64,000 nt of DNA from Opitutales bacterium (GTDB lineage Bacteria > Verrucomicrobiota > Verrucomicrobiia > Opitutales > UBA953). Both the position numbers and the translations under genes were made by a program. The stretch's first letter is position 1. Each line of letters begins with the position of its first letter. The notes beneath the pieces were generated by a model, which made no database searches, was not told the DNA's origin, and saw only the letters and a program-made list of their open reading frames with translations. The DNA lies in NCBI GenBank assembly GCA_017440935.1, contig JAFSAO010000020.1:139955-203954 (forward strand). Direction: 5' to 3'. Below, in pieces: positions 1-64,000 of the stretch.

Positions 1-528
1 CACGGAAAGCGTGGGAAATTTCCTGCGAATGTAATCTGCGAGGCGGTCGGACGCGACGGAAACGGACGCACGCGGCATTTGTGCGGCGTAGCTCAGAAGC
101 GTATTCCCGATGGCATCGCTCAGCATTTCTTCGGAAATATACGGATTGTCGAATTGCAAAACAAAGTGCGCGGGCTTGGCAGAGATTTTTTTGAGTGTGG
201 CGGCAATGTCGCCGGGCGGTGTCAGAGGGCGCGATTGAAACCATTCGAGCGTCCAGATGCAGGGCGGCGCGCCGTGGGTTTCGGCGATGAAATTTGCGCG
301 GTCAAAATTTTCCTGAATGAAATCGCAGAGAATTGTTCGCGCCTGTTCGTAGAGGAAAACACCGCCGACGTTCCAGCGGGCTTCGGGAAAATCCGTGTCG
401 GCGAGGACGGCGAGTTTTTTCTCCTGCGGAGCGGCGGGCGAAAGCAACGTGAACGGAACGCGCGTTCCCGTGCCGGTCGCATTCGGTGTGAGGGAAATAA
501 AATTGCTCGGGGTGGAAATATTGCTCAT
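1..528 (-). CDS. Hypothetical protein, C-terminus cut by window edge
   Basis: An open frame of 176 codons runs from an ATG (complement of 526-528) off the left edge with no stop. It starts MSNISTPSNF. It lies 40 bp downstream of the gene at 569-1543 and is probably co-transcribed with it. The two proteins look like tandem paralogues: both contain an HG(A/S)P..(I/L)W segment, a D..GN.LL segment and an (A)SD.L...........P.L segment in the same order. Function is unknown. The motif-level similarity to the neighbour makes this a real gene rather than a shadow of the opposite-strand frames. Confidence 0.8.
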   Translation of the reverse strand, partial: MSNISTPSNFISLTPNATGTGTRVPFTLLSPAAPQEKKLAVLADTDFPEARWNVGGVFLYEQARTILCDFIQENFDRANFIAETHGAPPCIWTLEWFQSRPLTPPGDIAATLKKISAKPAHFVLQFDNPYISEEMLSDAIGNTLLSYAAQMPRASVSVASDRLADYIRRKFPTLSV

Positions 529-568
529 GACGTTGAGTTTTTTTGAAAAAATGTTTCCGGGAACGGCA

Positions 569-1543
569 TCAGACCGCGGGCGTGAGCGTAGACGTGGCTT
601 CGAGGAATTGAAGTTTAAGTCTCTGAACGTAGTTTTCGCCCGGCGAATCTTCCCGCAGTGCGAGGCGGAGCAGGTCGTAGAGCACGCCGGCGCCGTTGAG
701 CATTCCGCGTCCCTGCACCTTGAATTTGCGGAATCCGAGGTCGTAGAGGCGTTTAATTTCGTCCTGCGTGAGCGCGGCGCAGTTGCGTTCGGGGTCGCCG
801 ACAAGCACGTTCAGGTCGGAGCAACCGTTGTTTTTCCAGCGTTCGTCAAATTTCTGGTCAACGTGTCCGAAGTAATTCATCGCGAGGCTGGAAAGGTATT
901 TGTAGTGCCACGGACGGATTTTGCACCCGCGAATGCAGTATTCGTTGACGAGGATTTCGTAGCGGTCCTTGTCTTCGAGTTGGGAGAGCATTTCAAAATT
1001 GGTCGAATCGTCCGGATGCACCATCACTTTGTCAAAACGCTCGGCGAGTTTCCGGTAGTAATCGGCGTTCCCGCGACCGTTTTCGACGGTGACTTTGAGA
1101 ATGGAAGAAACACGTTTGAGCTTCGGATAATTTTTCCCGACGTGCTCGAAAAGTGCGTCCGACGCGCAAATGACGGCGTTGTTCCCCGTCGGGTTTTGCT
1201 TTTCAAAAAAATTTAAAAGCGCGTTCCCGGTCGGGTCGGAAACGTGTTCTTCCTTGAGCAGGTGGTTTGTGAACGTGAGGTCGACGGCGATTCCGCGGCG
1301 TGCGTAGGCAAGACCGGCGTCGCGCATTTGCTCGGCGGTGCAGGCGGCGCGAGGCAAAACGCGTCCGCTGTTCCAGAGAAAAAGCGGTGAGCCGTGCACG
1401 AGTTTCAGAATTTTGATGCCTGTTGTTTGCAGGAAAAAATCATGAAACAAAAGCAACTCGCGGTCGTTGACGAATGCGCCGGATACGTCCCAAAACGCGT
1501 CGGGCCAGAGCGGATTGACGAAGGAAGAAATCGGGGAAGTCAT
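569..1543 (-). CDS. Hypothetical protein with weak U32/TIM-barrel-like features
   Basis: A 324-aa predicted cytoplasmic protein with no signal peptide. A Cys-rich stretch (EYCIRGCKIRPWHYKYL, about residues 200-216) and a late FRKFKVQGRG segment recall the cysteine cluster and the 'kI.GR' strand of peptidase-U32-like proteins. The resemblance is weak and I do not assign a function. The downstream gene at 1-528 looks like a paralogue. A promoter-like element lies directly upstream (1553-1591). The gene is divergent from tatA. Confidence 0.8.
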   Translation of the reverse strand: MTSPISSFVNPLWPDAFWDVSGAFVNDRELLLFHDFFLQTTGIKILKLVHGSPLFLWNSGRVLPRAACTAEQMRDAGLAYARRGIAVDLTFTNHLLKEEHVSDPTGNALLNFFEKQNPTGNNAVICASDALFEHVGKNYPKLKRVSSILKVTVENGRGNADYYRKLAERFDKVMVHPDDSTNFEMLSQLEDKDRYEILVNEYCIRGCKIRPWHYKYLSSLAMNYFGHVDQKFDERWKNNGCSDLNVLVGDPERNCAALTQDEIKRLYDLGFRKFKVQGRGMLNGAGVLYDLLRLALREDSPGENYVQRLKLQFLEATSTLTPAV

Positions 1544-1552
1544 TTTGTGGAA

Positions 1553-1591
1553 GGATAACGTGTTCCCGTGAGTTCCCGCAAATTGAAATTT
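1553..1591 (-). promoter_or_regulatory. Promoter-like element, AAATTTCAATTTGCGG class
   Basis: On the minus strand the conserved AAATTTCAATTTGCGG block is followed, after 17 nt, by TTATCC. Reading TTGCGG (1576-1581) as -35 and TTATCC (1553-1558) as -10 puts the start point within a few bases of the ATG at 1543. The same block precedes the genes starting at 34179, 54176 and, in degenerate form, 50182. The promoter role is an inference. Confidence 0.45.
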
Positions 1592-1659
1592 AGCGAAGAA
1601 TGCTCTGATAAAAAAAACAAATTTGCATCACGGGAACGCTGAGTTTTTGAGAAAATGCG

Positions 1660-1688
1660 TTGCCGCATACTTGGAGAGCTCGCATAAT
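1660..1688 (+). promoter_or_regulatory. Candidate sigma70-type promoter of tatA
   Basis: TTGCCG (1660-1665), a 17-bp spacer and CATAAT (1683-1688) precede the tatA ATG at 1715. This would give a leader of roughly 20 nt. Read by eye only. Confidence 0.4.
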
Positions 1689-1714
1689 CACAACCAAAAA
1701 AGTAAAACGAAACG

Positions 1715-2014
1715 ATGCAAACATTATCCCACATCGAAATTTTGGCGGCGGTAACGCCGACGACCATTATCATTGTTTTGGTGCTGATTCTGCTGATTTT
1801 CGGCGGAAAAAAGTTGCCGGAACTTGCTCGAGGGCTCGGGAAAGCCCGTCGCGAATTTAAGCGTGCGAGCGAAGAAATCGACGATGAAGTGAAATCAGCG
1901 ATTGAAGCCGACGAGCGAGCCGACGTGCGCCGCAAACTCATCGAAGAAGAGGAGCGCAAAAAAATCCGCGAACGCATCGAAGCGGAAGAGCGGGAAAAAT
2001 TGGAGAATAAATAA
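1715..2014 (+). CDS. tatA: Sec-independent (Tat) translocase subunit TatA/TatE
   Basis: A 99-aa protein with one N-terminal membrane helix (about residues 10-30), the hinge FGGKKLPELARGLGKA and a charged amphipathic C-terminal region, the standard TatA layout. TatA oligomers form the membrane passage for folded twin-arginine substrates. The FGxxKLPEL motif is diagnostic for TatA/E. No tatB or tatC is visible nearby. It stands alone between a divergent hypothetical gene and dsbD. Confidence 0.93.
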   Translation: MQTLSHIEILAAVTPTTIIIVLVLILLIFGGKKLPELARGLGKARREFKRASEEIDDEVKSAIEADERADVRRKLIEEEERKKIRERIEAEEREKLENK

Positions 2015-2115
2015 AATGCAACCGGCAAAAACGGTGTGCATCGTATTTTTAATGATTTTTCCAAGTCAAAATCCTTCTTTTTCTTCTGTTCCTTTCCGGT
2101 AAAAATAAAAATCTT

Positions 2116-4305
2116 ATGAAAAAAATTCTTTCTCTTCTCCTTGCCTTTGCGGCGGCGTGCACGGGAACGACCGTGGCGGCACAAGAATCCGAATTTTCCT
2201 TTGCGGATACGCCGTTTGCAGCGTTTGCCGCTCCCGCGCAATCGGCGCGGACGACCAATGTCGAAGTGGTCGGTGTTAACGAGTGGGCGAGCGACTCCGA
2301 CGTGCGCTGTTTCTCGATTCTTCTCAAAATGACGATGCAACCCGGCTGGCATCTTTACTGGAAAAATCCGGGCGAAGCCGGAATGCCGCTCAGCGTTGAA
2401 TGGAAAGGCGTTCCCGCAGACGTGACTTTTATCGGATGGGATTGGAGCACGCCGAAATATTACGAGCTTCAAGGCCTTGCGAGCTACGTTTATGAAAACA
2501 TCGCCTACGTCGAAATCAATTTCTGCGTCCCTAAAAATATTCCTGCGGCGAAAATTGCACTCACGGGAACGGCTTCTTGGCTTGCTTGCGACGACAACGG
2601 CTGTTTCCCGCAGGACAAGGAAATTTCCGTCGAGATTGATTTGGCAAAAGATTTGAGCAGTGTCGAACCCACGCCGGAATTTCGCGAAGCGGAAAAAGCG
2701 TTCCCGTTTCCCTTGGGACCCGAGCACCTTACCTCGACGTTTTCAGAAAAGTCCGGCGCGGTTGAAATTTCTTTGAAGAGAATCGACGGAGTGGCGTTTC
2801 CCGCCAATTCCCGTTTTTTCCCGGAAAGCGAAAAATTTGAGGCTTCTGCGGCAACGGTTGTTCCCGTAGCAAAAAACGGCGCATTGGTTTTTGAGCTACC
2901 TCTTCGTAGCGGTGAAAAAATTGCCGGCGTGGAAGATCTTGCCGGCGTGCTTGTTGCACCGGACGGAAGCGCAATCGGTGTTTCCGGCGAAACGTTTTCT
3001 TCCGAAAACGCAACGGATATCGCAGCGGCGGGAACGCTTGCAACGCAAGGTGACGCTACTTTCGCCGAGGCGCCTGCCGAATTCTCGCTTGATTTCGCGT
3101 TCCTCGGCTTGCTCCTGCTCGCTTTTGCAGGCGGACTGATTTTGAACCTGATGCCCTGTGTTTTCCCGGTGCTTGGTCTGAAAATCATGCACTTCGTCGG
3201 CAAGGCGGGTTCGGATAAAAAGAAAATTGCGCGCCACGGCTTTGTTTTCGGAGCAGGCGTGCTGATTTCGTTCTGGATTCTTGCGGGAGCGCTGGCAGTT
3301 TTGCGCAGCGGCGGCGAACAACTCGGCTGGGGCTTCCAATTGCAGGAACCGGGCTTTGTCTACGGCATGATTTTGCTGATGCTTGTGTTCGGGCTTTCGA
3401 TGTCGGGAGTGTTTGAATTTGGCGTCGGTGCGACGAGTGTCGGCGGATCGCTCACGGAAAAATCCGGCTACGCGGGGTCGTTTTTCTCCGGCGTTTTGGC
3501 AGTCATTATCGCTACGCCGTGTGCGGCGCCGTTTCTCGCACCCGCGCTCGGAAGTGCGCTGACTTTGCCGCTCGTGCCGTCGTTCGCGCTGTTTACGGCG
3601 ATTGCGATCGGGCTTGCCGCTCCGTATGTGATTTTATCCTGCGTTCCCGCGTTGCTGAAATTTTTGCCGAAACCCGGAGCGTGGATGGAAACGTTCAAGC
3701 AAGCGATGGCGTTTTTGCTCTACGCGCCTGCGTTGTATTTCGTCTGGGTGCTGATGGGGCAGGTGGAAGATGCGTTTACGCAACGCGATTTGCTGCTCTC
3801 GCTCTCCGTTGTCGCGCTCGCGTGCTGGATTTACGGAAAGTGGGCAACGCCGTGGCGTTCCCGTTTTGCGCGTATCGCGGGAACGCTCGTCGCGCTTGTT
3901 CTTTTTGCGGGAACGGTGTTTTATGCGCTGAATCTGCTTTACGGGAAAAAGTCCGAAGACTGGATTACATGGTCTCCCGAAGCACAGGCGGAAGCCTTGG
4001 AAGACGGGAAAATCGTTTATATTGATTTTACGGCGCGTTGGTGTGCGACTTGCCAAGTTAATAAACGCGTTTACGATGATCCCGCGCTGAAAAAAGAACT
4101 CGATGATGCCAATGTCGTAAAAATGCGGGCGGATTGGACGAACAAAAATGCGACTATCGCCGCCGAGCTTGAAAAATACGGTCGCGCCGCCGTTCCCGTG
4201 AACGTTTTCCTCAAAGAGGACAAAGAACCCGTTATTCTTGGCGAACTCTTTTCCGGTCCCGGAACCGTTTCCGCCGGATTGCAGGAAATCACGGCGGACG
4301 AGTAA
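2116..4305 (+). CDS. dsbD: Thiol:disulfide interchange protein, DsbD/ScsB family
   Basis: 729 aa. A signal peptide is followed by a periplasmic N-terminal domain containing CDDNGCFP, then about eight membrane helices from roughly residue 325. The helices carry the conserved cysteines in LNLMPCVFP and ATPCAAPF. The C-terminus is a thioredoxin domain with WCATC at about residues 642-646. This architecture carries electrons from cytoplasmic thioredoxin to periplasmic disulfides. The N-terminal domain resembles the ScsB/'DsbD alpha'-like form more than the classical E. coli domain. Confidence 0.92.
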   Translation: MKKILSLLLAFAAACTGTTVAAQESEFSFADTPFAAFAAPAQSARTTNVEVVGVNEWASDSDVRCFSILLKMTMQPGWHLYWKNPGEAGMPLSVEWKGVPADVTFIGWDWSTPKYYELQGLASYVYENIAYVEINFCVPKNIPAAKIALTGTASWLACDDNGCFPQDKEISVEIDLAKDLSSVEPTPEFREAEKAFPFPLGPEHLTSTFSEKSGAVEISLKRIDGVAFPANSRFFPESEKFEASAATVVPVAKNGALVFELPLRSGEKIAGVEDLAGVLVAPDGSAIGVSGETFSSENATDIAAAGTLATQGDATFAEAPAEFSLDFAFLGLLLLAFAGGLILNLMPCVFPVLGLKIMHFVGKAGSDKKKIARHGFVFGAGVLISFWILAGALAVLRSGGEQLGWGFQLQEPGFVYGMILLMLVFGLSMSGVFEFGVGATSVGGSLTEKSGYAGSFFSGVLAVIIATPCAAPFLAPALGSALTLPLVPSFALFTAIAIGLAAPYVILSCVPALLKFLPKPGAWMETFKQAMAFLLYAPALYFVWVLMGQVEDAFTQRDLLLSLSVVALACWIYGKWATPWRSRFARIAGTLVALVLFAGTVFYALNLLYGKKSEDWITWSPEAQAEALEDGKIVYIDFTARWCATCQVNKRVYDDPALKKELDDANVVKMRADWTNKNATIAAELEKYGRAAVPVNVFLKEDKEPVILGELFSGPGTVSAGLQEITADE

Positions 4306-4357
4306 GGAGAAAAGTCTTCTCTTTACTCGGAATCTCGCTTATTCCCTTGAACGAAAA

Positions 4358-4379
4358 GGGGATTTTTGTGAAAATCCCC
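4358..4379. terminator. Hairpin after dsbD, possible terminator
   Basis: GGGGATTTT (4358-4366) pairs with AAAATCCCC (4371-4379) across a 4-nt loop. It lies about 50 bp beyond the dsbD stop. No long T run follows, so the terminator role is uncertain. Confidence 0.4.
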
Positions 4380-4401
4380 GTTATTCCCCAGATATTTTTC
4401 T

Positions 4402-7400
4402 ATGAGCCCTAATTTTTTTGAAAAACGTTCCCGTCGCGGGTTTTCATTGGTCGTGTCGCTGGTGATGATGGCACTGATGCTGATGATTGCCATTACGCTC
4501 GTTTCGTTTGTCTATGTGCAAGCGCGCCTGACGGAAAGCAAGCTGAAGCGTTCTCAGGCGCAGATTAATGCTATCAGCGGGATGCGCGTCGCCTTGGGAC
4601 AGCTTCAACTTTTAACGGGGGATGACCAGCGCGTTACCGCGACGGCGGATCTTTTCGGGGAGGCGGAAAACAGTTCTCTGCCTGCCGGCGAAGCATTTAA
4701 CGGAAAACGTTTTTGGACCGGCGTTTGGGCAACGGGCGGTTTGGACAAGACGAAAATTCGCGATTGGAGCATTTACTCTCCGGATAAGAAACCGTTTCTC
4801 GGCTGGCTTGTTTCCGATTACGACGAGAACAAGGAAGTTTACGCTCCGAACGAAAGCCCGGTGAATCGGAATTCCGCTTCGCAGTCGAACGCGACGTTAC
4901 TCAAGGTCGCGCAGAGCGAATTTCGCGTGGACGATGAAAAAATCGATGTCGTTACGCTTGTCGGGAAAGGAACGCTGGGAGCTAATCGCGATGCGGCGGA
5001 CGAACTTTCTTTTAACGAACGCGAAGTTAAAGTGCGCCGCGTGCCGCTGATGAAATATTCTGCGGCGTCGAACGAAGAAATTCGCCCGATTACGGGCTCG
5101 TTTGCTTATTGGGTCGGCGACGAAGGCGTGAAAGCCCGCGTGAACATTCCGGACGCGACGGACGAAAAATTTCTCCAACAGCCGGATTGGAATCGCCGTT
5201 ATAACATTGTCGCCCAGCGCAACGGTGTTTCGCTTGTCGAAGGGCTGGAACGCTTTGAATCGTGGTGGGAAAAAGATGTGGAAGCTGCAAACACGGCATC
5301 TGCAACCCGCTTGGGCTATGTTTCCAACGCGGGAACGCTTCCCGTCTACGTCGAAGCTCTCGGCGGCGGGAACGCCGCCGAAATCAAGGAAAGCGCACGC
5401 AAACTTTTCCACGATGTTTCCTTCGTTTCCCAAGGGATTTTTACCGACACTTATAACGGCGGCTTGAAAACCGACCTTTCTCTGGCGTTTGAAATGCCGT
5501 GGTTCAGTGAAGGCTCGTGGAGAAAAGGTTTTCGCGATATCAAACAGTTTCACGGGAGCGGCGAAAAGAATGACTTGAATCTGCTGAGCAAATTTAAAGT
5601 TCCCGCCGATGAAAAATGGTGGACGACGCAGCCGGAGGACGGTCTTGGGTATCTTTACGAAATCACGACCGGGGAAACGACGCGTAACGGGAACAATAAC
5701 GTTGATTACCTGCGCGGACCGACTTGGGACGTCGTGCGCAATTATTACCGCCTCTACAAGCGAGAAGACGAACAAAAAGGTTTTCGCGGGCTTAAACCGC
5801 GGGAAAAAGATTCTTGGATCGCGGTTGGTAGCAAGCCGTATTCCTACATCGTCGGTGCGGAAAACGACCAAGGGCACGGTGTTAACCTCGGCGGTTATTT
5901 CGGTCCGAAAGGAAATTACGCACTCATTTCAGCCCGCCATACGCTGAAATACTGGAAAAGCCGTGGAGCGCTCCTCCCGGAATTTCACGGAAAAGACCGG
6001 AAAATGACCAGTGACGGGCGCAGCTATGATTTCCCGCTGATTATTCCGCAGGCGATGCGCATTGCACCGATTGTGCGGCGTATGGTTATCCGCTGTTCGA
6101 TTATCATGAATCAGGATACGGCGGCGCTTTGCTTTGACCCGATTTTTACAATTCACAATCCGTATAACGTGCCGATGGAGTTTTACGGCTTCGGTGCGTA
6201 TTGGACAAAGTTTTATCCCTTCCATTTCCGTTTGAGGCGAACCGATACGGACGATGCCGGAAAGGCAAAAAACTGGCCGGGAACGAACAGCCCCATTTTG
6301 GATTGCAACTTCCTCAGTATCATGGGGCAAAACTCCGGCGACATCGTTTGCACGGCTCGTGTTTTCGCGGGAACGGACGACGTCAACAAAGCGTCGAGCG
6401 GAACGATTCGTTTGGAACCGGGCGAAGTTAAAGTCGTGTTCCCGACATCTTCTGCGCTCACCAATTCCGGGCTCACCAACAGCAACATGGTCATTTCCAT
6501 CGGAGATTTTGACTACGAAGAAAAGGGCGCGGCGGCGATTCGCCTGCCGGGGATTAATCTGAGCCTGCTTCAACAGGGCGGAACGCAAGAAGCATTGAAT
6601 TTTGAAATCGATTACGGTCCGTTTGAAAACGTTGCGAGCACGAATTCGCTCTACAACGACTTGGATCAGGTTGCGTTCAATCTTTACTATCCGATTGCAT
6701 CGACGGGGGAAAATCTGGAAACGCGAAACGGTGTCCAGCGCATTTGGCGCCGCGTGATGGACCTTGTCGATATTTCCGACGAAAATCTTACCCAGGTGAT
6801 CGCATTCCGCCGATTCCTGCAGCCGGACGGCGGTTGGCGTAACAACGTCGCGACCGGGCAGCAGACGGGCGGAACCGGCGTTCTTAATTCCGAAAAAACG
6901 TTTTTTGCCTATATCGACGTTTACAATCAGACGTCAAAGGATTCTCCGTTGGTCGGTCCGCTCGTCACGAATCCTCGCGCGTGGGTGATGGATCCTCGCG
7001 CGTGGGATGCGAATATGAAGGATCGCAATGTCGCACTCGGTTGGAAAAAAACAATCGAAACGGATTCCGGCATCGGACCTGTGCAGTATTCTTCCAAAAA
7101 AGGATTCTGGGGCGACGGTCTCGGGCAGGGCGAAGGACAGACGAACATTGTTCTATTTGAAATTCCGACTGCACCGTTGCTTTCGCTCGGACAGCTTCAG
7201 CATGTGGAATGTTCCGTCCTTGATACGGAGCCGGGCTACGTTATCGGAAATTCCTATCCCAACATCGGAATCGAAGACTTGAGCGAAATCTTTTTCTGGC
7301 CGGAAGAAGGTTATATGCGTGACGGCGTTCCCGAACGCGTTGCCAATCTGCATTCTCCTCAACCGCGCGCCGATACGCCGTTTGCCGCAAACATAAATCT

Positions 7401-8484
7401 GTTCGATCGCTACTTCTTTTCCGGAATCAACTTCGGAAAGACGGATTCTGCGCAGGAGGACGACATTGACGCTTTTGTCGAAAAAGTTTTTTCGGCAGAC
7501 GAAAAAGTTTCTCCGTTCCCGAACAAACGTGTCGGTCTGATTCGCGATTTCGGTAACCGCAAAGAAGCGAATGTGCGAAAAGATTTTTACGACCCCGAAA
7601 AAGTTGCGCGCAATCTGCTTCTCAACGGCTCGTTTAACATCAATTCGACAAGCGTTGAGGCTTGGGTCGCCGTGCTTTCCGGCTTGCAGGGAAAAATGTT
7701 GTTCGTCGACGGCAAATTCAAAGAAATTTCGGAAACGCCGTTCGCACGCTTCATCTCCCTTATCGGAAAATCCGTCGGCGGGTTCGGCTCTGCTGCCGAT
7801 AATTCCGGTGACGACGGGAACGGCTGGCGCTGGTATGTGGAGGCAGGTGAAGATGAAATTCGCAAACTCGCCGAATCCATGGTCGAACAGGTCAAAAAAC
7901 GCGGTCCGTTTATGTCGATGGGCGATTTTGTCAATCGTCGCCTTGCCAAAGGAGACAACGGGCAAGCCGGTGCGCTTCAGGCTGCGATCGACGATTCAAA
8001 AATCAATAAGAATCGCGCCGGAAGTTTCGGCGACACCGGAGCAAGCAATCCGGACACGTCACGCTATCCGAATCTTTTCTCCACGGGAGAAAAAACTGAT
8101 AAGAAGGGCGTTCCCGGATATGTTACGCAGGGAGATATTCTTGCAAACGTCGGTTCCGCATTCTCGGCGCGTTCGGATACTTTCACAATTCGTGCCTACG
8201 GAGATATTTCCGGAGTGACGGGAACGCCGGAAGCACGTGCATGGTGCGAAGCCGTTGTTCAGCGCGTTCCCGAGTTTTTTGTTCCGCAGGAAGATGAGAA
8301 CGAGGAAATGATCGACAGCGTAAAGTTCTTGGAAAACTACCGCGATCGTCAACCCGACGGACAGCCGAAAAACCACGTTCTCGAAAAATGGGAACGTAAC
8401 GAAAAACTTTCCGCCGTGAACGCGCTTTTCGGTCGACGCTACAAGATTATTTCGTTCCGTTGGCTCTCGCAGGACGAAATCTAA
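4402..8484 (+). CDS. Very large prepilin-like exported protein (verrucomicrobial type)
   Basis: 1360 aa. The N-terminus RRGFSLVVSLVMM followed by a hydrophobic helix resembles a type IV prepilin/pseudopilin N-methylation segment. Just after it, QLQLLTGDDQRVTATADL matches a motif I associate with very large verrucomicrobial proteins of the 'Verru_Chthon cassette protein A'/PilX-like kind. The rest appears to be a long extracytoplasmic region with no enzyme motif that I recognise. No minor pilin or assembly genes adjoin it. Role is unknown; a surface or secretion-related structural protein is plausible. Confidence 0.85.
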   Translation: MSPNFFEKRSRRGFSLVVSLVMMALMLMIAITLVSFVYVQARLTESKLKRSQAQINAISGMRVALGQLQLLTGDDQRVTATADLFGEAENSSLPAGEAFNGKRFWTGVWATGGLDKTKIRDWSIYSPDKKPFLGWLVSDYDENKEVYAPNESPVNRNSASQSNATLLKVAQSEFRVDDEKIDVVTLVGKGTLGANRDAADELSFNEREVKVRRVPLMKYSAASNEEIRPITGSFAYWVGDEGVKARVNIPDATDEKFLQQPDWNRRYNIVAQRNGVSLVEGLERFESWWEKDVEAANTASATRLGYVSNAGTLPVYVEALGGGNAAEIKESARKLFHDVSFVSQGIFTDTYNGGLKTDLSLAFEMPWFSEGSWRKGFRDIKQFHGSGEKNDLNLLSKFKVPADEKWWTTQPEDGLGYLYEITTGETTRNGNNNVDYLRGPTWDVVRNYYRLYKREDEQKGFRGLKPREKDSWIAVGSKPYSYIVGAENDQGHGVNLGGYFGPKGNYALISARHTLKYWKSRGALLPEFHGKDRKMTSDGRSYDFPLIIPQAMRIAPIVRRMVIRCSIIMNQDTAALCFDPIFTIHNPYNVPMEFYGFGAYWTKFYPFHFRLRRTDTDDAGKAKNWPGTNSPILDCNFLSIMGQNSGDIVCTARVFAGTDDVNKASSGTIRLEPGEVKVVFPTSSALTNSGLTNSNMVISIGDFDYEEKGAAAIRLPGINLSLLQQGGTQEALNFEIDYGPFENVASTNSLYNDLDQVAFNLYYPIASTGENLETRNGVQRIWRRVMDLVDISDENLTQVIAFRRFLQPDGGWRNNVATGQQTGGTGVLNSEKTFFAYIDVYNQTSKDSPLVGPLVTNPRAWVMDPRAWDANMKDRNVALGWKKTIETDSGIGPVQYSSKKGFWGDGLGQGEGQTNIVLFEIPTAPLLSLGQLQHVECSVLDTEPGYVIGNSYPNIGIEDLSEIFFWPEEGYMRDGVPERVANLHSPQPRADTPFAANINLFDRYFFSGINFGKTDSAQEDDIDAFVEKVFSADEKVSPFPNKRVGLIRDFGNRKEANVRKDFYDPEKVARNLLLNGSFNINSTSVEAWVAVLSGLQGKMLFVDGKFKEISETPFARFISLIGKSVGGFGSAADNSGDDGNGWRWYVEAGEDEIRKLAESMVEQVKKRGPFMSMGDFVNRRLAKGDNGQAGALQAAIDDSKINKNRAGSFGDTGASNPDTSRYPNLFSTGEKTDKKGVPGYVTQGDILANVGSAFSARSDTFTIRAYGDISGVTGTPEARAWCEAVVQRVPEFFVPQEDENEEMIDSVKFLENYRDRQPDGQPKNHVLEKWERNEKLSAVNALFGRRYKIISFRWLSQDEI

Positions 8485-8503
8485 GTCCATGAGTGTTAGA
8501 CTT

Positions 8504-8530
8504 CGGGTAGTGAAAAATTCTCATTACCCG
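8504..8530. terminator. Hairpin after the prepilin-like gene
   Basis: CGGGTA (8504-8509) pairs with TACCCG (8525-8530), and the pairing extends imperfectly inward. It is followed by a T-containing stretch before the next start codon. A weak terminator candidate. Confidence 0.3.
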
Positions 8531-8561
8531 ATGAATTCATCAACGTCTTTTCTGATTTTTT

Positions 8562-9395
8562 ATGAAATACTTCAAATACTTATTTATCGGATTACTCGGG
8601 CTGCTTTCTGCGGTAACGGCAGAAGCGCAGGCGCGTCGCGGCGGCGTTCCCGCAGCGGAAACAGATACGGTTACGTTCCGTTGTGCGTATTGGGAAAAAC
8701 CGGCAAATGCCCCGCAACTCTTTGTTAAGGAAGGACGAGATTACGTCTATCTCAATGTCCTGAAAATGGCGTTTGCGCGTCCTTACAAGTATCGCGGAGT
8801 GTTGCCGATTCCGGTTTTCCGCAAAGCGACACCGGAAGAAGTGGCTCAACGCAAAGCGGAAGGCGTAAAGGCGGCGGACTTGGAGTATGTGCCGCTGCTC
8901 GCCATCAATCCGCGCGGCATGAAAGACATCGGTGTCATTTTCCTGCCCGGCGCCTTGGAACGAAAAACGGAAGACTCCCAGCTTGTTTTCGACTACAGCG
9001 AAAAGACGTTCCCGTATGGAGCCATTCGCGTTCTTAATTTTTCCGGACGCGCGTTGCTGGGACGCCTGATTCCTCAAGACGAGGAGAAAAAGGGGGAAAA
9101 TTTCCGTCTGAAAAATCGTGAAGCGTTTCTTTCCAAGCCTTTCGACGACGAACGCCAAATTTACGAAATTCAGCTCGCGACCGTCGTGAACAAAAAACCG
9201 ACGAAGGTGTTTTCTTCCGCTGCTGCATTTTACAAAACCAACCGCGTTCTGCTTTTCATCGTTCCCGCGGATAGCAAATCGGCAAAGGACCAAAACGGCA
9301 TTCCGCAGTTGGACTTCCGCATGATTAAGGATCAGCGTCCGCTCACTCCGCCGAAGCCCGAAAATGCTCCCGCGCCCAAACCCGCCGCGCGTTAA
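8562..9395 (+). CDS. Exported hypothetical protein, FRCAYWEKP family, paralogue 1
   Basis: 277 aa with an N-terminal signal peptide ending near AEAQA. After residue 37 it has VTFRCAYWEKPANAP, then a predicted beta-rich domain (FRKAT.., INPRGMKDIGVIFLPG.., IRVLNFSGRALLG), and ends in a Pro-rich tail. The next gene shares the same domain order (FRCAYWEKPKNA, PCGMDNLAAVILP, IKVVNWSGKDIKG). I recognise no enzymatic motif. Both are probably periplasmic or envelope proteins produced from one transcript. Confidence 0.85.
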   Translation: MKYFKYLFIGLLGLLSAVTAEAQARRGGVPAAETDTVTFRCAYWEKPANAPQLFVKEGRDYVYLNVLKMAFARPYKYRGVLPIPVFRKATPEEVAQRKAEGVKAADLEYVPLLAINPRGMKDIGVIFLPGALERKTEDSQLVFDYSEKTFPYGAIRVLNFSGRALLGRLIPQDEEKKGENFRLKNREAFLSKPFDDERQIYEIQLATVVNKKPTKVFSSAAAFYKTNRVLLFIVPADSKSAKDQNGIPQLDFRMIKDQRPLTPPKPENAPAPKPAAR

Positions 9396-9451
9396 TTCTT
9401 TTTTTCAACCACTGAGATTTCTCCCGTTAAAACTTCAACGCCAAAGCTCCC

Positions 9452-10408
9452 ATGAATAAACGCCTCCAACTTGCGATCGCTCTTTGTTGTTCCGTCATTT
9501 TGTCTGTAGCGTGCTCGACAAAGCCCGCCACGCCCGAAAAGCCCGTTCCCGTGGTAACGGTTACTTCCGTTCAGGCGAAACCGGCTCCCGCACCGAAAAC
9601 GGAAACGCCGAAACCGACGCAGACACCGGAAGCGCCGAATACTTCCGCTTTGGAAAAGAAGCCGGATAAGGCGAAAAAGGAACCGTCCGCGCCGCCGCCT
9701 GCTCCGAAGAAAGATGACGCAACTCCGCAGAAAAAGGCGGAAACGCCGAAACCCGCTCCCGCGCCGGAAAAGGTAAAGCAAGAACCGCTTCCTCCACCTG
9801 CAAAAACAATTAAGTTCCGTTGTGCGTATTGGGAAAAACCGAAAAATGCTTATGATATTTACGTTCGCCAAAACGGAAAATTCCAACGTTGCCAGCTTTT
9901 CGAGCTCGTTTTCTCTCAGACGATGACTCCGGAAATCGACTCGAACGGAACCGTTACAATCTATCGAAAAGCGAACGGCGACTATCTCCCGATTTTTTCC
10001 GTCGATCCGTGCGGAATGGATAATCTCGCCGCCGTGATCTTGCCGAAATTCAATCCTGATAGCCCTGACGGCGCTTATGTCCAGCTTCTCGATCTTGACG
10101 AGCAGGAATTTCCGAAAGGCACAATTAAAGTTGTAAATTGGTCCGGAAAAGACATTAAAGGAGACCTCGTTTTCCGTGAAACCGAACAGAAGCAACATTT
10201 TTCTCTGCGTTGCGGCGAGTTCTACGTTTCGGATGAACTTTCCCGCAATCGCGACATCTGCAACATCCGCTTCTTTGATGTGAAGCGACCGGAACTCGCC
10301 GTATACGAATCCGCATTTAGTCTCTTTCGGGTTAATCAAACTTTGCTTTTCGTTTTGTCAGACGATTCCGAGGACGGCTTCAACTTTAAAATGAGCAAAA
10401 TCCGCTAA
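9452..10408 (+). CDS. Putative lipoprotein, FRCAYWEKP family, paralogue 2
   Basis: 318 aa. The signal sequence ends in a lipobox-like SVAC. A low-complexity Pro/Lys/Ala linker follows (about residues 25-115), like those that span the cell wall or periplasm. The C-terminal domain is paralogous to that of the preceding gene, and about 22 bp of DNA are identical around the shared FRCAYWEKP segment (8674 versus 9814). Function unknown. Confidence 0.85.
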   Translation: MNKRLQLAIALCCSVILSVACSTKPATPEKPVPVVTVTSVQAKPAPAPKTETPKPTQTPEAPNTSALEKKPDKAKKEPSAPPPAPKKDDATPQKKAETPKPAPAPEKVKQEPLPPPAKTIKFRCAYWEKPKNAYDIYVRQNGKFQRCQLFELVFSQTMTPEIDSNGTVTIYRKANGDYLPIFSVDPCGMDNLAAVILPKFNPDSPDGAYVQLLDLDEQEFPKGTIKVVNWSGKDIKGDLVFRETEQKQHFSLRCGEFYVSDELSRNRDICNIRFFDVKRPELAVYESAFSLFRVNQTLLFVLSDDSEDGFNFKMSKIR

Positions 10409-10429
10409 GTTTTCTTCTTCGTGGATTCA

Positions 10430-10470
10430 TTTGAAAAAATAACGTCGCAGCAAAATCCCCGCGTGTTGCG
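10430..10470 (+). repeat. 41-bp direct repeat, left copy (relic of the methyltransferase 5' end)
   Basis: Matches 11311-11351 at 40 of 41 positions (A/G difference at position 20). In frame with a GTG at 10421 it reads FEKITSQQNPRVLR, nearly the same as residues 3-16 of the methyltransferase that begins at 11305. It therefore looks like the original 5' end of that gene, displaced by the intervening cassette. Confidence 0.85.
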
Positions 10471-10499
10471 GAATCGCGAAAAACAGGTAGAATGTTTCC

Positions 10500-10676
10500 A
10501 TGAAAATGAGCGATGACGCAGAGATTCTTGAACCTACAGACGCGCAGTTGCGAGAGCTAATGGCTGCGGTTTCGCGACGGATTTTTGAGAAAAAAGTTCG
10601 TCGTGAAGCGCGCTTTCGGGAAAACCTGAGAAATGCAATCATGGCTTCCGCACAAGGACGAACCGCTTCTAAATGA
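10500..10676 (+). CDS. Small putative antitoxin preceding a zeta-toxin-like kinase
   Basis: 58 aa, starting MKMSDDAEILEP and rich in Arg and Glu with a predicted helical middle. Its stop overlaps the next ATG (ATGA at 10673-10676), so translation is probably coupled. An AGGTAG lies about 10 nt upstream of the ATG. A small ORF directly before a zeta-toxin-like gene is the expected place for an antitoxin, but I see no homology to epsilon or PezA, so the role rests on position only. Confidence 0.6.
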   Translation: MKMSDDAEILEPTDAQLRELMAAVSRRIFEKKVRREARFRENLRNAIMASAQGRTASK

Positions 10677-11308
10677 AACCCAGGCTTGTTGTCATCGCCG
10701 GTCCCAACGGTTCCGGAAAGACCTCAATAACGGAGCAACTTCGGGATCTTCGCCACAAATGGATGTGCGGTTGCATCTATGTAAATCCGGATGATATCGC
10801 ACTCGAAAAATTCGGGGACTGGAACAATCCCTCATCAGTCCTTGAGGCTGCAAATTACGCAACAAATTTACGGGAGCAATTACTACGGGAACGAAAGGAT
10901 TTTGCGTTTGAAACCGTGCTTTCTACGAGGGAGAAGGTCAACTTTATAAAAAAGGCAAAAGATGCCGGATATTTTATCCGTGTGTTCTTTGTCGGAACGG
11001 ATCACCCTAAAATTAATGCAGCTAGGATTCTTTCCCGCCTCGAAGACGGTGGGCATGGAGTTCCGATAGAAAAAATTTTGAGCCGCTATACAAAATCGAT
11101 GGCGAACTCCGTTTCTGTCGCTCAGCTTGCGGATCGTATGTATTTTTACGATAATTCTGAGGAAATCGAAAGCGGAGAAAACAAAGAATGGCTTCCGATT
11201 TTCCGGACGGAATCAGGTAAAATTGTTGAAAAATATACTCATCCTCAAAATCATCCGTGGGCGGCAGATATTTTTGATGCGTTAAAATCGTTAAGTGCAA
11301 AAGAATGA
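10673..11308 (+). CDS. Zeta-toxin-like P-loop kinase
   Basis: 211 aa. Walker A GPNGSGKTS is at about residues 10-18, followed by NPDDIA, FETVLS and an RILSRLEDGGHGVP..KI..RY segment. This is the typical order for zeta-toxin/AAA_33-like kinases, some of which phosphorylate UDP-N-acetylglucosamine. The stop overlaps the ATG of the downstream methyltransferase (ATGA at 11305). Together with the 58-aa ORF it forms an apparent inserted cassette between 41-bp direct repeats. It could instead be a non-toxic zeta-family kinase. Confidence 0.82.
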   Translation: MKPRLVVIAGPNGSGKTSITEQLRDLRHKWMCGCIYVNPDDIALEKFGDWNNPSSVLEAANYATNLREQLLRERKDFAFETVLSTREKVNFIKKAKDAGYFIRVFFVGTDHPKINAARILSRLEDGGHGVPIEKILSRYTKSMANSVSVAQLADRMYFYDNSEEIESGENKEWLPIFRTESGKIVEKYTHPQNHPWAADIFDALKSLSAKE

Positions 11309-12138
11309 ATTTTGAAAAAATAACGTCGCGGCAAAATCCCCGCGTGTTGCGACTCGTGAAGCTACGGGAACGCGCTGCGCGGGTTGCCGAAGGCGTTTTT
11401 TTATTGGAAGGCTTACGTGAGCTCGAACGCGCGCTGGTAAGCGGAATCATTTTTAGGGAATTTTATTTTTGTCCGGAACTTATCCGGAATCCGCTCGCGG
11501 AAAAGGTTTTTTCGGAAGTGAAAAACGTTCTTCCTCCGGCGGCAATTGTGGAGCTTTCGCGTCCGGCGTTTGAAAAAGTTTCTTACCGGGAAAAACCGGA
11601 AGGCGTGCTCGCTGTTGCAGAAATGAGGCAGCACGGACTGGATTCGCTAACCGTTCCCGTGGGGAAAGCTCCGCTGTTTCTCGTCGCGGAATCTATCGAA
11701 AAGCCCGGGAATCTCGGCGCGCTTTTGCGCACGGCGGATTCCGCCGGTTGTTCCGCACTGATTTGTTGCGGTGACGCGGGAACGGATGTTTACAATCCGA
11801 ATGCCGTGCGCGCTTCTCAGGGAACGCTTTTTTCCGTGCCGCTTGCCGTCGCGGATGCGGCATCCGTTTATGCTTGGCTCGCCGAGCGCGGCGTGACGAT
11901 TTTTGCGACATCACCGGCGGCGGAAAAAACTTATTGGGATTGCGATTTTCGCGTTCCCGCGGCGATTTTGATGGGAACGGAAGCGACCGGATTGACGGAT
12001 TTTTGGCTTGGAAAAAATGAAGGCGAGGGCGTTGTTCCCGTTTCGATTCCGCAGGGAGGCTTGGCGGATTCTCTCAACGTTTCCACCGCTGCCGCGATTT
12101 GCCTTTTTGAAGCCGTGCGGCAACGAAGCGTTTCGTAA
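11305..12138 (+). CDS. TrmH/SpoU-family RNA 2'-O-methyltransferase
   Basis: 277 aa. An N-terminal substrate-binding region (SRQNPRVLRLVKL.., EGLRELERAL) is followed by a SPOUT domain with the family motifs ESIEKPGNLGALLRTADSAG, ILMGTEATGL and IPQGGLADSLNVSTAAAIC. The last motif is the S-adenosylmethionine-binding knot. It likely methylates the ribose of rRNA or tRNA. The substrate cannot be read from the sequence, and no rlmB or trmH name is given. The start codon appears to have been supplied by the inserted upstream cassette. Confidence 0.9.
   Translation: MNFEKITSRQNPRVLRLVKLRERAARVAEGVFLLEGLRELERALVSGIIFREFYFCPELIRNPLAEKVFSEVKNVLPPAAIVELSRPAFEKVSYREKPEGVLAVAEMRQHGLDSLTVPVGKAPLFLVAESIEKPGNLGALLRTADSAGCSALICCGDAGTDVYNPNAVRASQGTLFSVPLAVADAASVYAWLAERGVTIFATSPAAEKTYWDCDFRVPAAILMGTEATGLTDFWLGKNEGEGVVPVSIPQGGLADSLNVSTAAAICLFEAVRQRSVS
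11311..11351 (+). repeat. 41-bp direct repeat, right copy (codons 3-16 of the methyltransferase)
   Basis: The partner of 10430-10470. This copy lies in the functional gene directly after its ATG AAT start. The pair brackets the toxin-like module as an attachment-type duplication would. Confidence 0.85.
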
Positions 12139-12160
12139 AAAAGTCGAAGCAAAACGACAA

Positions 12161-12197
12161 AAAAAACGTTCCCGCCGATTTGACGGGAACGTTTTTT
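12161..12197. terminator. Bidirectional terminator built from the CGTTCCCG motif
   Basis: AAAAAACGTTCCCG (12161-12174) pairs with CGGGAACGTTTTTT (12184-12197). It sits between the convergent methyltransferase and RRM genes, with A and T runs that serve both directions. Confidence 0.85.
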
Positions 12198-12209
12198 GTG
12201 AGAAGAACC

Positions 12210-12635
12210 TTAGCGTTCTTCTCCGCCTTCAAAAGAGCGGGTTCCGTTGCGACGCGGACCGCCGAAGTTACGGCGCGGACCACGATTAAACCCGCCGCGA
12301 TTTCCGCCGCCGAAGCCGCCGCGTTGCGAGTTCCCGCCGAAACGAGGACGAAAACCGCCGTTCCCGCGACGCGCCGGAGGCTGGTCCTCGCGCGGACGCG
12401 CAACATTGACTTTGAGCGGACGCCCTTGAAATTCACGTCCTTCGGTGTTTTCGATCGCTTTTTGCGCATCTTCCGCCGTTGCCATAACGACAAACGCAAA
12501 TCCGCGCGCACGTCCCGTGAATTTATCGCGAAGAACTTCCACGGATTCGACCGTGCCGAACTGCCCGAAGTAGGCATTGAGGTCACCTTCCGTGGTCGCC
12601 CAGGCAAGATTTCCTACGAATAACTTATTATCCAT
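12210..12635 (-). CDS. RRM-domain RNA-binding protein with RGG-like tail
   Basis: 141 aa. An N-terminal RRM (residues 1-80) carries RNP2 (KLFVGNLAW) and RNP1 (RGFAFVVM). A Gly/Arg-rich tail follows (GGNSQRGGFGGGNRGG...). This matches the cyanobacterial Rbp-type small RNA-binding proteins that are also common in Verrucomicrobiota and other bacteria. These bind single-stranded RNA and often respond to cold. It is transcribed alone and converges on the methyltransferase gene. Confidence 0.92.
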   Translation of the reverse strand: MDNKLFVGNLAWATTEGDLNAYFGQFGTVESVEVLRDKFTGRARGFAFVVMATAEDAQKAIENTEGREFQGRPLKVNVARPREDQPPARRGNGGFRPRFGGNSQRGGFGGGNRGGFNRGPRRNFGGPRRNGTRSFEGGEER

Positions 12636-12831
12636 TTAATTGATTTCTATCTATCGTCTTCAATCGCTTTGCGCCCGTTCCCGACCGTCGGGTTTCAAAA
12701 TCGACGATTTCAAATTCCATCGATTTTCCGGCTCGCACCGCGAAATTCCCGTAAGGGAAAGACGGCGCATAATAATCTGCTTTCGCCGAAATTTATCAAG
12801 CCGCAAATGTGCAAAACTTCGGCGAAAACGG

Positions 12832-14289
12832 CTACTTCATCGCCAACGCCATTTTGTTGGCGGTGATGACTCCGTAGTTAATCGTGCCGAGCCAGCCCGA
12901 CATAATGATGCCGACCGACCCCGCGTGATAAAGTCCGCGGACTTTTTCCGGCAATTCCATCGAAATTTTTAAGCCCTCGAACTTTGTGCCGAAAGACGTT
13001 CCGTCGCGGTGTCGAACATAGCGTTTGACGGTGCGCGGCGTGGCGGCTTCGACCCAGTCGACTTTGGCGCGAATGTCCGGAATATATTTTTCAAGCCCGG
13101 CAAAAGATTCTTCAATAATGCGATTTTTCTCCGCTTCGTAGGCTTCGTCGGAAAGATTTTCCCAGCTCGAAAACTTCTGGTTGATCGACGTCACGATCGC
13201 GTAGTGCGGGATTTTGCGTTGCGGGCGCGTGTCCGGATAGTAAACGGAGTAGGTGCGGGAAGTCGTGTGCAGGTCGACGAGGTCGTCGCTGTCGAACTTC
13301 GGCGCTTCCGAGGTGAAAACGAGATCGCCGATGTTCGGGATCGTTTCGCCTTCGCGAATCCCCATGTAAACCTGACAGGACGACGTGTTCACGCGAACGG
13401 TTTCGGATTCCGCAAGGAATTCGGCGGGAACGGTTCCGGGTTCGAGCATTTCCTCCACGGTGTTGCGAATGTTTGCGTTGGAAAGAACGGAGCGGCAGGA
13501 AATTTCCGCAATTTCTCCGAAACGCATATCGCGAACGCGCACGCCGCGCACGACGGGAACGCCGTCGGGACCGGCTTCGGTCAGAATCTTTTCCGCGAGG
13601 CAGTTGCGGCGGATGTCGACCCCGTTTTTCTTGAGCTCTTCGGTCATTTTCTGAATGAGCAAATCCGTGCCGCCTTGGAAAATGTAAACGCCTTTGCTCA
13701 TGAAGTTGGAGAAAACAATCCCGTAAGTGATCGCGGGTTCGTTGAGCGTGGATCCGTTTGCGTAGGCGATCGGCTCGAGCAACAAGCGCCAAACGTCGGT
13801 GCGTCCGGGGAAAAATTCTTCAAAGAGTTCCCGCGTCGTGCGTTTGTCGTTGTCGTAATAATTCATCTGCGCGAGGTGCTCGAAAAATCCGTGCACGCGT
13901 TCTGCGGGAACGCCGAACTTTTCGATGAGAATGCGCGTGAAGTCTTCGCGGTCAAACGTGGTTTGGATATTGAACTCGGGATTGATAAAGCGAATGTCTT
14001 TGAGCTGGCGGATCGAATCGGCGATTTCCTTGCTCCAATATTTGCGGCAGGATTTGATCATGCCGTGCGGGAACCCGTGAAGCGAAATATCGAAAATGTG
14101 CCCGCCCGGGCGCTTAAAATACGTTGCCAAGCCGCCGAGCTGGTAATGATGCTCAAGAAGCAAAACCGAGTGTCCCGCCTTGGCGAGGTAGTTTGCGCCG
14201 GTGAGCCCGGCGAGGCCGCTACCGATGACGATCGCGTCGTAAGATTTCTGAATGCCGAAAAGCGGATTTTTTGCGTCCATTTGCGTCAT
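12832..14289 (-). CDS. FAD-dependent oxidoreductase, phytoene desaturase/CrtISO-like
   Basis: About 485 aa from the ATG at 14289 ([12 protein letters not shown]); an in-frame ATG at 14337 would add 16 unconserved residues. The N-terminus has the dinucleotide-binding motif [21 protein letters not shown] followed by [11 protein letters not shown]. The C-terminal [22 protein letters not shown] is typical of the amine-oxidase/phytoene-dehydrogenase fold. Substrate is unknown and no carotenoid genes adjoin. A degenerate-context copy of the AAATTTCAATTTGCGG block lies at 14343-14358, but I find no -10 at the expected spacing. Confidence 0.85.
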
Positions 14290-14549
14290 GAGGAATGAAA
14301 AATGTGAGAAAAGTTCCAAACTCTGACACATATTCAAAACCGCCGCAAATTGAAATTTGTCAAATACGCTTTGCCGTGCTGCCTTATTTTAAAAAGCGTC
14401 GAAAGTTTTTTTTCTAATTTTTTATTCCTGATCTTCAAAAAACTTTGTGGATCTGCGGTTCTGTAAGCGGCTTATTCGGAATTTGAGTAAAAGGAGATTT
14501 CGCATTCCTTTTTCGGCGGGAACGCGCTATCTTTCTTTAAAATTCTCCG

Positions 14550-15611
14550 ATGGCGAAGAAAAAAACAGAGCAAAACGGATATGCGGACGATGCGCCGCGC
14601 AGTTATTTTGAAGACGCGCTTGCGCGCAAGGATTCGACGCTCGATCAGGCGTTGCGTCCGCCGAATTTCGATGATTTCACCGGGCAGCCGCGCACGATTG
14701 AGCGTCTGCGCGTGATGGTCGGCGCGGCGCGGCGGGAACGCCGGGCGCTCGATCACATTTTGCTTCACGGACCGCCGGGCTTGGGAAAAACTACGCTTGC
14801 GCTGATTCTCGCCGAGGAAATGGGCACGAAAGTGAAAATCACATCCGGTCCCGTTATCGAAAAACCTGCCGACCTCGCCGGCTTGCTTACCGCGCTCGAA
14901 GAAGGCGAAATTCTTTTCATTGACGAAATTCACCGCATTTCCAAAGTCGTGGAAGAATTTCTCTATTCGGCGATGGAAGATTTTCGCATCGATATCATGA
15001 TTGACCAAGGTCCGAACGCGCGCAGCGTGCGCCTGTCGATCCCGCGCTTTACGCTGGTTGGTGCGACGACGCGCACGGGCTTGCTTACTGCTCCGATGCG
15101 TTCCCGCTTCACGCTCCAAACGCGCCTCGATTATTACACGCACGAAGATTTGTTCAAAATCGTCAAACGCAACTGCTCGAAGCTCGGTATCGCGGCGGAC
15201 GACGGCGGCGCCATGGAAATCGCCCGCCGTGCGCGCGGCACGCCGCGTATCGTGAACAACCTTATCCGCTTTGCGCGCGACTACGCCCTGGAGCGCGGGA
15301 ACGGCTCCATCGACCAAAAAACTGCCGCCGCCGCGCTCGAATTGCTTGAAATCGACCGCCACGGGCTGGACGATATGGACAAACGTATTTTGCGCACGCT
15401 CGCGCTCAATTACAACGGCGGTCCCGTCGGGCTCGGCACCATCGGTGTTGCCGTCGGCGAGGACGAACACACGCTCGAAGAAGTCCACGAACCCTACCTG
15501 ATTCAGGAAGGCTACATCGCGCGCACTCCGCAAGGGCGCGTCCTTACGGAAAAAGGCTGGGGCGTTTGCGGCGTGGAGCGTGATTTCGGCAAGCAAAGCA
15601 CGTTGTTTTAA
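14550..15611 (+). CDS. ruvB: Holliday junction branch-migration helicase RuvB
   Basis: 353 aa. Walker A GPPGLGKTT is at residues 74-82, Walker B at LFIDEIHR, sensor GATTRTGLL and the arginine finger at MRSRF. The C-terminal winged helix reads NGGPVGLGTIG followed by LIQEGYIARTPQGR. The length is typical (about 340). It drives ATP-dependent branch migration with RuvA. ruvA and ruvC are not in the window. Confidence 0.97.
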   Translation: MAKKKTEQNGYADDAPRSYFEDALARKDSTLDQALRPPNFDDFTGQPRTIERLRVMVGAARRERRALDHILLHGPPGLGKTTLALILAEEMGTKVKITSGPVIEKPADLAGLLTALEEGEILFIDEIHRISKVVEEFLYSAMEDFRIDIMIDQGPNARSVRLSIPRFTLVGATTRTGLLTAPMRSRFTLQTRLDYYTHEDLFKIVKRNCSKLGIAADDGGAMEIARRARGTPRIVNNLIRFARDYALERGNGSIDQKTAAAALELLEIDRHGLDDMDKRILRTLALNYNGGPVGLGTIGVAVGEDEHTLEEVHEPYLIQEGYIARTPQGRVLTEKGWGVCGVERDFGKQSTLF

Positions 15612-15672
15612 GAAGATTTAGGAATTAGAAATGAGGAATTCCTAATTTTTCATTTTCCCTTCTTCATTCCCG

Positions 15673-16578
15673 ATGAACGAAATATTTGAAACCAGAGAGC
15701 TTTTCGCGTGCGCCGCAGGCATTTTCCTTGCGGCTGCTGCGGTAGGATTATTTTCGGCGCGGCGTTCCGGCGGGAACGGCGCCGGACGCGGGTGGCGCTT
15801 TGCGGAACTGTTTTTGGCGGCGGCGGCTTGGACGCTTTTGAGTTGTGCGCTCGGGGAACGCGGTTCGCGTTGCGGGCATCTGCCGGTTTCTAATATTTTT
15901 GAAATTTTTCAGGCGCTTGGCTGGTGCGCGGTGTTTTCTATCGTGTTTTTGCGGGCGGTTTGGGATCTGCGCGTTCCCGTGTTTTTCGCGACGGGAACGG
16001 CGGGCGTGCTTTGCGCGCTCGGTTTTGCGAATGTGCGCGGCTGGGACATTTTGCCTGTTTCGGCAGAGGCGTTTACGGGAACGCCGTGGATTGGCGTTCA
16101 CGCGTCGTTTGCCACAATCGGGTATGCGTGTTTTTCTGCGGCGGCGATGGTATGGTGGATTTTCCTTTTGCAAAATTCTGCTCTGCGAAAGCACCGCACG
16201 CATCGTTTTTTTTCAAGACTGCCGGATTTGTCGACATTAGACAGAATCTCGACGCGGCTTTGCTCGGCGGGATTGGTCTTTTTCGGAGTCGGCATCGCCG
16301 TCGGCGTTGCGCTTCTTGTCGGGAATTTTACGCTGAGTTCGACGCTCGCAATTTACAAAACCGGGCTTTCGGTGCTGATTTTCTTCGGGTTTGCAGGTGT
16401 GCGGATTTTGCGCGGACAAAATAAAATTTCCGCTCTGAAATTTGCGCGTGCGGGAACGGCAATTTTTGTCGCCGCGATTATTTTGCTCGGCGGAATGGCT
16501 TGTCTGCGCGATGACGCCGGAGCCTCCGGAGACATTTCTCCTCGTGGGGAAAACGCAGTTTCGGAGGTCGCAAAATGA
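15673..16578 (+). CDS. CcsA/HemX-family integral membrane protein
   Basis: 301 aa with about eight membrane helices. Landmarks are SNIFEIFQALGWC, HASFATIGYACFS and SRLPDLSTLDRIS followed by FFGVGIAVGVALL. The gene overlaps hemA by ATGA (16575-16578), an arrangement seen for hemX-hemA pairs. I do not see the tryptophan-rich WWD segment of true cytochrome c synthetases, so a HemX-like role in regulating or stabilising glutamyl-tRNA reductase fits better than CcsA. Confidence 0.82.
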   Translation: MNEIFETRELFACAAGIFLAAAAVGLFSARRSGGNGAGRGWRFAELFLAAAAWTLLSCALGERGSRCGHLPVSNIFEIFQALGWCAVFSIVFLRAVWDLRVPVFFATGTAGVLCALGFANVRGWDILPVSAEAFTGTPWIGVHASFATIGYACFSAAAMVWWIFLLQNSALRKHRTHRFFSRLPDLSTLDRISTRLCSAGLVFFGVGIAVGVALLVGNFTLSSTLAIYKTGLSVLIFFGFAGVRILRGQNKISALKFARAGTAIFVAAIILLGGMACLRDDAGASGDISPRGENAVSEVAK

Positions 16579-17573
16579 AAATTTTTGCGCTCTCGTGTAA
16601 CTTCCGGACGGCGGAGCTTTCCGTTTTGGAGCGTCTTTCGCTTTCGCGGGAACGCGTCGCGGAGCTTTATGCGGCGCAGACGTTTTCCGGATTTTCGGAG
16701 TGCGTTTTACTTTCAACCTGTAACCGCGTAGAGCTTTATGTTGCGGGAACGCAAACTTCTGCCGAAGCCGTTGCGGGAAAACTCGCCGAGATTTCCGGTG
16801 TTTCTGCCGAAGAAATTTTGACAAATGCCAAAATTTTTTCCGATTCCGACGCCGTGCGGCACCTGTTTGAAGTCGCTTCGGGGCTGGATTCCCGCATGGT
16901 CGGCGAAGCGGAAATTCTCGGACAGGTCAAGCAAGCCTACGAGGCGGCGTTTGCGGCGGGAACGACGGGCGTAGCACTGAATCGCATTTTTCAGAAAAGT
17001 TTTCAGGCGGCGAAGTGGGCGAGGGCGAACACGGGGATTTCTCAGGGACAAATCAGCGTGGGCAATGTCGCCGTGGAACTCGCCGGGCGTGTTTTCGGAG
17101 ATTTGGCGCGTTGCGCCGTGCTCGTTGTCGGGACGGGCGATGCCGGGCGAAAAACGGCGCAGGCGTTCGTTTCGCGTGGAGCGGGAAACGTCTTAGTAGC
17201 AAGCCGCAATTTTGAACGCGCGCGCGCGCTTGCGGCGGAAATCGGCGCGGGCGCCGTCGAGTTGGATTCCGTGGCGGCGCGAGCCGTGCACGCGGATATC
17301 GTTGTCGGATGCGCAAGCGTTTCCGAACCGCTGATTTCCGAAAAAATGTTGAGGGACGTTTTGCGTTCTCGCGGCGACCGCCCGTTGTTTCTCATTGATT
17401 TGGGAATGCCGAGAAATTTCCCCGACGGTGTGGAGTCCGACGATTTATGGGTTTACGGACTGGCGGATTTGGCGGCGATTGCAAATGAAAATCTTTCCGC
17501 GCGGGAACGCGAAGCCGCGCTCTGCCGCGAAGAACTTTCCGCGCGCTCAATTCGCCTTTTTGAAAAACTTTAA
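16575..17573 (+). CDS. hemA: Glutamyl-tRNA reductase
   Basis: 332 aa. The catalytic cysteine motif LLSTCNRVELY includes Cys49. The substrate-recognition motif SRMVGEAEILGQVKQAY and the NADPH-binding segment VVGTGDAGRKTA are present. It makes glutamate-1-semialdehyde, the first step of the C5 tetrapyrrole pathway. It is about 80-90 residues shorter than usual (about 420) and ends right after the nucleotide-binding domain, so the C-terminal dimerisation domain appears to be missing. Confidence 0.92.
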   Translation: MKIFALSCNFRTAELSVLERLSLSRERVAELYAAQTFSGFSECVLLSTCNRVELYVAGTQTSAEAVAGKLAEISGVSAEEILTNAKIFSDSDAVRHLFEVASGLDSRMVGEAEILGQVKQAYEAAFAAGTTGVALNRIFQKSFQAAKWARANTGISQGQISVGNVAVELAGRVFGDLARCAVLVVGTGDAGRKTAQAFVSRGAGNVLVASRNFERARALAAEIGAGAVELDSVAARAVHADIVVGCASVSEPLISEKMLRDVLRSRGDRPLFLIDLGMPRNFPDGVESDDLWVYGLADLAAIANENLSAREREAALCREELSARSIRLFEKL

Positions 17574-17663
17574 GCGCTGACGCTCCGGCAATCCCGATTC
17601 GCTCTTCTCGCGCTCTCACTCCGCTTTCAGCTTGTCGTCAAAGCCTGCGGAGTAAATTAATTC

Positions 17664-17715
17664 TTTTCTCCGCAAATCTGCGGAGAAAATGTGTTTGCCG
17701 CTCCGTAAGGGAGCG
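17664..17715. other. Two hairpins in the hemA-downstream intergenic region
   Basis: TTTTCTCCGCA (17664-17674) pairs perfectly with TGCGGAGAAAA (17679-17689). A shorter stem CGCTCC/GGAGCG follows (17699-17704 and 17710-17715). Neither is followed by a T run; a ten-T run lies at 17759-17768. Possibly hemA transcript ends or a regulatory leader. No other content is seen in 17574-17861. Confidence 0.4.
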
Positions 17716-17861
17716 TAATTGTGCGTTGTGTCTCATTTTTAATCTCTTGAATTGTAGCTTTTTTTTTTGGTTAAACTTCCCACCATTGAAAAGATTTTTT
17801 CGTGTCAGATTTCATCTGTCGGAGAATCTTCGCTTCTAACATTTTCACAATCTCAACCCCT

Positions 17862-18236
17862 ATGTATCGTAGTCTGTTCAAAGCGACGATAGCCGTTTCG
17901 ATTTTCTCTCTCTGCGGGAACGTTTTCGCCTGTGGCGGAGTTGCATGTTATCCGCAAGGCTTAGGAGTAATCTCTTACGAGCATTTTGAAAAATTGCTTG
18001 CCGAATCCGTAACCTGCAAATACTGCGGACGCTCCGCTTCCTCGGCAAAACAGCTCTCCGCCTTAGGTGTTTGCCCGAACTCTCCCTCGAAGAAACACGT
18101 CGCGCAACGCTGTCGCAAGACCCGCCAAATCTACGTTTGCCGCTACTGCGGCTTCCGCGCGAACAGCATCCGCACACTCACCGCGAGCCCTTGCCGTGCC
18201 AACCCCAACGGCTCCCGCCACGTCGCCGCAGATTAA
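17862..18236 (+). CDS. Small exported protein with two CxxCG...C...H repeats
   Basis: 124 aa from the ATG at 17862 (MYRSLFKATIAV). A GTG 60 bp upstream is possible but would bury the signal peptide. After a signal sequence ending near VFACGG come two repeats, CKYCGRSASSAKQLSALGVC..H and CRYCGFRANSIRTLTASPC..H. Each has four potential metal ligands. Zinc binding outside the cytoplasm is inferred. It lies 36 bp upstream of the operon's first large gene and may be its first cistron. Confidence 0.72.
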   Translation: MYRSLFKATIAVSIFSLCGNVFACGGVACYPQGLGVISYEHFEKLLAESVTCKYCGRSASSAKQLSALGVCPNSPSKKHVAQRCRKTRQIYVCRYCGFRANSIRTLTASPCRANPNGSRHVAAD

Positions 18237-18272
18237 TTTCTTTTCTCGAAAAACCTCAAACCAAAGGAAAGC

Positions 18273-19559
18273 ATGAACAAAAGCATTATAGCAGGAATTG
18301 TCGGTTGCATTGCCGGCGCCTCGATTATCGGAATTGCGGTGTGGAGCTACGGAAATTGGGGAACGGCAACTATGGGGACAACGGGACCGAAACCGGATGA
18401 TGGAATTGGCAAAACGATTAAGCCGGAAAACCGCCGCAAGTCGGTTGAGCCGCTCGGTGTTCAGGAAGTCGAACGTTCTTCGATGCCGCAAGAAGCGCTT
18501 GAACGCTTGCCGGAAACGCAAAGCACCCGAACCAATAAGGGACGATTCATTATTTCCGGGCAAGGCGAAGATTCGGATTGGGGCTTCAGCAAGCAAGCCA
18601 ACTTTCTGTACACGGCGGACGTTGTTGCCGACTCGAAAATTTTGGAAAAGAAGTCGCTCCCGCGCGGCGGAATCAAGGTCGTTGAACTGCGTACGTTTCG
18701 CGACGTTCGTGACTCCATGATTGTTTCGGAAGCAGACGTAAAACTTAGCTTGAAGACGGTCGACATTAAGCTGGTTTCAAAAGCGATTGACCTTGCCTGT
18801 GCGGCTTGGAGCACGTTTACAGGCGATGTTTCCGTTCCTGGAGGTGTTAAAGTCACAAAAGACTTGGCGGAACGAAAACTCAAAGAGGTGGACGGTAAAG
18901 GAATTCGCCATCTTTTGGGCGTTGCCGGCCTCGATATCGGGGATAAGTGGGAGAAAAAGATAAACGAACTTGCCTCGCGATATGCGACTAAGGCGCTCGG
19001 AAACATCCGCAGGATTTCCGGAAAGTCTTATTTGGTGACGTATTATCAGAGCAAAGACGCGGAACCGATGTATGCGACATTTAAGAACGAAGACGGCTCG
19101 GAAATTACGGACGAAGAGGAGCAACTCATCCTCCGCCGGGTAAATGCGTTCATGGACTATTGTCTTGTTCCCGACAAAAAATGCCGTCCGGGAGATACAT
19201 GGAAAGTCCATTCCGAAGACCTTCAGGAAGTTTTCGACCCGTTTGTCGAGGGAGATTACATCGGAATGCTGACCTTGAAGCGGGAGGAAAATAACGATGA
19301 AGGCAACTGGGTGATTTCCGTTGGCGAGGCGGAAGTTAAAATCATCTCCTCTAACGGAAAAACGACGGGAACCCTGCAAGTCAAATCCGGGTGTGCGGAA
19401 GTGAATCCCAAAACCATTATGCTCGAATCGATGTCCGTAAACGGGGACGCAAACATGATGAAAAAGAGCAAGCATCACTGGCTGTTTACGGCGCACCTCG
19501 GCGGCGCTTGCGAGTTTGAAGGACAATTGTTTGTCGATTATGACAACAACGAGAGATAG
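18273..19559 (+). CDS. Membrane-anchored hypothetical protein, first large gene of the FHA/GTPase operon
   Basis: 428 aa. One N-terminal membrane helix (about residues 5-24) is followed by a Lys/Pro linker and a large soluble domain predicted to face the periplasm. The domain has mixed alpha/beta character and no motif I recognise. An AAGGAAAG lies 5 nt before the ATG. Only 2 bp separate it from the FHA-ABC gene, so they share a transcript. No GGGAACG motif occurs after 18364 in this gene, unlike most neighbouring regions. Confidence 0.8.
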   Translation: MNKSIIAGIVGCIAGASIIGIAVWSYGNWGTATMGTTGPKPDDGIGKTIKPENRRKSVEPLGVQEVERSSMPQEALERLPETQSTRTNKGRFIISGQGEDSDWGFSKQANFLYTADVVADSKILEKKSLPRGGIKVVELRTFRDVRDSMIVSEADVKLSLKTVDIKLVSKAIDLACAAWSTFTGDVSVPGGVKVTKDLAERKLKEVDGKGIRHLLGVAGLDIGDKWEKKINELASRYATKALGNIRRISGKSYLVTYYQSKDAEPMYATFKNEDGSEITDEEEQLILRRVNAFMDYCLVPDKKCRPGDTWKVHSEDLQEVFDPFVEGDYIGMLTLKREENNDEGNWVISVGEAEVKIISSNGKTTGTLQVKSGCAEVNPKTIMLESMSVNGDANMMKKSKHHWLFTAHLGGACEFEGQLFVDYDNNER

Positions 19560-19561
19560 CG

Positions 19562-21922
19562 ATGTCGTTTGTTTGCCCCCATTGCCTTTCCGGATTACGC
19601 AACACGGCGGACACCTGTCCGCAGTGCGGGCGGGTTTTCAATGCTTCGGATTGGATTCCGGAAGCCTATTCTTCGAAATACCTGCGTTCCTGGATTTTGT
19701 TTGAACTTCCGGGCGGAGGCTACCGGAAGGTGGCGCGGGGCATCGATACGTTTTTTGTCGGAAGCAATCCGGGCGTTTCGGGGATTGAAATAAAAAATCC
19801 GGCTTGTTCGGAAAAACATATACGTATTTCCCGCAACGGAAACATATGGGAAATTTACGGAAATGAGGGCGAGTTTTTTGTGGACGGACGCAAGTATGTG
19901 CGCGGAGCAAACGTTTCGATTGAGTCCGGCTCTAAAATAAATATCGGCACTGCCGTAATCACGGTAAAAATAAGCTATGCGCTTCCGAAGTTTCAAGATG
20001 ACGCGACGGAGAAAACGATTTCGAGTCCGGTCGTTTTGTCCGGCGGAGATGTTTCGCTCGGAAGCGCGTATGACAGCAGTCTCGTTGTCGCCGGCGCAGA
20101 TTCGCTTCACGCCAAGATTTACAGGTGTCGGAAAGACGGAAAATGGTATTTGGTTAATTGCTCGCGGCGCGGAACTTTTTTGAACGGATCGCCGGTCCAC
20201 AACGCGGAATTAAACAAAGGCGACAGGATTCGTGTCGCGGAAACGCGTTTCGTTTTTACAAATTCGGCGCTACACCCTTTTGTTGCTTCGGGTTTGCAAA
20301 TCAGGGTTGAGAACGTGAGCGTCAGACGCAACGGGCGGGAGATTTTGCGCGATGTCAGTATGCTTGCCGCTACCGGCGAATTCGTCGGGGTGTTGGGTCC
20401 GAGCGGATGCGGGAAGAGTTCTTTAATTCAGCGCCTTGTCGGACTGGACTGTTTTGATTCCGGTCTCGTGAAAGTGAACGGACGCAATTTTTCGGAAGTG
20501 AAATCCGAATTTCTGAGCCGAACCTCCTATCTGCCGCAACAGATTGCCGTTCACGCGGATTTGACGGTTCGTGAGGAAATGACGATTTTTTGCGAGCTCC
20601 ACGGGGAGGATCTTTCGCAAATTGGCGAAACCTTAGAGCTTGTCGGTTTGAGGGATGAAACCCAAAAGCGCATCGGCACTCTGAGCGGCGGGCAACAACG
20701 GCGCCTGGGAATCGCGCTCGAGCTTTTACGGAATCCGCAACTTCTGGTCTTGGACGAACCGACTTCCGGCTTGGATCCGAAGACGGAAACGGACGTAATG
20801 ACGTATCTAAGGCGCGTTGCGTCGCAGGGGAAAACGGTGATTTGTTCGACCCATATTTTGGAGAACTTAAATCTCTTTGATAAAATTCTGGTTTTAGCTG
20901 ACGGGCGTTCCGTATTTTTCGATTCTCCGAAAAATTTGTTCCATACCTTCGGAATCAGGCGTAGTTCCGAACTTTACGAAAAACTCGGGAACAGTAACTC
21001 GATTGAATATTTCGCTAAAAAAGTTTCGTCGGCGAAAATTCCCGCCGTTCCCGGAAATTTTGCGCGGTTAGAAGAGAAAGAGACTTTTTGGATAAATGAG
21101 ACTTGTGGCTATTTGAAGCGGATGCTTTGCGAGTTTTTGGCTTTTCGCCATACGCCGAATAAATTCCTCGGTTTTCTGCAATCGACGTTTTTCATCCAGC
21201 TTATTGTTCAGCCGATACTGGTTGCCTTGGCGATTAAGGTCTCCTGCGCCTATAAAATGACGACCGACAGCGACTACAAAGACGTTCTGTTCTTCTGCGC
21301 GATTTCCGTTTTTTGGCTCGGGCTAAATAATACAATTCGGGAATTGGTGCGGGAACGCGTTCCGTGGCGTTGCCTTGAGCGCATGGCGCAAGTCAGCACA
21401 ACGGGATATTTGCTTTCAAAACTTCTTTGGAACAGCTTTGTTTGCGTTTTGCAAATTGCGATTTTCGCTCTTTGCATTTACGGGATTGCAAGCGTTCCGC
21501 TCAAAAGCGGGGGAAGTCATGTCGTTAGTTTTACGGCGGGAACGTTTTTCATTTTGTCGGCAACCGGATTTCTGGGTGCGTTAATCGGCTTGGCGATTTC
21601 CGCATTTTTCAAGCGGGAAAATGCCGCAGTAAGCCTTTTGCCGATTGTGCTTATTCCCGTGCTCTTCTTTTCACAACCGATTGTTCGTGACGATGGAAAC
21701 TCTCCGAAACTGGCGAGCGCGATTGTCGAAATCATGCCGTGCCACGCCCCGCAAGTGTTGATGGACAAAATTGACGATGCCGAACAACCCGATTCGGGAA
21801 AGCAAGTCGTTCCCGTCGACTGGTTCCGCGCTGCGCGTGTTCCCGGCTTATACGCGCTGTTCGCTCTCGGCGTAATGATTTATTTCCAAAACAAGCGGGA
21901 ACACGAATGGAACGGAAGATAA
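19562..21922 (+). CDS. Zinc-ribbon, double-FHA, ABC exporter (ATPase-permease fusion)
   Basis: 786 aa. Residues 1-24 form a zinc ribbon (CPHC..CPQCG). Two FHA-like domains follow (about 40-140 and 150-240; the second has SLHAKIYR and NCSRRGTFLNGS). Then comes an ABC ATPase with Walker A GPSGCGKSS, signature LSGGQQRR and Walker B LLVLDEPTSGLD, and a C-terminal ABC-2 permease with about six helices. The layout resembles mycobacterial FHA-ABC exporters controlled by Ser/Thr kinases. The adjacent pseudokinase gene fits a phosphothreonine-type or scaffold link. Cargo is unknown. Confidence 0.9.
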   Translation: MSFVCPHCLSGLRNTADTCPQCGRVFNASDWIPEAYSSKYLRSWILFELPGGGYRKVARGIDTFFVGSNPGVSGIEIKNPACSEKHIRISRNGNIWEIYGNEGEFFVDGRKYVRGANVSIESGSKINIGTAVITVKISYALPKFQDDATEKTISSPVVLSGGDVSLGSAYDSSLVVAGADSLHAKIYRCRKDGKWYLVNCSRRGTFLNGSPVHNAELNKGDRIRVAETRFVFTNSALHPFVASGLQIRVENVSVRRNGREILRDVSMLAATGEFVGVLGPSGCGKSSLIQRLVGLDCFDSGLVKVNGRNFSEVKSEFLSRTSYLPQQIAVHADLTVREEMTIFCELHGEDLSQIGETLELVGLRDETQKRIGTLSGGQQRRLGIALELLRNPQLLVLDEPTSGLDPKTETDVMTYLRRVASQGKTVICSTHILENLNLFDKILVLADGRSVFFDSPKNLFHTFGIRRSSELYEKLGNSNSIEYFAKKVSSAKIPAVPGNFARLEEKETFWINETCGYLKRMLCEFLAFRHTPNKFLGFLQSTFFIQLIVQPILVALAIKVSCAYKMTTDSDYKDVLFFCAISVFWLGLNNTIRELVRERVPWRCLERMAQVSTTGYLLSKLLWNSFVCVLQIAIFALCIYGIASVPLKSGGSHVVSFTAGTFFILSATGFLGALIGLAISAFFKRENAAVSLLPIVLIPVLFFSQPIVRDDGNSPKLASAIVEIMPCHAPQVLMDKIDDAEQPDSGKQVVPVDWFRAARVPGLYALFALGVMIYFQNKREHEWNGR

Positions 21923-21945
21923 TTTAACAACTAAACAAAGATAAC

Positions 21946-24900
21946 ATGAAACAACTAAACAAAGCGACCTTACACGCATGCGAAGCGTTTTCCGACTATT
22001 CGCACAAAGCGGAATCCGACGGCAAATTTTACCTTCTGAAATTTGCTTCCGTCGAAAATGCGGAAGTTGCGGAAGGCATTGTTTCCAAACTACGCGAAAA
22101 ACTTTCCTCCGAATTTGAAATTTACCGGGAAGGCGAAAAAGTTGTCGTCGCAAGAGAATTTATTGAAGGAACGTTGCCGGAGCCCAAAATTGATTCACCG
22201 AAGGAAGCACTCGAGCAAATTATTGAAATCGCGGAAGCACTCGGCGGAAGGCTTCACGGTAATTTGAAGCCGGAAAATATTCTCCGGAACGAAGACGGAA
22301 ATTGGATTATTGTCGATTTCGGCATTCGCGCGTTTCACGAACTTGTTCGAAAGAACTCGGGAACGGGATTACAGTATCTGGCTCCAGAACAAATTTGCGG
22401 CGAGTACACCGAAAGAAGCGATGTTTACGCGCTTGGAATGTTTCTCGGAAAACAGCTCTGTGGGAAGACTCCGTTCGACGGGATGCCCGAAAATTTGTTG
22501 CTTCAGGAAAAACAGCAGGGAACTCCGGATTGGAGCATAATTGCCGATATTCGGGATGAACTGAAAAAGCTTGTAGAAAAAGCAACGGAAAACGATGCCA
22601 ATTCCCGTCACCAAAGCATCACAGAGTTTTTGGAGGCTTGCCGTCGCACGGAAAAACTTTTAAGCGGAGGAAACGCAGACGTGCCGCAGCACACGCCTTC
22701 GCCGCTTCCCGGAGAGGACGAAGACAACGTTCCGCTGAATCCCAATAAGCGCTTCGTACTCGTTGGGCATACCGGTGCGGGAAAAACCGTTCTCGCCGCC
22801 GGACTTTATGCGACATTCAGCCGAAACAAAAATCTCTCCGTTGAAGCTGCCGACGAACCGACCAAGCAGTTGGCAAATAATTTTAAAAGCATTCTCGAAA
22901 CGGGAACATGGCCTGCCGCAACAACCGGTGCCGCGCAAAAATTGTGCTTCCGCATTGCGCACAACTGCGACGCCGCCGAATTGGATTTTGACGAATATAT
23001 GGGAGAACGTGTTAGTGACGTCGAATCCTATATTCGCGACATTTTAAAGGAGCCGAACGGCGTTCTGCTTTTGATGAATCCGGGCGGACTTCAGTTTCGG
23101 CTCAAAGCAGGTGCCGACGACACGCCGCAGAAACTCGCCATCCGGCGAAACAAGCTGTTGAGCGACTTGAAGTCCATCATCGACTATCTTTTCAAGCTTA
23201 AAACCCGCCCGGCAGTTGCTCTCGTCATTACGGCGTCGGATCGACTGAAAACCGACCTAAAAGATTTCGCGCCCGAGTTCAATCGCTATGTCGAGGAAAT
23301 CGAAACCGCGTTAGATACGCGCGATAAGAATTGGTGGAAACGCTTCGAGGTTTCTGTTTGCGGCGAGCTTGCAGACCAAACGCACCCGAAACTTAATCCG
23401 CAAGGCATTGACGAACCTTTCCTTTGGCTGACGGAGCGCTACAACGCAGTCGTAAGAAAAAAACGCATTACGAAATTCCTCGCGCAAACGGCGTGCGGCT
23501 TGAGCGCGTTGGCGTTGTCGGCTGCCGTGTGGTGGGGCGTTGATTGGTATCGCGCGTCCGTTCCCGAAAGGGAAATGCGCGCTTGTATCGCCGAATTTTC
23601 CGGAAAAAACAAAATAGGCGAGTTGAGCGCGTGTGCGCAAAAACTTGTCGCAATTCGTCGCAGCTATTGCACCGAAAATCACATTACGGAAAATCACGGA
23701 AAGCGCGTTGCGGCTTGCGTAAAAACCTGTTCGCCGTTTTTCCTTTATCCGGATCGAAAGCAGGAATTTGAGAAAAACATCAAAAATCTCGAGCTTGCAA
23801 TTGATGCTACTCGCGCAAACTACTACGAAGCCAAAGTGAATTTGGCGTTAGAAAAAGCAACGGAAGAAAACTGCAAAGTCACGGAAGACGTTGCGGGATG
23901 GATTCCGTTGCAAGCTTCCGAAATCGGAAAACGATTCGACGCACTAAAAACCGTCTGCAAAAATGAAATTCCCGTCGCGCGGGAACGCTACGTTTACAAC
24001 GAGATTTTAGGGAAGTTAAACAAAATTATCGAAAAGCCGGAAAACGGTCTGATGCATGAACTTGTGGAAAAGGTCGAAGTTTTTCAATCTACGGATTCCG
24101 TTCTGACACAAGAAGAACACAAATCACACCTTGATAATTTGGCAAAAGCACTTTCGGGTGCTAGAGATAGCGTTTTCGAATATAATGCGCAACGTTTGTA
24201 TTCTGAGTTAAACGGCCTACATTTAAAGAGAATTGACGAGTTGGTTCCGTTTGTGAAGCGGTGGAACGTATTTAAAGCACAAAAGAATGTTGGCGTTCGA
24301 AAAGACCTTGTTGATTCTTACTTGCCCAAAATCTCAGGAATGATGAGAGGAAAGGTGTTGGGATTATTGGAGCGTCTTCTTGATGCCCACACTCGCGTGC
24401 AGATGGAAAGCGAAAAGCAATTCGAGGCTAAATTTATCGATGAATGGAATGAAAAGATTGTTCCCATTGCGGATGATTTTAACGAGGAATGCAGGAATTT
24501 GGCTGAGAAGACGCTTGAGCAATTGGCGAAAGATTGGCGTACAAAAATGAAGCAACAAATTGATGACTTTATTGCATCTGTGAAAGGCCTCAGTGCAACG
24601 GAGCAACTTCAACGATTGAAGCAATATTATGCTGAGCGAGATTTCGATCCGCAAAACCCGTATGTCGAAAACGCGGAAATTGCGATTTTTGATTACGTTG
24701 ACGATTCGATCGATGAAATTTTTAAAGAGTGGAAGCATTCTAAAGATGAGTATATCCGCTTGAAAGATCTTTGTGTCGCAATTAGGGCTACACCGAGTAG
24801 ATTTATTCAGGAGAAAAAAGTGTATCAGTTTGCGAACAAGTATGTGTCGTGGTTGGATGGTTATCACCGTACGGTTACCATTCGAATAAACCAATTAAGG

Positions 24901-25263
24901 ACTGTTAAGGTGGGAGCAATATATATTGATTCTATCTATTTTAAAGGTAGAAGCGTGTCTTTGGGGTATAATGGATCGTATCCTAAAGAAATTTCATTTT
25001 CATTGGATAAACCATGGGAGGTTGTGGATTTTACATGGCATGTGAAAGATAGAGGCGCTTTCTATGACGGAGGATTTGGCGGAGTGGAGGCTTCTAATGT
25101 TTTTTCAATACCTTGGTTTGGGCGACAAAAGCAAGGAGAAGTTAGATGTGTGTGGGATGAATCCGCTGAAGTTACTGGGTGGGATTTTCAGTCAACGGTT
25201 ACAGGAAAAACTATAGTGGATATCGTAAACGAAGTTTGGCCGAGTGGCGAAAACGGGAAATAA
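21946..25263 (+). CDS. Pseudokinase-GTPase membrane protein with long coiled-coil tail
   Basis: 1105 aa. Residues 1-235 form a protein-kinase-like domain: a lysine in YLLKF, HGNLKPEN at 104-111, DFG at 124-126, LAPEQ and DVYALG. The catalytic HRD aspartate is Asn106 and no glycine loop is evident, so catalysis is doubtful. A P-loop GTPase-like domain follows with GHTGAGKT near 274 and VITASD as a possible NKxD equivalent. One or two helices lie near 511-535. The remaining about 560 residues look alpha-helical or coiled-coil, presumably extracytoplasmic. The GTPase part recalls 'double-GTPase'/TRAFAC conflict-system proteins. Its last 1.2 kb are AT-richer. Confidence 0.85.
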   Translation: MKQLNKATLHACEAFSDYSHKAESDGKFYLLKFASVENAEVAEGIVSKLREKLSSEFEIYREGEKVVVAREFIEGTLPEPKIDSPKEALEQIIEIAEALGGRLHGNLKPENILRNEDGNWIIVDFGIRAFHELVRKNSGTGLQYLAPEQICGEYTERSDVYALGMFLGKQLCGKTPFDGMPENLLLQEKQQGTPDWSIIADIRDELKKLVEKATENDANSRHQSITEFLEACRRTEKLLSGGNADVPQHTPSPLPGEDEDNVPLNPNKRFVLVGHTGAGKTVLAAGLYATFSRNKNLSVEAADEPTKQLANNFKSILETGTWPAATTGAAQKLCFRIAHNCDAAELDFDEYMGERVSDVESYIRDILKEPNGVLLLMNPGGLQFRLKAGADDTPQKLAIRRNKLLSDLKSIIDYLFKLKTRPAVALVITASDRLKTDLKDFAPEFNRYVEEIETALDTRDKNWWKRFEVSVCGELADQTHPKLNPQGIDEPFLWLTERYNAVVRKKRITKFLAQTACGLSALALSAAVWWGVDWYRASVPEREMRACIAEFSGKNKIGELSACAQKLVAIRRSYCTENHITENHGKRVAACVKTCSPFFLYPDRKQEFEKNIKNLELAIDATRANYYEAKVNLALEKATEENCKVTEDVAGWIPLQASEIGKRFDALKTVCKNEIPVARERYVYNEILGKLNKIIEKPENGLMHELVEKVEVFQSTDSVLTQEEHKSHLDNLAKALSGARDSVFEYNAQRLYSELNGLHLKRIDELVPFVKRWNVFKAQKNVGVRKDLVDSYLPKISGMMRGKVLGLLERLLDAHTRVQMESEKQFEAKFIDEWNEKIVPIADDFNEECRNLAEKTLEQLAKDWRTKMKQQIDDFIASVKGLSATEQLQRLKQYYAERDFDPQNPYVENAEIAIFDYVDDSIDEIFKEWKHSKDEYIRLKDLCVAIRATPSRFIQEKKVYQFANKYVSWLDGYHRTVTIRINQLRTVKVGAIYIDSIYFKGRSVSLGYNGSYPKEISFSLDKPWEVVDFTWHVKDRGAFYDGGFGGVEASNVFSIPWFGRQKQGEVRCVWDESAEVTGWDFQSTVTGKTIVDIVNEVWPSGENGK

Positions 25264-25269
25264 ATTCAC

Positions 25270-26220
25270 ATGAAACTGAATCAGATTTTTTACGGGAACG
25301 AAGGTTTCGGGTACAAAGTGCTCGGAGCCTCGGACATCTCGCTTTCCGAGAAAGCGGCAAAAATCTGCCGCGCCGTCGGAACGCCGGACGGAATTTCGGA
25401 TACGGCTCCGTTTTTGCTTAGCGTTCCCGACGGAAACGAATTGTTTATGGTGTGCTGTTCTCCCGGAGACGCTGACGGCGTTGGGCGGAAAACACTGTTT
25501 TTCCACATTCTTGTGGGGAACAGGCAAGAAGCGACACAAGCCGGAATTAACGCGTTTTCGCTTTTGGAGGCTAAGCGTTTTTCCGACTCGCGTCCGGGCG
25601 GAAATATTGCGCCGGTTTCCGTTTTAAAGTTGTTCGGGGAATCCGGCGTTCCCGCGTGGGACGGATCTGCGCTTCGCATTCCGAGGAAATGTCCGGCGAA
25701 TTCGGAAATCCGCAAGCTCGTGGGCTCTCGTGTGAACGATGTGGCGTGGGCAACGTTTTCGTTTTGCAATTTGGACGCGCCGTTTGCGCTTTACGCTGTT
25801 TCGGAGCACGTTCCGTTGCAGGCGGAAAAACCGATGCCTCCGCCGCAGGCGGGCGAAACGGGCGTAGCTCCTTCTCCCTCTAAGAAAAAGAGATCGGGAG
25901 TTTTGAAAACAGCCGCTTGGTTCGGACTTTTTACGGCTTCCGTTTTGCTGAATGTGGCTTTGCTTACGAAAGAATCACAGATGACTCATAAAGAAACTAC
26001 CGAAGGAGTTGACCCTGGCGTGAACGAAGGGAATCCGGGCACTAACGCCTTTGCCGAGGGTATGCAAAAAGGCTACCAAAAAGCGCTTGCCGATCTGCGG
26101 GAAAAGTTTCCGGAGGAAATGAGGTTGTCGAAGTTACCGCCCTTTGCTCCCAAGCGAGTAGTTGCTTATGTGAATTTCGTTAACGACAATATCTTAAACG
26201 GTCCGAATCAAGGGGAATAA
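25270..26220 (+). CDS. GTPase-associated-protein-like membrane protein
   Basis: 316 aa. The N-terminal domain starts MKLNQIFYGNEGFGYKVLGASDISLSE.. and has FLLSVPDGNELFMVCC and RKTLFFHILVG. The Q.(F/Y)YG..G(Y)..L..S opening and the later R...FxHxLL-type strand resemble GAP1-N ('GTPase-associated protein 1') domains, which co-occur with the double-GTPases. A single helix lies at about residues 216-238, followed by a short outside tail. It is 6 bp downstream of the GTPase gene. The family call is tentative. Confidence 0.75.
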   Translation: MKLNQIFYGNEGFGYKVLGASDISLSEKAAKICRAVGTPDGISDTAPFLLSVPDGNELFMVCCSPGDADGVGRKTLFFHILVGNRQEATQAGINAFSLLEAKRFSDSRPGGNIAPVSVLKLFGESGVPAWDGSALRIPRKCPANSEIRKLVGSRVNDVAWATFSFCNLDAPFALYAVSEHVPLQAEKPMPPPQAGETGVAPSPSKKKRSGVLKTAAWFGLFTASVLLNVALLTKESQMTHKETTEGVDPGVNEGNPGTNAFAEGMQKGYQKALADLREKFPEEMRLSKLPPFAPKRVVAYVNFVNDNILNGPNQGE

Positions 26221-26222
26221 AG

Positions 26223-26699
26223 ATGAAAAAATACTTTTGTTGTGTAGGGGTGTTATTGTTTGCGGGAACGTTATTGTGTGCGAACTCTCTAGAAAATTCA
26301 TTCCCCTTTGAACTGGGTCAGCTGAAAGAAGAAGTAATCAAATGGAAAAGAAAATTCGATTCTTCTCAAAAGCGTTGTGACGAATTGGAGCGAGAAAACC
26401 GGAGTCTAAAAAAACGATTTGAGAATCTTAAAGACGACATCGCTTCCGTTGAAAAGGCGTTGGATTTAACCGTGCGCGACTCGGAAGAACCGGATTATCG
26501 CTTGCAGGATATATGCAGTCACGTGGAGAATTACTATGTTCCCACTTCGACGAAGAAGTTGAAGCCATTGAGCGAGGAAGATTGGGAGCTAATCAATTTT
26601 TCCCTCGAAGAAAGAGAAGAGACGCGGGAACGCATTCTCGCCTATGAAAAATTTGTAAAAAAGTATAGCGGCAAAAAAATCATTATTTTGGAGAATTGA
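26223..26699 (+). CDS. Small exported coiled-coil protein, paralogue A
   Basis: 158 aa. A signal peptide (residues 1-20) is followed by a coiled coil (about 30-85) and a C-terminal block EEDWELINFSLEEREETRER..YEKFVKKY..KKIIIL. The next gene ends in nearly the same block. It is 2 bp from the previous gene. Probably a periplasmic accessory subunit. Function unknown. Confidence 0.8.
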   Translation: MKKYFCCVGVLLFAGTLLCANSLENSFPFELGQLKEEVIKWKRKFDSSQKRCDELERENRSLKKRFENLKDDIASVEKALDLTVRDSEEPDYRLQDICSHVENYYVPTSTKKLKPLSEEDWELINFSLEEREETRERILAYEKFVKKYSGKKIIILEN

Positions 26700-26702
26700 G
26701 CG

Positions 26703-27128
26703 ATGAAATTATTGAATCTGATTATTTGTATAGCAACGCTTTCGGGCGTAGTTCTTTTCTCCGCTTGTTGCGGAGAACGAATTGTCTATAAGGAAATAAA
26801 GCCGGATTTGAGCTACGAAGAAACCCAGCTTAGACGGCTTGCAACGAAGTTGGGAGCCTCCTCAACGAGCGTCGAAAGAATGGAGCTGTCGGAATTGGTC
26901 TCGGAAGTGCGTTCGCGAATTGAGAACAATGCACGTTCTGTGGCTCGAACGGAATCCCTGAGTCGCGATGACTGGGAGTTGATAAATTTCTCTCTCGAAG
27001 AACGGGAGGACACTATCCGTAAAATCGAAAAATACGAGAAGCTCGTAAAAAGTCTTCAAGGCAAGCGCATCATTATTCTTCCGAAAGAAGAGGAGCGCGA
27101 AGTGCCGCGTCGTTCCCGTTCCCGCTAA
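26703..27128 (+). CDS. Small putative lipoprotein, paralogue B
   Basis: 141 aa. The signal sequence ends near FSACCGER, so Cys lipidation is plausible. The C-terminal block RDDWELINFSLEEREDTIRK..YEKLVKS..GKRIIILP matches the C-terminus of the preceding protein, giving a tandem paralogous pair. The tail is basic (RRSRSR). It is 3 bp downstream of paralogue A. No known family recognised. Confidence 0.8.
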   Translation: MKLLNLIICIATLSGVVLFSACCGERIVYKEIKPDLSYEETQLRRLATKLGASSTSVERMELSELVSEVRSRIENNARSVARTESLSRDDWELINFSLEEREDTIRKIEKYEKLVKSLQGKRIIILPKEEEREVPRRSRSR

Positions 27129-27132
27129 GTTT

Positions 27133-27762
27133 ATGGAAACGACAAACGAAAGAGGTGGTTTCCGCTACGCGTCCGGATTGGTTTTATTCTGGGCGGCGCT
27201 TGCACTTTACGTCGGCGGTTTGATTGCGCCGCTGGCGACCATCTCAAAGCGTTTTACTTTGGAGATGGCGCTCGAGACGATGAAGGAACACAAGGAAGCG
27301 GTTGCGGGAAAAGTTTCCGAAGAGCTTTTCGTGACAATGATTGATTTTGCCGACGAGGCACTGAACGCATTGGAAGTGGATCCCGTGCTCGTTGACGAGA
27401 AAAACACCTATTCGGTGCTTTCGGGTGCGTGGGAATTGTTCGAAGCGAACGAAATTTTTCTTGCCGTCGTTGTCGTGCTGTTTTCTGTGGCGTTCCCGTG
27501 CGCGAAATTAGTTTCGTTGTTCATTCTTTGTCACGGCGGTGCGGAGTGTTCCCGTGAGCTTCATTTTAAAGCTCATGCATTTCTCGGAAAATGGTCGATG
27601 CTTGACGTTTTCGTCATCGCGCTTCTGGTGGTTTCGACGAAGCTCGGGGACATGGTGAACGTCAAGATTCACAGCGGAGTCTATTTCTTTGCCGCTTCCG
27701 TTATTCTGACGATGATTCTCACGCAGATTTTACACAAGTCGTTTCCGATTCCCTCGAAGTGA
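27133..27762 (+). CDS. PqiA-like integral membrane protein
   Basis: 209 aa with four predicted helices and the PqiA-type signature FLGKWSMLDVFVIALLVVSTKLGD. PqiA proteins work with MCE-domain partners in envelope lipid transport, but no MCE gene is seen here. It is the last tightly packed gene of the operon (4-bp gap), which suggests that the FHA/GTPase module has an envelope function. Confidence 0.85.
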   Translation: METTNERGGFRYASGLVLFWAALALYVGGLIAPLATISKRFTLEMALETMKEHKEAVAGKVSEELFVTMIDFADEALNALEVDPVLVDEKNTYSVLSGAWELFEANEIFLAVVVVLFSVAFPCAKLVSLFILCHGGAECSRELHFKAHAFLGKWSMLDVFVIALLVVSTKLGDMVNVKIHSGVYFFAASVILTMILTQILHKSFPIPSK

Positions 27763-27799
27763 TATTTAACAACCTTACAAATTCCAGCTATTACCTCTC

Positions 27800-30241
27800 A
27801 TGAAAAACATTACTTCTATTCTATCTTTAATTGCCGTGTTTTCAGATATGATTCTCTCTAAAATTTCACAAATGTTTTGGTGCGGCGCGTTGGCACTTGC
27901 GGTTTGCGTTCCCGCAGTTCGGGCGCAGGAAAACTCGGGGACGGCGGAAAGCGTTCCCGCGTCGGAAACGGCTTCTTCGGAGCCAGAGGCGGGTATTGAT
28001 TTAGACGCGGTGCTGAAGGCCGCAGAAGCCGGCGACGCGGAGGCGCAATTCCGACTTTATCTCCATTACGCTCTTTCGGGAACAGGAGACGAGGAAAAAT
28101 CCTTAAAATGGCTCATTCGTGCGGCGGAAAGCGAACATGCAGACGCGCAAAATATTCTCGCCGCACGGTATATGCGGGAACACCGCATTGAAGATGCGTT
28201 GAAGTGGTGGGAAAAAGCAGCGGGAAACGGTCATCCGGTGGCTCAGTTTTGGTTCGGTCGCTATCTTGTTACGGGTATTGAGGGTTGTCTGGAAGCAGAT
28301 GTCGCCAGGGCTTTAACTTTGATTTCAGATTCGGCGGTGTCCGGTTACGAATCTGCTCAGATCTGGCTCGGTAACGCGTATTGGAGCGGTGAATTTGTCG
28401 AACAAAACCATGCGCTTGCCGTGACGTGGTTTCGCTCCGCTGCCGAGCGCGGGAACGCCGAAGCGCAGTTTTGTCTTGCGCAGGCTTATTATACTGGACT
28501 TGGAGTGGACAAGAGTGCCGTCGAATACTCTGCGTGGCTTCGCAAAGCCGCCGAAAACGGTCATGCGGAAGCGCAGGGCTATTTGGCTTATGATTATTTC
28601 ATCGGCAATATCGTCGAACAAAGCTACGAAAAGGCGGCGGAATGGTGGGCAAAGTCGGCGGAGCAGGGCGAACCGCGTGCGCAACACAGTTTGGCTCAAT
28701 GCTATCGAGACGGCACCGGCGTTCCCGCAGATAAGGCGAAAGCCGTGGAATGGTTCAGAAAAGCCGCCGAGCAAAACCACGCGGGAGCGCAAATGGCACT
28801 TGCCGTTGCTTATCGTGACGGAGACGGCGTTCCCGCAGACATGACGGAAGGCTTGCGGTGGATGATTCGTGCCCATGTTCACGGCTATGAAAATGCGCGC
28901 GAGGAGTTTTGGGCACCGTTGCTAAACGACATGGAAGCGGCGTTTAAAAATTTGGAACGCGCCGCAGAATCCGGCGAAACGGCCGCACAGAAAGCCTTGG
29001 GCGAAATTTACTGTCTCGGCAGGGGCGTTCCCGCAGACGAAGAAAAAGCGATTGCGTGGTATCGCCGTGCGGCAGAACAGGGGGATGCAGAGGCGCAGAA
29101 AGAGCTTGCGATAATCTATTGGAATCGCGGAGATGTCGAAGATGCGCTCCCCTGGGCTCAAAAAGCGGCGGCTCAAGGCGACGGCGAGGGAGAATGCATC
29201 TTGGGTTTATACTACTTGAAAAAGGGGGACATACTCGGCATTGAGTATTTGAAAAAATCGGCGGAGCAGGGCGAGCCGTTCGCGCAGTGGCGCTTGGGCG
29301 TGTGTTACTACAACGGGGAGTGCGTTCCCGTTGACTCTGAAGAAGCCGTGCGCTGGTTTAGCCTTGCGGCAGAAAGCGGTTTTCCGGATGCATTTTTCAG
29401 TCTCGGAAGTGTCTACGAAGCGGGAAAAGGGGTTGAAAAAGATTTAGCACGCGCGGCAGAGATGTATGAAGAGGCGGCTTATCGCGGGAACGCCGAAGCG
29501 CAGTTTCGGCTGGGGCGGTGTTACGCGGACGGAATCGGCGTGGCTCCGGATCCGGAATGCTCGGCAAAATGGTATGAGAAATCTGCCGAAGGCGGGCATT
29601 TGCGAGGACAATTGCAAGCCGGGTTTATCTGCCTTAGCGGCGACGTCGGTCCCGTTCGCACGGAAGACGGGCTGGAATGGATTGAACGTTCCGCCAAGGG
29701 CGGTTGGTGGATGGCGCAAGGTGCGTTGTTTGATATTTATTATTTCGGACGCTACGGGGTCGAGATTGATAAAGAAAAAGGCATTTATTGGTTGCGTCAA
29801 CTTGCCGAAACGGAGCCGGACGATAATGATTCCGAAAAACTTCCTGCGGAACGCGCCGGCGTGTATCGCTCGATGTATGGAACGTTTTGGGAAGACGAAG
29901 GCAAACCGGAAGAAGCCGCAAAATGGTTCGAAAAATCGGCGGCACTCGGGCATCCGTCCGGACAATATGACTTGGGGCGTCTTTATTTCCACGGGAACGG
30001 CGTTCCCGAAGATAAGGCGAAAGCGGTAGAGCTTTTCCGCTTGGCGGCGGAGCAGGGTTACGACCGAGCCCAATACAATCTCGGCATCTGCTATTTTAGG
30101 GGAATCGGCGTGCCTAAAAGCATAGACGAAGCTGTGCGTTGGATGCAAAAAGCGGCGGAACAAGGCGACGAAGAGGCTCAACAGTTTTTGAAAGACTTCG
30201 AGGCAGATTCAGCAAAAGGGAAGGAAAACGATAAAGAATGA
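27800..30241 (+). CDS. Large exported Sel1-repeat (SLR) protein
   Basis: 813 aa. An N-terminal signal peptide or anchor (residues 10-45) is followed by about 18-20 Sel1-like helical repeats of the form A.(A/E)G...AQ..LG..Y..G.GVP.D...A..W(F/Y)..AA. SLR proteins act as protein-protein scaffolds, often in envelope signalling. It is 37 bp after the PqiA-like gene and may be the eighth cistron or a separately transcribed partner. Confidence 0.9.
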   Translation: MKNITSILSLIAVFSDMILSKISQMFWCGALALAVCVPAVRAQENSGTAESVPASETASSEPEAGIDLDAVLKAAEAGDAEAQFRLYLHYALSGTGDEEKSLKWLIRAAESEHADAQNILAARYMREHRIEDALKWWEKAAGNGHPVAQFWFGRYLVTGIEGCLEADVARALTLISDSAVSGYESAQIWLGNAYWSGEFVEQNHALAVTWFRSAAERGNAEAQFCLAQAYYTGLGVDKSAVEYSAWLRKAAENGHAEAQGYLAYDYFIGNIVEQSYEKAAEWWAKSAEQGEPRAQHSLAQCYRDGTGVPADKAKAVEWFRKAAEQNHAGAQMALAVAYRDGDGVPADMTEGLRWMIRAHVHGYENAREEFWAPLLNDMEAAFKNLERAAESGETAAQKALGEIYCLGRGVPADEEKAIAWYRRAAEQGDAEAQKELAIIYWNRGDVEDALPWAQKAAAQGDGEGECILGLYYLKKGDILGIEYLKKSAEQGEPFAQWRLGVCYYNGECVPVDSEEAVRWFSLAAESGFPDAFFSLGSVYEAGKGVEKDLARAAEMYEEAAYRGNAEAQFRLGRCYADGIGVAPDPECSAKWYEKSAEGGHLRGQLQAGFICLSGDVGPVRTEDGLEWIERSAKGGWWMAQGALFDIYYFGRYGVEIDKEKGIYWLRQLAETEPDDNDSEKLPAERAGVYRSMYGTFWEDEGKPEEAAKWFEKSAALGHPSGQYDLGRLYFHGNGVPEDKAKAVELFRLAAEQGYDRAQYNLGICYFRGIGVPKSIDEAVRWMQKAAEQGDEEAQQFLKDFEADSAKGKENDKE

Positions 30242-30296
30242 GGAGAGAAAGAAATTAGGGTTTTTCTTTATTCCTAAGAATCTCAGCGTTAAACGC

Positions 30297-30415
30297 CTCT
30301 CGCGGAGCCACAGAGAGACCTTCATTCCCACAAAAACTCTGTGTTTATCTGTGTTAAAAAACTTGGCGGCGCTGCGAGAGTTTAAGAACTTCGCGGCTCT
30401 GTGTCTCCGTGAGAG
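30297..30415. repeat. Imperfect inverted repeat, CTCTGTG(G/T)CTCCG(C/T)GAGAG arms
   Basis: The complement of 30297-30315 matches 30397-30415 at 17 of 19 positions. The roughly 80-bp interval also contains CTCTGTGTTTATCTGTG. It looks like a dispersed intergenic repeat. No gene is seen in 30242-30519. Confidence 0.55.
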
Positions 30416-30519
30416 CTTTTGTGTTCCCGCAAGGATAAACATCCCAGCGTTCCCGTCGGCTTCCCGGTGTTGCGTTTCGCGGGTTTTTGAGAGATAAATG
30501 AGTTTTCGTTTTTCAATTC

Positions 30520-32196
30520 ATGGCAGAGGGAAAAATCATTTACACGATGTCGCGGCTCTCGAAGGGATTCGAGAAAAAGCCGATTCTGAAGGACATTTCG
30601 CTCTCGTATTTTTACGGCGCAAAAATCGGCGTGCTCGGGCTGAACGGCTCGGGCAAATCCACGCTTTTGCGCATCATGGCGGGCGTGGACAAGCAATACG
30701 AAGGCGATATTTCCTGCGTTCCCGGCTACACGATCGGCTACCTTGAGCAGGAACCGCAGCTCGATCCCGCGAAAACCGTGCGCGAATGCGTCGAAGAGGG
30801 CGTTGCGGAAACGCGCAAACTCCTCGACGATTACGACGAAACGTTTATTCAACTCGGCGAAACCGACGATCCCGCCGAGCAGGAAAAAATTCTCAATCGC
30901 CAAGGCGAAATTCAGGAAAAACTCGACTCCACGGGCGCGTGGGATCTCGATTCCCGCATCGAAATGGCGATGGACGCGCTCCGTTGTCCGGACGAAAATG
31001 CGCTCGCCGCGAACCTTTCCGGCGGGGAAAAACGCCGCGTCGCGCTCTGCCGCCTGCTCCTGAAAGAGCCGGATATTCTGCTTCTCGACGAACCGACCAA
31101 TCACCTTGATGCAGAAACCATCGACTGGCTCGAACGCCACCTGCACCAATACAAGGGCACGGTGATCGCTATCACGCACGACCGCTACTTCCTCGACAAT
31201 GTCGCCGGCTGGATTCTCGAAATCGACCGCGGCTACGGCATTCCGTGGAAGGGCAATTATTCTTCTTGGCTCGAACAAAAGGAAAAACGCCTCGCCGCCG
31301 AGGAAAAAGTAGCCTCCGCGCGCCGGAAAACCATGGAGCGGGAACGCCAGTGGGCGGCGACTTCGCCGAGCGGGCGTCTCGCGAAAAACAAAGCGCGCCT
31401 CCGCGCCTACGAAGCCATGCTTGCGCAGGACGAACGCGAGCAGGAAAAAACGATGGAAATTTTCATTCCCGCCGGGCCGCGCCTCGGCGAAAAGGTGCTC
31501 GTTGCGAAAAATCTCACGAAAGGCTTCGGCGACAGGCTTTTGCTCGACAACGTGAATTTCACGCTTCCCGCCGGCGGCATCGTCGGAATTATCGGTCCGA
31601 ACGGCGCCGGAAAAACCACGCTTTTTAAAATGATTACGGGCGCGGAAAAACCGGACGCGGGAACGCTTACGCTCGGCGAAACCGTCAAGCTCGCCTACGT
31701 TGACCAATCGCGAGATGCGCTTGACAATTCCAAGCAGATCTGGGAAGTGATTTCCGACGGGAACGAAATCGTCGAGCTCGGCAAATTGCGCGTTCCCGCG
31801 CGGCAATACGCGGCGCGTTTCGGCTTTACGGGCGCGGAACAGCAAAAGCTCGTCGGCTCGCTTTCCGGCGGCGAGCGCAACCGCGTTCACCTTGCTCGCA
31901 TGCTCAAAAGCGGCGCGAACGTTTTGCTTTTGGACGAACCGACGAACGACCTCGACGTGAACACGATTCGCGCGCTCGAAGACGCGCTCAACGCGTTCGC
32001 GGGTTGCGCCGTTGTCATCACGCACGACCGCTGGTTCCTCGACCGCGTTGCGACGCACATTCTCGCGTTTGAAGGCGATTCGCAGATTTACTGGCACGAA
32101 GGCAACTATTCGTCCTACGAAGCGGAACTGCGCAAACGCCTCGGGCACGATATCGACCACCCGCGCCGCATCAAATACCGCCAGTTTTCACGCTGA
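30520..32196 (+). CDS. ettA: ABC-F translational throttle protein EttA
   Basis: 558 aa. Two ABC domains carry Walker A GLNGSGKST and GPNGAGKTT, signatures LSGGEKRR and LSGGERNR, and Walker B DEPTNHLD and DEPTNDLD. An interdomain linker and the arm segment GAWDLDSRIEMAMDAL are typical of EttA. It binds the ribosomal E site and gates early elongation with ATP/ADP. The length matches the family (about 555). Confidence 0.95.
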   Translation: MAEGKIIYTMSRLSKGFEKKPILKDISLSYFYGAKIGVLGLNGSGKSTLLRIMAGVDKQYEGDISCVPGYTIGYLEQEPQLDPAKTVRECVEEGVAETRKLLDDYDETFIQLGETDDPAEQEKILNRQGEIQEKLDSTGAWDLDSRIEMAMDALRCPDENALAANLSGGEKRRVALCRLLLKEPDILLLDEPTNHLDAETIDWLERHLHQYKGTVIAITHDRYFLDNVAGWILEIDRGYGIPWKGNYSSWLEQKEKRLAAEEKVASARRKTMERERQWAATSPSGRLAKNKARLRAYEAMLAQDEREQEKTMEIFIPAGPRLGEKVLVAKNLTKGFGDRLLLDNVNFTLPAGGIVGIIGPNGAGKTTLFKMITGAEKPDAGTLTLGETVKLAYVDQSRDALDNSKQIWEVISDGNEIVELGKLRVPARQYAARFGFTGAEQQKLVGSLSGGERNRVHLARMLKSGANVLLLDEPTNDLDVNTIRALEDALNAFAGCAVVITHDRWFLDRVATHILAFEGDSQIYWHEGNYSSYEAELRKRLGHDIDHPRRIKYRQFSR

Positions 32197-32203
32197 TTGA
32201 TAC

Positions 32204-32270
32204 AAAAAAATCCGGCAAATTCCACGTTCCCGCTGACAAGGGGAAAAGCTAAGAATTTGCCGGATTTTTT
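32204..32270. terminator. Bidirectional terminator between ettA and the peroxiredoxin gene
   Basis: AAAAAAATCCGGCAAATTC (32204-32222) pairs with GAATTTGCCGGATTTTTT (32253-32270) across a 30-nt loop. The two flanking genes are convergent, and A and T runs serve both directions. Confidence 0.85.
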
Positions 32271-32311
32271 CGTTCCCGAAAACCGGGCGTTTTCTCTGAA
32301 AATTTTAATTC

Positions 32312-32968
32312 TTATTCCGCTCCGGCTTGGAGTGTTTGGCGGATTTCGTCAAAGGGCGGCATGATGGCGGGATCGTCGCTCACCCACGCGTATTTGATTT
32401 TTCCGTCGATTCCGATGATAAATGCCGAACGCTTTGCCACGCCGCAAAAATCAAGCACACCGGGGCGAAAGCGCTTGTCTTCAACGCCGTAGGCGCGCAT
32501 CGCTTCGCGGTTAAAATCGGAAAGCAGTGTCAGCGAAAAACCTTCCTTTTGCTTCCATGCTTCTTGCGCGAAGGGCTGGTCTACGGAAACGACAATCACG
32601 TCGGCGTTCAGCGAATCGTAAACGTGAAGTGTGTCCGAAAGCGTGCAAACTTCCGTGCTGCACGTTCCCGAAAATGCAAAGGGAACAAAAAGAAGCACCG
32701 TGCGGCGCGTGCCGACGGAGCGCGTGACAGGAACGGATTCAATCCCGTTTTCCGTTTTCGCTTTTAGCGTAACGGCGGGAGCCTGCATGCCGATTTCAAG
32801 TTTTTTCATCACTTGGGGAGCGTTCCCGCAGGCGGATTTTGTCTGTTGTGCGCATGTGTTCGGGCCGCTGCCGCAGATCTGCGTGCATGCTGTATTTGCC
32901 AAAAGGAGAAGCGTTCCCGCGATTGCGCCGAGTGTGTATTTTCCGATGGTTTTTGAGTGAGTTTTCAT
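32312..32968 (-). CDS. Exported peroxiredoxin (AhpC/TSA family), likely lipoprotein
   Basis: 218 aa. The signal sequence ends in LLLANTACTQ, so Cys lipidation is possible. A peroxiredoxin domain from about residue 55 has the peroxidatic motif PFAFSGTCSTEVC. The motif is AhpE/1-Cys-like in spacing, with a further Cys four residues after the catalytic one. It would reduce peroxides in the envelope. DsbD (2116-4305) could be a reductant, but that is conjecture. Confidence 0.88.
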   Translation of the reverse strand: MKTHSKTIGKYTLGAIAGTLLLLANTACTQICGSGPNTCAQQTKSACGNAPQVMKKLEIGMQAPAVTLKAKTENGIESVPVTRSVGTRRTVLLFVPFAFSGTCSTEVCTLSDTLHVYDSLNADVIVVSVDQPFAQEAWKQKEGFSLTLLSDFNREAMRAYGVEDKRFRPGVLDFCGVAKRSAFIIGIDGKIKYAWVSDDPAIMPPFDEIRQTLQAGAE

Positions 32969-33177
32969 AAAATTACAATCATTCCAAATTTAAGTCTTAG
33001 TCAAACAAATTTTACCGGAATCGTAGTTTAAAAAAAAGAACACGCGTCCTCGTCGTTTTTTTTCTAAAAAACTTTGCGATTTGCGGCGGAGATGCGTTTA
33101 CTTCGCAAGTTCGCGCCTGACGCTTTCCGAAAGGCAGGGCGGGAACGGGTTTTCTTTCTTTTTTTTTCTTCGAGAAT

Positions 33178-33342
33178 ATGGAGTGGCTCACAAATTTATT
33201 TTACAGTGATACCAACGGGGCGGCGCATACGGTGTTGCTTTTCGGTGCGATTACGAATACGCCGGGTTAGGGCTTTGGCACATTCCTTACCGCATCGGAA
33301 GTTGCTCCGAACTCGTCGTCATCGATGTCCTTTAAGAATTCT
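33178..33342 (+). pseudogene. Hollowed-out AspT/YidE-type transporter remnant
   Basis: The ATG frame reads MEWLTNLFYSDTNGAAHTVLL, matching the start of YidE/AspT-family membrane proteins, and then jumps to FGAITNTPG, their conserved (S)GA(V/M)TNTPGLG motif, before a TAG. A shift of one base continues as GLGLWHIPYRIG to a TAA at about 33342. More than 100 intervening codons and the C-terminal half are absent. The assignment rests on two short motifs. Confidence 0.5.
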
Positions 33343-33368
33343 TCCTCATTCCTAATTCTTCATCTCCC

Positions 33369-34106
33369 ATGCAAAACGATTTTTCACCGGAAATTCAGGA
33401 AAATGAATCCGCGTTCCCGCATACGCCGCGCCTAAGCGTGGTTGCCACGCCGATCGGTAATCTTTCCGATCTTTCCCCGCGTGCGAAGGAAACGCTTTCA
33501 TCTGCGGATTTTATCGCCTGCGAAGATACGCGAACGACGGGAAATTTGCTCCGCAAATTTGATATTTCCCGCCCCTTGCTCGCTTATCACGAACACAACG
33601 AGCAGGCGTCCGCCGCCGGAATCGCGGCAAAAATCGCCGCAGGAGCGCACGTCGCGCTCGTTTGTGATGCGGGAACGCCGACGCTTTCGGATCCCGGTTT
33701 CCGCGTAGTGCGCGAGTGCCGCCGCCAAGGGCTTACCGTAGAAAGCGTTCCCGGACCGTGCGCGCTTGTTACGGCGCTTTCCGTGAGCGGTTTGCCGACC
33801 AATGCGTTTGCGTATCACGGATTTCTCGCTCCGAAAACGGCGGCGCGGCGGCGTTTTCTCGAAGAAAACCGTGCGTCGAAAATGACGCTCGCGGTTTACG
33901 AATCTTGCCACCGCATCCGTGCGTTTGCGGAAGAAATTGCGGAAATCCTCGGGGAAAATCGCGTGGTTTGCTTTGCTCGCGAGTTGACGAAACTCCACGA
34001 AACCGTGCTCACGGGAACGATCGGCGAGATTTTGCCGAAACTGGTCGGAAAAAACCTCAAGGGCGAATTTGTCGTTCTTATCGCGCCCGAAAATTTCGAG
34101 CTTTAA
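33369..34106 (+). CDS. rsmI: 16S rRNA 2'-O-methyltransferase RsmI
   Basis: 245 aa. SVVATPIGNLSDLSPRA, CEDTRTTGNLL, VCDAGTPTLSDPGF and VPGPCALVTALSVSGLP are the RsmI hallmarks of the tetrapyrrole-methylase fold. It methylates the ribose of C1402 in 16S rRNA. It ends about 35 residues earlier than the typical protein, so the small C-terminal extension is missing. The preceding pseudogene ends only about 30 bp upstream. Confidence 0.95.
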   Translation: MQNDFSPEIQENESAFPHTPRLSVVATPIGNLSDLSPRAKETLSSADFIACEDTRTTGNLLRKFDISRPLLAYHEHNEQASAAGIAAKIAAGAHVALVCDAGTPTLSDPGFRVVRECRRQGLTVESVPGPCALVTALSVSGLPTNAFAYHGFLAPKTAARRRFLEENRASKMTLAVYESCHRIRAFAEEIAEILGENRVVCFARELTKLHETVLTGTIGEILPKLVGKNLKGEFVVLIAPENFEL

Positions 34107-34130
34107 TCCGGAATTTGAAATTCGCCTGCG

Positions 34131-34171
34131 GCAAATTTCAATTTGCGGGAACGCGGGTCTCGTGGTTGTAT
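34131..34171 (+). promoter_or_regulatory. Promoter-like element, AAATTTCAATTTGCGG class
   Basis: TTGCGG (34143-34148) is followed after 17 nt by TTGTAT (34166-34171). The preceding GCAAATT-TC-AATTTGC is a near-palindrome. The expected start point is within a base or two of the acylphosphatase ATG, so the message would be almost leaderless. Confidence 0.45.
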
Positions 34172-34178
34172 TTTTCGC

Positions 34179-34463
34179 ATGGAATTGAGGGCGGTTTTTT
34201 TTGCGGATGTGTGGTTCGGCGGGCGCGTTCAAGGTGTCGGGTTTCGCTGGCACACGCTGAAAGTGGCGCGCGAATTTGATGTCGCGGGAACGGTGCGCAA
34301 CCTTGCCGACGGGCGCGTTCATCTCCGCGCGGAAGGCTCCGAACGCGAAGTGCTTGCGTTTGTTGCCGCCGTTGAAGACGAAATGAAATCTTTTATTCGC
34401 GAAACCGAGAAAAAAACGGGAACGGGCGCCGCTTCCGTTTCCGGATTCTCCATTGCCGGGTGA
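34179..34463 (+). CDS. acyP: Acylphosphatase
   Basis: 94 aa from the ATG at 34179. An upstream in-frame TTG is rejected because it lies inside the promoter-like element. FGGRVQGVGFRWHTL is the catalytic loop with the active Arg, and GTVRNLADGRVHLRAEG completes the fold with the catalytic Asn. It hydrolyses acyl phosphates. The C-terminal 15 residues are an unusual Gly/Ser-rich tail. Confidence 0.9.
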   Translation: MELRAVFFADVWFGGRVQGVGFRWHTLKVAREFDVAGTVRNLADGRVHLRAEGSEREVLAFVAAVEDEMKSFIRETEKKTGTGAASVSGFSIAG

Positions 34464-34500
34464 GCTGTGAGAAGTTGAAAAGTGGAGCGTTTTTGAAGAA

Positions 34501-35349
34501 ATGAAGCAGATTCCCGCGATTGAAATTGAAAATCTGACGAAGGATTTTCGCGTCGGAATACGCGGCGTGAAATTGCGTGCGGCGGACAACGTCTCGTTTC
34601 GCGTAGAGCAGGGCGAAGTTTTCGGTTTGCTCGGACCGAACGGTTCCGGAAAAAGCACGACACTGAAAATTATTCTCGGGCTCTTGCGCCCGACTTCCGG
34701 GAGCTGTCGCATTTTCGGAAAAAACAGCGGAGATGTCGCAGTGCGTTCCCGTATCGGATTTTTGCCGGAAGCGCCGTATTTTTACGGCTATCTTTCCGGC
34801 CGGGAACTCGTGAAATACTACGCACGCATGAGCGGCGTTCCCGCGGGGAAAATCGACGAACGTACGGCGGACGCGCTCGCGCTCACGGGTATGACGGATG
34901 CCGCTTCGCGCCGCGTCAAAACCTACTCCAAGGGAATGTTGCAACGCATCGGCGTGGCGCAGGCAATCGTGCACGACCCCGATTTGGTAATTTTGGACGA
35001 ACCGACGGCGGGAATCGACCCCATCGGCTCGGCGGAAATCGGCGACGCGATTCGCGCCATGAAATCCCGCGGAAAAACCGTCGTTCTGTGCTCGCATTTG
35101 CTCGGACAAATCGAAGAGCTCTGCGACCGCGTGGCGATTATGAATCGCGGAAAACTTGTTGTGGCGGGAACGCTCGATGAGGTGTTGACGCAACGCGGGA
35201 AGCAACTCGCCGTCATTGGCGCGGGAACGCCGCTTACTCCGGACCTCGTCGAAAAGCTACGGGAACGCGACGGGCTCAACATCGAAAGCGTTTCGCATCC
35301 GCGCATTTCGCTCGAACGCTATTTTCTCGAAAATCTGAAAAACAAGTAG
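34501..35349 (+). CDS. ABC transporter ATP-binding protein
   Basis: 282 aa. Walker A GPNGSGKST, signature YSKGMLQRI (a CcmA/NatA-type variant of LSGGQ) and Walker B LVILDEPTAGIDP. The C-terminal extension is typical of ABC-2 exporters. It is followed after 3 bp by its permease. Substrate unknown. Confidence 0.92.
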   Translation: MKQIPAIEIENLTKDFRVGIRGVKLRAADNVSFRVEQGEVFGLLGPNGSGKSTTLKIILGLLRPTSGSCRIFGKNSGDVAVRSRIGFLPEAPYFYGYLSGRELVKYYARMSGVPAGKIDERTADALALTGMTDAASRRVKTYSKGMLQRIGVAQAIVHDPDLVILDEPTAGIDPIGSAEIGDAIRAMKSRGKTVVLCSHLLGQIEELCDRVAIMNRGKLVVAGTLDEVLTQRGKQLAVIGAGTPLTPDLVEKLRERDGLNIESVSHPRISLERYFLENLKNK

Positions 35350-35352
35350 ACC

Positions 35353-36183
35353 ATGTTTTTTCTGAAAAAAATATTTTGGATTGCCCGCAACACGTTTACG
35401 GAAGCAGCCCGGCAGAAGTTTTTCAGTTTTTTGCTTCTGCTCGGTGCGGGGTTAACGGCGGTTTCGCTTTCGCTGACGCATTTTGACTTCGGCGATTCCG
35501 AACTGAAATTTATTGCGGACTTCGGCTTCGGCGGAATTTTCCTTTTCGGTTCCGTGCTTGCGGTAGTAACGACGGTGCAGCTTTTTTTCACGGAAATCGA
35601 AAACCGCACGGCGCTGACGATGCTCGCGAAGCCGGTGCGGCGCGGTGAATTTTTGTTCGGGAAATTTCTTGGCGTGTGGTGTTTGCTCGGCGTGTTTGTC
35701 GTGCTGATGTGCGGAGTGCTCGCGGCGGTTTTGGCGTTGCGCGCGGGAACGCTTGCGGAAATAGCCGAGGCTCGTAGCTTGCCGCCGCCGTTTGTCGATT
35801 TTGTCGGGTTGGCGATTTTCGGCGTTTTGCAATGGGTGCGGCTCGGAATTGTCGCGGCGATGACGATTGCGGTTTCGAGTTTTGCGCAAACGTATCTTTA
35901 CGCGGTGGTGGTTTCGTTTGTTGCGCTGATTATTGCTCAGTTACAATACGTTTTTGCGGATTTTGCCTCGGGAGAAAAAGTTTCGTTCGGCGTAAAAGCG
36001 CTCACGGGAACGGCGACGAAGCTGATTCCGAATTTGCAATTGTTTAATACGGGTGAAGCGCTCGTGCTGGATCCCGCCGGGCTTTCCGCCGCCACAATCA
36101 TGAGCGCCCTCGGCTACGGGACGATTTGGATTGCCGCGCTTGTTTTTGTCGGAATGTGGTTTTTCCGCTTTCGCGAAATTTAG
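35353..36183 (+). CDS. ABC-2 type permease
   Basis: 276 aa with six predicted helices. The N-terminus WIARNTFTEAARQKFFSFLLLLG is typical of ABC-2 permeases of the NosY/YhaP kind. It forms a transporter with the preceding ATPase. The following gene (22 bp) is probably part of the same unit. Confidence 0.9.
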   Translation: MFFLKKIFWIARNTFTEAARQKFFSFLLLLGAGLTAVSLSLTHFDFGDSELKFIADFGFGGIFLFGSVLAVVTTVQLFFTEIENRTALTMLAKPVRRGEFLFGKFLGVWCLLGVFVVLMCGVLAAVLALRAGTLAEIAEARSLPPPFVDFVGLAIFGVLQWVRLGIVAAMTIAVSSFAQTYLYAVVVSFVALIIAQLQYVFADFASGEKVSFGVKALTGTATKLIPNLQLFNTGEALVLDPAGLSAATIMSALGYGTIWIAALVFVGMWFFRFREI

Positions 36184-36204
36184 AACCGACGGGGAACTTT
36201 TTTC

Positions 36205-37002
36205 GTGGAAAACAATCCGCACAGCGATTCGTTACTCGAAAAATTCCGACGCACAATGAAATATGCGGCGGCGTTTGCGGTAATTTTTGCCGCGGGAACG
36301 CTTTCCGCTCCGCTCGGAGATTTTGCCTGGACGGAAGCGCGGGAACGCATCGGAACTTTTTCGCCGAAAGCGCTTGAGCGTTCGGCGGGAACGGGAGTTG
36401 CGCTCGGGACGCTCGGCGGTTTTCGCACGGTTTTGGCGGATATTGCCTGGTTGCGCGGATTTCATTTTTGGAGTGAACGCGATGCGCCCGATTGCCTGAA
36501 ATATTGCGAACTCGCGATGACGCTTGCGCCCGAACAGCTGTTTTTTCTCGAAAACACGGCAAATTACGTCGCCTTCGAGTTTCCGGTTTGGGAAATCCGC
36601 AAGCGCGGCGGATTTTTGCGCGTTCCCGAAAGCGTTCAGCGGGAAATTCAGAAAAAAGCGCTTGCCGACGCGCTGAAAATTTTGGACGACGCGGCGGAAA
36701 ACAATCCCGACGAACCGAAAATTTTCGTGCTCGCCGCGCAACTTATCGCCATCAAAACCGACCGCATTTACGGTGCGCCCGACTACGCAAAATCCGCCGA
36801 ATATTACCGCCGCGCCTGCGAGCTTCCCGGCGCTCCGTGGTTCGCCTTTGCGACGTATGCGAAATTCGTCGGAGAACACGTTCCCGCCGAACGCGCTTCC
36901 GCTCGCGCCTTTCTTGATAAACGCCTCGCCGCCGCAAAAACTCCGGGGCAAAAACGCTTTTTCTCCGAACTCCTCGAAGAATTTTTAGTTCCCGATTCTT
37001 AA
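36205..37002 (+). CDS. Membrane-anchored TPR-like protein downstream of an ABC-2 transporter
   Basis: 265 aa from a GTG start. One N-terminal helix (about residues 18-38) is followed by helical hairpins: LADIAWLRGFHFW, CELAMTLAPEQLFFLENTAN, and ADALKILDDAAENNPDEPKI. These look like degenerate tetratricopeptide repeats. Genes of this kind commonly follow ABC-2 operons in Verrucomicrobiota. Its last 18 bp overlap the end of the convergent response-regulator gene. Confidence 0.8.
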   Translation: MENNPHSDSLLEKFRRTMKYAAAFAVIFAAGTLSAPLGDFAWTEARERIGTFSPKALERSAGTGVALGTLGGFRTVLADIAWLRGFHFWSERDAPDCLKYCELAMTLAPEQLFFLENTANYVAFEFPVWEIRKRGGFLRVPESVQREIQKKALADALKILDDAAENNPDEPKIFVLAAQLIAIKTDRIYGAPDYAKSAEYYRRACELPGAPWFAFATYAKFVGEHVPAERASARAFLDKRLAAAKTPGQKRFFSELLEEFLVPDS

Positions 37003-37683
37003 AACATATCCGTTTCCGTATTCGGAACGGATGTCGGCGATGCCTTCGAGCTTTTTTCGAAGCCGTGAAATCAGAGGCGGAATGCGGCTTGTGTCGATGA
37101 AAATCGGATTTGAACGCCAGACATTGAGCAACAAATCATCGATGGTTACGATTTCTCCGCACCGCGAAAACAGGTAGCGCAGGACTCCCATTTCCTTGTG
37201 CGTGAGGCGGCAAATGCTTCCGTCGGGAAAGTGAATTTCGCGCCGAGGGGAAAAGACGTGGGCGCCGTTTCCGAGCGGGATTTTCTCCAACGGGTCGGGC
37301 GTTCCCGAAGCTCGCCGCAAAACAGCTTCAATACGTGCAATCAACGGACCTTGACGAACGGGTTTGGTGATAAAATCATCGGCGCCGGCTCTCAGGCATT
37401 GCACACAGTATTCGTCGTCGCCGAGAGCCGTTTGCATAATTACGGGAACGTTTCCTCGGGTTCTGCGAATACGCTTCAAAATATCGATTCCGCTACCGCC
37501 GCCGGGAAGAAGTATGTCGAGTAGCGCGAGAGAAAACGGCTCTTCGTCCACACATCGGCAGGCTTCGGGAAATGTCGCCGCCGAGCAAACTTCGTAGCGG
37601 TGAAGACGCAAAATTCCCGCAAGAAATTCAGAAAGTTCCGGTGCGTCTTCGACGATTAAAATTCTTGAAACGTAGGGTTTCAT
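36985..37683 (-). CDS. OmpR-family response regulator
   Basis: 232 aa. The receiver domain has phospho-acceptor Asp56 (LALLDILLPG), a conserved Thr/Ala switch (QTALGDD) and Lys in FITKPV. The C-terminal winged helix includes LTHKEMGVLRYLF and RIPPLISRLRKKLEG. The ATG overlaps the stop of the kinase gene by 4 bp, so the pair is translationally coupled. Confidence 0.93.
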   Translation of the reverse strand: MKPYVSRILIVEDAPELSEFLAGILRLHRYEVCSAATFPEACRCVDEEPFSLALLDILLPGGGSGIDILKRIRRTRGNVPVIMQTALGDDEYCVQCLRAGADDFITKPVRQGPLIARIEAVLRRASGTPDPLEKIPLGNGAHVFSPRREIHFPDGSICRLTHKEMGVLRYLFSRCGEIVTIDDLLLNVWRSNPIFIDTSRIPPLISRLRKKLEGIADIRSEYGNGYVLRIGN

Positions 37684-39341
37684 TTTACGGGCAAAGTGAG
37701 GATGAATGCCGTTCCCGTAGCGTCGGATTTTTCCAGACGCAAATCTCCGCCGAGCAGAAGCGCGAGTTTTTTGGAAAGCGCGAGTCCGATACCCAAACCG
37801 CGAACTCCGCTTTCCGTCGATTCCTGCGCCGAATGCGAAAATTCGCGGAACAGGTTTTTCCTCGCTTTTTCGGAAAGCCCGCCGCCGTTGTCGGCGGCGC
37901 GGATTTTCAGGATTTTTCCGCCGTTTGCGAGCTCGGCGCTCAGGCTGAACAGCGGCGCGTTTCCGCCCGAGGCGTATTTGGCGGCGTTGTCGGCGAGATT
38001 AAATAAAATGCGCTCCAACGCAGCGGGAGAAATGTGTAAAAGCGAGTTTTCCGCTTCGGAAGAGATTTCCGTATCAAAATCGCTTCCGGCCCGGTCGAGA
38101 CGTTCCGTGATGCTTTCTGCAATCGTCGGGAAAATTTCGCCGAATCGTGCGTCACGGAAGTTCAGCACGTCGCGCTTTGCACCTGAAATGCGGGAAAAAA
38201 GCAGAGAGTTGTCGAGCAACGCGGACAAATCGCGCACGCGTCCGGCGAGTTGTCGAAGGTTGCGGGAACGCAACGGTTTTTCTTCCGGAGATTTGCTGAT
38301 GTTTTCCGCGAGAGCATTGATTTCTGCGACGGGCGAACGCAGGTCGTGCACGACGGAGGCGACGAAAATGCGCCGCCGTTCTGCCGTTCGTTGCACGAAG
38401 CGGAGCGCGGCGAGCGTTCCCGCGCTGGCAACAACGCCGAGCAACCACGCACCCGCGAGCAGAATGCGGAAGTTGCGAAGTTCCGCGCGCAGGGCGATTT
38501 CCTCAGGGAGCGTTCCCGCAGAAAATTTCATCGGCAACCCGCAGGGTGAAATGTCCGCGTTTGCCGCATCCGCACAAAATTCAAGCGTTGCGTTCGGGAG
38601 TTCCCGTCGCACTTTCGTCAGCAACACGAAGAGCAGTTTTTCCTCATTCAGCAAAAAACCTTGGACAAATTTTTCGACGCTTGGAGCGTGGAGTTTTCGG
38701 ACGAGAAAAAGGCGGTCTTGGAAAATCTCGAAGCGAAAACTTGAGGCAGAAGGATTTCCGATTTCGTCGATGCCGTAATCCCAACCCGAATACCAACTTT
38801 TCAATTCCCCCGGAGTATTCCATGTTGTTTGTTTGTAGAGATTACGGTTGTTGATGTAGCGCAGATAAGTGTCCATCCACGGAATCCGATTTGCACCGAC
38901 GCGAAGCTCCGCATAAGTGAAAATTTTCTCGGCATCTTTTCCAAAGCGTTCGACGGCCCGGAAATAGCCGTTATCCAAGCCGTTTTGTGCGCAGATACCG
39001 TAGGATTTTTTTACGGGATTGGTGTGAACGAGAAACCAAAATGCCAACGTCGCGTAGTCTTGAACGTTTGCCAAAAATTCGGAGCTTAATTTTTTATATT
39101 CTTTTTCCGGAACGGGAATGGCGTCGGCGTTGCTTAAGAAATTTTGAAGCTCGGACGAGAGCATTACGACGCAGTCGCGGGAACGCTTTTCGCGAAGCGC
39201 GTTTGCAGACGAGACTGCGGCTTGTGTGCGGGAACGCTCCGTAAGCAGGCAAAGAAGTCCGGTTCCGAAGTTTAGAGCGACGGCAAGTGCAACAACCCCG
39301 AAGAAAACGCGCGTCGGGTATTTTAAAATGAATTCAACCAT
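37680..39341 (-). CDS. Sensor histidine kinase
   Basis: 553 aa. Helices near residues 11-33 and 291-312 bracket a sensor domain of about 255 residues with no family I recognise. The dimerisation box VASVVHDLRSP has His332. The ATPase shows NLADNAAKY (N box), AADNGGGL (G1) and GLGIGLAL (G2). It lies 15 bp downstream of the unknown gene at 39357-40934, which suggests that the sensor domain and the two upstream proteins work together. Confidence 0.93.
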   Translation of the reverse strand: MVEFILKYPTRVFFGVVALAVALNFGTGLLCLLTERSRTQAAVSSANALREKRSRDCVVMLSSELQNFLSNADAIPVPEKEYKKLSSEFLANVQDYATLAFWFLVHTNPVKKSYGICAQNGLDNGYFRAVERFGKDAEKIFTYAELRVGANRIPWMDTYLRYINNRNLYKQTTWNTPGELKSWYSGWDYGIDEIGNPSASSFRFEIFQDRLFLVRKLHAPSVEKFVQGFLLNEEKLLFVLLTKVRRELPNATLEFCADAANADISPCGLPMKFSAGTLPEEIALRAELRNFRILLAGAWLLGVVASAGTLAALRFVQRTAERRRIFVASVVHDLRSPVAEINALAENISKSPEEKPLRSRNLRQLAGRVRDLSALLDNSLLFSRISGAKRDVLNFRDARFGEIFPTIAESITERLDRAGSDFDTEISSEAENSLLHISPAALERILFNLADNAAKYASGGNAPLFSLSAELANGGKILKIRAADNGGGLSEKARKNLFREFSHSAQESTESGVRGLGIGLALSKKLALLLGGDLRLEKSDATGTAFILTLPVK

Positions 39342-39356
39342 GGAAAGAGTAGAGGT

Positions 39357-40934
39357 TTACTTTTGGCGTTGTTCGTATTGGAGGATGGCTTCGTCGGAAA
39401 GAGTGGGTCGGCGGTATTTCGTGAGGTCTATTTTTCCGCGAATTCCGGCGCGGGAACACGCGCGGAGTTGGGCTTCGATGTCGTTCCCGTAAAGGTGTTC
39501 GAGGCAGGCAAGAAAAACGTCAATGAATCCGTTTTTGAGAAACTTTCCGATAGCCTTTTGTCTTTCGTGGTTAAATTTTGTCCGTAATAGAATGGTATTT
39601 TGGGCAAACGGAGAGAAATCTTCCGGGGCACTTTTTTCGATTTCAGTCTGAAGCTGTTCTTCCGATCCCGGTTGATATTCATCAAGTAGTTCTGAGAGTA
39701 AATCACAAGCAAGCTCACAGATGTCGTCGGCTTCTTGGCTATCGCTGATGCTTTTCAATGTTGTCGGACTCATGAGGACTTTTAAAACGGACTGTTTCAG
39801 TAAAATATCCCCTGTGGAAAAGTGGTAACGGATTACGGTTTTTCCGCAATAATCCTCAAAAGGCATTTTCCAATCGAGGAGAATGGGAACGAACGATTTT
39901 ACTTGGGAGAGACGAGTTTGTTCAAATTCTTGTCTCGTTAAGTCCAGCCGGCAATCATTGAGAATTCTTTGAGCGGCGCGTTCCCAATTCTTCCCGAAAA
40001 AGTTTTGAACATCTGCCGTTCTTTTTGAAAGAGATTCATCAATTGGTCCTGCGTTGCCAGAGAGCACGAGGACATCGTCTCCGGAAACAAATGTACTTTG
40101 GGGCGAATGGGAGGAGTGCTTTTCCTGAAAGTTTGAAAGTATTTTTTGACTCAAATCCGGGCGGTTATATCTGGAAAGTTCCAACTTCCTAAAAATTCCG
40201 ATACTCCCGCACAGTCGGACTTGCGCTTCGTAGTCGTTTTTTAACAAATGATTTAGTCCGGCAAGGAAAGAGTGTGTGATGTGTCCGAGTTTGAAGATTT
40301 TTTGAAGTTCTTTTTGTCGGTAATAATCAAAGCGGGCTCGTTCCAAAAAAACATTTTGCGTTTGTTTTTCAAATCCGTCTTTGGTTTTGTCGATTTCTGC
40401 TTCTAAAAATGCAGCGCGTCCCGGACGAAACTCGTTGAGTAGTTCGGAGAAAAGGCTAACTCCCATTTGCCAATATTCGCGCGAACGTTCGAGGGATGCG
40501 GGAACGGATTCTTCTATTAGAGCGACCGCAAGTTCGGATTTTAACCGAATGTCAAGAGCAGCGAAATGAGGACGATTGCCGTTTTTTCGGCAATAATCCT
40601 CAAAAGGCATCTTCCACCCAAAGAAATCTTCGTATGCGGAAAAAATCTGTTTTTCCCAAGAGGATAGGTTTTTGTAATTTTTTCGGGAAAAAGGGTAGGA
40701 CGAATGCTGTTTCCATTTCGATTCAATTGTTTGGGTTTTGAGCGAAATTTCTCCTGCAAGAACCGGTTTGTTTACTCCCGAAGAACGTCCACCGGAAACG
40801 AAAGTTCGTTTTTCTTCAACCGGGACAACTAAGCTCCAATCCTGCCAATTATCGGTATTTTTCTCTGTGCCGAATAAATTCGCACAGAGAAAAATACCGA
40901 AGAACAAAAAACAAGCTCTAGGCATTGCAGGCAC
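39357..40934 (-). CDS. Exported unknown protein made of two homologous halves
   Basis: 525 aa with a signal peptide (FLFFGIFLCANLFG). The two halves share ordered motifs: DWKMPFEDYC / GWKMPFEDYC, then SELL.E..PG, FNHERQK / FDYYRQK, LACLEHLYGNDIEAQLR / LAGLNHLLKNDYEAQVR and a Y.RP.LS end. This indicates an internal duplication of about 230 residues. The start overlaps the upstream gene by 17 bp; an internal ATG at 40925 is also possible. No known domain recognised. Confidence 0.82.
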   Translation of the reverse strand: MPAMPRACFLFFGIFLCANLFGTEKNTDNWQDWSLVVPVEEKRTFVSGGRSSGVNKPVLAGEISLKTQTIESKWKQHSSYPFSRKNYKNLSSWEKQIFSAYEDFFGWKMPFEDYCRKNGNRPHFAALDIRLKSELAVALIEESVPASLERSREYWQMGVSLFSELLNEFRPGRAAFLEAEIDKTKDGFEKQTQNVFLERARFDYYRQKELQKIFKLGHITHSFLAGLNHLLKNDYEAQVRLCGSIGIFRKLELSRYNRPDLSQKILSNFQEKHSSHSPQSTFVSGDDVLVLSGNAGPIDESLSKRTADVQNFFGKNWERAAQRILNDCRLDLTRQEFEQTRLSQVKSFVPILLDWKMPFEDYCGKTVIRYHFSTGDILLKQSVLKVLMSPTTLKSISDSQEADDICELACDLLSELLDEYQPGSEEQLQTEIEKSAPEDFSPFAQNTILLRTKFNHERQKAIGKFLKNGFIDVFLACLEHLYGNDIEAQLRACSRAGIRGKIDLTKYRRPTLSDEAILQYEQRQK

Positions 40935-42549
40935 GCTTCGTCGTTATTGAGTCTACGCCCGTTGCAATTCCGTTTTCATTAGCGGATGAAACCGTAAGAG
41001 TCGTAGTGTGTATAAACGTCTGCGGAAACGTATTTTCCGGATTGGCATTCTCGGCGTTTGGTGCATATAGTTGCCATTTTACGGGAATCGTCCAAATAAA
41101 TTTTCCTATTTCTGTGCCAACCGGAAGGTTTTCCCAGTCTTCCCTAACTAATGGAAATACCGTGCCGTGGTTCTCTGTTACACCAACTGTGTCTGTGGCT
41201 GAATTATATGAATCCAGGTTTACTGCTTCCGTTGGCGCGTGCGTTGTGATCGATGTAAAAATGTTTCCGGCGGCAATTCCGGTGCATTCGCGTTCGCCTA
41301 CGAGTTCCCAAACCCAAACATTGTAAAACGCAACATCTGTAGGAAGAACACGTACAATGTATTGCAAGCGGTTTGCCCGAAAAGTGCCTTCGTCTCTCTC
41401 TTCTCCGTTTATATCTGTTGTTTTCACTTGCTCTGAGTATGTTGTGTTGGAGACTTCTTCAATAGATATTCCCGTCGGTTCTACTACCTCCACCGTATTT
41501 TCAAGTATTTCCCCGTCGGAACATACCGCCCGAACGGTAAAATTTCCGGGGGCCTCTGCTTGCAGGGTGTATGGTGCTACATCTGTTTTTTCGCCAACCG
41601 TTATCAATACTTCTTCGTCGAAGATGTTTTTCTCACTATCGCCGATGTAGATATTGGCTTCTTCTCCAATACCAAGCCTCCTCCATAACGTTTTTATGTT
41701 ATCATTCAATGACTCATCATACGTTTCTGCAGCATTAAGAATTAACAGTCGTCGTGATTTTTTTAAATAAATGGAGCTATTTAGTGAAAACGGTCCTCCG
41801 ACGTTCGTCAGTTTAACCGTTACTAACGTTTGCGTGGGTGCGATCTGCGTCCAGTCTGAACATGCAGGCAATGTGCTTGATGAGATTTCGTCTCCGACGG
41901 AAACAATGGCACTGTCATCCGCAACGACACTTGCTATTTCCGTCCAGTTGCCACCTTCGGGGATTATTAGTGTTTCCGTTGCAACAAAAGCGAAGGTGCC
42001 GTAAGGCGCGCTTCCGCTACAGGTAATAGCATATTCCGTAATTTCGTAAGGTCCTTCCGCGCGAGTTCCGACTTTGTTTACTTCGAAATCCACACCGTAT
42101 ACTTTTCCTTTAAGGGAGCGAACAACCATGACTGTTACGGTCAAATCGTAAGGTCCACCGATGGTTGCGAATGTGCCTGAAACTTGGGTTTCCGTTGTCG
42201 TCGGCGTTTGGCTCCAGTCCGTTCTCGACCACCCGTCCGTGTGTAGCGTAGAGCTTGCCGTTTTCCCTGCGGCGGTAACGCTTGCCGTATCGTCTGAGGA
42301 AACCTTTAAGTCGACCATGTTTCCGCCCTTGGGAACGGAGAAAGAGTAATCCAATGAAAAATCGTTTTGTCCGCTGGGTGCGGTTCCTGCAAATGAAAGC
42401 GTAACGGTTGTGATTTCAAAATTTTCATCGGTTGTGACCACTGCTGTCGGGGCAGAAACCGTAAAGCCGTCCGGCACGTTTCCGCTCGGCGTGTAAGTCC
42501 AGTTTTCGACGGATATTTCCGTTGTCGTTTGTGAGGTGTTTTCGCTCAT
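40918..42549 (-). CDS. Unknown beta-rich Thr/Ser-rich protein with internal repeat
   Basis: 543 aa, Thr/Ser-rich, with no signal peptide at the annotated ATG. Two domains of about 100 residues look homologous: (F/Y)EIT...(T/S)G(T/S)AP.G.., (V/I)P(K/E)GGN, D..(A).V..G...SSTL, W(S/T)(Q)..T.T and GGP(Y/F). The C-terminal half has Ig-like features. An AGGAGA lies 8 nt before the ATG and is duplicated upstream (42551-42618). Lower GC than its neighbours and nearly free of GGGAACG (one copy near 42326), possibly acquired. Confidence 0.8.
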   Translation of the reverse strand: MSENTSQTTTEISVENWTYTPSGNVPDGFTVSAPTAVVTTDENFEITTVTLSFAGTAPSGQNDFSLDYSFSVPKGGNMVDLKVSSDDTASVTAAGKTASSTLHTDGWSRTDWSQTPTTTETQVSGTFATIGGPYDLTVTVMVVRSLKGKVYGVDFEVNKVGTRAEGPYEITEYAITCSGSAPYGTFAFVATETLIIPEGGNWTEIASVVADDSAIVSVGDEISSSTLPACSDWTQIAPTQTLVTVKLTNVGGPFSLNSSIYLKKSRRLLILNAAETYDESLNDNIKTLWRRLGIGEEANIYIGDSEKNIFDEEVLITVGEKTDVAPYTLQAEAPGNFTVRAVCSDGEILENTVEVVEPTGISIEEVSNTTYSEQVKTTDINGEERDEGTFRANRLQYIVRVLPTDVAFYNVWVWELVGERECTGIAAGNIFTSITTHAPTEAVNLDSYNSATDTVGVTENHGTVFPLVREDWENLPVGTEIGKFIWTIPVKWQLYAPNAENANPENTFPQTFIHTTTLTVSSANENGIATGVDSITTKRACNA

Positions 42550-42551
42550 GG

Positions 42552-42584
42552 CTATTTTCTCCTGTCGTTGACGTTATACTGCAT
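42552..42584 (-). other. Micro-ORF 2, possible 10-residue leader peptide
   Basis: Encodes the same MQYNVNDRRK. An AGGAGA from the preceding unit lies 8 nt upstream of its ATG. Two bases separate its TAG from the ATG of the large gene, the spacing expected for re-initiation coupling. Confidence 0.4.
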
Positions 42585-42585
42585 G

Positions 42586-42618
42586 CTATTTTCTCCTGTC
42601 GTTGACGTTATACTGCAT
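42586..42618 (-). other. Micro-ORF 1, possible 10-residue leader peptide
   Basis: ATG to TAG encodes MQYNVNDRRK. It has no clear Shine-Dalgarno of its own. It is the outer copy of the duplicated unit. One base separates its stop from the next ATG. Translation is unproven. Confidence 0.35.
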
Positions 42619-42972
42619 GTTTCTGCGAACCGTTCGCGGGAACGGCAACTATTTTAGCGGATTTTTCCGAACGAATTCTTGCAGAATGATTGCAAAACGC
42701 ATTTTTCGCGATTTTTTACATGTTTTTCAAAGTTTTTTTTGAAATTTTGCAGGGCGAATCGAAATTTTCAAAAATCTTTTCCCGGAAAAATAAAAAAAAG
42801 CGTTCTTTCTTGGCGGGAGTGCTCTACGGGAACGGGAAGTTTGTCTGCGGAAAAATGGCTTTTCCCGCGCGGTATCGTGCTGTCGCTTGTTCCGTTTGGT
42901 CTTTGTTAGGTTTTTGTTTGGATGCCGATTTCGCTTGTCGCAGGAAAAGTTTTTTTTTGGAATTGATTTACC
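42619..42972. other. Intergenic region between divergent genes, nothing identified
   Basis: A T-rich 354-bp stretch with GGGAACG copies near 42638 and 42827. It presumably holds the promoters of the two divergent genes, but I see no convincing -35/-10 pair or conserved ORF. Confidence 0.5.
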
Positions 42973-44355
42973 ATGAACAGTTTAGGAGTGGTGAATTGTT
43001 TGGCACTCGCCGAACCGAGCAAATACGAAGCCGTGCAGCTTTGGATGTCCGTTCCGTTTGTCTTGCTCTTGGCGTTGATTGCGGTGATGCCGCTGACCGG
43101 CAAGAAACTGAAACATTGGTGGGAGCGTTTTTATCCGGTCGTGGCGATCGGACTCGGGCTTGTCGTTTCCGCGTATTACATCGGGTTGGTTCCGGGCGGC
43201 GCGGGCGATGTTTGGCATTCGCTGAAAGAATATATTTCGTTTATCGCACTCGTAGGTTCGCTGTTTGTGATTTCCGGCGGCATTGCGATAAAGCTGGCGG
43301 GAAATGCGACTCCGAAAACGAACACGATTTTTCTGCTCGTCGGGGCGGTGCTGGCGAATTTTATCGGAACGACGGGAGCGTCGATGGTGCTGATTCGTCC
43401 TTGGATGCAGATGAATCGGGGACGGCTTTCGGCATTTCACATCGTTTTCTTTATTTTTATCGTCTCCAACGTGGGCGGCGCGCTAACGCCGATCGGAGAT
43501 CCGCCGCTTTACATCGGGTATTTGCGCGGGGTTGAGTTTTTCTGGATTTTTGAGCAGGCGAATTTGCCGTGGCTTTTTGTCGTCGGGGCTTTGCTCGCGG
43601 TGTTTTTCCTTATTGATTTGCGGAATTTCCGCAAAGCAGGACCGCAAGTTTCGGCAACGTTAAAACCGACGGAGAACGTGGCGTTTTCCCTGAGCGGCAT
43701 TAAAAATATCGTCTACCTGTTAGTCGTGGTCGGTGCGGTGCTTTTGCCGGGGCAAGTTCCCGTTCCCGTGCGCGAGGTGCTGGAAACGTATTTCGTGCGG
43801 GAAATCGTGATGGCTTTGGCTGCGGTCGCGTCGTATTTCCAAACTCCGGAAAAGATTCACGCAGAAAACAATTTCAACTTCGAACCGATTCGAGAAGTCG
43901 GCTATTTGTTTATCGGGATTTTCCTGACGATGGTGCCCGCGCTTGCCTATTTGACGACGCACGGTCCGCAAATCGCCGAAGTGCTCACGAGCCCGGCGCA
44001 CTATTACTACGCATCGGGCACGCTTTCCGGATTCCTCGACAACACGCCGACGTATGCAAATTTCTTTGACCTGATCCGCAGCATCGTTCCCGGGGACGTT
44101 CCCGCAGGCGAACAAGTGAGCTGGATGACGAATCCGAAAAATTCCGACTACAATTTGCTCGTCGTTGCGATCTCGCTCGGTTCGGTGTTTTTCGGCGCGC
44201 TGACGTATATCGGCAACGGTCCTAATTTTATGGTAAAATCCATAGCAGAGACCGAAAACGTCAAAATGCCGACATTTTTCGGTTACATTTTCCGGTTCAG
44301 TTTGCCGGTTCTCGTTCCCGTATTGGTGTTTTGCGGGTGGATTTTCCTCTCGTAA
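42973..44355 (+). CDS. Sodium:proton antiporter, NhaD/ArsB-like superfamily
   Basis: 460 aa with about 12 helices. Signature segments are VLANFIGTTGASMVLIRP, SNVGGALTPIGDPPLYIGYL and SGFLDNTPTYANFF, typical of bacterial NhaD-type ion-transporter proteins. It likely exchanges sodium for protons. Single-gene unit with a weak hairpin after its stop. Confidence 0.88.
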   Translation: MNSLGVVNCLALAEPSKYEAVQLWMSVPFVLLLALIAVMPLTGKKLKHWWERFYPVVAIGLGLVVSAYYIGLVPGGAGDVWHSLKEYISFIALVGSLFVISGGIAIKLAGNATPKTNTIFLLVGAVLANFIGTTGASMVLIRPWMQMNRGRLSAFHIVFFIFIVSNVGGALTPIGDPPLYIGYLRGVEFFWIFEQANLPWLFVVGALLAVFFLIDLRNFRKAGPQVSATLKPTENVAFSLSGIKNIVYLLVVVGAVLLPGQVPVPVREVLETYFVREIVMALAAVASYFQTPEKIHAENNFNFEPIREVGYLFIGIFLTMVPALAYLTTHGPQIAEVLTSPAHYYYASGTLSGFLDNTPTYANFFDLIRSIVPGDVPAGEQVSWMTNPKNSDYNLLVVAISLGSVFFGALTYIGNGPNFMVKSIAETENVKMPTFFGYIFRFSLPVLVPVLVFCGWIFLS

Positions 44356-44356
44356 A

Positions 44357-44373
44357 CGCTCGGAAACGGAGCG
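44357..44373 (+). terminator. Weak hairpin after the antiporter gene
   Basis: CGCTC (44357-44361) pairs with GAGCG (44369-44373), followed by AGAATTTTT. The stem is short, so efficiency is doubtful. Confidence 0.35.
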
Positions 44374-44425
44374 AGAATTTTTACTCCTCAAAATTCCCAT
44401 CTAAACCCAGAATAATAATCACCTT

Positions 44426-45157
44426 ATGAAAAAAACAATCCTTGCCGGCATCAGTTTTCTGCTCGCCTTGCTCGTTCCTGTAGCCGTTTTTGCCGCTCCG
44501 AAAAAGAAGGGCGGAAAGGGTGGCGATGCAGAAATCACCTGTGCCGATATGTGGGCTAAAAAAGCAAAAGATTTTAACGGGAAAAGCGTAAAAACATTTG
44601 TGCTCGATGTCGGGTCGACGGGAACGGTGATGTCCGATGCGCCCGCCGCTGTCGTTCCCGTAGAAACGGGCGACAAAAGTAAGCGTTCCGGCGGCGACAT
44701 TTATGTGCTTGTTCCCGCGAAAGATTTTGAAGCATTTGCGCGGAAGTATTCTCCGGATGCCGATGAGGCATCGAGCTCTTTCGGCGGGAAAATGGAGTTC
44801 AAAAAACTTTCGGCGGTCTTTGCCGTAATCGGCGGGGAAAACGTTTTGCTTGTCAATCTCAAGGCAAGCGCATTAAAGGATTTTTCTCCGTCGCAAGCGC
44901 TGGAAAAACAACTTCTCGGAGATGAGGCGACAACGTCTTCCCGCGACGGGTTTAAGAAAAAGATTTTCAACGTTTCCAAAATGACGAAGAAATCTGCGGC
45001 GGAATTTAAACGCCTTATCGCGCTCTACAACCAAGGTCAAAAAAAGGCGGACAAAGTGAAGGAAAAAGACGTGCGCGAGATGTGCGAAGACGATGAAGAA
45101 TATTCGCTGACCGTCTTCGATGAAAAAGCGAAAATCGAGTGGCTGATTCGCAAATAA
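44426..45157 (+). CDS. Exported hypothetical protein
   Basis: 243 aa. The signal peptide ends at AVFAAPKKKG. A Lys/Gly-rich start is followed by a beta-strand-rich middle (VKTFVLDVGSTGTV.., IYVLVPAKDFEAFARKY) and a charged helical C-terminus. No known family. The T-rich terminator at 45217-45254 follows. Confidence 0.78.
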   Translation: MKKTILAGISFLLALLVPVAVFAAPKKKGGKGGDAEITCADMWAKKAKDFNGKSVKTFVLDVGSTGTVMSDAPAAVVPVETGDKSKRSGGDIYVLVPAKDFEAFARKYSPDADEASSSFGGKMEFKKLSAVFAVIGGENVLLVNLKASALKDFSPSQALEKQLLGDEATTSSRDGFKKKIFNVSKMTKKSAAEFKRLIALYNQGQKKADKVKEKDVREMCEDDEEYSLTVFDEKAKIEWLIRK

Positions 45158-45216
45158 ATCACCACGGGAACACACTTCTTTCTTGCGCCGAAACCTAAGA
45201 AAGAAGAAACTCAAAA

Positions 45217-45254
45217 CCGCGCGGGAACGCTTCGTTGCTCGCGCGGATTCTTTT
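45217..45254 (+). terminator. Rho-independent terminator
   Basis: CCGCGCG (45217-45223) pairs with CGCGCGG (45240-45246), followed by ATTC and an eight-T run. The loop contains GGGAACG. An additional AT-rich hairpin lies just before it (TTCTTTCTT 45176-45184 with AAGAAAGAA 45197-45205). Confidence 0.75.
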
Positions 45255-45277
45255 TTTTAACAACTTACCCACGACTT

Positions 45278-46393
45278 ATGTCCTCAGCAAAAGACACCAA
45301 ATACAACATTCCCGCCATCGCGGCTCAATTTGCCATTTACGGCGATTTTGTCGATGCGTTCCCGTATGGAAGCGGACACATCAACGACACGTTCTGCGCC
45401 GTGTTCGACCAGGGCGCCTGCCGCGTGCGTTACATCCTCCAACGTGTCAACTCCTACATTTTCAAAAATCCGGAAGGATTGATGGAAAACGTCGCACGCA
45501 TTTGCCGCCATTCGTTCGACAAACTCAAAGCGAGCAACGCGCCGGACGCTTCCCGCCGCACGCTCACGCTCATCCCGACGAAAACGGGCAAGGACTGGTT
45601 CGTCGACGCCGAAGGCAATGTTTGGCGTTGCTACATCTTCATCGAACGCGCACGCGGCTATGACGTTATCGAAACGACGGAACAGGCGTTTCAGGCGGCT
45701 CGCGCTTTCGGGAACTTCCAGAAACTTCTCGTCGACATTCCGGGCGGACGTCTCGTCGAAACGATCCCGGATTTCCACAATACGCGCAAACGCTTTGAAA
45801 CGTTCCAGAAATCCCTTGCCGCAGACGTGAAAAACCGCGCAGCCGGTGTCAAAAAGGAAATCGACTTCATCCTCGCGCGTGAAGCGGATTGCTCGATCGT
45901 TCTTGATGCGATGGCGAACGGCGAAATTCCGGAACGTATTGCCCACCAGGATACAAAGCTGAATAACGTGCTCATCGACGACTACACGCTCGAAGGAATT
46001 TGCGTCATCGACCTCGACACTTCGATGCCGGGCTCGGCGCTTTACGACTTTGGCGACATGGTGCGCACCTCGACTTCTCCCGCAAAGGAAGACGAAGTCG
46101 ATTTGTCCAAAGTTGCGATGCAGTTCCAATATTTTGAAGCGCTCGCGAAAGGCTATATCAGCTCCGCCGGCGACTTCCTCAATGCGAAGGAACGCGAACT
46201 GCTTCCGTTCTCTGGCAAGTTGCTTACGCTCGAATGCGGTATCCGCTTCCTCACCGACTACCTCGACGGCGACTTGTATTTCAAGACGGCGCGTCCGGAT
46301 CACAATCTCGACCGTTGCCGCACGCAGTTCCGCCTCGTCGAATGCATCGAAGAACAGATGGACGCGATGAACGCGCTCGTCGCTTCGCTGTAA
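45278..46393 (+). CDS. nahK: N-acetylhexosamine 1-kinase-like phosphotransferase
   Basis: 371 aa of the aminoglycoside-phosphotransferase fold. GSGHINDTF is the N-terminal nucleotide loop and LQRVNSYIFKNPEGLMENV is typical of NahK. The catalytic AHQDTKLNNVLI and the metal-binding VIDLDT follow. NahK phosphorylates GlcNAc or GalNAc at C1 in the mucin/milk-glycan salvage pathway. The nearby GH109-like gene would release GalNAc, which supports the assignment. Confidence 0.85.
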   Translation: MSSAKDTKYNIPAIAAQFAIYGDFVDAFPYGSGHINDTFCAVFDQGACRVRYILQRVNSYIFKNPEGLMENVARICRHSFDKLKASNAPDASRRTLTLIPTKTGKDWFVDAEGNVWRCYIFIERARGYDVIETTEQAFQAARAFGNFQKLLVDIPGGRLVETIPDFHNTRKRFETFQKSLAADVKNRAAGVKKEIDFILAREADCSIVLDAMANGEIPERIAHQDTKLNNVLIDDYTLEGICVIDLDTSMPGSALYDFGDMVRTSTSPAKEDEVDLSKVAMQFQYFEALAKGYISSAGDFLNAKERELLPFSGKLLTLECGIRFLTDYLDGDLYFKTARPDHNLDRCRTQFRLVECIEEQMDAMNALVASL

Positions 46394-46493
46394 GAATAGT
46401 GAACAACGAATAATTCATTTTTCAGGATTTAGCTCCGGAGAGCAAAAATCTTGGCACTGCGTTATTCTCTGTAAATTATATTCATTATCCACT

Positions 46494-46533
46494 AAAACGC
46501 GTTCCCGTGATTCCCGTTGCGGGAACGCGTTTT
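46494..46533 (+). terminator. Terminator after nahK built from the CGTTCCCG motif
   Basis: AAAACGCGTTCCCG (46494-46507) pairs with CGGGAACGCGTTTT (46520-46533) across 12 nt. It lies about 100 bp after the stop codon. Confidence 0.8.
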
Positions 46534-46564
46534 TTCCCGCTCATTCCTCCGACAGCTCTTTCCC

Positions 46565-46748
46565 ATGCTTCAAAAACTTTTTGGGTTTAATCCGAAAGAA
46601 ATGTCCCTAAAAACGGAATATTTCCGAAGGAATCGTGATTGGGCACCTCAGCTACGTTTTCATTAATCTCTGTTGCGGGCGCATTAAAAAAGTTTCTGTC
46701 GGAATGTGCGCGTTGGCGGCATTTTTCATTTTACGCTTCTTCTTTTGA
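46565..46748 (+). pseudogene. Hollowed-out NCS2/AzgA-type purine permease remnant
   Basis: The ATG frame encodes MLQKLFGFNPKEMSLKTE, the N-terminus of AzgA-like permeases. A +1 frame then encodes NISEGIVIGHLSYVFIN followed by LCCGRIKKVSVGMCALAAFF and ILRFFF with a stop at 46746-46748, their C-terminus. The roughly 400 codons between are gone and the junction is out of frame. A strong terminator (46792-46826) still follows. Clearly a broken gene. Confidence 0.75.
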
Positions 46749-46791
46749 GGATTTCGGAAAACTTTCCGGCGTATTGTATTCGGTGTATAAC

Positions 46792-46826
46792 AAAAAGAGC
46801 GTTCCCGCAACGGGAACGCTCTTTTT
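46792..46826. terminator. Perfect 16-bp bidirectional terminator built from the CGTTCCCG motif
   Basis: AAAAAGAGCGTTCCCG (46792-46807) pairs perfectly with CGGGAACGCTCTTTTT (46811-46826) across the loop CAA. It serves the GH109-like gene on the minus strand and ends the permease remnant on the plus strand. Confidence 0.9.
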
Positions 46827-46850
46827 GTTTGTTAACGGACGAAGTTCGGC

Positions 46851-48350
46851 TTAATACCAGGTATCTTCGGTCTTATACATTTTGTAGCCCTGGATGTCGT
46901 TCCAGTGACCGCGCGTGAAGTCAGGAACTTCGACCGGAGCGCAGCCGTTGCTCATGGAGAGATAGCCGAGTTCAGCGAGGCAACTCCATTCCGCAAGGTC
47001 GTAAACGTCCATGTCCATCGGCAAACCGTTTTGGAGGCAGTAAACCATGCGGTAGTCCATCATGAAGTCCATACCGCCGTGACCGCCGACTTTCTTTGCC
47101 TTTTCTCCGATTTCGAGAATGAGCGGGTGAGTGTACTTCTGAACAAGAGCCTGCTGTGCATCTGCCGGGAGGAATCCGTGAGCATCGAGTTTTTCGTGAT
47201 TCGGAACACCTTCAATCGTGGAGGTTTTGCCCTGAACGGCGTAGCCCTGAACCGGGTATTTGTTCGCGAAACCGCTCGTTCCCGTGACTTGGTATTTGCG
47301 GTTGTAAGGCTGGGGCGTCATGACATTGTGCTGAATTTCGATGACTTTACCTTTTGCCGTGCGCATAAGCGTCGTCGTGTGGTCGCCGTTTTCAAAGTGT
47401 TTGCACTTTTCTCCGGTGGCTTTTTCGACGAGCTGTTTGCCGATGAAGGAATCCGTATCCATCGCCACGAGCGTGGTGAGGCGGTCGCCGCGGTGGATGT
47501 CCATCACTTGGCAAACCGGACCGAGACCGTGCGTCGCGTAAACGTCGCCGCGGTGCGTGCGGTTGTATTCCAAACGCCAGCCGAGCTTGTCGTTCGCGTC
47601 TTTTTTCCAGTAATAATTCCAGAAGTCGCTCAAGTCGTGAATATAAGCGCCTTCGCCGCGGATAACTTCACCGAACACGCCTTTTTTCGCCATGTTGAGC
47701 GTGTTGAGTTCAAAGAAGTCGTAGCAGCAGTTTTCGAGCTGAACGCAATGTTTGCGCGTGCGTTCCGACGTGTTGATGAGGTCCCAGCATTCCTGGACGC
47801 TCATAGCGGACGGAACTTCGATAGCAGCGTGTTTGCCGTGTTCCATCGCGTAGAGAGCGACGGGAACGTGGTGATTCCAGTCGGTCGCAATGTAAACCAA
47901 ATCGATATCGTCGCGTTCGCAAAGAGCTTTGTAGCCGTCTTCCCCGCTGTAAATTGCCGCCGGTTTGAGACCTTTATTGATAAGCTTATTGTTCTGCCCT
48001 TCCGCGCGTTCCTTCACATAATCGCAAAGCGCAACGATTTCGACATTCAAGCCGACATCTTTCATCGCCAAAAAGCGATCGACCGCACCGGGACCGCGCA
48101 TCCCCAAGCCGACGAAACCGACGCGGACGACGTCCAATTTCGGGGTTTTGAGTTCGAGCACGTGTTTCTGTCCGGCAGGACGGGCGGGAACGACGGTGCG
48201 GATAACGCCGTCATCACCGCGGGTCCATTTCGCATTGAAATGGCAATTCATTCCGGAGTCGTTTTTCTTCTGCTCCGGCGTGGACTCGGGGCAACCGGTG
48301 AGCGTGAAAACAACGCACGCCGCTGCCAACAGGTAGTTTAGTTTTTTCAT
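46851..48350 (-). CDS. GH109-like alpha-N-acetylgalactosaminidase, lipoprotein
   Basis: 499 aa. The lipobox LTGC places it on the envelope. A Rossmann domain (VRVGFVGLGMRGPGAV) with the Gfo/Idh/MocA fold is followed by the GH109 signatures EVPSAMSVQECWDL, KHCVQLENCCYDFFEL, GEGAYIHDL and YATHGLGPVCQVMDIHRGD. GH109 enzymes use NAD+ to cleave terminal alpha-GalNAc from mucins and blood-group A. The nahK-like kinase is just upstream on the other strand. Other Gfo/Idh/MocA activities remain possible. Confidence 0.88.
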   Translation of the reverse strand: MKKLNYLLAAACVVFTLTGCPESTPEQKKNDSGMNCHFNAKWTRGDDGVIRTVVPARPAGQKHVLELKTPKLDVVRVGFVGLGMRGPGAVDRFLAMKDVGLNVEIVALCDYVKERAEGQNNKLINKGLKPAAIYSGEDGYKALCERDDIDLVYIATDWNHHVPVALYAMEHGKHAAIEVPSAMSVQECWDLINTSERTRKHCVQLENCCYDFFELNTLNMAKKGVFGEVIRGEGAYIHDLSDFWNYYWKKDANDKLGWRLEYNRTHRGDVYATHGLGPVCQVMDIHRGDRLTTLVAMDTDSFIGKQLVEKATGEKCKHFENGDHTTTLMRTAKGKVIEIQHNVMTPQPYNRKYQVTGTSGFANKYPVQGYAVQGKTSTIEGVPNHEKLDAHGFLPADAQQALVQKYTHPLILEIGEKAKKVGGHGGMDFMMDYRMVYCLQNGLPMDMDVYDLAEWSCLAELGYLSMSNGCAPVEVPDFTRGHWNDIQGYKMYKTEDTWY

Positions 48351-48355
48351 CTTGG

Positions 48356-48384
48356 CTATATTTTAGGAATAGAAACGGGTTCAA
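48356..48384 (-). promoter_or_regulatory. Candidate promoter of the GH109-like gene
   Basis: On the minus strand TTGAAC (48379-48384), a 17-bp spacer and ATATAG (48356-48361) precede the ATG at 48350. Read by eye. The -10 lies very close to the start codon, so an alternative box (TAAAAT just upstream) is possible. Confidence 0.3.
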
Positions 48385-48457
48385 TTCGAGTGTCGAATCT
48401 TAGCAAAAGTGAACAAGAGATTGAAAGAAAAAAAGTATTTGTCTGAAACGGAGAAAA

Positions 48458-49573
48458 TCACACCCCAATTTTTCCTTCAAAAAGAAAGTCGTTCCCGTGG
48501 CGAGAAACCGCTGTGCGAGAAAGAATTTGCGATTCGGAGAGCTTTTCGAGAGGCGTTCCCGCAAAAACAGGACGAGCGTCAGGGTCGCCAAAGATTTTCG
48601 GGGCGATGTAGGCATAAAGATAATTCGCCTGCTTTTCGGAAAGCAACGCGCCGAGCAGTTTTGCTCCGGCTTCAAAAAGGACGCCGGCGAGTTTTTTTTC
48701 GGTGACGCGGGAACGAAAATCCGCCCAGAAATTTTCCGCCGAAATTTTCCAGATTTTTACCCCGCGCACAAAAAGTTTTTCAGAAAGAACGGAGGGAACC
48801 TCCGCTGTCGTAACAAGCACGGTTTTTTCCCGAAACTCGTCGTTGAAAACATTCAGCAAGTCGAGCTTTTCCAAAGTCCGCAAACTTCGGTCAAAAACGA
48901 AGCGGACAGGGCAGAAAACATTTTCTCCGGGAATGCGCGCCGTGAGTGACGGATTATCGGCGAGCACCGTTCCCGATCCGGTGGCGATCGCCGGAAAATA
49001 ACGGCGCAGGCGCATGACATCGGAGCGGGCTTCCGCTCCCGTAATCCACTGAGATTCGCCGTGCCGCGTTGCCGTGCGCCCGTCGAGCGTCATCGCCGTT
49101 TTCATGGCAAAGAGCGGCATTCCCGTAGTGATTTGGTAATTAAAAATCGGATTAAGGCGGGAACATTCTTCTTCGAGAACGCCGGAAACGACTTCAATTC
49201 CGGCGTTGCGCAACGTTGTAAATCCGTTGCCCGCGTGCGCAGGATTGGGGTCGGTCGCGCCGACGACGACACGGGAAATTCCGGCGCTGATAAGCGCGTC
49301 GGTGCACGCACCGGTGCGTCCGCAAGTCGAGCAGGGCTCGAGCGTAACAAACATCGTTGCCCCGGGAGCGGGAGCGCGCCCGAGAGCAGCGAGGGCATTG
49401 CGCTCGGCGTGCGGCGTTCCCGCGCGGGCGTGAAATCCTTCGGCAACGATTTTCCCGTTTTCGACAATGAGCGCACCGACCATCGGGTTCGGGTGCGTAT
49501 TGCCGTTCCCGCGCTTTGCCAGTTCAATGGCTCGGCGCATGAAAAATTCGGATTCAACCGTTGAAAGCACCAT
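48458..49573 (-). CDS. ribD: Bifunctional riboflavin biosynthesis protein RibD
   Basis: About 371 aa from the ATG at 49573 (MVLSTVESEFFMRRA), the first plausible start ahead of the deaminase domain. The N-terminal deaminase has HAERNAL and a zinc site PCSTCGRTGACTDA. The C-terminal reductase begins near MKTAMTLDGRTATRHGESQWITG. It catalyses two steps from the GTP-derived pyrimidine to the ribitylamino precursor. No FMN riboswitch is seen upstream because the thioredoxin-like gene adjoins. Confidence 0.95.
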   Translation of the reverse strand: MVLSTVESEFFMRRAIELAKRGNGNTHPNPMVGALIVENGKIVAEGFHARAGTPHAERNALAALGRAPAPGATMFVTLEPCSTCGRTGACTDALISAGISRVVVGATDPNPAHAGNGFTTLRNAGIEVVSGVLEEECSRLNPIFNYQITTGMPLFAMKTAMTLDGRTATRHGESQWITGAEARSDVMRLRRYFPAIATGSGTVLADNPSLTARIPGENVFCPVRFVFDRSLRTLEKLDLLNVFNDEFREKTVLVTTAEVPSVLSEKLFVRGVKIWKISAENFWADFRSRVTEKKLAGVLFEAGAKLLGALLSEKQANYLYAYIAPKIFGDPDARPVFAGTPLEKLSESQILSRTAVSRHGNDFLFEGKIGV

Positions 49574-49597
49574 GGATTCCGGAAAAATCAGCAAAAT

Positions 49598-50182
49598 TTA
49601 TTTCTTCGCGGCGGATTCCTTCCAATCGTCCATTTTTTTACGCAAATCAACGTGCAGGCGGGAATCTTTTGATTCTTTCCGGTTGGCGCCGGAAATCGTC
49701 GTCAGAATTTTCCCGTCCGGAGTCAGCACATGCAGGCACGGATAACCGCCCGCGCGGGGCGCGCCGTTCTTTTCTCCGAGCGGAGCCGCGAGCCACGGCA
49801 TTTTTGAGGATTTTGCGTAAGCGCGGCGCTGTTCTTCCGACTTGTCGCCGCTGACGAAGACCACTTCAAAGTCTTTTTTGTTTTTCTTGTAAAATGCAAT
49901 CAGTTGCGGCGTAAAAAGGTGGCAGAAACCGCACCAATTTGCCGAGTGGTAAATGCCGACGAACTTGCCGTTGAGTTTTTTAAGAACGTCTTTCTTGGCG
50001 GATTCCGACTTTTGGTGCGCTTTCGCCAACAAACCGTTCGGAAACATCTTTTCCCACGGTGATTCTTTCTGCGCAGTCGCGGTCGCCGTTGTCGGTTTCG
50101 CCTGAGCAAACGCGGGAACGGCAAGCGAAAAATGGGTGAGGGCGAGGAGCCCGAAAAGCGGTAAAAGCAATAGTTTTTTCAT
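49598..50182 (-). CDS. Exported thioredoxin-like protein
   Basis: 194 aa. A signal peptide (LALTHFSLAVPAFAQA) is followed by a thioredoxin-like fold with SANWCGFCHLFTPQL, a redox CxxC like that of nucleoredoxin/TlpA proteins. LHVLTPDGKILTT follows on the next strand. Probably reduces envelope disulfides. Transcribed with ribD (24 bp apart). A degenerate promoter-like element lies upstream (50192-50230). Confidence 0.86.
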   Translation of the reverse strand: MKKLLLLPLFGLLALTHFSLAVPAFAQAKPTTATATAQKESPWEKMFPNGLLAKAHQKSESAKKDVLKKLNGKFVGIYHSANWCGFCHLFTPQLIAFYKKNKKDFEVVFVSGDKSEEQRRAYAKSSKMPWLAAPLGEKNGAPRAGGYPCLHVLTPDGKILTTISGANRKESKDSRLHVDLRKKMDDWKESAAKK

Positions 50183-50191
50183 ACGGGCGGA

Positions 50192-50230
50192 ATTTTTTCC
50201 CTCGAAGGGCGGATTTGCAAATAGAAATTT
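50192..50230 (-). promoter_or_regulatory. Degenerate copy of the AAATTTCAATTTGC promoter-like element
   Basis: The minus strand reads AAATTTCTATTTGCAA. Taking TTGCAA (50215-50220) as -35, a 17-bp spacer leads to AAAAAT (50192-50197). Same orientation and distance as in the stronger copies. Confidence 0.3.
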
Positions 50231-50313
50231 GGCGGAATCGAAGCGCTTTTCGGAATTTCAAAGGTTGAAAAGGGCGCGGAAAAGCTGTTTTATTTCATAA
50301 AATTTTTCCAAAC

Positions 50314-52308
50314 ATGACGATTACACCAGACATACCTGCTCTTTCTCGTGCGGCAAACGAAGCCCGCGGTCTCGCCTTGGACGCCATTGCCGGTTGCAAA
50401 TCCGGGCACTTGGGACTTCCGCTCGGCACGGCAGAAATCGGCGCCGCGCTTTTCGGACACGCTCTGAAAATCGCACCGAAACACCCGAAATGGCCGAATC
50501 GCGACCGTTTTGTGCTTTCCGCCGGGCACGGCAGTATGTTTGTCTACGCGTGGCTTCACCTCGCAGGATTTGAGATTTCGCTTGATGATTTGAAAGCGTT
50601 TCGTTCCCGCGGGAGCCGGACACCCGGACACCCGGAATTCGGCGACACGCCCGGTGTGGAAGCGACAACGGGACCGCTCGGGCAAGGAATCGGAAATATT
50701 GTCGGTATGGCAATTTCCGAAAAAATGGCAGCGGCGCGCTTCAATACGGAAGAACATAAGATTTTCGACCACGTTGTCGTCGGTCTTTGCGGCGACGGAT
50801 GTCTGCAGGAAGGCATTTCTTACGAAGCCGCTGCCGTTGCCGGGCGCCTCGGCTTGGACAACCTGATTCTTTTCTACGATTCCAACGCAATTACGCTCGA
50901 TGCTCCGACCGAAAAAACACAGAACGAAAACACGGTCGATCGCTTCCAGGCGGCAAATTGGGACGTCTGGGAACTTGAAGACGGACACAATATCATCGAG
51001 GTGCTTTCATCCTTTGAGCGCGCGCGGGAACATCGCAACGGACGCCCGAAATTGATTATCTGCAAAACGCTCATCGGGCGCGGAGTTCCCGAAGTCGCGG
51101 GAACGACAAAGGCTCACGGCGAAGGCGGCGCAAAATTCGCTGCTGATGCGCACAAGCGCCTCGGACTTCCGGAAACGACGTTTTACGTCTCCTCGGAAAC
51201 GCGCGAATACTTCGCCGGTCTTTGCAACCGCCGCGAAGCGGAATATGCCGCATGGGCGGAAACATTTGAAGCGTGGCAAAAAGCGAATCCGGAACTTGCC
51301 GCCTTGCTCGAAAAAGGATTTTCGTGCGACCACGGCTCGGCGGAAGAACTTTCCGCAAAAATTCCCGCATTCGGCGAAAACAAAAACGCAACCCGCGTTT
51401 CCGGCGAAATTTCTCTGAATGCGCTCGCGAAAAACGATTCGCTGATCCTCTCCGGTTGTGCAGACCTTTTCAGCTCCGTCAAAACCTACATCAAGGACGG
51501 CGGAGATTTTGACGTCGACAACTACGCAGGTCGCAACATTTGGTTCGGCATTCGCGAACACGCCATGGGCGCGATTTTGAACGGCATTGCGTATGCCGGA
51601 ATTTTCAAGCCCGCGGGCTCGACATTCCTGACCTTTGAAGATTATATGCGTCCGTCTGTGCGCGTTGCCGCGCTCGCAAAGTTGCCGCTGTTTTACATCT
51701 TCACGCACGATTCCGTCGCTGTCGGCGAGGACGGACCGACACACCAGCCGGTGGAACTCGTTTCCTCGTTGCGTTGCATTCCGAATCTTGACGTCATCCG
51801 TCCGGGTGATTCCGAAGAAACCGCCGCCGCATACGCTTATGCCGTGGCGCGCAAAGACGGTCCGGTCGCGCTTTGCCTTTCCCGCCAAAATCTTGATTCG
51901 CAGGAAACGATTCCGGTCGAAACCCGCCGCGCGGGAACGCTTCGCGGCGCATATGTCGCGGTGAAAGAACAGGGTGCTCTGGAACGCATTATCATTGCGT
52001 CCGGAAGCGAACTCGGAATCGCGGTTGCGGCGGCGAAGGAACTCGGAGCGGGAACGCGTGTCGTTTCTATGCCGTCGATGGAAATCTTTGAAAAACAAAG
52101 CCCGGAATACCGGGAAAGCGTGCTTCCTGCGGCGTGCACAAAGCGTGTTGCGATCGAAGCCGGCATCACGGCAATGTGGTGGAAATACGTCGGCCTCGAA
52201 GGCAAAGTCGTCGGAACCGACAGCTTCGGTTTCTCGGCTCCCGGGAACGTGGTTCTTGACGCATTCGGTATTTCCGTCAAAAACCTTGTCGAAACGGCAA
52301 AGTCGTAA
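50314..52308 (+). CDS. tkt: Transketolase
   Basis: 664 aa. The N-terminal thiamine-diphosphate domain has GHLGLPLGTAEIG, SAGHGSMFVYAWLHL and the TPP motif CGDGCLQEGISYEA...FYDSNAITLD. The pyrimidine domain has NIWFGIREHAMGAI and FTHDSVAVGEDGPTHQPVE, ending in the standard C-terminal domain. It moves two-carbon units in the pentose phosphate pathway. Length is typical. Confidence 0.97.
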   Translation: MTITPDIPALSRAANEARGLALDAIAGCKSGHLGLPLGTAEIGAALFGHALKIAPKHPKWPNRDRFVLSAGHGSMFVYAWLHLAGFEISLDDLKAFRSRGSRTPGHPEFGDTPGVEATTGPLGQGIGNIVGMAISEKMAAARFNTEEHKIFDHVVVGLCGDGCLQEGISYEAAAVAGRLGLDNLILFYDSNAITLDAPTEKTQNENTVDRFQAANWDVWELEDGHNIIEVLSSFERAREHRNGRPKLIICKTLIGRGVPEVAGTTKAHGEGGAKFAADAHKRLGLPETTFYVSSETREYFAGLCNRREAEYAAWAETFEAWQKANPELAALLEKGFSCDHGSAEELSAKIPAFGENKNATRVSGEISLNALAKNDSLILSGCADLFSSVKTYIKDGGDFDVDNYAGRNIWFGIREHAMGAILNGIAYAGIFKPAGSTFLTFEDYMRPSVRVAALAKLPLFYIFTHDSVAVGEDGPTHQPVELVSSLRCIPNLDVIRPGDSEETAAAYAYAVARKDGPVALCLSRQNLDSQETIPVETRRAGTLRGAYVAVKEQGALERIIIASGSELGIAVAAAKELGAGTRVVSMPSMEIFEKQSPEYRESVLPAACTKRVAIEAGITAMWWKYVGLEGKVVGTDSFGFSAPGNVVLDAFGISVKNLVETAKS

Positions 52309-52344
52309 AAACGAAATTCCGCTACGGGAACGCTTACCGAGTAT

Positions 52345-52494
52345 ATGATTTTCGGATGCATGGCTTGTTTGAGTTTCGCCGGTATTTTTGCCGTCGTCGT
52401 TTCCGCACTTTTATTCGGACTTAAATGTTGGAGAAAAGTTTGCGGTAAACGGTGTTGCGATTGCGAAGACCGACGAAAAACCTCGCGAAATTGA
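52345..52494 (+). CDS. Possible 49-aa membrane protein with Cys-rich tail
   Basis: The frame from the ATG at 52345 encodes one hydrophobic helix (AGIFAVVVSALLFGL) and then CWRKVCGKRCCDCEDRR. It starts 36 bp after transketolase and is followed by a hairpin. No Shine-Dalgarno is obvious. Too short for strong support; metal binding is conjecture. Confidence 0.35.
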   Translation: MIFGCMACLSFAGIFAVVVSALLFGLKCWRKVCGKRCCDCEDRRKTSRN

Positions 52495-52515
52495 TCCACG
52501 AAAATCCGGAAATTT

Positions 52516-52556
52516 AAAACTCGGCGACGAACAACTGCTTGTTCCCGCCGAGTTTT
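52516..52556. terminator. Terminator after the tkt region
   Basis: AAAACTCGGCG (52516-52526) pairs with CGCCGAGTTTT (52546-52556) across 19 nt. Bidirectional in form. Confidence 0.7.
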
Positions 52557-52684
52557 AGTTTTGCGCATAAAGCCTTTATTCATCTTGTTTTTACGATATT
52601 TAAAATGTCGCACAATAAGTATTATGTCTAATTTTTATTGTATCGAAAAGATTGCTTTGCTCCCTGCTTTTTTGAGGACAAACA

Positions 52685-52723
52685 AAAAGACCGCAACGTC
52701 CCGTTGAGACATTGCGGTCTTTT
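52685..52723. terminator. Terminator of purB (minus strand)
   Basis: AAAAGACCGCAA (52685-52696) pairs with TTGCGGTCTTTT (52712-52723) across 15 nt, 28 bp beyond the purB stop. The region 52557-52684 between the two terminators is AT-rich and shows no gene. Confidence 0.85.
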
Positions 52724-52751
52724 GCTTTTAGATGGAACGTCTTGCCCTGTC

Positions 52752-54176
52752 TTACAAAATGGCGCCGGGCTTAATTTCCGCGGCAGCGGGGAATTTTTTC
52801 AGAAGCTCGTCCGCGGTAGAGACAAAGTTGTCGACCTGCATTCCCGCCGTTCCCGTTTCGGCGGCGGCGATTTTTGCAATGGCATCGAAGTCATCGCGGG
52901 AAAGTTGCAAACGCCCGTCTTCGGCAAGACGATCGAACAAATTGTTGTTTGAAATTTTTCCTTGGCGAATATCTCGAGCCGTGGCGACGGCGTGTTCCTT
53001 GATAACTTCGTGAGCGGTTTCGCGCCCTACTCCCCGTTTGACGGCTTCCATCATGATGGTTGTCGTAAGCAGGAACGGAAGATAATAATTCTTTTCACGC
53101 TCGATCACGGGAACGTTAATTTCCATTTGGTTCAAAATAACGAGGAACGTTTCGAGTAATGCATCGATTGCAAAGAAGGAATCCGGGAGCGCTACGCGGC
53201 GAACGACCGAGCAGGAAACGTCGCCTTCGTTCCATTGGTCTCCGGCGAGATCCGCCGCCATTGCCAAATAGCCTTTCAAAATGACGTGCAGACCGTTCAG
53301 GCGTTCGCAGCTACGGGAATTCATTTTGTGCGGCATTGCGGACGAACCGACCTGCCCCGGGAGGAAGCCTTCGCTGGCGAGTTCGTGCCCCGCCATGAGG
53401 CGCAACGTTTTCGCGAAGCTCGAAGCGCCGGATCCGATATGGACGAGCGTGGAGATCGTCGCGAAATCAAGCGAACGCGGATAAACCTGCCCCGTCGCGT
53501 TGAATGCGTGCGGAATGCCGAGGTGTTTGCGGACGCGGGAATCAAAATCCATCGCTTTTTCCACGTCGTGATCAAAGAGTGTGAGCAAATCGAGCTGCGT
53601 GCCGACGGCACCCTTCACACCGCGCGCCGGATAATTAGCGATGAGCGCATCGAGTTCCCGCAAAGCGACGAGCATATCTTCACCGAACATCGCAAAACGC
53701 TTTCCGAAAGTCGTCAACTGAGCGGCAACGTTGTGCGTGCGGGAAGTCATCGCGATGTCTCGCGTTTCCGCGGCACGTTCGGCAAGACGTTTGATTGCGG
53801 CAACGGTTTTGAGACGAATGTATTCGAGCGAGCGGAAAACCTGAAGCTGTTCGACAGATTCCGTGAGGTCGCGGGACGTCATTCCTTTGTGAATGTGCTC
53901 AAAGCCTGCGAGGTCGCAAAATTCCTCGATGCGAGCCTTGACGTCGTGACGCGTGATGCGTTCCCGCGCGTTGATGGAGTCGAGATTGACATCGTTTTTC
54001 ACGCGTTCGTAAGCGTCGATGGCTTCGGCGGGAATATCGAGCCCGAGATCGCGCTGAGCGCGCATGACCGCGATCCAAAATTCGCGTTCGAGAATGATGC
54101 GTCCCGTTGCCGACCAAATTTTGCGAATCGGCTCCGTGGCGTAGCGTTGAGCGAGAACGTCTGCAATCTGTTCCAT
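52752..54176 (-). CDS. purB: Adenylosuccinate lyase
   Basis: 474 aa. The fumarase/aspartase-superfamily signature GSSAMPHKMN, the substrate-binding GMTSRDLTES and TSRTHNVAAQLTTFGKRF are present. It catalyses two non-consecutive steps of purine synthesis. A candidate promoter with a good -10 (GATAAT) lies directly upstream. Confidence 0.95.
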   Translation of the reverse strand: MEQIADVLAQRYATEPIRKIWSATGRIILEREFWIAVMRAQRDLGLDIPAEAIDAYERVKNDVNLDSINARERITRHDVKARIEEFCDLAGFEHIHKGMTSRDLTESVEQLQVFRSLEYIRLKTVAAIKRLAERAAETRDIAMTSRTHNVAAQLTTFGKRFAMFGEDMLVALRELDALIANYPARGVKGAVGTQLDLLTLFDHDVEKAMDFDSRVRKHLGIPHAFNATGQVYPRSLDFATISTLVHIGSGASSFAKTLRLMAGHELASEGFLPGQVGSSAMPHKMNSRSCERLNGLHVILKGYLAMAADLAGDQWNEGDVSCSVVRRVALPDSFFAIDALLETFLVILNQMEINVPVIEREKNYYLPFLLTTTIMMEAVKRGVGRETAHEVIKEHAVATARDIRQGKISNNNLFDRLAEDGRLQLSRDDFDAIAKIAAAETGTAGMQVDNFVSTADELLKKFPAAAEIKPGAIL

Positions 54177-54201
54177 AGTCGTGTAAAAAAATTAAGTTTC
54201 G

Positions 54202-54240
54202 ATTATCGCCCAATCTCCGCGTTCCCGCAAATTGAAATTT
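54202..54240 (-). promoter_or_regulatory. Promoter-like element of purB, AAATTTCAATTTGCGG class
   Basis: On the minus strand TTGCGG (54225-54230), a 17-bp spacer and GATAAT (54202-54207) give a leader of about 19 nt. This is the best -10 match among the copies of the element. Confidence 0.55.
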
Positions 54241-54298
54241 AGCAAGAGAACAGCAAAATAACCTTTTTGATTCATAATACGTTCCCGACAAATTTTTC

Positions 54299-54314
54299 TG
54301 GCACAAGTCCTGCA
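54299..54314 (+). promoter_or_regulatory. Sigma54-like promoter candidate upstream of clpP
   Basis: TGGCACAAGTCCTGCA has the GG-N10-GC spacing of -24/-12 promoters, with the start expected about 15 nt before the clpP ATG. The -12 box reads CTGC instead of TTGC. No enhancer-binding-protein site was identified. Confidence 0.35.
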
Positions 54315-54341
54315 TGGAAAATAGACTTTTAAGAATTTACT

Positions 54342-54977
54342 ATGTGCGAAGAAAACGAAAAGAAAAACGATTCGGAAAATGCACCGATTGCAGCGCAAAT
54401 TCAGAAAGAATTTCTCAAGCAACGCAAAATTTTCCTCTGGGGCGCAGTTGAGGACGCAAGCGCCCGCGACATCACGGAAAAACTGCTCTACCTGGAAGCG
54501 ACGGCACCGGGCGAGCCGATCACATTCTACATCAACACGCCGGGCGGCTCCATTACGGCGGGAATGGCGATTTACGACACAATCAAACTCATTTCCTCTC
54601 CGGTAAAAGTTATTGTTACGGGCATGGCGGCATCGATGGGCTCCATTTTGCTGAGCGCTCCCGCGAAAGGAAATCGCCTGCTCTACCCGCACGCGCGCGT
54701 CATGATTCACCAGCCGCTGATCATGGGGCAATTCCAAGGCCCTGCGGTGGACATTCACATTCAGGCGCAGGAAATGGAACGCACGCGCGATGAGCTCAAC
54801 CGTATCCTTTCCGACGCGTCCGGACAACCGCTCAAAAAAATCGAAGCGGACACCGATCGTGATTTTTACCTGACAGCGGAAGACGCCATCGCCTACGGTC
54901 TTGCCGACGCGATTGTTTCGCCGGAAGGAGCCACGCCGAATTCGACGGCGAAACCCGTTTCGCGTAAAAAGAAATAA
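54342..54977 (+). CDS. clpP: ATP-dependent Clp protease proteolytic subunit
   Basis: 211 aa. Catalytic triad Ser98 (GMAASMGS), His123 (VMIHQP) and Asp170 (EADTDRDF). It forms the tetradecameric protease chamber with ClpX or ClpA. It has an N-terminal extension of about 20 residues and a basic tail (KPVSRKKK). clpX is not adjacent, unusual but not rare. Possibly a second clpP of the genome. Confidence 0.92.
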   Translation: MCEENEKKNDSENAPIAAQIQKEFLKQRKIFLWGAVEDASARDITEKLLYLEATAPGEPITFYINTPGGSITAGMAIYDTIKLISSPVKVIVTGMAASMGSILLSAPAKGNRLLYPHARVMIHQPLIMGQFQGPAVDIHIQAQEMERTRDELNRILSDASGQPLKKIEADTDRDFYLTAEDAIAYGLADAIVSPEGATPNSTAKPVSRKKK

Positions 54978-55013
54978 TTTTTTACACTAAAACGCGTTCC
55001 CGCCGTTCACTCC

Positions 55014-55715
55014 ATGCAACGCTTCCCGACAGTTTCCGAGTTGCGCTTTCGCCTAAGTTCTTTTTGGGCAAAATCCGTGACGAACAAACTTCTCGTGGTT
55101 TGCGTCTGCGTATTTTTCGCCCAATCGCTGAATCTGTTCTTTTCTTCGGCGCTGACGCTGAACGCGGCGTGGATTCGTGAAGGTTTTTGGCTGAATTTTC
55201 TCAGCTACGGATTCCTGCACGGAGGAATTTGGCACATCGTGCTGAATATGCTGGCGCTGTATTTTGCCGGGAACGCAATCGAACGCTACAATTCCGGCGG
55301 GAACGTCCTTGCGCTGTTTTTGGGCGGAACACTTCTCGGCGGAATCGTTTGGTTCGCCTGTGTTGCGGCGTTTGCTGTGAATCCGGCGACGCAAACGCTA
55401 ATAGGCGCTTCCGCCGGAATCGCCGCCCTTTTCGCTTATTTCTCCATCGCGTATCGTGATTCCGAAATCCGAGCGATGCTTTTCTTCGTGCTTCCCGTCA
55501 AAATGCGCGCGTGGCTGATTTTTGCCGTTTTTGCGGGAATTTCCGTTGTCGGATTTGTTTTTTCGGAACTTCCGTCCCTGCGCGAGGGTATTTCGGAATC
55601 GGTTTCCGTGGCTCATTCCGCACACCTCGGAGGTTTAATTTTCGGCGCACTTTTCGCGCTTGCCGAAGAACGCCTGCGGGAACGCGGCGGGAACGTCCGC
55701 TATTTTCGCCGTTAA
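55014..55715 (+). CDS. Rhomboid-family intramembrane serine protease
   Basis: 233 aa with six helices. FLHGGIWHIVLNM, the catalytic GASAG and the later AHLGG give the Ser/His dyad. It cleaves membrane proteins within or near the bilayer. It is 36 bp after clpP and just before the S41 protease gene, forming a run of three proteolytic genes. Confidence 0.9.
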   Translation: MQRFPTVSELRFRLSSFWAKSVTNKLLVVCVCVFFAQSLNLFFSSALTLNAAWIREGFWLNFLSYGFLHGGIWHIVLNMLALYFAGNAIERYNSGGNVLALFLGGTLLGGIVWFACVAAFAVNPATQTLIGASAGIAALFAYFSIAYRDSEIRAMLFFVLPVKMRAWLIFAVFAGISVVGFVFSELPSLREGISESVSVAHSAHLGGLIFGALFALAEERLRERGGNVRYFRR

Positions 55716-55737
55716 CCAACCATTACCAATTTTTCTC

Positions 55738-58128
55738 ATGCTTAAACTAAAAAAACGAATTCTTTTCACACTCTCGGTTTCGGCAATCGCCGTAGCTCCG
55801 TTCATTTCCGCAACGCACGCGGATACGGAAAATGTCCCTGCGGTGGTTGCGCCCGCCAAAGAAAATCTGCGTTACACAACAACGCAGGACATGAAGGTCG
55901 AAACTGTTTTGACCGCATTTTTCCTCGAACGCGCGCACATTTTGCAGAAAAAAATTGCCGAATTGGATATGGGATCGCTCATCGAATCCGATTTCGCCGC
56001 GCTGGATTCCACTCATTCCATTTTCCTGCAGAGTGACCTCGATTCGATTAAAGCACGCTTTTCGCCGACACTTTCCGACCACATTTCCCGAGGCAATCTC
56101 CACGCGGCATTCACGATTTACAATCTGTTTCTCAAACGCCTCGACGAACGCATTGCGTGGATTGAAAAACGCCTTCAAAGCCCGGAAACCTTCAATTTGA
56201 ACCGAGACGACGCATTGAGCCTCAACCGCAAGGAGGAAAAATGGCCGGAGAATGCCGCTGCCGCAGATGCGCTCTGGGAAAAACGCCTCACCAGCGAAAT
56301 CATTACGGAATTGCTCGGTGAAGATAAGGACAAAAAAAATAGTGATGAAGCGGAAGAAGCCGTTGACGACGACGTTCCCGTGACAAAAGACGAAACGCAT
56401 CCGTCCGCCGAAGCCGTCGCCGCTGCCTGCGAAAAACTACGGGAACGCTATTCCAAGTTGCGCGATAACCTGACGCTTGAACCGTGGGAAGTCGAAGAAC
56501 TTTTTCTCAATGCGCTGACTACGCAGTATGACCCGCACACCTCATTTTTCTCCAAGCAATCCATGGAGGAATTTGAAATTATGATGCGCAACTCGCTTTG
56601 CGGAATCGGTGCCGTGCTTACGACCGAAGACGGCTATTGCACAATTCGTGAAATTATGCCCGGATCGCCGGTGGAACGCTCCGGAAAATTCTCCGTGGGC
56701 GACCGTATCGTCGCCGTCGCGCCGAACGGAAACGGCGAGCAGCTGACAGATGTCGTCGGAATGCGCCTCAACCGCATCGTCCGTATGCTTCGCGGGGAAA
56801 AAGGCGTTCCCGTGACGCTTCTCGTCGAGTCTGGAAACGACCATTCCCGCCAACTTATCACGCTGGCACGCGACGAAGTAAAACTCACGGAACAACTCGC
56901 TTCCGCAAAAATTTTTGACGTTCCGGAAGGCGATTCCACCGTTCCCGTCGGCGTCATCAGCCTGCCGTCTTTCTATGGAAAAGACCGCTCGGACAAAACG
57001 GCATTTTCCACCTCCGAAGACGTGAAGGAACTTTTGGGCAAACTCAAAAAGGCAAAAGTCAAAGCCATCGTCCTTGATTTGCGTCGCAACGGCGGCGGCT
57101 ACCTGAACGAGGCGATTGATTTGCTCGAACTTTTTGTCGGTCCCGGCGTTCCCGCGGTGCTTACACAAGGTTCCGGCGGGCGCACGAGCAAACTTATCAC
57201 GGGCGGAACGCTCGGTATGGCGAAAAGCCTTTTCTCGGATACGCCGGAATGGACGGGACCCGTCGTCGTGCTCGTTTCCAAGCTCAGTGCCTCCGCAAGC
57301 GAAATTGTCGCCGGAGCGCTTCAGGACAACCGCCGTGCGCTCATCGTGGGTGATCCGCAAACGCACGGAAAAGGCTCCGTGCAGGAAGTGATTCCGTTTA
57401 AGGCTTACGATTCCTCGCAAGAAGCGTCAATCAAACTGACGCGCAGTAAATGGTATGCGCCTTCCGGAAATTCTATCCAGATTAAAGGCGTTTCTTCGGA
57501 TGTCGTCACGCCGTCAATTTATAGCGTTCTTCCCGTCGGAGAAGGCGATCTCGACCGACCGCTCCCGTGGGATCGTGTCCCGTCTGCGCTCAGCGAGGAA
57601 ATTCCCGAATGGCTCAGCGCGCCGGTTTCACCGGAGCTCATCGAAATTCTTGCGGAAAACAGCCGGCGCCGCCAAGCCGAATTGCCGGAATTTCTTACAC
57701 ATCATCGCACCATCGCCTGGATGGACGAACGCGAAAAAGATAAATCGCTTCCGCTCAGCATCAGCGAGCGCCTTGCTCTGCGCGACAACGACAAGGCGTT
57801 TTACGAACTCGTCAAAAAAGAATACACGGATTTGAGTCATCAAACCGGCTACACCAAAACCGAAATCAAATTGGATTCCGCTATTGAGCAGGAAAAGGAA
57901 TCCGAGGACAATGCCGCAAAGAAAAAATCTCTGCTGAAACCGAATCAGAGCGCCCTGCCCGGAATGTCCGGCGGGAACGACGACGAGTGGCCCGATTACG
58001 ACGTGTTGCTCCGCGAAGCCGTCCGCATTGCCGCCGATTGGGTGGAGTTGGTTGAAACGAAAAAAGTGAAATCGCCCGTGCGGAAACGGGAAACACGCTC
58101 GTCCAAGGCACCCGCTCCGCGCAGCTAA
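55738..58128 (+). CDS. prc: Tail-specific (carboxy-terminal processing) protease, S41
   Basis: 796 aa from the ATG at 55738 (MLKLKKRILFTLS), chosen because a signal peptide follows; an upstream frame extension would overlap the rhomboid gene. An N-terminal helical domain is followed by PDZ (GIGAVLTTEDGYCTIREI..SPVERSG) and S41 catalytic segments SKLSASASEIVAG and THGKGSVQ with the Ser/Lys dyad. The C-terminal DUF3340-like region is as in E. coli Prc. It trims or degrades periplasmic proteins. Confidence 0.94.
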   Translation: MLKLKKRILFTLSVSAIAVAPFISATHADTENVPAVVAPAKENLRYTTTQDMKVETVLTAFFLERAHILQKKIAELDMGSLIESDFAALDSTHSIFLQSDLDSIKARFSPTLSDHISRGNLHAAFTIYNLFLKRLDERIAWIEKRLQSPETFNLNRDDALSLNRKEEKWPENAAAADALWEKRLTSEIITELLGEDKDKKNSDEAEEAVDDDVPVTKDETHPSAEAVAAACEKLRERYSKLRDNLTLEPWEVEELFLNALTTQYDPHTSFFSKQSMEEFEIMMRNSLCGIGAVLTTEDGYCTIREIMPGSPVERSGKFSVGDRIVAVAPNGNGEQLTDVVGMRLNRIVRMLRGEKGVPVTLLVESGNDHSRQLITLARDEVKLTEQLASAKIFDVPEGDSTVPVGVISLPSFYGKDRSDKTAFSTSEDVKELLGKLKKAKVKAIVLDLRRNGGGYLNEAIDLLELFVGPGVPAVLTQGSGGRTSKLITGGTLGMAKSLFSDTPEWTGPVVVLVSKLSASASEIVAGALQDNRRALIVGDPQTHGKGSVQEVIPFKAYDSSQEASIKLTRSKWYAPSGNSIQIKGVSSDVVTPSIYSVLPVGEGDLDRPLPWDRVPSALSEEIPEWLSAPVSPELIEILAENSRRRQAELPEFLTHHRTIAWMDEREKDKSLPLSISERLALRDNDKAFYELVKKEYTDLSHQTGYTKTEIKLDSAIEQEKESEDNAAKKKSLLKPNQSALPGMSGGNDDEWPDYDVLLREAVRIAADWVELVETKKVKSPVRKRETRSSKAPAPRS

Positions 58129-58149
58129 CTTTTCCGTTTTGTCGTTAAA

Positions 58150-59172
58150 ATGTTGATACGCGTAGCGATTACCGGAGGCGGAGGATTTCTCGGAAAAACG
58201 ATTTTGCGGCAATGCCGGGAACGCGGCTGGCACGTTCGCGCAATCGGGCGCACTCCGCGACCGGAGCTTACCGGAGACGGCGTTGAGTTTTTCCCGCTGG
58301 ATATTTCCGATCCGAAAAACATTCCTGAGCTAGCAAAAATTTTTGCGGGAACGGATGTCGTTTTCCACACGGCGGCAAAAGCAGGCGTGTGGGGGAAATA
58401 TCGCGATTTTGAGCGTGCAAACCTCACGGGAACGCAGAACGTGGTCGCTGCCTGCAAGCTCGCGGGAACGCGAAATCTCGTTTACACGAGCACGCCGAGT
58501 GTTACGTTTAACGGCGACGCCATTTGCGGCGGGAACGAATCCCTCCCCTACTATTCCGGAAAACTTTCTCCCTACGCGAAAACCAAGGCGGAAGCGGAAG
58601 CCTTTGTGCGAGCGGCACATTCTTCGGCGCTACGCACGGTCGCGCTTCGCCCTCACCTGATTTGGGGAATCGGCGATCCGCACCTGTTGCCGCGTGTCAT
58701 TGCACAAGCCGCGCAAATGAAATTACGTATCGTCGGCGAAGGAAAAAACAAAGTGGACCTCACGCACGTCGAAAACGCCGCTCACGCGCATCTGCTGGCG
58801 GCGGAAGCCTTGCTCGCAAACGCAATAGCGCTGTGTGCAGACAACACTTACGGGAACGGGAAAGTTTACTTTGTTTCCGACGGGGCGCCTGTCTCGCTCT
58901 GGGGCTGGATTAACGCATTTTTGGAAGGTGTCGGCGTTCCCGCCGTCAGACAAAAAATTTCGTTCAAAGCCGCATATCGTGCCGGTGCACTTCTCGAATT
59001 TTTCTGGAAAATTTTCGGAGTCGCAGGCGAGCCGCCGATTACGCGCTTTGTAGCGACGGAGCTTTCTCATGACCATTGGTTCGATATTTCCGCGATCCGC
59101 AAGGATTTGGGCTACATGCCGATTGTCTCCAACGACGACGGCGTGCGCGAACTGACGGCGAACTTCCGCTGA
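58150..59172 (+). CDS. NAD-dependent epimerase/3-beta-HSD-like, OleD-like
   Basis: 340 aa. The Rossmann motif GGGGFLGKTIL is near residue 9. FHTAAKAGVWGKY, YTSTPSVTFNG, the catalytic Tyr-Lys (PYAKTKAEAE) and LRPHLIWGIGDPHLLPR closely resemble OleD of long-chain olefin synthesis and related 3-beta-hydroxysteroid dehydrogenases. oleA, oleB and oleC are not in the window, so the actual substrate is open. Confidence 0.88.
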   Translation: MLIRVAITGGGGFLGKTILRQCRERGWHVRAIGRTPRPELTGDGVEFFPLDISDPKNIPELAKIFAGTDVVFHTAAKAGVWGKYRDFERANLTGTQNVVAACKLAGTRNLVYTSTPSVTFNGDAICGGNESLPYYSGKLSPYAKTKAEAEAFVRAAHSSALRTVALRPHLIWGIGDPHLLPRVIAQAAQMKLRIVGEGKNKVDLTHVENAAHAHLLAAEALLANAIALCADNTYGNGKVYFVSDGAPVSLWGWINAFLEGVGVPAVRQKISFKAAYRAGALLEFFWKIFGVAGEPPITRFVATELSHDHWFDISAIRKDLGYMPIVSNDDGVRELTANFR

Positions 59173-59184
59173 TTTTTTCCCGCA

Positions 59185-59589
59185 ATGAATAACGAAACGG
59201 AGGAAAAATCCTTCAACAAAGGCTGGCTCGCCCTTGCGATAATCGGCTTTGTCGCCGCCTTTCTCTTTCAGTGGAAAAACAGCATTGATCAGGGCGCAAT
59301 TGCCCAAACGGACAACGACGAAGTGGTTCGCGTAAAATTTGAAGACGGGAACTTCAAAATTTTCTCAACCGGGAAAACGCCATTTGCGGAAGCCTTGCTT
59401 TGCGATGAATACGGGAACGTCATCGGAGAACTTGCGCGCCACGCGGACGGAAGTGAGATTTTTGAGCTTCGGCGTGATGCGGGAACGCAGACATCGTTCC
59501 CGCAAAGCCGCTTTCTTCGCATCGTCATTCCCGCGCTGAAAAACGAGGGAAATCCGATTGTGCTTCTCGTGGAAAATCCGTTCCGCTAA
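59185..59589 (+). CDS. Membrane-anchored hypothetical protein
   Basis: 134 aa. One N-terminal helix (about residues 11-30, ALAIIGFVAAFLFQW) is followed by a small beta-rich domain. It lies 12 bp after the OleD-like gene, so likely co-transcribed. No family recognised. Confidence 0.75.
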   Translation: MNNETEEKSFNKGWLALAIIGFVAAFLFQWKNSIDQGAIAQTDNDEVVRVKFEDGNFKIFSTGKTPFAEALLCDEYGNVIGELARHADGSEIFELRRDAGTQTSFPQSRFLRIVIPALKNEGNPIVLLVENPFR

Positions 59590-59595
59590 AAAATT

Positions 59596-59615
59596 GTGCG
59601 GGAGCGTTCCCGCAC
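59596..59615. terminator. Bidirectional terminator with CGTTCCC in the arm
   Basis: GTGCGGGA (59596-59603) pairs with TCCCGCAC (59608-59615) across a 4-nt loop, with A-rich and T-rich flanks. It sits between the convergent hypothetical gene and the SulP transporter. Confidence 0.7.
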
Positions 59616-59620
59616 GGAAT

Positions 59621-61411
59621 TTATTGCTGTTCGGAGGATTTTGTAGTTTTTGCAGATCGAGCGGCACGCTTGGCCCGAAGTGTTGCGAGCTTTCGGGCGG
59701 CGAGAATCGAACGGGAACGGCTGATTGCCGTTTGCATATCCGGGCAAATATTTTCGATGCCGATTTCTTTATCGAGTCCGGCATGCTCAATTGCTTTTTT
59801 CGGCTGCGGGTGCAATCCGGCGATTACGAGTGCCGTTCCGTTTGCCTCCATGTCGATACGCGTTTCCGAAATTGCTCGAATCCCCGTAGCGTCGATGGAA
59901 ATAAGGTTGCTCAAATCGAGGATAAACACCTTCGGTTTGCGCCCGACACGCTTAAAGTTTTCACGGAATTGGTCGACAGCCCCGAAAAAGAGGGAACCAA
60001 AAACTTCAAAGATTTCGACATCGTCAGGCAACTTTTCGCGCCAAACGGCGAGCGTTCCGTGCGGGTCATATTCGTCTTCTCCGAGTTGTTTACGCGAGAA
60101 AACGTGGAATTCCGCCGTTTCGGATTCGCGCTTGAGGAAGAGGAATGCCGAAAGCACCACGCCAACCTCAATTGCCACGGAAAGATCGACGAACACCGTC
60201 AGCAAAAACGTCAAAATCAAAACAATGATGTCGCTTTTCGGCGAGGTGCGAAGCAATCCGTAGAACGAGCGCCATCCGCTCATTGTGTAGGAGACGAGCA
60301 CGAGCACAGCGCCCAGCGCACACATCGGGACAAAGACAATATATTCGCCAAGGCAAAGTAATATCGCAAGCAATACGCCGGCGTGAATCAGCGCCGCGAT
60401 AGGCGTCCGCCCGCCGTTTTTAATATTTGCCGCAGTGCGGGCAATTGCTCCCGTCGCGGGAATTCCGCCGAAAATCGGAGAGAGAATATTACCCACGCCT
60501 TGTGCGACGAGCTCCGCATTCGGGCGGTGGCGGCGCCCCGTCATCCCGTCGGCAACAACGGCTGAAAGCAGGGACTCGATGGAGCCGAGAAGCGCAATCA
60601 GAAACGCGGGAGCAATCAGCTCGCGCATTTTTTCAAAACTCAAATCCGCAAAAATTCCGAAATCCGGCATCGGGAAACCGGACGGGAACGGCTTTTCCAT
60701 AAAAAATTTACTGCCGATCGTTACCACGCCCTTCGGATTTTCCGTTCCCGCGCCCCAACCGAGGAAAAGCACGGCAAGCGTTGCCGCTACAATGACGAAA
60801 AGCGCACCCGGAATCTTAGAGGTCAGGCGCGGCCAAGTGAAAACGGCGATCGTTGCCAAAAGAGAAATCAGGCAAGTTTTCCAATTCGCTGTATCGAAAT
60901 ATTGGATATATAACGACCATTTTCCGATGAAATCTCCCGGGATTTTTTCGGGAATGGACAGACCGAATAAATCCGGAATTTGCGTCGAAAAAATCGTCAC
61001 GGCAATCCCTGCCGTAAATCCGACGATAACCGGATACGAAATGAATTTGAGCAATGCGCCCATTTTTGCCAACCCCATCGCGACGAGAATGACGCCTGCC
61101 ATGACCGTCGCAAACGCCAACCCGCTCAGTCCGTATTGCGCAACAATTGCGTAAATAATCGGAATAAACGCTCCCGTCGGACCGCAGACCTGCGTGCGGC
61201 TTCCGCCCAAAAGCGCAATGGCGAACCCGGCGACAATCGCCGTGTAGAGCCCTTTTTCAGGAGCGACACCGGACGCGACGGCAAAAGCAATCGCCAGCGG
61301 CAAGGCAATCACGCCGACGATAACACCGGCAATCAAATCGGACTTAAAATCCTTTTTCCCGTATCCGCTCTGCAACACGGAGAGCAATTTCGGTTTTAGA
61401 TCTGGACGCAT
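59621..61411 (-). CDS. SulP/SLC26-family anion transporter with STAS domain
   Basis: About 596 aa from the ATG at 61411 (MRPDLKPKLL); the longer frame adds 20 unconserved residues. LIAGVIVGVIALPLAIAFAVASG is the SulP opening motif, and GGSRTQVCGPTGAF lies in the core. A C-terminal STAS domain contains LDLSNLISIDATG. It may move sulfate, bicarbonate or another anion; specificity cannot be read. Confidence 0.93.
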   Translation of the reverse strand: MRPDLKPKLLSVLQSGYGKKDFKSDLIAGVIVGVIALPLAIAFAVASGVAPEKGLYTAIVAGFAIALLGGSRTQVCGPTGAFIPIIYAIVAQYGLSGLAFATVMAGVILVAMGLAKMGALLKFISYPVIVGFTAGIAVTIFSTQIPDLFGLSIPEKIPGDFIGKWSLYIQYFDTANWKTCLISLLATIAVFTWPRLTSKIPGALFVIVAATLAVLFLGWGAGTENPKGVVTIGSKFFMEKPFPSGFPMPDFGIFADLSFEKMRELIAPAFLIALLGSIESLLSAVVADGMTGRRHRPNAELVAQGVGNILSPIFGGIPATGAIARTAANIKNGGRTPIAALIHAGVLLAILLCLGEYIVFVPMCALGAVLVLVSYTMSGWRSFYGLLRTSPKSDIIVLILTFLLTVFVDLSVAIEVGVVLSAFLFLKRESETAEFHVFSRKQLGEDEYDPHGTLAVWREKLPDDVEIFEVFGSLFFGAVDQFRENFKRVGRKPKVFILDLSNLISIDATGIRAISETRIDMEANGTALVIAGLHPQPKKAIEHAGLDKEIGIENICPDMQTAISRSRSILAARKLATLRAKRAARSAKTTKSSEQQ

Positions 61412-61514
61412 AGCTGAAAGAAAAATGGAAAGTCTGAAACCATACTCCCGCCCGGTTCGATTTTCCAACAAAAAACTAAAATTCTGCGGGAACAGAAGTG
61501 TAATTTATCCAGAG

Positions 61515-61546
61515 AAAAACCTCTCCCCACCTAAGGTGAGGAGAGG
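61515..61546 (-). terminator. Terminator of the recJ-recO unit
   Basis: CCTCTCCCCACC (61520-61531) and GGTGAGGAGAGG (61535-61546) form a 12-bp stem with one mismatch and a 3-nt loop. On the minus strand a TTTTT run follows. It lies about 135 bp after recO. Nothing else is seen in 61412-61678. Confidence 0.65.
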
Positions 61547-61678
61547 CGTGTCTCTTATCTCTACTAACTTAACTCTAACTTCTCTATTACCCGTTGATGT
61601 TTTCACATCCACAGGAAATTCAAACAACTGAAATGGTAAAAATTTTTATGCGGAAATCAACAGAAATTTAAAAAATAT

Positions 61679-62278
61679 TTAAGAAATCGAAAACTCATTT
61701 TCATGTGCCAGCCAATATTCTATGCGCGAAACCATGCGCTCCACTTCCCGCACGGGAACGTCCAAGGCTTCAAGAGGCGTTTTTAAAACCCGGGAAACAC
61801 AGGATTTGTCGTCAAACGGCAAACTTTCAAACCAATCTTCGCGCACCGGCAAGCCGCATTCCCGCGCTAAAAGCCAAAGGGATTTGAAATACGTCGCGTC
61901 CTTCCGCGGTTTTGACGAAAAGGCCGAGATTGCGTTTCGGCACAGCGAAAGAACGGATCTCCGCGCATCCGGTGGAAATGCGTTACGTGCGAGCACTGTC
62001 GCAAAGCGACTTGCGTAAACCAATCCGGCGTAGTCGCCGGAAATTCCCGTATGGCGCGCCAGCAACGTATATTCTTTCGCAAAGCGCGGACCTTCCGCTC
62101 CTGCTTTCTGCCGTTCCAAGCTCAGTTCCGCTTCATCGAACAAATCCGGCACAATCGTTCCCGTCTTTTTGGTCGACTGGCGAATCAGACAGGAAAGCAC
62201 GCCCTCTTCTTCCGAAAGCGTGGTAATCAGCCAAAATTTTTCACCGTGAACGGCTCGTCCGAGGATAAAAACTTTCAT
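61679..62278 (-). CDS. recO: DNA repair protein RecO
   Basis: About 199 aa from the ATG at 62278. The upstream part of the longer frame lies inside recJ and is rejected. An N-terminal OB-fold part (ILGRAVHGEKFWLITTLSEEEG) and a helical C-terminal part fit RecO, which loads RecA with RecR. Zinc-binding cysteines are not evident. The ATG overlaps the recJ stop (TGATG), so translation is coupled. The sequence is divergent and the call is moderate. Confidence 0.7.
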   Translation of the reverse strand: MKVFILGRAVHGEKFWLITTLSEEEGVLSCLIRQSTKKTGTIVPDLFDEAELSLERQKAGAEGPRFAKEYTLLARHTGISGDYAGLVYASRFATVLARNAFPPDARRSVLSLCRNAISAFSSKPRKDATYFKSLWLLARECGLPVREDWFESLPFDDKSCVSRVLKTPLEALDVPVREVERMVSRIEYWLAHENEFSIS

Positions 62279-64000
62279 CACGATCCCGTTCCCGCAAAGG
62301 CGTCGGCTTCCGGCGCGGCGGGTCGCCATGCGACGAGTTCCGCCTGCTGATATTTTCTTCCGTTGTAATTATTCCACGAGAGCCGCACCGCCAAATCGAC
62401 GCGCGTTCCCGCCGCGGGAACTCCTTCCGCTTTGTGCCAAGCGACAACGCCGAGACGCGAAAAATTCGGCAAAAGAATTTGGAACCGGAAATTGTCTCCG
62501 CCAAAAACGATAGCCCCCGACGGCATGACGATGTTTCTGATACCGAAAACCGGTTCCGGATTCCCTTCGCCGAACGGAGAAAGTTGCTCAATCTGGTCAA
62601 AAAGTTCCGCCGTAATATCCGCCGGAGAAAGCCATGCCGCAATGTCTAACGTGCGCTCGTTCGCGCTATCGGCTCCGGCTTTTGCGAGGGCTTCGCCGAC
62701 TGCGCGGTCGAGATATTCGCGAAATTCGGCAACTTTGCTCACGTCGACGGAAATCCCGACTGCCATCGGATGCCCGCCCCACGAGTCCAATTCGTCGCCA
62801 TACGGGCGCAATACGTCGATAAGATTCAGCCCGGGAACGCCGCGACCGGAGCCCTTTGCCAAATTTCCTTCTATGCCGAGCACAACGCACGGACGGTTAA
62901 AATGGCGGGAAAGTTTGCCCGCGACGATTCCTACCACGCCCGGATGCCATTCCCCGCACGCCAGCAAGGCATTGCGGCGCGGGACATCAGCTTCAATTTG
63001 CGCCATTGCCTCATCGTAAATTCCTCGCTCGATTTCCTGTCGGTCACGATTCATGTCGGAGAGTTCCCGCGCGAGTTCGGCACAGCGTTTTTCGTTTTCG
63101 CAAAGGAACATTTCCACGGGAAGCGCCGCATCTGCAAGCCGTCCGCTGGCATTGATGCGCGGTCCGATGCGGTGGGAGATATCGACGGGAAGAATGTCTG
63201 CGGTATCGGCAATATTGCTTGCGGAAATTAGTGCGCGCAGACCTTTGCGCTTTGTGTTTTTCATTTGGCGAAGCCCGAACCAGACCATGGTTCGGTTTTC
63301 GCCGACAAGCGGAGAAATATCCGTAATCGTTCCGAGCGCCACCAAGTCGAGATATTCGCGCAAAATAATATCGAACGAACGCGGATCTCGGCGGGAACGC
63401 ATGATTTTCAGCACGCCGTGCAAAACCTTAAACATCAGCCCTGCCGTGCACATCGGAGAAAAATCCGGCGCGGCGGAAAACGCGGAGTTCGGATTCACCA
63501 TAATCGCGTCCGGCGCTTCGGCGGTTTTGCTGCGGTGGTGGTCCACGATGACAACATCTATTCCTCGGGAACGAAGCCGCTCGACCTGTTCGTTGGCGTT
63601 TGTTCCGCAATCGAGCGCAAAAAACAGCGTCGGTCGTTCCCGCGTCAATACGCGATCGACAATCGCGGTGCTCAATCCGTAGCCTTCGTCTTTGCGACGC
63701 GGCACGAAATAATGCGGACGCAGGCCGAAACGGCGCAAAAAACTCACCAGCAACGTTACCGCCGTTACGCCGTCCACGTCGTAATCTCCGACGATGGAAA
63801 CGGTTTCCTGCGCATCAATTGCCCGCATGATGCGCTCCGCCGCCGGTTCAAGATTCGGAATTAGAAAAGGATCCGTAACGTGCGCGAGCTTCGGGGAAAG
63901 GAACTTCTCCGCACATTCTACACCAGTATAGCCCATTTTCACCAGAACGGACGCAATCGGCGGCAGCAACGCCAAAGCGTCCTGCAATTCGTGCGTGAGG
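62278..64000 (-). CDS. recJ: Single-stranded-DNA-specific exonuclease RecJ, N-terminus cut by window edge
   Basis: At least 573 codons, open to the right edge (reads LTHELQDALALL upstream), so the start lies outside. DHH motifs are IVGDYDVDGVTAVTLL, ALDCGTNANEQ, VIVDHHRSK and the DHHA1 segment GGHPMAVG, with an RIGPRINASGRL signature in between. It degrades single-stranded DNA 5' to 3' in recombination and mismatch repair. It is coupled to recO, both acting in the RecFOR pathway. Confidence 0.95.
   Translation of the reverse strand, partial: LTHELQDALALLPPIASVLVKMGYTGVECAEKFLSPKLAHVTDPFLIPNLEPAAERIMRAIDAQETVSIVGDYDVDGVTAVTLLVSFLRRFGLRPHYFVPRRKDEGYGLSTAIVDRVLTRERPTLFFALDCGTNANEQVERLRSRGIDVVIVDHHRSKTAEAPDAIMVNPNSAFSAAPDFSPMCTAGLMFKVLHGVLKIMRSRRDPRSFDIILREYLDLVALGTITDISPLVGENRTMVWFGLRQMKNTKRKGLRALISASNIADTADILPVDISHRIGPRINASGRLADAALPVEMFLCENEKRCAELARELSDMNRDRQEIERGIYDEAMAQIEADVPRRNALLACGEWHPGVVGIVAGKLSRHFNRPCVVLGIEGNLAKGSGRGVPGLNLIDVLRPYGDELDSWGGHPMAVGISVDVSKVAEFREYLDRAVGEALAKAGADSANERTLDIAAWLSPADITAELFDQIEQLSPFGEGNPEPVFGIRNIVMPSGAIVFGGDNFRFQILLPNFSRLGVVAWHKAEGVPAAGTRVDLAVRLSWNNYNGRKYQQAELVAWRPAAPEADAFAGTGS

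Follow-up and report, generated by a model that had tools for sequence, protein, structure and literature searches.

The question raised by this locus is whether a compact set of genes, in which an ABC exporter stands beside a GTPase and its likely partner, belongs to a known kind of system, and what such a set might do. The genes lie in a window of 64,000 nucleotides from the genome of an Opitutales bacterium (the window being the whole stretch of DNA that was analyzed), where a first-pass annotation had described a seven-gene envelope operon. We found that this operon is an exporter-coupled version of a GTPase-centred kind of system, and that this version was previously unreported.

We verified seven open reading frames, A through G, all on the forward strand, as are the domains and single sites given below. 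The intergenic gaps are 2, 23, 6, 2, 3, and 4 bp, and all six agree with the first-pass annotation. A (18273..19559) has one transmembrane segment near its start and a probable periplasmic domain. B (19562..21922) combines a weak zinc ribbon, two FHA domains, an ABC ATPase, and an ABC-2 permease, and thus resembles exporters of lipids or peptides. C (21946..25263) consists of a kinase-fold region, a small-GTPase-fold domain, a transmembrane segment, and a predicted periplasmic helical region with a C-terminal beta part. D (25270..26220) has a longin/GAP1-N2-like N-terminal domain, a transmembrane segment, and a helical tail that is probably periplasmic. The small exported protein E (26223..26699) is a paralogue of F (26703..27128), which is lipoprotein-like and a member of the conserved core; alignment of a common C-terminal segment confirmed their proposed relationship. 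G (27133..27762) is a PqiA-like membrane protein (Pfam PqiA, 2.8e-25). An additional gene, Z (17802..18236, likely start 17862), encodes an exported Cys-rich protein with two CxxCG..C..P..H units. Its reading frame ends 36 bp upstream of A, and the transcription unit probably starts at Z and not at A, so that the proposed seven-gene unit is probably one gene short. A terminator-like 11-bp hairpin (17664..17689) follows hemA at the left edge of the cassette described below; the total of such hairpin sites in the region was at chance level, as was the outcome of a promoter scan.

The block is rare. Seven further genomes from the phylum share the order A-B-C-D-F, complete or to the contig end, with gaps that are small or overlapping. 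Including the window, there are eight independent GTPase-type loci (the window, L067, L068, L069, L070, L066, L082, and L083; the contig of L082 ends within D), and their eight host genomes are from distantly related, gut-type bacteria. The co-occurrence across Verrucomicrobiota that had been suggested as a test was thereby found. Using A as a marker over 84,980 species, we recovered four loci, in Victivallis sp., Lentisphaeria bacterium UBA1724, bacterium S32M_St_metabat_107, and RUG14492, and further loci were added from class-wide searches. Full-length C as a query gave mostly kinase matches, and its real homologues were reached only by a phylum-wide search. There was no full-length relative of C in congeners or elsewhere in the order, and its GTPase-periplasmic part had no relative among 272 further genomes from that order. 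A pattern scan of genome contigs with C found nothing, whereas alignment with A did find loci. Viral contigs scanned with D and A contained no relatives, and plasmids scanned with C gave only partial matches, from about residue 100 to 318, none of which extended over the greater part of the protein.

The A, B, C, and D trees agree in splitting the loci into the same two groups, the window with Victivallis and Lentisphaeria against the other five, with supports of 92/91, 96/96, 97/95, and 96/94, respectively; long branches limit any finer reading of these trees. Because the four trees separate the same groups, the core travels as a unit.

C had been described as a membrane-spanning protein with a kinase-like and a GTPase domain. 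The kinase part is recognizable (Pfam Pkinase, 2.9e-15) and degenerate: in its C-lobe (22249..22614) HGNLKPEN replaces HRDxKPxN, and the Gly loop is absent. Only two of the eight C proteins have a kinase domain at all. The GTPase domain (22747..23349) carries a P-loop (GHTGAGKT) and the motifs DEYMGE and TASD, and the P-loop, Y-x-GE, and T-A-x-D motifs are invariant among the C homologues (G274, GKT279-281, GE353-354, D432). It matches DO-GTPase1 at 5e-5, with 23.1 bits against a Pfam cut-off of 27; among five members, four match DO-GTPase2 (best 2.3e-5) and three match DO-GTPase1. The structural model of C is poor as a whole (pLDDT 53.5), with about 50 to 84 in the core of the G-domain. At this moderate model quality the G-domain is modelled with a small-GTPase fold of the Galpha/Arl/Rag type, since Foldseek returned Galpha, Arl, RagA/C, and Gtr1, each with a probability of 1.0. 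The proposed GTPase domain was therefore borne out at the level of its fold. The membrane-spanning nature of the protein is less evident in the window member, in which the transmembrane segment is weak by hydropathy; its position (23467..23535) is taken from homologues, most of which have a clear segment, located after the G-domain in four of the six tested. C is split across reading frames in two metagenome bins (L068, 3120-5710; L066, 8703-11681), perhaps by frameshift, assembly error, or decay.

D had been called GAP1-like. Its N-terminal domain (residues 1-120; 25270..25629), mostly at pLDDT 80-94, models as a longin domain, again with moderate model quality. The best Foldseek matches were NPRL2 of GATOR1 (probability 1.00), an archaeal longin, Lst4, FLCN/DENN, and TagF (9t0n, probability 0.77), with E-values of only 0.008 to 0.04; PAS domains, which are similar in shape, ranked lower. 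The match of D to GAP1-N2 is 0.062 in the window and 4.9e-5 in L082, where 23.8 bits falls just below the Pfam cut-off of 24. Neither GAP1-M nor GAP1-C matched any of five D proteins in Pfam at E ≤ 1. The GAP1-like assignment has some support from the N-terminal fold and none from the other GAP1 domains. We had checked for the two outcomes named as speaking against the first-pass annotation, namely no GTPase or GAP1-like fold, or homologues that never co-occur, and neither arose. Hydropathy indicates one transmembrane segment in D, around residues 215-260 and in most members located after the switch domain, and signal-like starts in E and F. Together with the segments of A and C, these features suggest a periplasmic location for parts of C, D, and A. 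E and F are lipoprotein-like coiled coils, and most F proteins have a lipobox-like Cys. Homologues of F lie 3' of D in seven of the eight loci, that is, wherever the contig extends far enough, and L083 also has a second F-like gene.

In B, two FHA stretches at the N-terminal side precede the ABC-2 transporter (ABC_tran, 6.5e-27; ABC2_membrane_3, 1.2e-15), as proposed, although the zinc ribbon is weak (0.065). Its homologues are 32-45% identical. In both window FHA domains, GS takes the place of the GR seen in binding domains: the phosphothreonine-binding Arg is absent from the first (19757..19948; GSN for GR) and replaced in the second (20096..20236; GSA), and the Arg of the second is missing from all eight GTPase-type B proteins. 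The Victivallis locus keeps a canonical first FHA domain and the kinase motif HGD, so the loss of phospho-signaling residues is not uniform. A belongs to no Pfam family and is 42, 38, and 28% identical to homologues; sequence searches of solved structures with A and D gave nothing.

A and B also occur elsewhere. Two sister operons of a kinase type (L084, 6038-12792; L085, 5933-11804) have A, the FHA-ABC protein, and a separate intact Ser/Thr kinase, without C and D. The HRD motif is intact in both, their FHA domains have GR and SRRH or SRQH, and the L085 kinase is fused to Sel1 repeats. It appears that the A and B exporter core has been joined to a kinase in some operons and to a GTPase-longin pair in others.

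The genes that follow the constant core are variable. G had been identified correctly as PqiA-like, but PqiA lies outside the conserved core, and none was found at the other seven loci, as far as their contigs reach. In its place are genes for an a/b-hydrolase, HtrA-PDZ, and M48 (L068/L064), patatin and M48 (L070), a patatin lipoprotein (L066), and FGE (L069), most of which begin with signal-like sequences. Because lipid- and protein-cutting envelope enzymes recur after the core, we place the output of the system in the envelope.

The operon lies in an accessory cassette of 10.2 kb (about 17681..27838), for which the congener G005 has no counterpart in its syntenic slot. In blastn, 15667-17680 (86%) and 27839-30259 (83%) of the window align with the G005 contig (L103), and the middle does not. 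The GC content is 45-51% over most of the cassette, compared to 53-55% in the flanks. The G005 slot instead contains a DUF2971 gene (PADLOC PDC-S31, 1.8e-14) and an FGE gene. A second congener, G003, retains Z (98.9% nucleotide identity), Sel1 and EttA (96%), and the PqiA-like gene at its 3' end. In G003, however, Z and Sel1 enclose a different GTPase cassette (L109, 4332-10905), which encodes a pair of dynamin-like proteins (LeoBC, 1.4e-17), a DO-GTPase1 protein (7.9e-8, above the cut-off) with a transmembrane segment at its C terminus, a 344-aa membrane protein of no family, and a zinc-ribbon PqiA. Part of G (27578-27762) falls within a block of L109 that is 95.8% identical, and phmmer gave 1.6e-53 for the PqiA-like protein. 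The G003 DNA to the left of Z is unlike that of the window, and the G003 hemA is on another contig. Because G003 shares the Z/PqiA bracket and differs in content, at least two GTPase cassettes, A-F among them, have been exchanged at this slot; slot exchange was seen among three congeners only. A slot that carries a different GTPase block in a close relative suggests a swappable device for envelope surveillance or defence.

There were several other observations around the slot. The Sel1 gene was considered as a member of the cassette and rejected, as it belongs to the syntenic backbone in G005 and G007. Z occurs in G006 outside the slot, without cassette context, and a Z-like exported Cys-rich protein lies upstream of A in L069 (9192-9611), with repeated CxxC..C..(S/N)P..H units identified by eye; these Cys-rich proteins upstream of A may serve as a zinc-finger sensor or may anchor recombination at the slot. 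The left flank of the window (15673-17573) is most like G005, whereas the right flank (27800-32196, with EttA and Sel1) is 90-96% identical to G003 and G007, whose hemA is only about 75% identical to that of the window. These mixed affinities suggest recombination or rearrangement around the slot. Inspection by eye of a contig from the congener G001 (L110, 2-4558) revealed RHS-repeat core pieces, of the polymorphic-toxin type, and small genes upstream of EttA.

Our main reading, to which we assign a probability of about one half, is that the operon, spread by horizontal exchange, encodes a GTPase switch that spans the membrane, gates an ABC-2 exporter, and serves in accessory envelope surveillance or conflict and not in housekeeping. 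The anatomy of the operon is well supported, whereas its function is our interpretation. The cytosolic small-GTPase-fold domain of C would be linked through one membrane helix to the long periplasmic helical region, and D would have its longin/GAP1-N2-like domain in the cytosol and its tail in the periplasm. Such domains act on the cytosolic side as GTPase regulators or platforms, and C and D may interact to form the switch. C, D, A, and the lipoprotein-like F and E would read a signal in the periplasm that changes the nucleotide state of C, and this change would be relayed to B by protein docking through the FHA domains and, in two members, also through the kinase-fold adaptor, both of which seem to have lost their phospho-chemistry. 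B, in whichever direction it transports, and the product of the variable last gene (PqiA in the window; elsewhere patatin, lipase-like, M48, HtrA, or FGE) would then act on the envelope. There is a precedent in Bacillus DynA, a membrane GTPase for membrane surveillance and phage resistance (PMC8844932). A more specific version, which we offer tentatively, is that this is a new class of envelope machine in which a transmembrane GTPase and its longin partner directly gate the exporter and have taken over from an ancestral phospho-switch of the kinase-FHA type, the whole machine being exchanged as one unit for dynamin-type cassettes at a defence slot.

The main alternative is that this is an operon for envelope lipid transport or maintenance, in which the ABC-2 exporter and the PqiA-like protein move or trim phospholipids, the GTPase pair does nothing beyond regulating them, and there is no role in conflict. 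We consider this possible and rather doubtful. The PqiA family membership of G, the presence of PqiA in the sister cassette, the exported patatin and lipase-like genes at other loci, and two MCE-domain genes elsewhere in the genome are all in keeping with it. Yet the operon itself has no MCE gene, the other loci examined lack PqiA over the reach of their contigs, and the very patchy distribution and the slot exchange speak against it. An exporter paired with the small exported E and F and an exported Cys-rich protein could also be one for a bacteriocin or antimicrobial, with self-protection. This seems quite improbable: E and F are lipoprotein-like coiled coils kept as part of the core, a search for a leader peptide or modification enzyme found none, and bacteriocin operons are not known to include a GTPase-longin pair.

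Two further alternatives start from known assemblies. In the two-gene PknF-Rv1747 operon of M. tuberculosis (PMC3908365), as here, an FHA-FHA-ABC-2 half transporter is coupled to a kinase-fold protein, and our operon could likewise be an exporter switched on by phosphothreonine binding to FHA under the control of a Ser/Thr kinase. The shared operon of kinase fold and FHA-ABC and the intact kinases and FHA domains of L084 and L085 are consistent with this. However, the window operon has lost the catalytic residues (HGN for HRD, no Gly loop) and the binding Arg of both FHA domains, the kinase domain is missing from six of the eight C proteins, and the operon adds a GTPase-longin pair and extra periplasmic partners; we therefore regard this reading as unlikely. 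Derivation from the membrane complex of type VI secretion with its TagF/Fha/PpkA controls is less likely still. The part list is analogous to that of the TssM/TagF/Fha/PpkA set (a GTPase-TM-periplasmic protein, FHA, a kinase fold, and a lipoprotein), TagF is known to repress the T6SS through Fha (PMC5995506), and D matched TagF in the fold search. In contrast, the operon has an exporter in place of a contractile apparatus, with no gene for sheath, Hcp, or VgrG; sequence homology was not found, TssM had no match in profile or fold searches, and Pfam scans of the operon detected no TssM, TssL, or sheath family. A search for TagF_N in 195 genomes of the phylum gave no match, but its control was also silent, so this is not evidence of absence.

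Among the closest known systems are the sets of GTPase, GAP1, kinase, and FHA components to which the operon had been related. Like the DO-GTPase/GAP1-N2 systems (Kaur et al. 2020, PMC7159879), the operon has a membrane-near GTPase and a downstream GAP1-N2-like protein, with transmembrane segments on both, together with degenerate or active kinases and variable effectors, which in those systems include trypsin and FGE domains. Unlike them, its core contains an ABC-2 exporter and A, it has one GTPase and not two, and its Pfam scores are under the cut-offs. The suggested kinship is supported by the GTPase fold and longin-type D and weakened by the lack of GAP1-M, GAP1-C, and an FNIII component; no FNIII was found in the operon proteins or the flanking genes scanned. 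Because the searches for them detected neither GAP1-M/C nor FNIII, we did not classify the operon as a GAP1-N2 system. The view that the exporter version was not among the known sets held up: the paper that defined GAP1 (PMC7159879) mentions neither ABC transporters nor longins, "ABC transporter" giving zero matches. PADLOC had no specific model that matched any core protein over its length, and gave generic kinase or ATPase partial matches only. In combining a small-GTPase fold with a longin partner, as judged by fold search only, the operon also resembles Rag with the GATOR1/FLCN longin regulators of eukaryotes and their archaeal relatives. Its proteins differ in being bacterial and single membrane-spanning proteins, and for them a GAP role is at most predicted. 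LeoABC-type dynamin cassettes can occupy the same slot, as in G003 beside a DO-GTPase and a PqiA-like gene, whereas the window operon has no dynamin.

The operon ties the GTPase/GAP1 conflict systems, so far predictions only, to a concrete output device, the ABC exporter. It further points to the GAP1-N2-type module as a regulator of GTPases built on a longin domain, whose fold is more familiar from the Rag/GATOR control of eukaryotes. The locus and its relatives provide a natural experiment as well, with kinase-FHA and GTPase-longin versions of the A and B exporter pair and with two GTPase cassettes in one slot of sister species. In a genome of the same family there are two adjacent GTPase genes with DO-GTPase-like motifs (L020, 320-3210), the second of which ends in an FGE-type-like domain.
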